A DNA stretch of 33,273 nt. Origin: Bacteroidota bacterium (GTDB lineage: Bacteria > Bacteroidota > Bacteroidia > Bacteroidales > GCA-2711565). Location of the stretch: NCBI GenBank assembly GCA_002711565.1, contig PARP01000030.1, forward strand, positions 1-33,273, read 5' to 3'. Made by a program: the position numbers and the translations under genes. How positions within the stretch are numbered: the first letter of the stretch is position 1; the number at the start of each line of letters is the position of its first letter. This document shows positions 1 to 33,273 of the stretch, piece by piece. The notes below the pieces were generated by a model. The model had not been told where the DNA came from. It made no database searches and worked only from the letters and a program-made list of their open reading frames with translations.

Positions 1-89
1 TTCGCTATTCGCTATTCGCTATTCGCTATTCGCTATTCGCTATTCGCTATTCGCTATTCGCTATTCGCTATTCGCTATTCGCTATTCGC
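1..89. repeat. TTCGCTA heptanucleotide tandem array
   Basis: Twelve perfect copies of the 7-bp unit TTCGCTA followed by a partial TTCGC. The array runs off the left edge, so its true length is unknown. It has no open frame of interest and no flanking gene within the window except comM, whose 3' end is about 330 bp away. Perfect short-unit arrays of this kind usually vary in copy number between strains. Confidence 0.95.
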
Positions 90-185
90 AAAGCGCATCC
101 TTCAGAAGCTAAACATAAACTAATAAAGACGGATGTTTTAAATCGCTACATTGTTAAAACGCAATTCAAAATTTAGTACTCATTG

Positions 186-232
186 CTTGATTTTCTTTTT
201 GTTCTTTTCTTGATAAAAGAACCAAAATCAAG
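186..232. repeat. Imperfect inverted repeat (bulged hairpin)
   Basis: The left arm 186-208 begins CTTGATTTT and ends TTCTTTT. The right arm 215-232 is AAAAGAACCAAAATCAAG, whose complement gives CTTGATTTT and TTCTTTT with a short bulge between. The loop is 209-214. There is no T-run directly after either arm, so a simple intrinsic terminator is unlikely. Confidence 0.6.
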
Positions 233-263
233 GCTTGAAAAAAATCATTCCCTGCCTTTTCAC

Positions 264-327
264 AAAACCTAAGTGCGGCCGGGTGATCTTCGAATAAATT
301 CTCAGCTTCCCGGTCTTACTAAGGTTT
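264..327. repeat. Imperfect long inverted repeat
   Basis: The left arm 264-283 (AAAACCTAAGTGCGGCCGGG) pairs imperfectly with the right arm 309-327 (CCCGGTCTTACTAAGGTTT). The ends (AAACCT with AGGTTT) and the inner CCGGG block match, and the middle is mismatched. It is the most GC-rich spot in this intergenic region. Confidence 0.5.
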
Positions 328-386
328 CGTTTTAAGTTAGAGAATTTTTTTTAAATGCCTGTCCTGATAAATCTTAAGACCTTTTA

Positions 387-414
387 ATTCGTAATTTGAA
401 ATTCGTAATTCTTA
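387..414. repeat. Degenerate heptad array next to the comM stop
   Basis: Four consecutive 7-mers read ATTCGTA, ATTTGAA, ATTCGTA, ATTCTTA. The array ends 6 bp from the comM stop codon. Its unit is related to the ATTCGCT phase of the array at 1-89 and to the ATTACRG units near 20.3 kb. Confidence 0.6.
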
Positions 415-420
415 ATTAAT

Positions 421-1959
421 TCAGTTTCCCCAATTCTCTCTATCCAAACTCCGATAATGGATGGCTTCCGCTAGGTGATCATTTTGGATGTTCTCCGATT
501 CATCCAAGTCGGCGATCGTTCTGGAAACTTTCAGGATTCTGTCGTAGGCCCTAGCAGATAAGTTTAACTTTTCGATCGCATTTTTTAATAGTTCCTGTCC
601 GGCTTCATCCAAGTTGCAATATTGATGTATCAGTTTTGAATTGATCAATGCATTGCAATGAACTTTTGGATGCTCCTTAAACCTCTGCTCCTGTATGATA
701 CGTGCTTTGATCACTCGCTCTCTAATTTTATTGCTCTTTTCTGAGTCAGTACGTTTCGAAAGCTCCCTGATCGGAACGGGCACTACTTCTACATGAATAT
801 CTATCCGATCCAATAAAGGTCCGGAGATCTTATTCAGGTATTTTTGAACATGGACTGGGCCGCAAACACATTCCTGTTCAGGATGATTATAATAACCGCA
901 AGGGCAGGGGTTCATAGCCGCGATCAGCATGAAATTGGCAGGGTATTCAACCGAAACTCTGGCTCTCGAGATGGTCACGATCCGGTCTTCCATGGGTTGC
1001 CTCATAACTTCTAGGACTGTACGCTTAAATTCAGGTAGTTCATCTAGAAAGAGTACTCCGTTTTGTGCTAATGTGATCTCACCGGGTTGAGGGAATGTTC
1101 CACCTCCAACCAATCCGGCATCACTGATGGTATGATGTGGAGATCTGAACGGCCGAACCGTTACCAGTCCGGAATTTCTATCCAGCTTTCCAGCTACTGA
1201 ATGGATCTTCGTGGTTTCTAATGCTTCATGCAGACTTAAAGGTGGTAAAATCGAGGGCATCCGCTTGGCAAGCATGGTCTTTCCTGATCCGGGTGGCCCA
1301 ATTAGAATTGCGTTATGACCACCTGCTGCCGCAATTTCCAATGCTCGCTTAATATTCTCTTGTCCTTTTACTTCAGCAAAATCAAACTCATATTCATTTA
1401 GATTACTGAAGAAGTCTGCTCGTGTATCAAGCTTAGTCGGTTCGATGATCAAGTCTTCGTTAAAGAAATCTACAACTTCCTTTATGTGAGTCACACCTAT
1501 TACGTCTATATTGTCAACGATTGCAGCTTCTTTTGCATTTTCCTGAGGTAAAACAAAACCTTTAAACCCATTTTCACGTGCTGAGATAGCTATGGGTAAA
1601 GCTCCTTTGATCGGATTTACATTTCCATCCAGTGAAAGTTCTCCCATGATCAGGTATTTGTCGATCTGATCTGAATTAATCTGATCTGCTGCGGCTAAAA
1701 TTCCGGTTGCAATCGTAAGATCATAAGCCGAACCTTCCTTGCGAATATCAGCTGGTGCCATATTGATCACGATCCGTTTACCGGGATAATGATAATCATT
1801 GCTGGTAATTGCTGCATGGATGCGATGATGACTCTCTTTAACGGCACTGTCGGGGAGCCCGACCATAAAGAAATTAACACCTTTTCCCAAACTTACTTCC
1901 ACAGTAATGGTGATCGCATCAATGCCGGTAATGGCACTTCCAAAAGTTCTGACAAGCAT
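421..1959 (-). CDS. comM: YifB/ComM-family Mg-chelatase-like AAA+ ATPase
   Basis: A 512-residue protein, full length for the family. An N-terminal Lon-like ChlI domain occupies about residues 1-170, followed by an AAA+ Mg-chelatase domain with Walker A GPPGSGKT at 221-228 and Walker B VLFLDELPEF further on. A cysteine cluster (NPCPCGYYNH, then CVCGP) follows, as is usual here. Characterised ComM is a hexameric helicase that promotes branch migration during natural transformation; the role in this organism is inferred. It is one of only two frames in the window that end in TGA. It lies downstream of gldB on the same strand with a 59-bp gap. Confidence 0.93.
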   Translation of the reverse strand: MLVRTFGSAITGIDAITITVEVSLGKGVNFFMVGLPDSAVKESHHRIHAAITSNDYHYPGKRIVINMAPADIRKEGSAYDLTIATGILAAADQINSDQIDKYLIMGELSLDGNVNPIKGALPIAISARENGFKGFVLPQENAKEAAIVDNIDVIGVTHIKEVVDFFNEDLIIEPTKLDTRADFFSNLNEYEFDFAEVKGQENIKRALEIAAAGGHNAILIGPPGSGKTMLAKRMPSILPPLSLHEALETTKIHSVAGKLDRNSGLVTVRPFRSPHHTISDAGLVGGGTFPQPGEITLAQNGVLFLDELPEFKRTVLEVMRQPMEDRIVTISRARVSVEYPANFMLIAAMNPCPCGYYNHPEQECVCGPVHVQKYLNKISGPLLDRIDIHVEVVPVPIRELSKRTDSEKSNKIRERVIKARIIQEQRFKEHPKVHCNALINSKLIHQYCNLDEAGQELLKNAIEKLNLSARAYDRILKVSRTIADLDESENIQNDHLAEAIHYRSLDRENWGN

Positions 1960-2028
1960 AACAAATAGTTTATACTTCTTAATTCCGGAAAAGTGAAAAC
2001 GTCCGCCTGTTTGTGAGAAAAAAAGGAA

Positions 2029-3021
2029 TTATTTTCCTGGCTTATATCCTGATTCTTTCAGTATCTTTTGAGCATCTTTTTCATAGAAGAGATCTTCAAG
2101 GCTCAATTCAGGATTTTTGTTCATATATGACTTAATGATCTTCCATCCGATCCAGCTCCCTAAATTTGCAGGTGCCTCGCGGGAAATGGATTGAGTGAAT
2201 GGGCCATCCGTTACGAATTTCCTGATCTTTTCATAATCTCCTGAAAACAAAAGCTCCTGATCAATGAACATTCTCCAGATATTGGATTCATTTTGAACAG
2301 ACCACTGAAGTTGCTCTGGTGTAAATCCAATTAATAAGTGTTTTTCATGTGTTGGAAGCATAGCTTCTTTAAAATACAGCACCTTACCATTTTGAATCAT
2401 CTCACTCAACATGTCTTTTTGAGCTACAAAAGGAATATGTTGCAATGCGAGTTCATGCATACAATCCGGAACGATGAATTGCTGATCCATTCTGGAGATC
2501 TTATATTGAGGTAATCCCATTTGAGTATAATCATAAGAATCACCTAAATAGAGATCCAAACCAATGATCATTGCATCACCCGAATACATAATGCTTTGCT
2601 CGAATTGTAAACCGGAAATATATGAATAGATTGAAGGGATCTGTGCTTGAGGGAAATAGTATTTGTAATGTTTAAATGCATCTGAAAGTGCTTCTTCAAG
2701 ACTCACTAGATCAGCATATTTAGCTTGAGTTATTTCGTTAAGTTCTGCCAAAAATGGGTCATAAATAAAAGATCTGATCTGCTTCAAATTTGCAGGATCA
2801 GCATCTATTCCTCCTAGGAAGAGTGGATATTCTTTGGATAGTTTAATGATTCCTGATTCAAAATCATTACTGGCGATCTTAAAAAGCTTTTCTCCATAAT
2901 TATCGATCTTTATCTTGAGTTGAGGTAGTTTTTCAGAATCAATAATTAATCTGTCGTTCTGATTACTTCCGCAAGCAGTGATCAATAGGATAAAAAGGAA
3001 AAAGAAAGATTTCTTAAACAT
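2029..3021 (-). CDS. gldB: Gliding motility lipoprotein GldB
   Basis: I start this at the second methionine, MFKKSFFF, because that gives a clean lipoprotein signal: hydrophobic core, then lipobox ITAC with Cys 17. The longer frame beginning at 3051 would start inside a terminator hairpin. The mature part has GldB-family features: a YLGDSYDY stretch, an aromatic central region and a C-terminal PANLGSWIGWKIIKSYM block. GldB is an envelope lipoprotein required for gliding in Flavobacterium. gldB near nadE recalls the arrangement in gliding flavobacteria, but gldC is not present next to it here. The start is only 11 bp past an intrinsic terminator belonging to the upstream barrel gene. Confidence 0.88.
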   Translation of the reverse strand: MFKKSFFFLFILLITACGSNQNDRLIIDSEKLPQLKIKIDNYGEKLFKIASNDFESGIIKLSKEYPLFLGGIDADPANLKQIRSFIYDPFLAELNEITQAKYADLVSLEEALSDAFKHYKYYFPQAQIPSIYSYISGLQFEQSIMYSGDAMIIGLDLYLGDSYDYTQMGLPQYKISRMDQQFIVPDCMHELALQHIPFVAQKDMLSEMIQNGKVLYFKEAMLPTHEKHLLIGFTPEQLQWSVQNESNIWRMFIDQELLFSGDYEKIRKFVTDGPFTQSISREAPANLGSWIGWKIIKSYMNKNPELSLEDLFYEKDAQKILKESGYKPGK

Positions 3022-3032
3022 AAAATAAAGGT

Positions 3033-3061
3033 AAAAAAAATGCTGACTCAAGGAGCCAGCA
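3033..3061 (-). terminator. Intrinsic terminator after the PorT-like gene, abutting gldB
   Basis: The hairpin 3041-3061 has arms TGCTGACTC and GAGCCAGCA with one mismatch and a 3-nt loop. On the minus strand an eight-T run (A-run 3033-3040) follows it. It lies 22 bp after the PorT-like stop and 11 bp before the gldB start, so it could act as an attenuator for gldB. Confidence 0.75.
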
Positions 3062-3082
3062 ATTAAAAAGTGTCAATTCTTT

Positions 3083-3706
3083 TTAGAATATCTTATATCC
3101 AATGGAAACATTAAATCCACTGGTTTTGGAATCAAATGTCGTAGGTGTGCTTCCAACATCAACCGTTTGTCCGATCACTTTATTCAATCCTATATTATAT
3201 CTAATGTCAACAGTAACTCCCAAGACATCTATTCCGGCGCCAACCTGAAAACTCCAGATCATATCTTCCAGATGTGCTTCAGTGATAGGGTTTACTAAGT
3301 TTGTAATACTATTATCAATGGTTTTTTCTTGCACAATTGATGCGGTTGGTCCGCCAAACACTCTGAAATTAACCATTTTAAGGTCAATTAATCGTGCACC
3401 GATAATCAATGGGATTTGTACGGTTTTTAAATTCACTTCTTGTTTGAAAGGAGACAGACTACTGTTCAAAGGTGTTTGGAAAATACTTCCTTGCGTAAGC
3501 CAATTTACCTCAGGCTGAACATAAATTTTCTTTCCGATGCGTAAGAAAATACCAAACTGAAAATTGTTTTTAAGGTCACTGTTTATATCTGTACGATCCA
3601 ATGATAATTTTGCAGTATTATAACCGATCTTCGGACCAAATGTTAATTGTGAAAAGGATGCTGTAGTGATCAATACTGCAGCAAATAAAAGGATTAACTT
3701 CTTCAT
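3083..3706 (-). CDS. PorT-like outer-membrane beta-barrel protein
   Basis: A 207-residue protein with a Sec signal peptide (MKKLILLFAAVLITTASFSQ, cleavage probably after SFSQ). Alternating hydrophobic strands follow and the C-terminus is aromatic (GYKIF), typical of small outer-membrane barrels of the OMP_b-brl_2 type. The LTFGPKIGYN start and VQIPLIIGARL strand match the PorT-family pattern. Many such proteins are annotated PorT without being the secretion component, so a role in type IX secretion is not established. It has its own well-formed promoter at 3749-3781. Confidence 0.8.
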   Translation of the reverse strand: MKKLILLFAAVLITTASFSQLTFGPKIGYNTAKLSLDRTDINSDLKNNFQFGIFLRIGKKIYVQPEVNWLTQGSIFQTPLNSSLSPFKQEVNLKTVQIPLIIGARLIDLKMVNFRVFGGPTASIVQEKTIDNSITNLVNPITEAHLEDMIWSFQVGAGIDVLGVTVDIRYNIGLNKVIGQTVDVGSTPTTFDSKTSGFNVSIGYKIF

Positions 3707-3748
3707 TATTGAATGATTCTAATTAGGTGTTCGTGTGTCTGTCAGCGG

Positions 3749-3781
3749 CAAAGATAGAAAGTATTTATGTAGGCTTCAAAA
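3749..3781 (-). promoter_or_regulatory. Bacteroidota-type promoter of the PorT-like gene
   Basis: On the minus strand TTTTG (3777-3781) is followed by a 20-bp spacer and TATCTTTG (3749-3756). This matches the phylum's -33 TTTG / -7 TAnnTTTG consensus and spacing. It lies about 43 bp upstream of the start codon and is the best promoter match in the window. Confidence 0.75.
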
Positions 3782-3865
3782 TAATTATTAACATTCATAA
3801 TTTAACATCTTTTGTTAGCGTTTAAATTCCTCCCTAAGTAATAGAAGTAATTTTACTAGAATCAT

Positions 3866-3873
3866 TAATTTTG
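3866..3873 (+). promoter_or_regulatory. Putative -7 element for the plus-strand barrel gene
   Basis: TAATTTTG matches TAnnTTTG exactly and lies 18 bp before the ATG at 3892. No clear -33 TTG is present at the usual distance. Confidence 0.5.
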
Positions 3874-3891
3874 CAATAATTATATCAAATT

Positions 3892-4569
3892 ATGAAAAAG
3901 TCGATCATTTTAATAGCCCTCGTTTCTTTATTTATTATTAATGGTGCGAAAGCACAGGAAAAACCGTTTGTTTTTGGTGTGCGCATTGCCCCGAGTATCG
4001 GATGGATGAAACCTGATCATACTTCATATCAGAATCAAGGATCTGATGTAGGTTTCAGCTGGGGCTTTATGGCCGAATTCCATTTGATGGAGAATTATGC
4101 AGTGAATTCAGGTTTCAATATCTCATATCTGAACTCAACGCTTGAGTATCCTGATACCAGAGATGGTGAGGATGGTACTTTAAATCGTGGATATCGCTTA
4201 AAATATGTTGAGATTCCTTTAACTCTAAAAATGAGAACCAATGATTTCAATGGTATTTCTTATTTTGGTTTAGTTGGTTTCGGTGCAGGTTTTAAGTTGT
4301 CTGCAAAAGCAAAGGATAAGTATACAAACTCACTTGGTCAGGTTAACGAAGAGTTGGATATCAGCGATGATATTAAAGCCATGAGAGTTTCCATGATCCT
4401 GGGTGTAGGTATGGAATATGCAGCAGGGGGCGATACCAAAGTATTAGGTGGTATCAACTTTAATAATGGCATTAATGATATTCTAAAAGGACAAAACACA
4501 ACTACAACAACCATTAATCATAAAGCAATCAATAACTTTTTCGAGCTTTATGTAGCCGTACTGTTCTAA
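3892..4569 (+). CDS. PorT-family outer-membrane beta-barrel protein
   Basis: A 225-residue protein with a signal peptide ending in NGAKAQ (about residue 22). Amphipathic beta strands follow, and the C-terminal strand ends in FFELYVAVLF with an aromatic terminal residue, as expected for barrel insertion. A GVRIAPSIGWMKP opening and YVEIPLTLKMRT strand match the PorT-like barrel family. It is divergent from the other barrel gene at 3083 and 18 bp upstream of nadE, with which it probably shares a transcript. The substrate and function are unknown. Confidence 0.8.
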   Translation: MKKSIILIALVSLFIINGAKAQEKPFVFGVRIAPSIGWMKPDHTSYQNQGSDVGFSWGFMAEFHLMENYAVNSGFNISYLNSTLEYPDTRDGEDGTLNRGYRLKYVEIPLTLKMRTNDFNGISYFGLVGFGAGFKLSAKAKDKYTNSLGQVNEELDISDDIKAMRVSMILGVGMEYAAGGDTKVLGGINFNNGINDILKGQNTTTTTINHKAINNFFELYVAVLF

Positions 4570-4572
4570 ATT

Positions 4573-4580
4573 AAGGAGGA
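4573..4580 (+). promoter_or_regulatory. Strong Shine-Dalgarno before GTG-started nadE
   Basis: AAGGAGGA sits 7 bp before the GTG at 4588. Strong ribosome-binding sites are uncommon in this phylum, and this one decides the GTG start. Confidence 0.7.
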
Positions 4581-4587
4581 AAACATC

Positions 4588-6219
4588 GTGAGAATTGCAT
4601 TAGCACAGATCAATTATCATATTGGGAATTTTAGTTCTAACATTCAAAAGGTCAAGGATACAATTCAAAAAGCCAAGACCGAAAATGCAGATTTGGTTGT
4701 ATTTTCAGAATTAGCTGTGTCTGGCTATCCACCAAGAGATTTTCTGGAATTTGATGATTTCATAGATCAGTGTTATGATGCATTGAATGAGATCGCTAAA
4801 GATACTGATGGAATTGGAATCATCATCGGTTGTCCGACCAGAAATGATGCCGAGAAAGGGAAACCTTTATTCAATTCAGGAGTTTTTATTGCTGATGGGA
4901 AAATCGTTTCCATGCACCATAAAGCACTCTTACCGAATTACGATATTTTTGATGAGTACAGATATTTTGAGCCTAATAAGAAATTTGAGATCATCAATTT
5001 CAGAGGAAAGAAGATCGCATTAACGATCTGTGAAGACCTATGGAATGTTGGAAATGATCCTTTATACACATTGAATCCAATGGATGAGCTAATGCAATAT
5101 GAACCTGATTTGATGGTCAATATTGCAGCTTCTCCATTCCATACTGAGCAGGCTAAGCAACGTAAGGAGATTTTGTTGGAGAATGTTCGCAAATATGAAC
5201 TGCCTCTTTTCTATGTTAATCATGTGGGAGCACAAACAGAATTACTTTTCGATGGAGGTTCTTTAGTTCTTAATGCAGAAGCCGAGATCTGCAATGAGTT
5301 AAACTATTTTGAAGAGGATTTTAAAGTCATTGATACCAATGATCTGCAATGTAATTCTGCTGAGTTAAAGGAGTTTTCAAAAATGGAATTGATCCATGAT
5401 GCTTTAGTGATGGGTGTTAGAAATTATTTCCAGAAATTGGGTTTCAAAAAGGCAATATTAGGACTGTCAGGAGGTATTGATTCTGCTGTAACTGCCGTAA
5501 TTGCCGCTAGAGCCTTAGGTGCTGAAAATGTTCGAGCTATACTTTTACCTTCTGAATATTCTTCAGATCATTCGATTAAAGATGCCGAAGATCTTGCAAA
5601 GAATTTGGGATGTGAATACGATATTATTAGTATCAAAGATGCTTATCAAACGATGACCAATAATCTAGATCCTTACTTTAATGGACTTCCTTTTGATATT
5701 ACTGAAGAAAACATTCAGGCGCGTTTGAGAGGAGTTATCCTAATGGCATTATCTAATAAATTCGGATATATTTTATTGAATACTTCGAATAAAAGTGAAG
5801 CTGCGGTTGGTTACGGAACCCTTTATGGAGACATGAATGGAGGATTATCTGTAATTGGCGATGTTTATAAAATTGATGTGTTTGCATTAGCACGTTTTAT
5901 GAACAAGGATGGCGAAGTTGTTCCGGAAAATACGATCGTTAAACCACCTTCTGCAGAATTAAGACCAGATCAAAAAGATTCTGATTCATTACCTGATTAT
6001 GAGACTCTGGATGAGATCCTCTATCAATATATAGAACTAAGAAAAGGACCTAAGGATCTTATTAAAATGGGATTTGATGAAGCTCTTGTAAATCGAATTC
6101 TGAAACTGGTAAATACGAACGAATATAAGCGTTATCAAACGCCTCCGATCTTAAGAGTATCTTCTAAAGCATTCGGGATGGGACGAAGAATGCCAATTGT
6201 AGCAAGATACCTATCTTAG
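4588..6219 (+). CDS. nadE: Glutamine-dependent NAD+ synthetase
   Basis: A 543-residue two-domain enzyme that amidates nicotinic acid adenine dinucleotide to NAD+, taking ammonia from glutamine. The N-terminal nitrilase-type glutaminase carries the Glu-Lys-Cys triad at E41, K112 and C148 (in SELAVSGYP, HHKALLPN and TICEDLWN). The C-terminal ATP-pyrophosphatase domain has the P-loop LSGGIDS at 293-299. The GTG start is supported by the strong ribosome-binding site and by the family's usual MRIALAQIN beginning. It follows the barrel gene by 18 bp and is closed by the hairpin at 6233-6283. Confidence 0.96.
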   Translation: MRIALAQINYHIGNFSSNIQKVKDTIQKAKTENADLVVFSELAVSGYPPRDFLEFDDFIDQCYDALNEIAKDTDGIGIIIGCPTRNDAEKGKPLFNSGVFIADGKIVSMHHKALLPNYDIFDEYRYFEPNKKFEIINFRGKKIALTICEDLWNVGNDPLYTLNPMDELMQYEPDLMVNIAASPFHTEQAKQRKEILLENVRKYELPLFYVNHVGAQTELLFDGGSLVLNAEAEICNELNYFEEDFKVIDTNDLQCNSAELKEFSKMELIHDALVMGVRNYFQKLGFKKAILGLSGGIDSAVTAVIAARALGAENVRAILLPSEYSSDHSIKDAEDLAKNLGCEYDIISIKDAYQTMTNNLDPYFNGLPFDITEENIQARLRGVILMALSNKFGYILLNTSNKSEAAVGYGTLYGDMNGGLSVIGDVYKIDVFALARFMNKDGEVVPENTIVKPPSAELRPDQKDSDSLPDYETLDEILYQYIELRKGPKDLIKMGFDEALVNRILKLVNTNEYKRYQTPPILRVSSKAFGMGRRMPIVARYLS

Positions 6220-6232
6220 AAGCTGTTGGCCA

Positions 6233-6283
6233 TTAGCTGTTAGCTATTAGTATTCTTACCAATAGCTAATAGCAAATAGCTAA
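6233..6283. terminator. Heptad-built hairpin between convergent nadE and the NifU-like gene
   Basis: The left arm 6233-6250 (TTAGCTGTTAGCTATTAG) pairs with the right arm 6266-6283 (CTAATAGCAAATAGCTAA) at 16 of 18 positions around a 15-nt loop. Both arms are built from 7-bp TTAGCTR units. It lies 14 bp after the nadE stop and 5 bp before the NifU-like stop, so it could end transcription in both directions. There is no strong T-run, so efficiency is uncertain. Confidence 0.6.
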
Positions 6284-6287
6284 ATTC

Positions 6288-6536
6288 TTATAAATTAATT
6301 GCTTCTACTGATTTGATCTGTGGAATCGCTTTCTTAACAGCTGTTTCAACACCATTTTTCAATGTCATTGTGCTGTAAGGACATGATCCACATGCACCAG
6401 TAAGCTCTACATTAACTATGTAATCATCTGTGATTTCCACGAAATTGATATCACCACCATCTTGTTGAAGATAAGGTCTGATCTGGTCAATTACGTTCTC
6501 TACCTTTTTGATTAATTCTGTCTTGTTCTCACTCAT
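6288..6536 (-). CDS. NifU C-terminal-domain Fe-S scaffold protein
   Basis: An 82-residue NifU-like domain protein with the cluster-binding CxxC at C49 and C52 (GACGSCPYST). The DGGDINFVE block is typical of Nfu proteins. Such proteins hold and hand over Fe-S clusters. It lies 54 bp downstream of mrp, another Fe-S carrier gene, on the same strand, which supports a joint role in cluster assembly or delivery. Confidence 0.92.
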   Translation of the reverse strand: MSENKTELIKKVENVIDQIRPYLQQDGGDINFVEITDDYIVNVELTGACGSCPYSTMTLKNGVETAVKKAIPQIKSVEAINL

Positions 6537-6567
6537 CGTATTGGGTATTAGATTTTTTTAAAGAATG

Positions 6568-6575
6568 CAAATGTA
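6568..6575 (-). promoter_or_regulatory. Possible -7 element for the NifU-like gene
   Basis: On the minus strand this reads TACATTTG, an exact TAnnTTTG match in the short gap after mrp, 31 bp before the NifU-like start. No -33 partner is visible. Confidence 0.35.
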
Positions 6576-6590
6576 TAAAATTATCTTTAT

Positions 6591-7655
6591 TTAGTTTGAT
6601 TTAAAGTTGCTTAAAAATCGTGTTTGCTTCACGATTCCATCCGCTAGCTTCTCGAAGGCTTTCGTTACAGGTTCTTCTTCAGATAATGCAATTGGATTGC
6701 CACAATCTCCAGATTCTGCGATTCCTGCTACCATAGGGATCTTCCCTAAGAAAGGTACTTTTAGCTCCTGTGCAAACTCTTCAGTTCTCCCTTTTCCGAA
6801 AATATAATATTTATTATCCGGTAATTCGGCTGGTGTGAAGTATGACATATTCTCGATAACACCTAAGATCGGGATATTCGTTTTCTCATGACTGAACATT
6901 GTTACAGCCTTCTTAACATCAGCAATCGCCACTTCTTGTGGAGTTGTAACTACAATTGCGCCTGTAATATTATAGGATTGCGATAATGTAAGATGAATAT
7001 CTCCTGTTCCCGGAGGAAGATCTAAGATCATGAAGTCGATATCCTCCCAAACAGCATCATTAAATAATTGATTTAATGCACTTGAAGCCATAGGACCTCT
7101 CCATACCAATGCTTGTTCAGGATCTACAAAGAAACCGATCGATAATAGTTTCAATCCATGCTTTTCAATAGGAAGCACTTTCGTCTTTCCATTAACTTCA
7201 GTTGCCAATGGTCTTTCTTTTTCCAATCCAAACATGATCGGAACCGAAGGGCCATAAATATCGGCATCCAATAATGCAACTTTATGTCCTTTCTTCGCAA
7301 GGGCAGTTGCTAAATTTGCTGCAACAGTAGATTTCCCTACTCCGCCTTTACCTGAAGCAACTGCTATAATATGTTTAACTCCTGCTAATGCATCCTGAAT
7401 TTCATCTTCAGCAGCAACAGGATTTACACTCACTTGAATGTCGTTTCCAAACTCCTTCTTTAAAGTTGAACTACAACTTTCTATCACCATCTTAATTCCC
7501 GGGTCATTTAGATTCGGGAAGCGTATATCAAATGCAATATTGTTATCGTCAGATTTAAAATTCTGAACCATTCCTAACGCAATGATATTCTCCCTTTTAG
7601 GGAAATAGATCACATCTTTCAAAGCCTCGTAAGCTTTCTCTTTCGACAAACTCAT
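6591..7655 (-). CDS. mrp: Mrp/NBP35-type P-loop Fe-S carrier ATPase
   Basis: A 354-residue protein with an N-terminal MIP18/DUF59-like domain (about 1-85) and a deviant Walker A SGKGGVGKST at 101-110 in the ParA/MinD-type domain. Other conserved blocks are DADIYGPSVP and DLPPGTGD. The family transfers Fe-S clusters to apoproteins. Many ApbC/Mrp proteins have a CxxC just after IENMSYF; here that position reads TPAEL, so the usual cysteine pair for a bridging cluster is absent there. It is followed by the NifU-like gene and preceded 58 bp upstream by the MGMT-like gene. Confidence 0.93.
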   Translation of the reverse strand: MSLSKEKAYEALKDVIYFPKRENIIALGMVQNFKSDDNNIAFDIRFPNLNDPGIKMVIESCSSTLKKEFGNDIQVSVNPVAAEDEIQDALAGVKHIIAVASGKGGVGKSTVAANLATALAKKGHKVALLDADIYGPSVPIMFGLEKERPLATEVNGKTKVLPIEKHGLKLLSIGFFVDPEQALVWRGPMASSALNQLFNDAVWEDIDFMILDLPPGTGDIHLTLSQSYNITGAIVVTTPQEVAIADVKKAVTMFSHEKTNIPILGVIENMSYFTPAELPDNKYYIFGKGRTEEFAQELKVPFLGKIPMVAGIAESGDCGNPIALSEEEPVTKAFEKLADGIVKQTRFLSNFKSN

Positions 7656-7693
7656 TCTATTTTAATTTAGATTTGATAAAATTAGTAAAAATT

Positions 7694-7716
7694 CAAGAAA
7701 TAAGGGCTATTTCTTA
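7694..7716 (-). terminator. Possible terminator overlapping the MGMT-like stop
   Basis: An 8-bp perfect stem (AAGAAATA 7695-7702 with TATTTCTT 7708-7715) with a 5-nt loop overlaps the stop codon. On the minus strand GAATTTTT follows. The stem is A/T-rich, so it is weak. Confidence 0.35.
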
Positions 7717-8046
7717 TAATTCTTTTGCAGGATCCCAGAAGAATTTTTCAAAGTTTTGGATCTGGTCATTGAAAATGGTAAGACCTTCATTTTCAAGAAG
7801 TCTTTGCATGATATCCGGATGTCCGAAATGACTTTTACCACTTAGCATTCCTAGTCGGTTAACAACTCGGTGTGCAGGAATATTCTTTTCGCTGCTATGG
7901 CAAGCATTCATTGCCCATCCTACCATTCGTGCTGCTCCACCCGAACCAAGATATTTTGCGATGGCTCCATAAGAAGTTACTCTTCCGTGAGGAATAAGTT
8001 CTACAACATCGTAAACCGATTCAAAGAAGCCTTTGTTCTTATCCAT
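7714..8046 (-). CDS. MGMT-like alkyltransferase-like protein without the active cysteine
   Basis: A 110-residue protein containing only the DNA-binding domain of O6-alkylguanine-DNA alkyltransferase, with IPHGRVTSYGAIAKYLG and the helix region GGAARMVGWAMN. The catalytic PCHRV motif reads PAHRV, with Ala 58 in place of cysteine. It therefore cannot accept an alkyl group and belongs with the alkyltransferase-like proteins, which in characterised members bind alkylated guanine and recruit nucleotide excision repair. The start overlaps the end of trmB by 8 bp, implying co-translation. Confidence 0.85.
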   Translation of the reverse strand: MDKNKGFFESVYDVVELIPHGRVTSYGAIAKYLGSGGAARMVGWAMNACHSSEKNIPAHRVVNRLGMLSGKSHFGHPDIMQRLLENEGLTIFNDQIQNFEKFFWDPAKEL

Positions 8047-8707
8047 TCAATTGAAATTTCAGATAGGTAATATTATCTCCTTCACCCAAATACTTTTGTT
8101 CGTAGAAGGTTTGGAACATCTTCGCTTCACCCTGGTAATCAGAATTGTAAAGATCATTGGTTGCATATATCAATTTGTGGCCAAACTCTTCAATTACTTC
8201 AAGTGTATATTGATGAAGTCCGTCATTATCTGTCTTAAGGTGAATGATCCCGTTAGGTTTAAGGATTTTCTTATAATGAGCTAAGAATCTAGGTGAAGTT
8301 AGGCGTTTGCGTGCTCTGAATTCTTTTGGTTGTGGATCCGGAAATGTTACCCAGATCTCATCGATTTCCTGAGCATCATAAAAATGTTCGATCAACTCGA
8401 TATGAGTTCTTACAAAAGCAACATTGTTCAAGCCTTCTTCATTAGATGTTTTACAACCTCTCCAGATTCTGGCACCTTTAATATCCATTCCGATGAAGTT
8501 TTTGTTTGGATCGTTTTTTGCCAAACCTACGGTGTATTCGCCTTTCCCACATCCTAACTCAAGAACAATCGGGTTTTCATTTTTAAAGAAATCGCTGCTC
8601 CACTTTCCTTTGTTAGGAACGCCTTTCATGATCTCATTATATGAATATTGGAATAGATTGCCAAAGCTTTCATTCTCAGCAAATCGTGCTAATTTATTTT
8701 TTGCCAC
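8039..8707 (-). CDS. trmB: tRNA (guanine-N7)-methyltransferase
   Basis: A 222-residue class I SAM-dependent methyltransferase that forms m7G46 in tRNA. It has the SAM-binding motif LELGCGKGEYT (about 50-60), FIGMDIKGARIW, and the family signature WVTFPDPQPK. The start codon is GTG at 8707, chosen because translation from it gives the normal beginning of the protein directly (AKNKLARF). It overlaps the MGMT-like gene downstream. Confidence 0.95.
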   Translation of the reverse strand: MAKNKLARFAENESFGNLFQYSYNEIMKGVPNKGKWSSDFFKNENPIVLELGCGKGEYTVGLAKNDPNKNFIGMDIKGARIWRGCKTSNEEGLNNVAFVRTHIELIEHFYDAQEIDEIWVTFPDPQPKEFRARKRLTSPRFLAHYKKILKPNGIIHLKTDNDGLHQYTLEVIEEFGHKLIYATNDLYNSDYQGEAKMFQTFYEQKYLGEGDNITYLKFQLNG

Positions 8708-8757
8708 AACTTATAATATTTTGAGTCGCAAAGGTCGTAAAAAAAATAGAAAGAAGT

Positions 8758-9912
8758 TTAATTTGGAAGGATCCAGGCCGAGGAATTTTCGTTTTTCCTC
8801 AAAACGGCTAATTGTTGATTGGCGGCATTCATATTAGCATATCCGGCGAATGCTACCCTGTAAGAGTTGGAGTTTTTCATTTCAAGAACAGAAGAATCAA
8901 AGCCTTTAGCTTTTAGTTGAAGCATCAGTTTTTCAGCATTCACTCTATTACCGAATGAGCCTGCGATGATATAAAACCTTGATTCTGCCTGCGCTGTTGC
9001 AATTGTTCCGTCTTGTTTTTGTTCTTCTATTACTTTTTCAGAATCTCCTTGTTTTTTATTAGGAGTCTTTCTGGTTTTCTTAGAAGGAGGCTTCATGCCA
9101 GGTGTAGCGTTGTCCGTTTTTTCGGTTGTGTCAGGCTCCTGAGAATTCTTATTTGTGTTCTTGTTTTCAGGAGTTTTCTTTCCCCCTTTAGAAGGATTCA
9201 ACTTGTCTACCAATGTGATCACTGCAACAGTTTCGTCAATCTTGGTATTTTCACTTGCAGGAACATCACTCTTCTTATCCAGGAATGGAATTATCGAAGC
9301 ATAGTTATCAGCATAATATTTTACCTTATCATATTTGAAGACCAATAATGCTGCAATTGCAAGTGTAATTACGATCAATGAAACATTCACTCTAATATAC
9401 TTTGGAGTGTGCTGCTTCTTCGCTTCTTCTCTCACTACGTATTTTGCATTTCTGTCTTTACGAACAGTTCCGGAAATTGGTCGAGTAGCCGAACGACTTA
9501 TTACCGGAGAAATGAAAGAATTCATTCCATAAGAGTCTGCTAGATAGTTTTGGGAAAGATCAGGGGCAAATTGTAAAGTTTGCTCTTCTCCCATATAAAC
9601 CGTACCGACTTTCTGAAAGCGAATTCGTTTACCATTTTTTAATTCCTCTTGGCATCGTTTTACAAATCTTTCGACAGCAATTCTTGCATCCGTATAAGAT
9701 AGTTTCTCAAACCTTGCAACATGATTTATTAATAAGCCATCGTTTGTTTTCAGGTGAGCGTTAAAAACGATCTCTTTTTTAGGAGGAATAAAATGATTTT
9801 GAACTGGCTGAATTTCGGCTGGTTTGTTTTTGGTAACAAATCCACCAAAGTCAGGAATGACAATGCATTCGTACTCATAGAGTAAATCACCAATGTACTT
9901 TGCTAATTTCAT
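8758..9912 (-). CDS. CCDC81-type HU domain and SPOR domain membrane protein
   Basis: A 384-residue protein. The N-terminus (MKLAKYIGDLLYEYECIVIP, about 1-120) matches the paired CCDC81-like HU domains of Bacteroidota. One membrane helix lies at about 174-193, then a low-complexity K/T/P/N-rich linker (about 210-305), then a C-terminal SPOR domain (about 312-384, beginning RFYIIAGSF). SPOR domains bind denuded septal peptidoglycan, so the protein probably ties a cytoplasmic HU-like domain to the division site. That connection is inferred from domain order. Confidence 0.87.
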   Translation of the reverse strand: MKLAKYIGDLLYEYECIVIPDFGGFVTKNKPAEIQPVQNHFIPPKKEIVFNAHLKTNDGLLINHVARFEKLSYTDARIAVERFVKRCQEELKNGKRIRFQKVGTVYMGEEQTLQFAPDLSQNYLADSYGMNSFISPVISRSATRPISGTVRKDRNAKYVVREEAKKQHTPKYIRVNVSLIVITLAIAALLVFKYDKVKYYADNYASIIPFLDKKSDVPASENTKIDETVAVITLVDKLNPSKGGKKTPENKNTNKNSQEPDTTEKTDNATPGMKPPSKKTRKTPNKKQGDSEKVIEEQKQDGTIATAQAESRFYIIAGSFGNRVNAEKLMLQLKAKGFDSSVLEMKNSNSYRVAFAGYANMNAANQQLAVLRKNENSSAWILPN

Positions 9913-9975
9913 AAGAAGATGGCTACAATTTGACGTCCCGCTAAAATACGATTGTAAGAGCTATTTTTCAAATTT

Positions 9976-10677
9976 TTAACAAAGATTTTCTAAATCTTTT
10001 GGGTGGTCGATCCCATGTGAATCGAATTGGGTTATTTGGTAATGAATTTTTAATCCATGATCCATCCATCTATATTGCTCTAAGCTTAAGTCTTTCTCAT
10101 TCTTTGTTGGATTAAGTCTAACTATTTGTACCAGAGTTTCTAAGCTATATGCATAAATGCCGATATGTTTATAATATGGAGCTTTGCATTCAGGTGCTAG
10201 GTCTCTAAAAAAAGATTTAATTTGATGTTCATCAGCAGGAATGGCCTTCACAACATTTTTATTTCTGATCAATTTTTGATCGCTGATCTTTTTAATTTGA
10301 GTCGCAATTTTGATATCTGCATTTTCTCGAATGAAATTTACAAACTCATCGATCTGGTAAGGATCTAAAAATGGCTCATCTCCCTGAATATTGATGATGA
10401 AATCAAATTCATTTTCAGATGATTTTGCTACTTCAGCGCATCTTTCTGTTCCATTCTGATGTTCAGTTGAGGTCATTAGTACTTTCCCACCAAAATCAGA
10501 TACCACATTAAAGATTCTCTTATCATCGGTAGCAACTATCAGCTCATCAAGTTCTGTCGACTTTATCGCATTTTCATAAACATGTTGGATCATGGTTTTG
10601 CCATTGATCAATGCGAGAGGCTTACCCGGAAATCGGGTGGAGGCATAACGGGACGGTATGATCCCTAGTATTTTCAT
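9976..10677 (-). CDS. kdsB: 3-deoxy-manno-octulosonate cytidylyltransferase
   Basis: A 233-residue enzyme that makes CMP-Kdo for lipopolysaccharide inner core. It begins ILGIIPSRYASTRFPGKPL, has the ELIVATDD strand and the INIQGDEPF motif. The length is slightly short of the E. coli enzyme but complete. The ATG overlaps the csaA stop as TAATG, so the two are probably translationally coupled. Confidence 0.95.
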   Translation of the reverse strand: MKILGIIPSRYASTRFPGKPLALINGKTMIQHVYENAIKSTELDELIVATDDKRIFNVVSDFGGKVLMTSTEHQNGTERCAEVAKSSENEFDFIINIQGDEPFLDPYQIDEFVNFIRENADIKIATQIKKISDQKLIRNKNVVKAIPADEHQIKSFFRDLAPECKAPYYKHIGIYAYSLETLVQIVRLNPTKNEKDLSLEQYRWMDHGLKIHYQITQFDSHGIDHPKDLENLC

Positions 10678-11009
10678 TAGTAAAGTTTTTCACCTATGAC
10701 AGAATCTTTATCCGGTCGAACCAAAACGACATTCCCATAAGGATCGTTAACGCCTAAAGTTAATACTTCAGACATGAATGGTCCGATTTGACGAGGAGGA
10801 AAGTTCACAACTCCCATTACCATTTTGTTCAGCAATTCTTCTTTGGAATAACGTTCAACGATCTGTGCACTTGATTTTTTAATACCAATCTCGGGACCAA
10901 AATCAATTTTCAACTTATAAGCAGGTTTTCTGGCTTCAGGAAAGTCATTTACTTCAATGACCTTTCCTACCCGAATATCCAGCTTTAAAAAATCGTCGAA
11001 AGTTGCCAT
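10677..11009 (-). CDS. csaA: CsaA-like tRNA-binding domain protein
   Basis: A 110-residue OB-fold protein of the EMAP/CsaA type. I place the start at MATFDDFLKLDIRVGKV, the family's normal beginning, rather than 14 codons upstream; this leaves a 4-bp gap after the deoxynucleoside kinase stop instead of an overlap. CsaA was described as an export-related chaperone and contains a tRNA-binding fold; the physiological role is not certain. The stop overlaps the kdsB start. Confidence 0.88.
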   Translation of the reverse strand: MATFDDFLKLDIRVGKVIEVNDFPEARKPAYKLKIDFGPEIGIKKSSAQIVERYSKEELLNKMVMGVVNFPPRQIGPFMSEVLTLGVNDPYGNVVLVRPDKDSVIGEKLY

Positions 11010-11013
11010 TTGA

Positions 11014-11628
11014 TTAGAATAATCCGTGGATTTCAGCATTGATCTTTTCAATGATCATTCCAAGGTCATTTGGATTGTCCTGGAAATCGATATCATCAAC
11101 ATCGATCACTAATAATTTCCCGGCTTCATATTTACCGATCCATTTCTCATATCTTTCATTCAAGAGTTTTAGGTAATCGATACGAATCGATTCTTCATAT
11201 TCACGACCTCTTTTCTGAATTTGATTTACAAGATTCGGAACGCTCGATTTAAGGTAGATCAAAAGATCTGGTGGTTGGATGAATGAACTCATCAATTCGA
11301 AAAGAGAAGAATAGTTCTCGAAATCTCTTGTCGACATGAGGTTCATTTGATGCAGATTGGGTGCGAAGATATAGGCATCTTCATAAATTGTACGATCCTG
11401 GATCACTGTTTTACCTCCCTGACGGATCTGAACCACCTGACGGAATCTGCTATTTAAAAAGTAAACTTGAAGGTTGAACGACCAGCGTTGCATGTCTTCA
11501 TAAAAACTATTTAAATATGGATTTGTGTCAACATCCTCATAATGAGCTGTCCATCCGAAATGTTTTGATAATAATCTGGTGAGAGTTGTTTTCCCGGAAC
11601 CTATATTTCCTGCAATTGCAATATGCAT
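11014..11628 (-). CDS. Deoxynucleoside kinase
   Basis: A 204-residue member of the dCK/dGK family that phosphorylates deoxynucleosides for salvage. The P-loop GNIGSGKT is at 7-14. The catalytic DRTIYEDA motif (ERS/DRS-like) and a lid-type RGREYEE segment are visible. Substrate preference cannot be read from sequence alone. It heads the kinase-csaA-kdsB run. Confidence 0.9.
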   Translation of the reverse strand: MHIAIAGNIGSGKTTLTRLLSKHFGWTAHYEDVDTNPYLNSFYEDMQRWSFNLQVYFLNSRFRQVVQIRQGGKTVIQDRTIYEDAYIFAPNLHQMNLMSTRDFENYSSLFELMSSFIQPPDLLIYLKSSVPNLVNQIQKRGREYEESIRIDYLKLLNERYEKWIGKYEAGKLLVIDVDDIDFQDNPNDLGMIIEKINAEIHGLF

Positions 11629-11661
11629 CTTTTAGTGTTTTAAATGTTGGTTTAAAGATAG

Positions 11662-11684
11662 AAAAAAAATCTGCGGAGCCTCCG
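11662..11684 (-). terminator. Short GC hairpin plus T-run after the GH3-like gene
   Basis: The arms CGGAG (11674-11678) and CTCCG (11680-11684) form a short GC stem. On the minus strand CAGA and an eight-T run (11662-11669) follow. It lies 9 bp after the GH3-like stop and before the deoxynucleoside kinase gene. Confidence 0.55.
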
Positions 11685-11692
11685 TCAACTTA

Positions 11693-13204
11693 TTAACATA
11701 TCGTCAATATTTCATCCACATATTTACGATCATTGGCAAGGCGTGGAACTTTATTTTGTCCGCCGAGTTTTCCTCGCTTTTTCATCCATAGATAATATGT
11801 TCCCTTTGGTAAGCTTTTGATCTGTGGTGGCCCAAGTAGTAGATCACCTTTTCGTTTAGCATCATAATCAGAATTCAATTTTCGAAGTTCTTTATCCAGC
11901 TTTTTTTGGAATACTTCAAGCTTTTCTGGTTCTTGCTCAAATTCTATAAGCCATTCATGGGCACCACTTTGTTGATCTGAGAAATAAAGAGGGGCGGCAG
12001 TATATTCATTAATGATCGCATTTGTTTTTTTACAACTGATCGCTAAGGCTTTTTCTGCATTATTTATTGTAAGCTCTTCACCAAAAGCATTGATGAAATT
12101 CATGGTTCTACCGGTAATTCGAATGCGATATGGAACTTTGGAAGTAAACTCAACGGTATCACCAATTAAATATCTCCACAAACCACCATTGGTAGAGATC
12201 ACCATTGCATAATTCTTACCTATTTCAACCTCATCAAGCTGGAAAGTTTTAGGATGATCTTCACCTACATTTTCAATCGGAATGAATTCATAATAGATTC
12301 CATAATCCAACATTAAAAGCATCTCATCGGAATTATTAGAATCCTGAATGCCGAAAAATCCTTCAGAAGCATTATAGGTATTGAAATAATTCATCTGATC
12401 TGAAGGAATGAGCTTTCTGAATTGCTCACGATAGGGATCGAAATTCACACCTCCATGGAAAAAGACCTCAAGATTTGGCCAAACTTCCAGGATATTCTTT
12501 TTTCCGCTTAACTCAAGAACCCTTTTCAGCAATAGTAAGGTCCAGGATGGGACACCCGAGAGATTAGTAATGTCATGATGCATAGTGGATCGTGCCATTT
12601 CTTCGATCTTTAATTCCCAATCATCCATTAATGCAACTCTTCTTTTGGGAACACGATGAAATTCGGCCCAAAAAGGTAAGTTGTTAATGATAATTGCTGA
12701 AAGATCACCATCATAGAACTCTTCATTGCTGACTTCATTGATCTGATGACTCCCACCCATGGCAATTCCTTTTCCATCAAAAAAAAGTGAATCGGGATTG
12801 GATTGATAATAAATGGCCAGCATATCTTTTCCACCTTTATAATGACATTCTTCCAAAGATTCTTCAGATACCGGAATGAACTTACTTCGTTCGCTTGTTG
12901 TACCTGAAGACTTGGCAAAATATCTGATTTCGGTAGGCCAGAGAATATTTTCTTCTCCTTTTCGCATTCTGTCGATATAGGGCTTGAGGTCGTCATAAGA
13001 ACTGATCGGAACTCTCTCTTTGAACTTTTCAATGGTGTTTATCGATTGATAATCATATTTTTTACCCCATTCTGTATATTTCGCGGCATACATCAATTCT
13101 CTAAACCACTCAAACTGTACATCATGAGGATATTTCATGAATAGCTCGATCTGATGGTAACGCTTTTTGATCAACCAGAATATAACAGAATTCAGTAAGG
13201 CCAT
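11693..13204 (-). CDS. GH3-family acyl-adenylate-forming protein
   Basis: A 503-residue protein of the GH3 (auxin-responsive promoter-like) family. An ATP/AMP-binding motif SSGTTSERSK at 99-108 fits the ANL-type adenylation fold, and the YNASEGFFGIQ and LWRYLIGDTVEF blocks match the family. Plant members join amino acids to acyl acids. The bacterial substrate is unknown, and hormone chemistry should not be assumed. It is divergent from ispE. Confidence 0.88.
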   Translation of the reverse strand: MALLNSVIFWLIKKRYHQIELFMKYPHDVQFEWFRELMYAAKYTEWGKKYDYQSINTIEKFKERVPISSYDDLKPYIDRMRKGEENILWPTEIRYFAKSSGTTSERSKFIPVSEESLEECHYKGGKDMLAIYYQSNPDSLFFDGKGIAMGGSHQINEVSNEEFYDGDLSAIIINNLPFWAEFHRVPKRRVALMDDWELKIEEMARSTMHHDITNLSGVPSWTLLLLKRVLELSGKKNILEVWPNLEVFFHGGVNFDPYREQFRKLIPSDQMNYFNTYNASEGFFGIQDSNNSDEMLLMLDYGIYYEFIPIENVGEDHPKTFQLDEVEIGKNYAMVISTNGGLWRYLIGDTVEFTSKVPYRIRITGRTMNFINAFGEELTINNAEKALAISCKKTNAIINEYTAAPLYFSDQQSGAHEWLIEFEQEPEKLEVFQKKLDKELRKLNSDYDAKRKGDLLLGPPQIKSLPKGTYYLWMKKRGKLGGQNKVPRLANDRKYVDEILTIC

Positions 13205-13223
13205 ATATTAAATGATTTGCTAT

Positions 13224-13231
13224 CAAATTTA
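13224..13231 (-). promoter_or_regulatory. Putative -7 element for the GH3-like gene
   Basis: On the minus strand this reads TAAATTTG, an exact TAnnTTTG match 19 bp before the start codon. No -33 TTG is seen at the expected distance. Confidence 0.45.
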
Positions 13232-13272
13232 AGGAATTTGTCTTGATGTTTAAAACTCATCTATTGTGAAAA

Positions 13273-13302
13273 TTGATTTTGAAAATGCATTTTGTAGCTT
13301 TG
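13273..13302 (+). promoter_or_regulatory. Promoter directly before ispE, probably giving a leaderless transcript
   Basis: TTG (13273-13275), a 19-bp spacer and TAGCTTTG (13295-13302) fit the phylum consensus. The ispE ATG is only 4 bp downstream, so transcription would start at or very near the start codon. Confidence 0.6.
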
Positions 13303-13306
13303 TTAT

Positions 13307-14119
13307 ATGATTATATTCCCAAATGCGAAGATCAATCTTGGACTTTCTGTAACTGAAAAGAGACCTGATGGTTTCCATAATATTGAAACCGTATTTTATC
13401 CGGTCCCTTTACGTGATATTCTTGAGATCGTACCAGCCAAGAATAAGAGTATCCAATTCAAATCTACAGGACTGAAAATTCCGGGAAATCAGGAAAATAA
13501 TTTGGTTTTAAAAGCTTGTAAAGCATTGCAGCAGGATTTTCAGCTTCCGGGAATGAATATTCATTTGCATAAGGTAATCCCGATGGGTGCCGGATTGGGC
13601 GGAGGTTCTTCAAACGCTGCCTTTGCGATCAAATTGGTGGATAAGATCTTCGAATTGAATCTTTCAGAAGAGCAAATGATCAAGTATGCGATGCCGATCG
13701 GTGCAGATTGTTCATTTTTTATCAAAAATAAAGCTGTTTTCGCTAGTCAAAAGGGAGATGTTTTCGAAGATATAGATCTGGATCTTTTAGGGAAGTATAT
13801 ATTGATAGTTAAGCCAAATCTTCACATTAATACTGCAGAAGCCTATTCTGGTGTTACTCCTTTCCCAAAATTGATAAGTATAAAAGAACTAATACAAAAT
13901 GATCTTTCCGACTGGAATGAAGTTTTAAAGAATGACTTTGAGAAATCTATCTTTTTAAAGCATCCGGAAATTGGACAGATCAAAGATAGCTTATTGGATC
14001 TGGGGGCTGTTTATGCAGCAATGAGTGGCAGTGGTTCTGCATTGTTCGGGATTTTTGATTCGGAACCTGAGTGTTCGGAATTATTCAAAAACTATTTCTG
14101 CTGGAAATCGAAATTGTAA
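13307..14119 (+). CDS. ispE: 4-diphosphocytidyl-2-C-methyl-D-erythritol kinase
   Basis: A 270-residue GHMP kinase of the MEP isoprenoid pathway. It has the AKINLGL start, a glycine-rich ATP loop MGAGLGGGSSNAA at 93-105, and the C-terminal MSGSGSALFG motif. The start is firm because family members begin right at this point. Its stop directly abuts the convergent lptG stop, with no terminator between. Confidence 0.96.
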   Translation: MIIFPNAKINLGLSVTEKRPDGFHNIETVFYPVPLRDILEIVPAKNKSIQFKSTGLKIPGNQENNLVLKACKALQQDFQLPGMNIHLHKVIPMGAGLGGGSSNAAFAIKLVDKIFELNLSEEQMIKYAMPIGADCSFFIKNKAVFASQKGDVFEDIDLDLLGKYILIVKPNLHINTAEAYSGVTPFPKLISIKELIQNDLSDWNEVLKNDFEKSIFLKHPEIGQIKDSLLDLGAVYAAMSGSGSALFGIFDSEPECSELFKNYFCWKSKL

Positions 14120-15199
14120 TTATTTCGGAGCTGATTTTATTAAAACGATCCCGACCAGGCTAAATATCAAAATTGGGATCCAGGCGGCATAAACCGGAGA
14201 TAGATTCCCGAATTTTGCGAATACCGTTGAAACTTGCATGAATAAAATAAAAGAGAATGCAATAGCTAGGCCAAGACCAAGGTGCATGCCTATTCCACCT
14301 CTTATCTTTCTGCTGGATAATGAAACAGCAATGATGGTCATTACAATGGTTGCAAATGGTGATGCCAGTCTTTTACCTTTCTCAACTTGATATGTTTTTA
14401 AGGTTTCTGAGCCTTTCATGCGTTCGAGTTCAATTCGCTCATTGAGCTCCCAGTAATTCATTACCTCAAAATCTTCTTTCATCACATATAGATCGCCGGG
14501 CCTTAATGCCAGAACTGTATCCAATTCTTTTCCTCTAGTGAGTGTTTCGTCCATTCCATCTATGGTTCGAATGAAATAATTGCTTAGTTTCCAACTTTGT
14601 TCATCTTCATTCCATTTTAGCTTTTCACTACTGATCTTATAGGTCATTAAACCCTCATTATCGAATTTTTCAAGAGTGAAGCGATAACCATAATTTGTAT
14701 GCAGATTGAAATTCTCAACATAAACAAACTCATTAGGCATGATCTGCATGTGGATGTTCTTATCTTTATTTTCTTCCAGCTTTTCCATATACTTTCCTTT
14801 AAACTCTCTTCTGTTCTCGTTAGCAACAGGAATAAGGAAGTTTGACAGGTAGAATGAAAGTATGGCCAGGAATGCAGCTGAAATCAAATATGGTCTGAGT
14901 AATCTCGTAAAGCTAATTCCACAATTCAGTATTGCAATTATTTCAGTATTGGACGCTAACTTCGATGTAAAGAAGATCACTGAAATAAAGGTGAATAGGT
15001 AAATAAATAAGTTTATGAAATAAGGAATGAAATTCAGATAATAAGTGAAAACGATCTCTTTCAGAGGAGCTTTATTTTCCAGAAATTCATCAATATTCTC
15101 AGAAATATCAAAGATGATCACAATAATGATCAATAGACTGATCGCATAGAAAAAGGTCCCTAAAAACTTTTTAATGATGTAATAGTCTATGGTTTTCAT
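14120..15199 (-). CDS. LptF/LptG-family lipopolysaccharide export permease
   Basis: A 359-residue YjgP/YjgQ family protein. N-terminal membrane helices lie at about 10-30, 50-75 and 95-120, a large periplasmic beta-rich domain at about 125-265, and three C-terminal helices. The opening MKTIDYYIIKKFLGTFFYA is typical. LptF and LptG form the membrane part of the LptB2FG ABC transporter that extracts LPS from the inner membrane. Which of the two paralogues this is cannot be decided from sequence alone. It sits 35 bp downstream of tgt, a common pairing in Bacteroidota. Confidence 0.88.
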   Translation of the reverse strand: MKTIDYYIIKKFLGTFFYAISLLIIIVIIFDISENIDEFLENKAPLKEIVFTYYLNFIPYFINLFIYLFTFISVIFFTSKLASNTEIIAILNCGISFTRLLRPYLISAAFLAILSFYLSNFLIPVANENRREFKGKYMEKLEENKDKNIHMQIMPNEFVYVENFNLHTNYGYRFTLEKFDNEGLMTYKISSEKLKWNEDEQSWKLSNYFIRTIDGMDETLTRGKELDTVLALRPGDLYVMKEDFEVMNYWELNERIELERMKGSETLKTYQVEKGKRLASPFATIVMTIIAVSLSSRKIRGGIGMHLGLGLAIAFSFILFMQVSTVFAKFGNLSPVYAAWIPILIFSLVGIVLIKSAPK

Positions 15200-15234
15200 G
15201 TATTGGAATTCAAGTGTTCTTAAAAATACACATT

Positions 15235-16371
15235 TTATAAACGTTGACCCAGTTTATTCACCATTTGTGCTTTCCAAGTGCTAAAATCACCTTCCAGGAT
15301 ATGTTTTCTGGCTTCACCAACTAACCAAAGATAGAATCTGAGATTGTGCAAACTAGCGATCATTCCGCCCAGCATCTCATTAGCAGCGAAAAGATGTCGC
15401 ACATAAGCTTTGGTATATTGAGAATCTACAAATGAAGTTCCATTAGGATCAATTACGGAGAAATCCTTCTTCCATTTCTCATTTTTAATATTGATGATGC
15501 CTTCTGAAGTATAAAGAATACCATGTCTGGCATTTCTGGTAGGCATTACGCAGTCGAACATATCAATACCCAAGGCAATATTTTCCAGGATGTTAACTGG
15601 TGTTCCAACGCCCATCAGATATCTTGGCTTATCTTTTGGAAGAATACCACAAACGAGATCAGTCATAGCATACATCATTTCATGTGGTTCACCAACCGAT
15701 AGTCCTCCGATGGCATTTCCATTAGCATCTTTAGATGCTATGTATTCTGCAGATTCTTTTCTTAGGTCATCATAAACACTACCCTGAACAATGGGGAAAA
15801 GGCTCTGATTATATCCGTATTTAGGCTCAGTTGATGATAAATGATTGATACATCTGTCGAGCCAACGATGTGTAACTCCCAGCGAGTTTTTTGCATAATC
15901 ATACTCGCAAGGATAAGGAGTACATTCATCAAAAGCCATGATAATGTCAGCACCAATACTTCTTTGAATATCCATTACATTTTCAGGAGTAAATTGATGT
16001 TTCGAGCCATCAATATGTGAACGAAACATTACACCTTCTTCTGTAAGTTTTCTGGTGTTTGCAAGCGAGTATACCTGATAACCTCCACTATCTGTAAGGA
16101 TCGGTTTATCCCAACCATTGAATTTATGTAAGCCTCCGGCACCTTCAATCACTTCAAGTCCGGGTCTTAAGTATAGATGATAGGTGTTCCCAAGAATGAT
16201 CTGAGCTTTAGTATCTTCTTTAATTTCAGGAATATGCACTGCTTTAACGGCACCTGCAGTACCAACAGGCATAAAAATAGGTGTTTGGATCTCACCATGA
16301 TCTGTTTGAAGTACTCCGGCTCTTGCTGCAGAACTTTTATCGGTAGAATTTATCGAGAATTTCATGTTCAT
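15235..16371 (-). CDS. tgt: Queuine tRNA-ribosyltransferase, zinc-site cysteines replaced
   Basis: A 378-residue tRNA-guanine transglycosylase that inserts the queuosine precursor at position 34. The general-base aspartate is in ILTDSGGYQ (D94), and the nucleophile aspartate is in GIDMFDCVMPTRN (about D270). The GGLSVGEP substrate loop is intact. In most TGTs a CxCxxC plus a histidine bind zinc; here the three cysteine positions read G311, S313 and D316, while H342 remains. A start two codons later (MKFSINST) is equally possible. Confidence 0.94.
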   Translation of the reverse strand: MNMKFSINSTDKSSAARAGVLQTDHGEIQTPIFMPVGTAGAVKAVHIPEIKEDTKAQIILGNTYHLYLRPGLEVIEGAGGLHKFNGWDKPILTDSGGYQVYSLANTRKLTEEGVMFRSHIDGSKHQFTPENVMDIQRSIGADIIMAFDECTPYPCEYDYAKNSLGVTHRWLDRCINHLSSTEPKYGYNQSLFPIVQGSVYDDLRKESAEYIASKDANGNAIGGLSVGEPHEMMYAMTDLVCGILPKDKPRYLMGVGTPVNILENIALGIDMFDCVMPTRNARHGILYTSEGIINIKNEKWKKDFSVIDPNGTSFVDSQYTKAYVRHLFAANEMLGGMIASLHNLRFYLWLVGEARKHILEGDFSTWKAQMVNKLGQRL

Positions 16372-16382
16372 AAATAATTGAG

Positions 16383-16390
16383 CAAAGATA
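16383..16390 (-). promoter_or_regulatory. Putative -7 element for tgt
   Basis: On the minus strand this reads TATCTTTG, identical to the -7 element of the PorT-like gene, 11 bp upstream of the tgt start. Confidence 0.5.
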
Positions 16391-16412
16391 AATCTTATTC
16401 ATCAAGAATAGA

Positions 16413-16420
16413 TAGTTTTG
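16413..16420 (+). promoter_or_regulatory. Putative -7 element for the glycosyltransferase gene
   Basis: TAGTTTTG matches TAnnTTTG and lies 17 bp before the ATG at 16438. No -33 partner is obvious. Confidence 0.45.
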
Positions 16421-16437
16421 TCCTTTAATAATAAGGT

Positions 16438-17568
16438 ATGGAGATACAATATCCCGAATTTAGTTTATTATTCATTCTTTTCTCGATTTTCGTGCTGGCC
16501 ACATTCGATCAGCTCTATTATTATTGGTATTATTTTAGAAGACTGGCTTTTTATAAAGATTCAGCAAAAGAATCATTGCAAGAAGGTGTATCCATAATTA
16601 TTTGTGCGAAAAATGAGTACTACAATTTGGAGAAAAATCTCCCACTAATTCTGGGTCAAAAGTTTCAGAATTTTGAAGTGATCGTTGTAAATGATGCTTC
16701 AGATGATGAAAGTGAAGAGTTGCTTAAGAACTTCGAAAGGGAGAATGAACATCTGAAAGTTGTTACGATACATCAGAATCTGAACTTCTTTTCAGGAAAG
16801 AAATTTCCTTTATCGATCGGGATCAAATCTGCAAAGTATGATGTTCTTCTGCTAACGGATGCTGATTGTAGTCCGGCATCTGATGAATGGTTGCAAAATA
16901 TGACTTCAGGTATGAATAATGGAACTGATATTGTTTTGGGATATGCACCTCACCAACGAGTAAAAGGATTCTTGAATAAGATCATTCGATATGAAACTTT
17001 ACATGTGGCCATGCAGTATCTATCATTTTCACTTGCAGGACTGACTTATATGGGAGTCGGAAGAAATTTGGCATATCGCAAATCATTGTTTTTTCAGGCT
17101 AAAGGATTTATGTCGCATTATAAGGTGAGTTCCGGAGATGATGATCTTTTTATCAATAGTGTGGCAACAAAGAGTAATACCAGAATAGAGATTAATCCTA
17201 AAACTTATTGCTTCTCGAAACCTAAAACTTCTTTTAAGTCGTGGTTCATTCAAAAAAGAAGACATTTATCAGCCGGCAAGTTCTATAAACCGAAATTTAA
17301 GACCATACTTGGGAAATATGCCTTTTCACAATTATTGTTTTATAGCTTGCTCATTCCTCTCTTAATTGCTAACTTTAATTTAATAATAGTTTTATCATTA
17401 TTCGTGCTGAGATTGTTCTCTCAATTATTCATTTATAAGAAATGCATGAAAGTGTTGAATGAGAAAGGGTTATTGCTCGCAATCCCTGTGATGGAAGTGT
17501 TTATGCTGATCTTACAAATGACTTTAGGACTATCAAATGTGCTTAGCAAACCAAATAAATGGAAGTAG
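16438..17568 (+). CDS. Membrane-bound family 2 glycosyltransferase
   Basis: A 376-residue GT2-type enzyme. One N-terminal helix (about 8-30) precedes the GT-A domain with SIIICAKNE, VIVVNDASDD, the DxD-like motif DADCSP at 141-146, a downstream GDDDLF acid cluster (233-238) and a QKRRH motif (272-276, QxxRW-like). C-terminal helices lie at about 295-330 and 345-365. The sugar donor and acceptor are unknown. It overlaps the ECF sigma gene by 10 bp, so the two are probably expressed together. Confidence 0.88.
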   Translation: MEIQYPEFSLLFILFSIFVLATFDQLYYYWYYFRRLAFYKDSAKESLQEGVSIIICAKNEYYNLEKNLPLILGQKFQNFEVIVVNDASDDESEELLKNFERENEHLKVVTIHQNLNFFSGKKFPLSIGIKSAKYDVLLLTDADCSPASDEWLQNMTSGMNNGTDIVLGYAPHQRVKGFLNKIIRYETLHVAMQYLSFSLAGLTYMGVGRNLAYRKSLFFQAKGFMSHYKVSSGDDDLFINSVATKSNTRIEINPKTYCFSKPKTSFKSWFIQKRRHLSAGKFYKPKFKTILGKYAFSQLLFYSLLIPLLIANFNLIIVLSLFVLRLFSQLFIYKKCMKVLNEKGLLLAIPVMEVFMLILQMTLGLSNVLSKPNKWK

Positions 17569-18170
17569 GCCGTCATTTAACAGAAAAAGGAGTTAGAGAT
17601 TATCAATTGGTGAAGCTGGCCATAGAAACCGGTGATCAGAAAGCTTATGCCGAATTGATGGACCACTATCGTGATTCGCTCTACTTCATGTTGTTAAAAA
17701 TGACGAATAATCCACATGATGCTGACGATCTTACCATAGAAGCATTTGGAAAAGCATTTAAGAAACTACACCAATATACACCTGACTACGCTTTCAGCAC
17801 ATGGCTTTTCAGAATTGCATCCAATAATTGCATTGATTTTATAAGAAAGAAAAAGAAAAGCGCTTTATCTAATTCTGATGTGACAAGTGATGCGAATCTG
17901 AATACAACCATTGTAGAAAGTTTACCTTCATCCGGCCTAGATCCTGAAGAGAAGATCATCAAAAAGCAAAAGATAAAAATGATGAGGGCTGTAGTTGAGA
18001 AGTTAAAACCTCATTATAAAACCCTGATAGAACTTCGATATTTCAAGGAGTATTCATATGAAGAGATCTCTAAAGAACTTGATATTCCTCTCGGTACAGT
18101 CAAAGCTCAGTTGTTCAGAGCTCGGGAGTTCCTTTCTAATGTGATAAAAAACATGCCTGAGAAATATTAA
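17559..18170 (+). CDS. ECF-type RNA polymerase sigma factor
   Basis: A 203-residue sigma-70 family protein with only regions 2 and 4. Region 2 is about 28-95, with DADDLTIEAFGKAFKKL and FSTWLFRIASNNCIDFIRK. Region 4 is about 140-195, with LKPHYKTLIELRYFKEYSYEEISKEL split by the helix-turn-helix LDIPLGTVKAQLFRAR. No anti-sigma gene sits next to it. Its start lies inside the end of the glycosyltransferase gene. The regulon is unknown. Confidence 0.92.
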   Translation: MEVGRHLTEKGVRDYQLVKLAIETGDQKAYAELMDHYRDSLYFMLLKMTNNPHDADDLTIEAFGKAFKKLHQYTPDYAFSTWLFRIASNNCIDFIRKKKKSALSNSDVTSDANLNTTIVESLPSSGLDPEEKIIKKQKIKMMRAVVEKLKPHYKTLIELRYFKEYSYEEISKELDIPLGTVKAQLFRAREFLSNVIKNMPEKY

Positions 18171-18259
18171 TTATAGACTTTCAATTAAGAGTTGCAAATT
18201 TGAACTTTTCAAACGATTAAGTTTTTTTCTAAAATCAAATCCCATTTCCAAGTTTATTG

Positions 18260-18267
18260 TAATTTTG
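18260..18267 (+). promoter_or_regulatory. Putative -7 element for hutU
   Basis: TAATTTTG matches TAnnTTTG, 28 bp upstream of the hutU ATG in the 125-bp gap after the sigma gene. No clear -33 element is seen. Confidence 0.45.
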
Positions 18268-18295
18268 CTGCGTTAAAAAATTAACATATAGCACT

Positions 18296-20302
18296 ATGTC
18301 ATTAAACGATTTTCAAAAAGCAATAGTTCTTGGAATTCCAGAGGTACTTCCTGAACCAAAAGCATATGATCCTGATGTTAATCACGCCCCAGTTAGAAAG
18401 GATATCCTTTCTAAAGAGGAAAAGCAGTTAGCATTACATAATGCACTTCGTTATTTCGATCCAAAACATCATGATGTTCTAGCACCTGAGTTTGCTGAGG
18501 AGTTGAAGAAATACGGAAGAATTTATATGTACAGATTCCGTCCTGATTACGAAATGTATGCAAGGGATATCGCAGAGTATCCTGCAAAATCGGAGCAAGC
18601 TGCAGGTATTATGGTTATGCTGCAGAATAATTTAGATCCTGCTGTTGCCCAACATCCACACGAGTTGATCACATACGGCGGAAATGGTGCTGTATTCCAA
18701 AACTGGGCGCAATACCTTCTTACTATGAAGTATTTGTCGGAAATGACCGATGAACAAACATTGGTATTATACTCTGGTCATCCAATGGGCCTATACCCTT
18801 CACATAAAGATGCTCCAAGAGTGGTTGTGACAAACGGAATGGTGATCCCTAACTATTCTGCTCAGGATGACTGGGAGAAATTCAATGCGCTAGGCGTTTC
18901 TCAATATGGACAAATGACTGCAGGCTCATTCATGTATATCGGTCCTCAAGGAATTGTTCATGGGACTACAATCACAGTATTAAATGCTGGCCGTAAGATC
19001 GAAAAAGACGGCGAAGGTCTTGGCGGAAAACTTTTCGTGACTTCCGGCTTAGGAGGTATGTCTGGTGCTCAACCAAAAGCTGCCGTAATTGCTGGTGCTA
19101 TTGGTATTATTGCTGAAATAAATCCGAAAGCTGTTCATACGCGTCATTCTCAAGGTTGGGTTGATGAAGTATATACTGATCTTGATGAATTAGTGGCGAG
19201 AGTGCGTGTTGCCAAGGAAAATAAAGAAGCAGTTTCCATTGCTTATCAAGGGAATATTGTTGATCTGTGGGAAAAGTTCGTTGAAGATGATATTTATGTT
19301 GATCTAGGATCAGATCAAACATCATTACATAATCCTTGGGCCGGAGGATATTATCCTGTTGGACTAAGCCTTGAAGAGTCAAACGAAATGATGGCCCATG
19401 AACCTGAGAAATTCAAAGAAAAGGTTCAGGAAACATTACGCCGTCATGTTACAGCTATCAATAAGCTAACGGCGAACGGTATGTATTTCTTTGATTATGG
19501 TAATGCATTCTTACTCGAATCAAGTCGTGCCGGTGCTGATATTATGAATGAGAAGGGTGATTTCAAATATCCTTCTTATGTACAGGATATCATGGGACCT
19601 ATGTGCTTCGATTATGGATTTGGACCATTCAGATGGGTTTGTACATCCGGAAAACCTGAAGACCTTGATACTACAGACCAAATTGCAATGGATGTTTTAG
19701 AAGAAATCGCGGCAACCGCTCCTAAGGAAATTACACAGCAGATGAAAGACAATATTCGCTGGATCCGTGAAGCTAAGGAGAATAAATTGGTTGTAGGTTC
19801 TCAAGCACGCATCTTATATGCAGATTGCGAAGGTAGAACGAAGATCGCTGCAGCATTCAATAAGGCAATTAAAGATGGCAAGATCTCTGCACCTGTTGTA
19901 TTAGGTCGTGATCATCATGATGTTTCAGGTACGGATTCTCCTTTCCGTGAGACTTCAAATATTTATGACGGTTCTAGCTTTACAGCTGATATGGCGATCC
20001 ATAATGTAATTGGTGATGGCTTCAGAGGAGCTACCTGGATCAGTATCCACAATGGTGGTGGCGTAGGCTGGGGAGAAGTTATCAATGGAGGATTTGGAAT
20101 GCTGTTAGATGGTTCTGAAGCTGCTGATAAAAGATTACATATGATGCTTCACTGGGATGTAAATAATGGGATCTCAAGAAGAAGCTGGGCTCGTAATGAA
20201 GGAGCAATTTTCGCGATCAAACGTGCTATGGAAGCTGAACCAAAACTGAAGGTTACCATTCCAAATATTGCGGATGATAAGCTGATTGAGAATCAGTTTT
20301 AA
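18296..20302 (+). CDS. hutU: Urocanate hydratase, long form
   Basis: A 668-residue enzyme converting urocanate to imidazolone propionate in histidine breakdown. It is about 100 residues longer than the Pseudomonas-type enzyme, as is common in Bacteroidota. NAD-binding GLGGMSGAQPKA and the active-site block GPFRWVC with C449 are intact, followed by a GRDHHDVSGTDSPFRET motif. No hutH, hutI or hutG lies nearby, so the rest of the pathway must be elsewhere. The stop codon merges with the first base of a heptamer array. Confidence 0.96.
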   Translation: MSLNDFQKAIVLGIPEVLPEPKAYDPDVNHAPVRKDILSKEEKQLALHNALRYFDPKHHDVLAPEFAEELKKYGRIYMYRFRPDYEMYARDIAEYPAKSEQAAGIMVMLQNNLDPAVAQHPHELITYGGNGAVFQNWAQYLLTMKYLSEMTDEQTLVLYSGHPMGLYPSHKDAPRVVVTNGMVIPNYSAQDDWEKFNALGVSQYGQMTAGSFMYIGPQGIVHGTTITVLNAGRKIEKDGEGLGGKLFVTSGLGGMSGAQPKAAVIAGAIGIIAEINPKAVHTRHSQGWVDEVYTDLDELVARVRVAKENKEAVSIAYQGNIVDLWEKFVEDDIYVDLGSDQTSLHNPWAGGYYPVGLSLEESNEMMAHEPEKFKEKVQETLRRHVTAINKLTANGMYFFDYGNAFLLESSRAGADIMNEKGDFKYPSYVQDIMGPMCFDYGFGPFRWVCTSGKPEDLDTTDQIAMDVLEEIAATAPKEITQQMKDNIRWIREAKENKLVVGSQARILYADCEGRTKIAAAFNKAIKDGKISAPVVLGRDHHDVSGTDSPFRETSNIYDGSSFTADMAIHNVIGDGFRGATWISIHNGGGVGWGEVINGGFGMLLDGSEAADKRLHMMLHWDVNNGISRRSWARNEGAIFAIKRAMEAEPKLKVTIPNIADDKLIENQF

Positions 20303-20329
20303 TTACAGATTACAGATTACGGATTACAG
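20302..20329. repeat. ATTACRG heptamer array (left arm of inverted pair)
   Basis: Four 7-mers: ATTACAG, ATTACAG, ATTACGG, ATTACAG. The array fills the whole gap between the hutU stop and the stop of the four-helix-bundle gene. It is the imperfect reverse complement of the array at 20764-20805. Confidence 0.9.
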
Positions 20330-20695
20330 TTATAAATTTGACTTCGTGGTCTTTTGTATTGTGCCTAAAACTCTTATTATTTGATCAATTTTGGTTAATA
20401 AAAAGCCTGCGCTTTCATTATCTAAATTGTTAGAATCTTTAAGTAATCTAATCCAATATCGAGTTTCTCTTGCCTCTTTGTATGCAATGGTGATTTTATT
20501 AAGAAAATCCTTCTTAGAATAAGCTCCTATTGACTCTTCAACATTAGCTCCAATTGATGTAGAAGATTTAACCAATTGATTATATATAGATGCTTTATCG
20601 TAATCTTGTTTACGGCAAAATCTCTTAATAATCTCTAGTGAGAAATTATAAGTAAGCTCTTGAATTAAGTTTTGTGATTTCATGTTTTTATACAT
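20330..20695 (-). CDS. Four-helix-bundle protein (S23 / 23S rRNA intervening-sequence family)
   Basis: A 121-residue protein, or 117 if started at the second ATG (20683, MKSQNLIQ). It is helical throughout with the family's typical blocks: KASIYNQLVKSSTSIGANVEES, split around IGANVEE, then FLNKITIAYKEARETRYWIRLL. The family occurs inside some 23S rRNA genes and as free-standing genes, and is structurally related to the Avd accessory protein of diversity-generating retroelements; its function is not known. No reverse transcriptase or rRNA is present here. It lies between two complementary heptamer arrays, and its start is close behind a terminator, which suggests an inserted unit. Confidence 0.85.
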   Translation of the reverse strand: MYKNMKSQNLIQELTYNFSLEIIKRFCRKQDYDKASIYNQLVKSSTSIGANVEESIGAYSKKDFLNKITIAYKEARETRYWIRLLKDSNNLDNESAGFLLTKIDQIIRVLGTIQKTTKSNL

Positions 20696-20721
20696 TAGTT
20701 CCCAAAACTTAATAAAGTCAC

Positions 20722-20752
20722 AAAAAAAAGTGAGATTTCTAAAACCCCACTT
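20722..20752 (-). terminator. Intrinsic terminator after the repeat-protein gene
   Basis: On the minus strand the stem AAGTGGGG / CTCACTT (20728-20752, one mismatch) is followed by a T-run (A-run 20722-20729). It lies after the heptamer array that follows the repeat-protein stop, and 27 bp before the start of the four-helix-bundle gene. Confidence 0.65.
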
Positions 20753-20763
20753 CTTTATTATTA

Positions 20764-20805
20764 TAATCCGTAATCCGTAATCCGTAATCCGTAATCCGTA
20801 ATCCG
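20764..20805. repeat. TAATCCG heptamer array (right arm of inverted pair)
   Basis: Six perfect copies of TAATCCG, ending 6 bp before the stop codon of the repeat-protein gene. Its reverse complement, CGGATTA in tandem, matches the array at 20302-20329. Confidence 0.95.
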
Positions 20806-20811
20806 AGATTT

Positions 20812-22056
20812 CTATTCATTCACAAAATAAACACTGATCCCGTAATTCTCCTGATCATGTGGAGCTGAAGAGTTCCAGCTTCTGTATGAATGTGAGCCAT
20901 CCGATTCGAAATATAAGGTGTAATCACCTTTTGGAAGCAAAATCGTACCATCAAACATTCTGTTCTTTCTTGCACCACCTGCATGTTCTGTCTTGCGGTA
21001 AGTCATTTCCCAAACAATTCTTCCGGTATCACGATCTTTGATCCAACCATAGTCGTACATATCTCCACCATCACCTTCACCAATAGCGTAGATTCTAACT
21101 TTAGTGTCTTCTTCTAGCGTGAAGTGTTGGCGTTCATAATCATTATTTCTGATTCGTAAGATCTGTGAAACCAGGTTTTTATCTTTAATGTCTTCTGCGT
21201 CTGTGAGTTTGAAATATTCATTCTCTTCAGCATAAATACTTAAACCGTATAAATGTGGAAGCATAGGTGGAGAATCATTCCAATCTCTGTAAGAATGTGA
21301 ACCATCAGTCACATAATATGCGATATAATTTCCTTCTTCAAGTCGGATCTCTTCATTGATCATTCTGTTCTTATCTGCACCTCCGGCATATTCAGAATAT
21401 CTTTCTTTGAATTCCCAAACTTTTTCATGATTATCCATATTGATGATCCAACCATAATCGGCCATATCACCACGATTTGCTCTTTCACCAATAGAATAGA
21501 TTCTAACATCCATATCTTTTTCTAATTTGAATGCCTGACTCATATAGTCATCATCTCTGGCTTTTGTGAGCTTAAGAGAAAAATGATCTGACTTTTCAGC
21601 CTCTCCAATATGACGTTCATCTTTACCTTCAACCCAGATCGAAATTCCCCATGATTGTGGATCGTATGGAGGAAGAACATTCCAATGGTCATAAGAGTGA
21701 CTATCATCAGTAACATAGATAAGTGTGTATTCCCCTTCAGGAAGAGTAATGATCTCAGAAACCATTTTATTCTTTTTCCCTCCGCCTGCTTTTTCAAAGC
21801 GGGTCATTTTTGTTGGCCAAACTTTTTCATAAGTTTTAGCATCAAGGATCCATGCAAAGTCGAATTGCTCTCTTGCATATTGCTCTCCAACACCATAAAT
21901 ATTTAAATCAACTTCCTTCTCAACTTTAAAGCTCTTTCTGATCAATTCATTATCTCCGGCTCTCATTACCGAGAAGATAGTATTCTCTGCAAAACTGTCC
22001 AGATTGTCATAAAGGTCAATAGGAGTAAAATCTGTGTCTACAGCCGTAAGAGTCAT
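20812..22056 (-). CDS. C-terminal part of a split secreted repeat protein (repeats 2-4)
   Basis: A 414-residue frame that I do not recognise as a named family. It holds three repeats of about 108 residues (about 36-143, 170-277, 306-414). Each has a [AY][WI]-rich strand ending FAWILD / YGWI, a KVW-type strand, an AGG-x-x-KN-[KR]-M turn, an L-x-x-G-x-Y strand, and the signature SHSY-x-x-WN followed by a [WY]G[IL]S strand. The frame continues without shift from the upstream part and is separated from it by one TGA. It has no signal peptide of its own, so if translated separately by re-initiation it would stay in the cytoplasm. It ends in TAG, followed by the TAATCCG array and a terminator. Confidence 0.7.
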   Translation of the reverse strand: MTLTAVDTDFTPIDLYDNLDSFAENTIFSVMRAGDNELIRKSFKVEKEVDLNIYGVGEQYAREQFDFAWILDAKTYEKVWPTKMTRFEKAGGGKKNKMVSEIITLPEGEYTLIYVTDDSHSYDHWNVLPPYDPQSWGISIWVEGKDERHIGEAEKSDHFSLKLTKARDDDYMSQAFKLEKDMDVRIYSIGERANRGDMADYGWIINMDNHEKVWEFKERYSEYAGGADKNRMINEEIRLEEGNYIAYYVTDGSHSYRDWNDSPPMLPHLYGLSIYAEENEYFKLTDAEDIKDKNLVSQILRIRNNDYERQHFTLEEDTKVRIYAIGEGDGGDMYDYGWIKDRDTGRIVWEMTYRKTEHAGGARKNRMFDGTILLPKGDYTLYFESDGSHSYRSWNSSAPHDQENYGISVYFVNE

Positions 22057-22059
22057 TCA
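22057..22059 (-). other. In-frame TGA splitting the repeat-protein gene
   Basis: The codon after Tyr 162 is TGA, and the very next codon is an in-frame ATG. Repeats 2, 3 and 4 all have Gly at the aligned position (WGIS, YGLS, YGIS). GGA to TGA is a single-base change, so the site is best read as a nonsense mutation, a sequencing error or a recoded stop. Confidence 0.8.
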
Positions 22060-22545
22060 ATACCTCGAAAACCTCTTATTGTTTTCATATTCTCTGCGGT
22101 CATCACCACTAAAGATCCAGTCGAATACATCTCCAAGATTGAAATTGTTCTCATTGTTATTATCTAGTCCTGCTGCGTAGTAAACTTCATATTCTCCAGC
22201 TTGCAGTTCGATCTCAGTATCAAATCTGAAGCGACCATCGGCTCTTCTATAGTCGAAATATCTGTCATTTTCTTCATCTAAAAGACTCCAAACTACCTTA
22301 CGGGTTTTTGCATCAAGGATCCATCCATAGAAAAGTACATCATTACCTAGTCTTTCATAAAGACCACCCGTTCCTTCAATTTGAACAGTAGAAGCCTTAT
22401 CGAGTTTAAAAGCGTCAGCATCAACACGCCCTATTCTGCGATATCCTACCTCAAGAGTGTTATCCTGAGCCATTGTATTTTCTGTAGCAATAAGTCCAAA
22501 CGCGAAAAGTACAGATAAAAAGAGTTTAGTTATTTTCATAAACAT
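22057..22545 (-). CDS. N-terminal part of a split secreted repeat protein (signal peptide and repeat 1)
   Basis: A 162-residue frame with a Sec signal peptide; a start at the third codon (MKITKLFLSVLFAFG) is equally good, and cleavage is likely near TMAQ. Residues about 36-162 form a divergent first copy of the repeat found in the downstream part: AFKLDKASTVQIEG, a FYGWILDAKTRKVVW strand pair and LQAGEYEVYY. The SHSY-x-x-WN signature is replaced by an acidic, Asn-rich insert. It stops at TGA within what should be the last strand of the repeat. Joined to the next frame the product would be 577 residues. The function is unknown; it is probably periplasmic or surface-exposed. Confidence 0.72.
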   Translation of the reverse strand: MFMKITKLFLSVLFAFGLIATENTMAQDNTLEVGYRRIGRVDADAFKLDKASTVQIEGTGGLYERLGNDVLFYGWILDAKTRKVVWSLLDEENDRYFDYRRADGRFRFDTEIELQAGEYEVYYAAGLDNNNENNFNLGDVFDWIFSGDDRREYENNKRFSRY

Positions 22546-22631
22546 TGTTTTTGTTTCAGAATTAAAAGTAGAAGAGGAACCTAATATATAAAAGCAAAAA
22601 TCGGTGAATACAGAAAATAATAGGGTGAATG

Positions 22632-22646
22632 CCGAATCATATTCGG
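22632..22646. promoter_or_regulatory. Perfect palindrome, candidate operator
   Basis: CCGAATCATATTCGG has 6-bp perfect arms around a 3-nt spacer. It sits in the 259-bp gap between the divergent repeat-protein gene and the hydroxyproline dehydratase cluster. No T-run follows in either direction, so it is more likely a protein-binding site than a terminator. Confidence 0.4.
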
Positions 22647-22804
22647 ATTTGCTTTGGAACTTACTGATTATGGAATTATTAGTTTGATTCTGAAAAAGTG
22701 CGTTTTAGTCTACCAAATAGCTCACTTTAACGATGAATTTAGAATGCTTTTATTAGCTATTCTGCTACCTTTTTTATTAATTTGATGTACCAAATTTATT
22801 CAGG

Positions 22805-23830
22805 ATGAAATTAGCTTGGGAACCCCCAAAACACTGGATGTGCATCGAAAGTATTGAAGCACATACCGCAGGAGAGCCTCTTAGGATTTTTACATCCGGA
22901 CTACCTGAGATCGAAGGGCAAACAATACTTGAGCAAAGACGCTTCTTCATGGAAAACTATGATCACCTACGTACATCAACAATGTTTGAACCTCGTGGTC
23001 ATGCCGATATGTATGGGGCAATTCTTACAGAAACAAATACGGATAGCGATTTCGGAGTATTTTTTATCCGTAATGAAGGCTATAGTACTATGTGTGGACA
23101 TGCTATCATCGCACTTTCAAAGATTTTACCTAATACTGGAATTATAGATAAAAAAGGGAATGAGTTTGAATTGAAGATCGATGCACCTGCCGGTAGAATT
23201 GTCTCACAAGTAAAGCGTATTAATGGCGAAGTTGATGAGGTAAGTTTTAGAAATGTACCTTCCTTTGTTTATCTCAAAGATGCCGAAGTTGAAGTTGATG
23301 GGATAGGTGTAGTGAAATTCGATATTGCCTATGGCGGAGCGTTTTATGCTTATGTAGATGCTGATTCCATTGGTATCGGACTAGAAGCAAAAGATTATAA
23401 TCAACTGATCGATTGGGGGAAAAGAATAAAGCATGCCGTTATGGAAAACTTTGAGATCAGACATCCATTTGAGGAAGACCTGAGTTTCCTTTATGGTACA
23501 ATTTTCACCGGTAAAGCTAAAGACCCTAAAAATCATAGTAGGAATGTATGCATTTTCGCAGAAGGTGAAGTTGATCGGTCTCCAACTGGTACCGGAGTGA
23601 GCGGTCGTGCTGCCTTGCATTATGCTAAAGGTGAAATCGAGCTGAATCAATCTATTCGAATTGAAAGTATTTTGGACACTTGCTTTGAAGTATCTGCTGT
23701 AGAAGAAACTACCTTCGATTCCTATAATGCGATCATTCCAAAAGTCACGGGAACAGCCTATATCACAGGACAAAATAAGTTTTATATAGACCCTAACGAC
23801 CCATTAAAAGACGGATTCATTTTTAGATAA
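22805..23830 (+). CDS. Trans-3-hydroxy-L-proline dehydratase (proline racemase superfamily)
   Basis: A 341-residue proline racemase-fold protein. The first catalytic residue is Cys 97 in STMCGHA. The second position, Cys in racemases and 4-hydroxyproline epimerases (SPCGTG), is Thr 261 in DRSPTGTGVSGR. The Cys/Thr pair marks the dehydratases that convert trans-3-hydroxy-L-proline to delta-1-pyrroline-2-carboxylate, so I prefer this over a racemase or epimerase call. The reductase for the next step is not in the window. It begins the plus-strand cluster and is 5 bp upstream of a prolyl peptidase gene. Confidence 0.85.
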   Translation: MKLAWEPPKHWMCIESIEAHTAGEPLRIFTSGLPEIEGQTILEQRRFFMENYDHLRTSTMFEPRGHADMYGAILTETNTDSDFGVFFIRNEGYSTMCGHAIIALSKILPNTGIIDKKGNEFELKIDAPAGRIVSQVKRINGEVDEVSFRNVPSFVYLKDAEVEVDGIGVVKFDIAYGGAFYAYVDADSIGIGLEAKDYNQLIDWGKRIKHAVMENFEIRHPFEEDLSFLYGTIFTGKAKDPKNHSRNVCIFAEGEVDRSPTGTGVSGRAALHYAKGEIELNQSIRIESILDTCFEVSAVEETTFDSYNAIIPKVTGTAYITGQNKFYIDPNDPLKDGFIFR

Positions 23831-23835
23831 TATAC

Positions 23836-25137
23836 ATGAAGAAGATAATTTTAAGCCTTTCGCTGGCATTACTTTGGCTGATCTCATCAGCTCAAACTAC
23901 CGAATTACAAGAATATTTAAATAAACTTGAAGGAGTCGAGTTTGTTAAGATAGATTCCGGAGAGAAGTTCAATGAGTTCTATGAATTACTCATAACTCAG
24001 CCACTGGATCACAAAAATCCTGATAAAGGATCCTTTAAGCAAAGAGTATTCCTATCATTAAAATGTAAAAGAAGGCCTGTTGTATTAGTTACGGAAGGTT
24101 ATAATGCTCATAGAGCTGTAAGACCTGATTATACAACTGAGTTAACAAGGATTCTGGATGCAAACCAAATCTTTGTCGAACATAGATATTTTGGGAAATC
24201 ACTACCTGAAGATATGGATTATCAATATCTAACCATTGAAAATGCTGCTAATGATCATCATAGGGTTGTAGAATTATTCAAGCCTTTCTTCAAAGCTAAA
24301 TGGGTGAATACCGGAATCAGTAAAGGCGGACAAACTGCTATGTATCACAGGTATTTTTTTCCAAATGATGTGGATGCTTCTGTTCCTTATGTTGGTCCTT
24401 TGATGTTCTCAAAAGAAGATGAACGTTTTTATGATCATCTAAACAATATCGGCACAAAAAAATGTAGAAAAGACATTCATAACTTCCAAAAGTTAATGCT
24501 GAAGAATAAAGAAGAGCTGCTTCCAAAATTCATCGAAGGAAATAAGGCGAAAGGCTATACATATCGAAAAGGATATGAGCATGGCTATGAGTATATGGTT
24601 CTTGAATATTCATTCGCTTTTTGGCAATGGGGTTCAGCGTGTGCAAACATCCCGGATAAAACTGTAGGGATGGATTCTGTCTATAAACACTGGGAAAAGA
24701 TTGTTGGTTATGGCTATTTAGCTGAACCAAAAACAAAAGATGGTTTTTCATTTATGGTACAGGCAATGACCGATTTCGGTTATTATGGGTATGATGTTAG
24801 TGAGTTCAAGAGACTTTTGGATGTTGTAAAGAAACATGATTATGATTTTGTACTTCCAGAAGGAGTTGAACTGATCTATAAACCTGAATTGATGCAAAAA
24901 GTCAAACGTTTCCTCCAAACTAAAGGTGATCGCATGCTTTACATTTATGGTGAAGTTGATCCATACACTTCGCAAGCTGTTGAACTTACTGGTGAATGCG
25001 ATGCTGTAAAGTATGTATTAGAAGGAGGATCGCACTCCACCAGGATCAGAAACTTTCCAAAAGATGTTCAGGAGGAAATGTTCAAGAAACTTGAGGCTTG
25101 GCTGGATGTAGATATTACTTACGAGTTTCCTAAATAG
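23836..25137 (+). CDS. Secreted S37-type prolyl tri/tetrapeptidyl aminopeptidase
   Basis: A 433-residue alpha/beta-hydrolase peptidase with a signal peptide (cleavage near ISSAQ, residue 20). The nucleophile is Ser 162 in NTGISKGGQTA. The acid is probably the Asp in YGEVDPYTS and the base the His in EGGSHSTRI. The EHRYFGKSLP block is shared with S28 peptidases, so S28 is the main alternative. Family S37 removes X-Y-Pro tripeptides from protein N-termini. Placement 5 bp after the 3-hydroxyproline dehydratase suggests a joint role in using proline-rich protein. Confidence 0.83.
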   Translation: MKKIILSLSLALLWLISSAQTTELQEYLNKLEGVEFVKIDSGEKFNEFYELLITQPLDHKNPDKGSFKQRVFLSLKCKRRPVVLVTEGYNAHRAVRPDYTTELTRILDANQIFVEHRYFGKSLPEDMDYQYLTIENAANDHHRVVELFKPFFKAKWVNTGISKGGQTAMYHRYFFPNDVDASVPYVGPLMFSKEDERFYDHLNNIGTKKCRKDIHNFQKLMLKNKEELLPKFIEGNKAKGYTYRKGYEHGYEYMVLEYSFAFWQWGSACANIPDKTVGMDSVYKHWEKIVGYGYLAEPKTKDGFSFMVQAMTDFGYYGYDVSEFKRLLDVVKKHDYDFVLPEGVELIYKPELMQKVKRFLQTKGDRMLYIYGEVDPYTSQAVELTGECDAVKYVLEGGSHSTRIRNFPKDVQEEMFKKLEAWLDVDITYEFPK

Positions 25138-25212
25138 ATAAAAATGGATAAAACTATATTGATTATGAAGTATACGACCAATAAGCAAGGATTATAATTT
25201 AAACTGAAAATA

Positions 25213-26475
25213 ATGACAACATCAATAAATAGTAAAAAATCATACATTCTTTCAATTACAATAATTGGAGTTTTATTCTTTATCTTCGGTTTCATTACCT
25301 GGCTAAATGGAATTCTAATTCCTTATTTGCAAATTGCTTGTGAACTAACAGAATTTCAAGCATTTTTTGTGGTATTCGCCTTTTATATATCATATACAGT
25401 TATGGCATTACCATCATCATGGGTTCTAAAGAAAACAGGATTTAAGAAAGGAATGATGCTCGGATTGATCGTTATGTCGATCGGTGCATTGATATTCATT
25501 CCGGCTGCAATGACCAGAATTTATGCATTCTTCTTACTTGGACTGTTTGTGATGGGAACCGGATTGGCAGTATTGCAAACGGCCTCTAATCCGTATATCA
25601 CCATCATCGGGCCGATCGAGTCTGCAGCGAAAAGGATAAGCATCATGGGTATCTGTAATAAGGTTGCAGGTGCATTAGCCCCATTGGTTTTAGCCTATTT
25701 TGTTTTAAGTGATGGTGATGCATTTGTTGAAAGTCTAAATGCTATGGATGCTTCTGCTAAGGCAATCGCACTTGATGAGTTGGCAGCCAGAGTTATTAAT
25801 CCGTATATCGTAATAGCTGCTGTTCTATTTTTATTAGGGTTGATGATTCGATTTTCTCCGCTTCCGGAAATTGACGAACCTGAAGAAGAAGTGAGTGATG
25901 AGATCAGTAGTAAAACTAGTGTAATGCAATTCCCACATTTAGTCTTGGGTGTATTTGCATTATTCTTTTATTTGGGTGCTGAAGTTATCGCAGGTGATAC
26001 AATTATTCGATATGGAATTACACTAGGGATCTCCATTGATACAGCAAAGCTTTTCACTTCTTATACACTAGCTGCAATGATCTTAGGTTATGTGATCGGG
26101 ATCATTTGTATACCAAAATATATTTCGCAGAAGAAAGCTCTCGAAATCTCCGCTATTTTAGGTGTTGTATTTACGTTAGGAGCAATTTTCAGCCCTGCAA
26201 TGGCTTCAGTTACATTTGTTGCATTATTAGGTTTGGCAAATGCACTTGTTTGGCCGGCGATCTGGCCATTGGCGATCGCTGATCTTGGTAAATTCATTAA
26301 AACCGGATCGGCATTGCTGATCATGGCAATTTGCGGTGGTGCTTTATTACCTCTCGTTTGGGCGAAGCTTACTGTTATCTTTAATTCTCAAGATGCATAT
26401 TGGGTGTTGATCCCATGTTATATCTTTATTTATATGTTTGCCACCCGTTGGCACAAATTACGTTCGTGGAAATAA
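25213..26475 (+). CDS. FucP/NagP-type sugar MFS transporter
   Basis: A 420-residue major facilitator protein with about 12 membrane helices. The first helix carries the family pattern FFIFGFITWLNGILIPYLQ, as in the fucose-galactose-glucose-GlcNAc H+ symporters. The MGTGLAVLQTASNPYITIIGP stretch, split around TASNPY, is also typical. Given the downstream GlcNAc-releasing enzymes, GlcNAc is the best guess for substrate, but fucose or a hexose cannot be excluded. A 75-bp gap precedes it, so a separate promoter is possible. Confidence 0.85.
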   Translation: MTTSINSKKSYILSITIIGVLFFIFGFITWLNGILIPYLQIACELTEFQAFFVVFAFYISYTVMALPSSWVLKKTGFKKGMMLGLIVMSIGALIFIPAAMTRIYAFFLLGLFVMGTGLAVLQTASNPYITIIGPIESAAKRISIMGICNKVAGALAPLVLAYFVLSDGDAFVESLNAMDASAKAIALDELAARVINPYIVIAAVLFLLGLMIRFSPLPEIDEPEEEVSDEISSKTSVMQFPHLVLGVFALFFYLGAEVIAGDTIIRYGITLGISIDTAKLFTSYTLAAMILGYVIGIICIPKYISQKKALEISAILGVVFTLGAIFSPAMASVTFVALLGLANALVWPAIWPLAIADLGKFIKTGSALLIMAICGGALLPLVWAKLTVIFNSQDAYWVLIPCYIFIYMFATRWHKLRSWK

Positions 26476-26489
26476 TTTAAAAATAGAAT

Positions 26490-27395
26490 ATGAAACCTAG
26501 TTTATTAATATTAGCTGCAGGATTAGGCTCCCGTTATGGTGGAGTAAAACAAATGGATAAGATCGGACCATCCGGAGAAAGTATCATCGATTATTCAATC
26601 TATGATGCGATCAGAGCGGGATTTGGGAAAGTAGTATTCGTTATCAATAAAAAAATTGAAAAGGATTTTAAAGAGGTTTTTGAGCCAAAACTAAAAGGTA
26701 AGATCGAAACCCAATATGTTCTTCAGGAAACTGAAATACTCCCAGAAGGATTTGTATGTCCTAAAGACCGAGTTAAACCATGGGGGACAGCTCATGCAAT
26801 TTTAGCAGCTAAAGATGCTATCAAAGAGCCTTTCGCAGTTATCAACGCCGACGATTTTTATGGCGCTGAATCTTATACAACGATTGGCGATTTCTTCAAG
26901 AAAGAGCAATCAGGGAAATTGCAGTTTTGTATGGTTGGTTATGGCATAGATAAAACCGTTACTGATTTTGGTACCGTTTCCAGAGGTGTTTGTGAATTTG
27001 ATGACAGTAGAAACCTGATCAAAGTTACTGAGAGAACAAATATTCAAAGAAAGAATGGGGGGATCGGATTTGAGAATACAAATGGTCAGTGGAATGACCT
27101 CATTGGTGATGAAGTTGTTTCAATGAATTTCTGGGGGTTCACTCCTGAAGTGTTTGAACATCTTGAAAATGGATTCAAAGCATTCCTTAGTGAGAATCTT
27201 GAGGTTCCAAAATCAGAGTATTATATCCCTACCATCGTTACAGAATTGATCACAAAAGACATCGCCGACTTTAAAGTTCTGGAAAGTAAAGACCAGTGGT
27301 TTGGAGTAACATATCAGGAAGACAGACCGATGGTCGTTAAAAGCATAAATGAATTAATCGAAGCAGGGAAGTATCCAAACAATATATGGGCGTAA
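26490..27395 (+). CDS. Sugar-1-phosphate nucleotidyltransferase-like protein
   Basis: A 301-residue GT-A-fold nucleotidyltransferase with the pyrophosphorylase signature LAAGLGSRYGGVKQ at 8-21, a GTAHA segment (99-103) and a metal-binding NADDFYG (119-125). The enzyme would couple an NTP to a sugar 1-phosphate. Base and sugar specificity are not readable. Its stop overlaps the start of an anomeric-kinase-like gene by 10 bp. This kinase plus nucleotidyltransferase pair mirrors AmgK/MurU logic, though orthology to MurU is not claimed. Confidence 0.85.
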   Translation: MKPSLLILAAGLGSRYGGVKQMDKIGPSGESIIDYSIYDAIRAGFGKVVFVINKKIEKDFKEVFEPKLKGKIETQYVLQETEILPEGFVCPKDRVKPWGTAHAILAAKDAIKEPFAVINADDFYGAESYTTIGDFFKKEQSGKLQFCMVGYGIDKTVTDFGTVSRGVCEFDDSRNLIKVTERTNIQRKNGGIGFENTNGQWNDLIGDEVVSMNFWGFTPEVFEHLENGFKAFLSENLEVPKSEYYIPTIVTELITKDIADFKVLESKDQWFGVTYQEDRPMVVKSINELIEAGKYPNNIWA

Positions 27396-28462
27396 ACAAT
27401 ATAGAACATATAATTAAACAGTTCGATATCAATGGTGTGCTTGAATCTTTTGAACCATTTGGAAATGGGCATATCAATGATACATTCATTCTGAAGTTTA
27501 AAACTCAAAATGAAACTGAATCTTACGTTCTTCAAAGAATAAATGCAAATGTTTTTAAGAAACCTTTAGATGTAATTCATAATATTGAGTTAGTACTAAA
27601 TGAGTTGGATTCTAAAGACAGTAAGGAGTTAAGATCTATATCTGCAGGAAAAAATACTTTCTATTTAGATGATGATGGAAACTATTGGAGGGTGTATAAT
27701 CTGATCAAAGATTCAATTTCCCTGGAAGTGGTTGAATCCGAAAAGCAAGCCTCAGAAGCCGCTGGTGCTTATGGTAAATTCATCAAAGATCTAAAGGAAA
27801 TTGATCCTGACCATTTAAAAGTGATCATTCCTAATTTTCATGATCTGGAATTCCGATATTCTGAGTTTGATACCGCACTTGAAAAAGCAAGTATTGAACT
27901 AAAAATTGCTGCAGCAAAAGAAATCGCAATTGTGAATGAAGCCAAGAGTATTCTGAATAACATGAATGAAGAGCTCAAAGAAGCGGATATCCCTGTTCGA
28001 ACGACTCATAACGATACCAAACTTAATAATGTTCTCTTAGATAAGTATACAGCTAAGGCCAGATGTGTCATAGATTTGGATACCGTGATGCCGGGCTATG
28101 TTTTTAATGATTATGGCGATATGATCAGAACATTTACAAGTCCACTACCGGAAGATGATCCGAATGTGAAAGGTGTATATGTGCGTAAAGAAATCTTCGA
28201 AGCACTTACAAATGCTTTCCTTGGCTTATTAAAAGGAGATCTTACAAATGATGAAATCAGAACTTTGGTTCTTGGGGCAAAATATATGGTGCTGATTATT
28301 GGTTTAAGATTTCTTACAGACTTCCTGAACGGTAATGTATATTTTAAGATCAAATATCCTGAACACAATCTTATACGAGCCAGAAATCAATTCGCCCTCC
28401 TACAAAGTATTATTAAAGAGGAGAAATATATGCAAGGAGTTATAAATAAGTTTATCTGTTAG
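27386..28462 (+). CDS. NahK-like N-acetylhexosamine 1-kinase family protein (APH fold)
   Basis: A 358-residue aminoglycoside phosphotransferase-fold kinase. The catalytic loop is HNDTKLNNVLLD, with HND at 208-210, and the metal-binding segment is IDLDTVMPG (229-237) followed by NDYGDMIR. These blocks closely resemble N-acetylhexosamine 1-kinase (NahK), which makes GlcNAc- or GalNAc-1-phosphate. It overlaps the nucleotidyltransferase by 10 bp and abuts the second kinase with no gap (TAG then ATG). Homologues are sometimes mislabelled as mucin desulfatases. Confidence 0.85.
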   Translation: MGVNNIEHIIKQFDINGVLESFEPFGNGHINDTFILKFKTQNETESYVLQRINANVFKKPLDVIHNIELVLNELDSKDSKELRSISAGKNTFYLDDDGNYWRVYNLIKDSISLEVVESEKQASEAAGAYGKFIKDLKEIDPDHLKVIIPNFHDLEFRYSEFDTALEKASIELKIAAAKEIAIVNEAKSILNNMNEELKEADIPVRTTHNDTKLNNVLLDKYTAKARCVIDLDTVMPGYVFNDYGDMIRTFTSPLPEDDPNVKGVYVRKEIFEALTNAFLGLLKGDLTNDEIRTLVLGAKYMVLIIGLRFLTDFLNGNVYFKIKYPEHNLIRARNQFALLQSIIKEEKYMQGVINKFIC

Positions 28463-29383
28463 ATGAAAGCAGAGATAAAAGAAATATTATCATCTTACTT
28501 TAATGTAAAATCAGTTCTGAGTGTCGAAAGCATTTCAGCAGGATTTGCAAATGCAAACTATAAGGCATGCACTTTGGATGATAGGTTCTTATATCGATTA
28601 TGCCTTCAAAATCCTGATGAGAAATCACTTAATCATGAGATCAGATTAACTGATTATCTTTCAGCGAATGAGGTTCCTGTTGCTAAGATCTACCCAAATA
28701 ATCATGGTGATTTAATAACCTCAACACCTTCTGGTAAGTTAATGTTGACCGAATTCATTGATGGGCATGAACCGAACTTGAATGAGAAAACTGTTCGAGA
28801 GATAGCTTTGGCAGTTGGTAAATTGAATAGTTTGCCAGAATGGGAGCCTTTCCGTAGAAAGAATATTATTCATATAGATTATTGTGATGAGATCATCAGT
28901 TTGATCCCGGAAGCAAGTAATCAACTGCCTGAAATATATGAGTATTTCATCGAGCAAACCAATTTTCTAAAACCATATCTGAAACATGATCTTCCAATCG
29001 GATTAATACATGGAGATATTTTTCCTGATAATACCATTTATGAAGGTGATAAGCTAAAAGCTATCATCGACTTTGAAGAAAGTTGTGTTGATCATTTATT
29101 GATGGATGTCGCCATGACGATCAATGGTTTTTGTTTTGTTGATAATAAGCTGGATAAGAACTTAGTTGATGCTTTTATTCAAGCGTATCAAAACTTTAGG
29201 CCTCTGGAAGAAAAAGAGAAAGAACTTTTACCATTCTATATTCAATGGGCTGCTCATGGAATGCTTTCATGGCATCTTAGATACTCATTGATGCATAAAC
29301 ATTCTCAAAAACAGTATGAGCGGGTTGTTGAACTAATGAATAGAGTATTGAAATTACGTAGATCTGATCTACATTTTTTATAA
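28463..29383 (+). CDS. Second APH-fold kinase, homoserine kinase type II-like
   Basis: A 306-residue kinase with catalytic HGDIFPDN (HGD at 183-185) and IIDFEESCVDHLLMDVAM (DFE at 203-205). The HGDxFPDN plus D-x-x-LxD-x-A pattern resembles homoserine kinase type II (ThrB2) more than NahK. In this setting, immediately after a NahK-like kinase, a sugar substrate is at least as likely as homoserine. It starts directly after the previous stop codon and is followed by the LysA-like gene after 10 bp. Confidence 0.75.
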   Translation: MKAEIKEILSSYFNVKSVLSVESISAGFANANYKACTLDDRFLYRLCLQNPDEKSLNHEIRLTDYLSANEVPVAKIYPNNHGDLITSTPSGKLMLTEFIDGHEPNLNEKTVREIALAVGKLNSLPEWEPFRRKNIIHIDYCDEIISLIPEASNQLPEIYEYFIEQTNFLKPYLKHDLPIGLIHGDIFPDNTIYEGDKLKAIIDFEESCVDHLLMDVAMTINGFCFVDNKLDKNLVDAFIQAYQNFRPLEEKEKELLPFYIQWAAHGMLSWHLRYSLMHKHSQKQYERVVELMNRVLKLRRSDLHFL

Positions 29384-29393
29384 AACTGAAGAA

Positions 29394-30674
29394 ATGGAAT
29401 TAAGTGAAAATATAAACTGGAATGAAATAGAGAAGAGCTTTGGGACGCCGGTCTATGTTTACGATACTGCAATTATAGATCGACAAATAAAGAAATTCCG
29501 ATCTGCTTTTAAGAATGTGAATGCACATCTGAAATATGCAGTAAAATCATGCTCCAATATCAGCATTTTAAAGTATATGCAGACTCAAGGATTAGGCTTG
29601 GATACGGTTTCTATTCCTGAGATCAAAATGGGACTTGAATTGGGATTCAAACCTTCTGAAATGGTATTTACCCCTAATATCGTCTCATTTGAGGAAATGC
29701 GCGAAGCTGTGGACATTGGCGTGCCAGTTAATATCGAGAATCTCCAAAACCTCGAAAGCTTCGGGAAGCACTATGGAAATGCAGTTGGTTGTTGTATTAG
29801 GTTGAATCCAAATTTAGTTGACGAAGTTGAGCAAGGCCAAACTGGCGATCTGGATTTCTCTGCAGTCAATAAGGAACACTATGATGAGGTTGACTCAGTA
29901 AAAGTGAGTGCCTGGCATAATCAATCTAAGTTTGGAATCTCAATGTCGCAGTATGATCTTCTGATGGAGATCATCGAAAAGTATAATATTAGGATTGAAG
30001 GTGTACATCTACATTCAAGCCATGTGATCCTGAATAAAGAGGTTTTTGTTAAAGGTGTTCAAACAGTTTTTGAAATTGCTTCCAAGTTTAAGGACTTGAG
30101 ATATGTCGATTTTGGTGGCGGGATCATGGTTAAGCATAAAACTGATGATGTGGTAATTGAGCTTGATGATGTTGGACCTCTTTTCGAGAAAGAATATAAA
30201 CGATTCTGTGAAAGGATTGGTAAGACAATAGAGGTTTGGTTTGAGCCCGGAAGATTTTTGATCAGTGAAGCGGGATTCTTATTGACTAAAACTACAGTCC
30301 TTAAAACAAATGGGCATATTGATTTTGTAGGTGTTGATACAGGCTTCAATCATCTGCTTCGTCCTATGATGTACAATGCTTATCATGAGATCACGAATGT
30401 TACTAATCCAAAAGGAGAATTAAAGCAATATAATATTGTTGGAAACCTTTGTGAGATCGACAATCTCGGCACTCAAAGAATGCTGAATGAAGTTAGCGTT
30501 AACGATTTACTTGTTATTCATAATGCCGGTGCCTATGGATTTAGCATGTCTTCAAACTATAATTCAAAATTCAAACCAGCGGAAGTCCTGATACATAATG
30601 GTGAGGCTAAGCTGATCAGAAAAAGACAATCATATAATGATTTGTTAGCAAATCAAATCGAAATAGATTTTTAG
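29394..30674 (+). CDS. Divergent LysA-like PLP-dependent decarboxylase
   Basis: A 426-residue fold type III (alanine racemase-like) decarboxylase. PLP lysine K51 is in YAVKSCSN, the phosphate-binding DFGGGI is at 239-244, and EPGRFL at 284-289. It aligns along its length with Bacteroidota diaminopimelate decarboxylase, but substrate-site motifs differ. The usual H-x-H-[IT]-G-S reads HLHSSH (205-210). The CE[ST]D motif reads C353-E-I-D. An insert of roughly 20 residues (about 143-172) precedes SKFGIS. This suggests a paralogue with a changed substrate. It is 1 bp upstream of the glycosylasparaginase gene. Confidence 0.78.
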   Translation: MELSENINWNEIEKSFGTPVYVYDTAIIDRQIKKFRSAFKNVNAHLKYAVKSCSNISILKYMQTQGLGLDTVSIPEIKMGLELGFKPSEMVFTPNIVSFEEMREAVDIGVPVNIENLQNLESFGKHYGNAVGCCIRLNPNLVDEVEQGQTGDLDFSAVNKEHYDEVDSVKVSAWHNQSKFGISMSQYDLLMEIIEKYNIRIEGVHLHSSHVILNKEVFVKGVQTVFEIASKFKDLRYVDFGGGIMVKHKTDDVVIELDDVGPLFEKEYKRFCERIGKTIEVWFEPGRFLISEAGFLLTKTTVLKTNGHIDFVGVDTGFNHLLRPMMYNAYHEITNVTNPKGELKQYNIVGNLCEIDNLGTQRMLNEVSVNDLLVIHNAGAYGFSMSSNYNSKFKPAEVLIHNGEAKLIRKRQSYNDLLANQIEIDF

Positions 30675-30675
30675 T

Positions 30676-31653
30676 ATGACAAACAGAAGAAACTTTCTTA
30701 AAGGTAGTTTGTTAGCAGCTGCCGGAACTTTAATGGCCTCCAGAGTGAAATCTGCAGTTGAGCCTAAAAGCCCAACAATTAAGAATAAACCAATGGTGAT
30801 CTCCACTTGGATCCATGGTTTGGAAGCAAATGAAGCTTCTATAGAATGTATGGCAAATGGCGGGAGTTGCACTGATGGAGCTGAAGCAGGTGTAAGAGTA
30901 ACAGAAGCTGATCCTGATAATATGACCGTTGGGATAGGCGGTTTCCCTGATAGAGACGGGAATGTTACATTGGATGCATGTATTATGGATCCTACGGGTA
31001 ATTGTGGGTCGGTTACTTTTCTTCAACATATTAAACATCCTATCTCTGTTGCTAGAAAAGTAATGGATGAAACTCCACATGTAATGTTATCCGGATCAGG
31101 AGCATTGCAATTCGCATTAGAGTGTGGGTTTGAGAAAGAGAATTTATTAACTGACAAGGCAAAAGAAGCCTGGGAAAAGTGGAAGGTCGAATCAAAATAC
31201 AAACCAGTTATCAATATTGAGAATCATGATACCATCGGTTTGATCACCAGAGATCATAATGGTGATCTGGCAGGTGCTTGCACTACTTCAGGTGCAGCAT
31301 TCAAGATGCATGGCAGAGTTGGGGATTCACCAGTGATCGGCGCAGGTTTGTATGTTGATAACGAAGTAGGAGGCGCTTGTGCAACAGGAATGGGAGAACT
31401 TGTACTGAAGACATTGGGGACATTCTTGGTGGTGGAATTTATGCGTCAGGGGAAACATCCACAAGTAGCTTGTGAAGAAGCGGTTATGAGGATTGTAAAT
31501 AAGTTGCCAGATTATAAGGATTTTCAAGTTGGATATTGTGCAATGAATAAAGCCGGAGAGTATGGCGCATATTGTATTCATCCAGGTTTTAATTATGCAC
31601 TTCATAAGGATGGAAAAAACACACTAATTGACTCAGATAGTTATCTAAAATAA
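30676..31653 (+). CDS. Tat-exported N4-(beta-N-acetylglucosaminyl)-L-asparaginase
   Basis: A 325-residue Ntn-hydrolase that splits the GlcNAc-Asn bond of N-glycopeptides, giving a GlcNAc-amine and aspartate. A twin-arginine signal (NRRNFLKGSLL, then a hydrophobic stretch to about residue 27) points to export as a folded protein. Self-cleavage should occur in ENHD|TIGL, exposing nucleophile Thr 186. The GRVGDSPVIGAGLY and GACATGMGE blocks match flavobacterial glycosylasparaginase. It sits between the LysA-like gene and a GH20 hexosaminidase. Confidence 0.93.
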   Translation: MTNRRNFLKGSLLAAAGTLMASRVKSAVEPKSPTIKNKPMVISTWIHGLEANEASIECMANGGSCTDGAEAGVRVTEADPDNMTVGIGGFPDRDGNVTLDACIMDPTGNCGSVTFLQHIKHPISVARKVMDETPHVMLSGSGALQFALECGFEKENLLTDKAKEAWEKWKVESKYKPVINIENHDTIGLITRDHNGDLAGACTTSGAAFKMHGRVGDSPVIGAGLYVDNEVGGACATGMGELVLKTLGTFLVVEFMRQGKHPQVACEEAVMRIVNKLPDYKDFQVGYCAMNKAGEYGAYCIHPGFNYALHKDGKNTLIDSDSYLK

Positions 31654-31659
31654 AAATCC

Positions 31660-33273
31660 ATGAAAAAGTATTTATTCATTCTTCCAATCTTTATTCTGTT
31701 ATTTTATGCATGTGATAAAGAAGATAATTATGGATCCGCGAATATTATTCCACGACCAGATTATTATTTGGTTTCAGAAGATGTTATTAGCCTGAATTCC
31801 AAAGTTAAGATCGTATTGCAAGAAGACAATGAGATCTTAAGAAATTCTGGTGATTTGCTAGCCGAAATGTTAAGAGAACTAACCGGTTTTGAGATTCCGA
31901 TCGTTCTGTATGATGAAGCGAGAGAAGTGAATCGGGATATTGTTCTTTCTACTCACAGTACAAAGCAAATGGAGAAGCATTCTTATGAGATCATGACCCG
32001 TATGGGAACGGTTATGATGCAAGCTCAGGATGCCGAAGGGATGTTCTATGCAATTCAATCATTTTTGCAACTTCTTCCTCCGGAATTGCTGGCAGGAAAA
32101 ATGAAAGGTGAAATTAAGAAGATCAATCTTCCAAGAATGCATATTGTTGATAAACCTCGATTTGAGTACAGAGGAATGCATTTGGATGTTTCAAGACATT
32201 TCTTCCCGAAGGAATTCATTTTGAAATTCATAGACTTGATGGCTTTTTATAAATTCAATACGTTCCATTGGCATCTAACAGATGATAATGGTTGGAGACT
32301 AGAGATCGATCAGTATCCACTATTAACTGAGATCTCTGCCTGGCGTGCAGATCATGAAGATGAACCCTGGCGCGGTCGTTCACAACAAAGACCCGGAGAG
32401 GAAGCTACTTATGGTGGTTTTTATACAAAAGATGATGTGAGAGAGGTTTTGGCTTATGCTAAAGAAAGATTTATCACTGTTATTCCTGAAATAGAAATGC
32501 CGGGTCATACATCTGAAGTCTTCGCCGCTTATCCTGAATTATCCTGTTCCGGTGAAAAACTCACTGTTCAAACGGGAGGTTATTGGCCTAATAAAGACAT
32601 ATTCTGTGCTGGTAAAGAAGAAACATTCGAATTTATTGAAAATGTATTGGATGAAGTAATTGAACTTTTCCCATCGCAATATATTCATATTGGAGGAGAT
32701 GAAGCATTCAAAGAAGCTTGGGAAGAATGCCCTTTATGTCAGAATAGAATTAGTGAAGAAGGATTAAAAGATGAGCATGAACTTCAAAGCTATTTTATAA
32801 AGCGAATAGAAAAATATCTGATCTCAAAAGGAAAGAAAATGATCGGTTGGGATGAGATTTTGGAAGGAGGATTAGCTCCTGAAGCAACAGTTATGTCGTG
32901 GAGAGGCATGCAAGGCGGAATTGAAGCTGCTCAACAAGGCCATGATGTGATCATAACTCCAACTTCGCATTGCTATTTCGATTATTATCAAGCTGATCCT
33001 GAATTTGAACCTGAAGCTATTGGTGGGTTTACAACACTTAAAAAGGTATATTCATTCGAACCGATACCTGATGTTTTGAGTGAAGAAGAAGCTAAGCATG
33101 TTTTAGGTGCACAAGGTAATATCTGGACAGAATGGATTGCTACTCCTGATCATGCCGAGTATATGTCGATCCCAAGAATGTTAGCTCTGGCCGAGGTAGT
33201 ATGGACAGATCCTGAAAAGAAAAGCTGGAGACAGTTCAATAAAAGATTGCAGCAGCATTTTAGATATTTCGAT
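31660..33273 (+). CDS. GH20 beta-N-acetylhexosaminidase lipoprotein (3' end beyond window)
   Basis: A frame of 538 codons, open to the right edge, so the C-terminus is missing. The N-terminus is a lipoprotein signal ending YAC with Cys 18, although the lipobox is not canonical. A GH20b-type domain covers about 35-150, then the catalytic barrel starts at RFEYRGMHLDVSRHFF. The catalytic Asp-Glu pair is D347-E348 in HIGGDEAF, and the FNTFHWHLTDDNGW motif is intact. The enzyme removes terminal GlcNAc or GalNAc outside the inner membrane. It follows the glycosylasparaginase by 6 bp. Confidence 0.94.
   Translation, partial: MKKYLFILPIFILLFYACDKEDNYGSANIIPRPDYYLVSEDVISLNSKVKIVLQEDNEILRNSGDLLAEMLRELTGFEIPIVLYDEAREVNRDIVLSTHSTKQMEKHSYEIMTRMGTVMMQAQDAEGMFYAIQSFLQLLPPELLAGKMKGEIKKINLPRMHIVDKPRFEYRGMHLDVSRHFFPKEFILKFIDLMAFYKFNTFHWHLTDDNGWRLEIDQYPLLTEISAWRADHEDEPWRGRSQQRPGEEATYGGFYTKDDVREVLAYAKERFITVIPEIEMPGHTSEVFAAYPELSCSGEKLTVQTGGYWPNKDIFCAGKEETFEFIENVLDEVIELFPSQYIHIGGDEAFKEAWEECPLCQNRISEEGLKDEHELQSYFIKRIEKYLISKGKKMIGWDEILEGGLAPEATVMSWRGMQGGIEAAQQGHDVIITPTSHCYFDYYQADPEFEPEAIGGFTTLKKVYSFEPIPDVLSEEEAKHVLGAQGNIWTEWIATPDHAEYMSIPRMLALAEVVWTDPEKKSWRQFNKRLQQHFRYFD

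Follow-up and report, generated by a model that had tools for sequence, protein, structure and literature searches.

Two adjacent reading frames on the minus strand of a Bacteroidota genome raise the question of what a single in-frame TGA means when it cuts the gene of a putative secreted repeat protein. It could separate two genes, be read as an amino acid, act as a switch, be a recent mutation, or be an error of the assembly. The frames lie in a window of 33,273 nucleotides, that is, the whole stretch of DNA analysed here (contig PARP01000030.1 of assembly GCA_002711565.1). The genome is metagenome-derived, with 2.07 Mb on 74 contigs and a completeness of 72%.

Layout of the interrupted gene

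The two minus-strand frames were located at 22057-22545 (162 amino acids, ending in TGA) and at 20812-22056 (414 amino acids, ending in TAG). Both were in the same phase, and the TGA at 22057-22059, which is present in the deposited sequence, was the sole separator between them, exactly where an earlier note on this DNA had placed it. Reading through gave a protein of 577 residues with the TGA as residue 163. Codon usage was gene-like on both sides of the TGA. The gene for the putative secreted protein was therefore annotated at 20815-22545 of the minus strand, with its TAG at 20812-20814, from the frames, the uninterrupted relatives and the structural model together. The first half opened with a signal-peptide-like N-terminus, MFMKITKLFLSVLFAFGLIATENTMAQ, read from the sequence as residues 1-26 (22468-22545, minus strand) and predicted as a helix at residues 2-25. 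The second half had none, as the earlier note had also said.

TGA was a rare terminator in this genome. It ended 53 of the 1050 long frames (about 5%), and a check of 31 genes in the window showed no TGA end besides those of comM and the interruption, which agreed with the earlier count for the window. Two other elements were observed next to the gene. A perfect TAATCCG tandem array of six copies was located at 20764-20805, just downstream of the stop of the gene, and a similar type of repeat, translated, followed a gene end on contig C38 (near 13427). A gene of the 23S rRNA-intervening-sequence protein family (PF05635) was found at 20330-20695, between the split gene and a urocanate-hydratase-like gene.

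Predicted structure and family of the protein

The AlphaFold2 model of the protein, with the stop read through, had a mean pLDDT of 83 and showed a signal-peptide-like helix followed by four beta-rich domains. On the minus strand, domain 1 was assigned to residues 30-168 (22042-22458), domain 2 to residues 191-304 approximately (21634-21975), domain 3 to about 324-439 (21229-21576) and domain 4 to about 458-577 (20815-21174). Domain 1 was the most diverged repeat, with an identity below that of the other domains and a low-confidence insertion at about 130-150. The final strand of this domain spans residues 163-168 in the model, and the TGA codon is at its first position. The match between the repeats at this strand, RYxMTLT with SWGISI, LYGLSI and NYGISV, was seen in the sequence as the earlier note had described it, and the TGA position corresponded to Gly in the other three repeats.

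No family in Pfam or NCBIfam reached its cut-off for the four-repeat protein, and a profile search against solved chains gave no match. The fold search against the PDB returned generic tandem beta-sandwiches, such as CUB and neuropilin domains, with low TM-scores, and an assignment of function from the fold was dropped on this ground. Over its full length, the protein could be aligned at 33-58% identity to family members of Bacteroidota, Melioribacteraceae, Calditrichota, KSB1, Zixiibacteriota and Gemmatimonadota. According to the model and these alignments, it is an exported protein of four predicted tandem beta-sandwich-like domains, belonging to a family that extends across the FCB group and has no Pfam or NCBIfam model. 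The neighbouring genes were read by eye. MacA-like/ABC and two-component genes were seen in two Melioribacteraceae loci (L010 and L013), and HlyD/RND-like genes in L008. Since the neighbours differed between lineages, they did not fix the function. We infer only that it would most likely act in the cell envelope, as an exported protein with a binding or structural role.

Orthologues at the interrupted site

The protein was encoded in two congeners, with 63% identity downstream of the TGA, and at 29 further loci, in other Bacteroidota, Melioribacteraceae, Calditrichota, KSB1, Zixiibacteriota, Gemmatimonadota and others. Three other congeners (G003-G005) gave no match, which meant that the gene is not universal even within the genus. 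The alignment across the site included both congeners and 28 of the 29 other loci, L035 being omitted because its matched frame was partial. All 30 relatives had one unbroken frame across the site and none had the stop. The split is thus peculiar to this genome. The earlier note had named orthologues consistently divided into two genes as the sign against a single gene, and the opposite was found, each compared orthologue being one frame. The comparison of sequences showed that the two minus-strand frames are one gene of 577 codons.

The residue at the site was variable. In the column of the TGA the nearest three relatives had Ser (TCG), and the 30 relatives together had F in six, S, K and G in four each, Y in three, M and T in two each, and five singletons, with no Cys among them. 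The earlier note had placed the stop on a conserved Gly. This was correct between the repeats of the protein itself, but it did not hold among the orthologues. The derivation of the stop from GGA by one base, which the note had drawn from this Gly, also lost its ground, because Gly was present in just 4 of 30 orthologues and the nearest three had TCG.

A second start could turn the cut gene into two proteins, with termination at the TGA and a restart at the adjoining ATG (22054-22056, minus strand) that would give a second product of 414 amino acids. This ATG, codon 1 of the second frame, follows the TGA directly, and a GAGG motif lies about 8 bases before it. However, it aligned with an ordinary Met of the nearest orthologues (L003, L004 and L008) and so gave no evidence for a separate start. 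Split orthologues numbered zero, the second half would be without a signal peptide, and the last strand would be missing from domain 1. Two separate proteins were thus considered very improbable.

Downstream of the TGA, the codon changes were mostly at third positions. The identity to the outgroup L009 in this part was 48.8% for the interrupted protein, 46.0% for the intact congener copy (G002) and 45.7% for the intact L008. The interrupted copy was on a par with the intact ones, and together with the third-position changes this gave no sign of long-standing decay. The sequence comparison argues against an old pseudogene, and a recent one would be compatible with the absent decay.

Proposed switching and programmed readthrough at the site

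Phase-like on/off variation, which the earlier note had also offered, would mean that a surface protein is switched at codon 163. Surface proteins in general often undergo on/off switching, and the protein here is predicted to be secreted and belongs to a repeat family. However, no simple-sequence tract, tandem repeat or inverted repeat was present at the TGA site, and the only array, the six TAATCCG copies, lies downstream of the gene. A switching mechanism that works by a point mutation to TGA is not known. Such switching was regarded as extremely improbable.

Programmed readthrough or recoding was judged very unlikely. A stop conserved in orthologues would be expected for it, and the stop was present in 0 of 30 relatives. 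A readthrough hairpin was considered and rejected, as folding of the sequence downstream of the TGA gave no stimulatory structure beyond chance (z-score +1.04). Selenocysteine insertion was also rejected. No SelB was found above the cut-off and no tRNA-Sec above the gathering score in this incomplete genome, and the column had no Cys. The earlier suggestion of readthrough did not stand against these results, nor against the cuts by TGA, TAG and TAA at unrelated residues elsewhere in the genome that are described below.

Other interrupted genes and the reading of UGA

Coding sequence was scanned for in-frame stops over 1.96 Mb of the 2.07 Mb, read in stretches in a scan that was incomplete, and the candidates were checked by families, solved structures and congeners. 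Homology-based counting used 277 kb of the congener G002 and missed most of the genome. Ten genes in the 1.96 Mb, namely this gene and nine others, were cut by one in-frame stop, six by TGA, three by TAG and one by TAA. The other TGA cases were a MATE gene (C7:6142, named from Pfam; Gly in 5 of 5 congeners), an AMP nucleosidase (C15:17657, named from a PDB match; Gly in the solved structure 1ybf), an FGE-like gene (C39:2099, named from Pfam) and two PQQ genes. The PQQ gene on C55 (C55:21453, named from Pfam) had Trp (TGG) at the site in every congener copy, and that on C51 (C51:20949, named from a paralogue alignment) had Ser/Asn. The TGA of the FGE-like gene is probably at a Trp position, judging by a known motif. 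TAG interrupted ClpX (C25:38087, named from a PDB match), a TPR/CHAT-like protein (C2:37424, with CHAT read from the sequence by eye) and an FtsX permease (C2:988, named from Pfam). TAA interrupted a TolC-like protein (OEP, C24:4406, named from Pfam). A further TGA between two short frames (C65:17489) was dropped as probably not coding. In addition, a gene read from its sequence as PriA-like was frameshifted relative to the congener G002 at C50, around 35014-35021, in a comparison of 116 reference frames.

These cases allowed us to weigh whether the organism makes the full-length protein by reading through UGA or by partly recoding it, with Gly and Trp as examples of the inserted residue. TGA accounted for 6 of the 10 interruptions against 25% expected (p 0.02; p 0.05 without the case found via a paralogue), and it ends only about one long frame in twenty. 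Gly was the residue at two of the TGAs, and Trp at one and probably at a second. An assignment of UGA to Gly was attractive at first, when the next two TGA splits fell on invariant Gly in MATE and AMP nucleosidase. It was dropped once the PQQ genes showed Trp and Ser/Asn sites, interruptions by TAG and TAA appeared, and RF2 proved intact. Gly was the replaced residue only on C7 and C15, with Trp on C55, Ser/Asn on C51 and Ser here, and an assignment to Trp did not agree with the invariant Gly on C7 and C15. Since the residues at the TGAs differ between genes, no single recoding fits.

The release factor gave a consistent result. A loss of RF2 would accompany an assignment of UGA to Gly, and prfB was present at C52:5815-6828, with RF2 above the family cut-off and with the GGQ and SPF motifs. 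The gene carries AGGAGG-TAC-CTT-TGA-C, the programmed +1 autoregulatory frameshift site, and this kind of site depends on UGA termination. The 1.96 Mb of this 72% complete genome yielded 16 tRNAs, none of them with a UCA anticodon. On the tRNAs, we also observed the same tRNA-Gly(GCC)/tRNA-Leu(TAA) pair with the same spacing at C10:23786-23985 and C11:52877-53076, which may reflect a repeated locus or contig ends that overlap.

With the controlled frameshift site kept, the replaced residue varying and TAG and TAA interruptions occurring as well, readthrough or partial recoding of UGA had very little probability. A related proposal was that UGA is a leaky rare stop in this Bacteroidota lineage, so that premature UGAs are tolerated, accumulate faster than UAA and still allow some full-length product. 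If true, this would be an early stage toward codon reassignment; we gave it hardly any credence. The TGA excess is a weak anomaly and not evidence of function.

Sequence quality of the draft genome

The draft contained 247 runs of N, and 243 of them were isolated single Ns. In confident coding frames, the lone Ns fell on codon positions 1, 2 and 3 in numbers of 69, 67 and 75 (chi-square p 0.78). This even spread indicated a technical failure, because natural polymorphism would crowd position 3, and strain polymorphism was rejected as their origin. In the 277 kb sampled from the congener, N runs numbered 4, a density about one ninth of that in this draft. No N was located inside the window, and the next base after its end was a lone N (C11:33274).

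The number of interrupted genes agreed with the rate of lone Ns. A random substitution in this coding sequence creates a stop in about 5.0% of cases, so ten nonsense codons require 1.24e-4 substitutions per base. The rate of lone Ns was also 1.24e-4, and miscalls at this rate would give about ten nonsense codons. The equality of the two rates is partly luck, because the scan was incomplete; the match is approximate, and agreement in order of magnitude is sufficient.

These results suggested that the TGA at 22057-22059 is probably a wrong consensus base in a low-quality metagenome-derived genome. A stop private to the assembly was found together with other random interruptions and uncalled bases. 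By inference, we count this base among the errors of the draft. The locus would then be an ordinary gene with a stray single-base stop private to this assembly. The over-representation of TGA is not predicted by plain random error and speaks somewhat against this reading, and the lack of Ns in the window also counts against it.

A genuine recent nonsense mutation in the strain was considered possible but rather unlikely. If the stop is real in the organism, it would end translation within the final strand of domain 1, and a product of 162 residues and a fresh pseudogene would result. In favour of this reading, the base call of the TGA is unambiguous and Ns are absent nearby, the part after the stop is without decay, as expected of a recent event, and the protein is dispensable, because several congeners (G003-G005) had no match. 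However, nine more genes, ClpX and AMP nucleosidase among them, were cut in the same genome, the PriA-like gene was frameshifted, and technical Ns occurred at an equal rate, which made sequence quality the easier explanation. A recent nonsense mutation and an assembly error were both among the readings of the earlier note, which was right in this respect.

A wrong base at this site carries a caution for annotation. A technical error rate of about 1 base in 8000 produces just such a lone in-frame TGA in a single draft, even where the residue seems conserved when the repeats are compared. The assembly holds about ten such genes, and reads would be needed before any of them is annotated as split, recoded or phase-variable. 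As a by-product, the analysis yielded a putative secreted four-repeat protein family of the FCB group outside the Pfam and NCBIfam models.

Comparison with known systems

UGA is translated as glycine in Gracilibacteria and Absconditabacteria (PMC8629427). The present genome resembles them in having in-frame TGA at two clear Gly positions, in MATE and AMP nucleosidase. However, RF2 was present here, TGA was a true terminator, no tRNA-UCA was found among the tRNAs of the scanned sequence, the other TGAs were at Trp or Ser, and only six such TGAs occurred in 1.96 Mb. In the same study, the presence of RF2 with no UCA tRNA led to UGA being judged a stop in two outlying species (PMC8629427). UGA is translated as tryptophan in Mycoplasmatales, Entomoplasmatales and some insect endosymbionts (PMC8629427). 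The likeness to these codes consisted of a TGA on a clear Trp position in PQQ (C55) and another on a probable one in the FGE-like gene (C39), in a low-GC genome where TGA is rare. In contrast to them, RF2 was present and other TGAs were on invariant Gly.

Private nonsense calls in draft and metagenome-assembled genomes were also compared. The locus differed from them in the mild TGA excess, and a true mutation keeps some probability here. It resembled them in its isolated single-base stop, its whole relatives, and the other cut genes and lone Ns of the same draft. With the secreted four-repeat family of the FCB group, this copy shared the whole protein length, and the stop was in this copy only.
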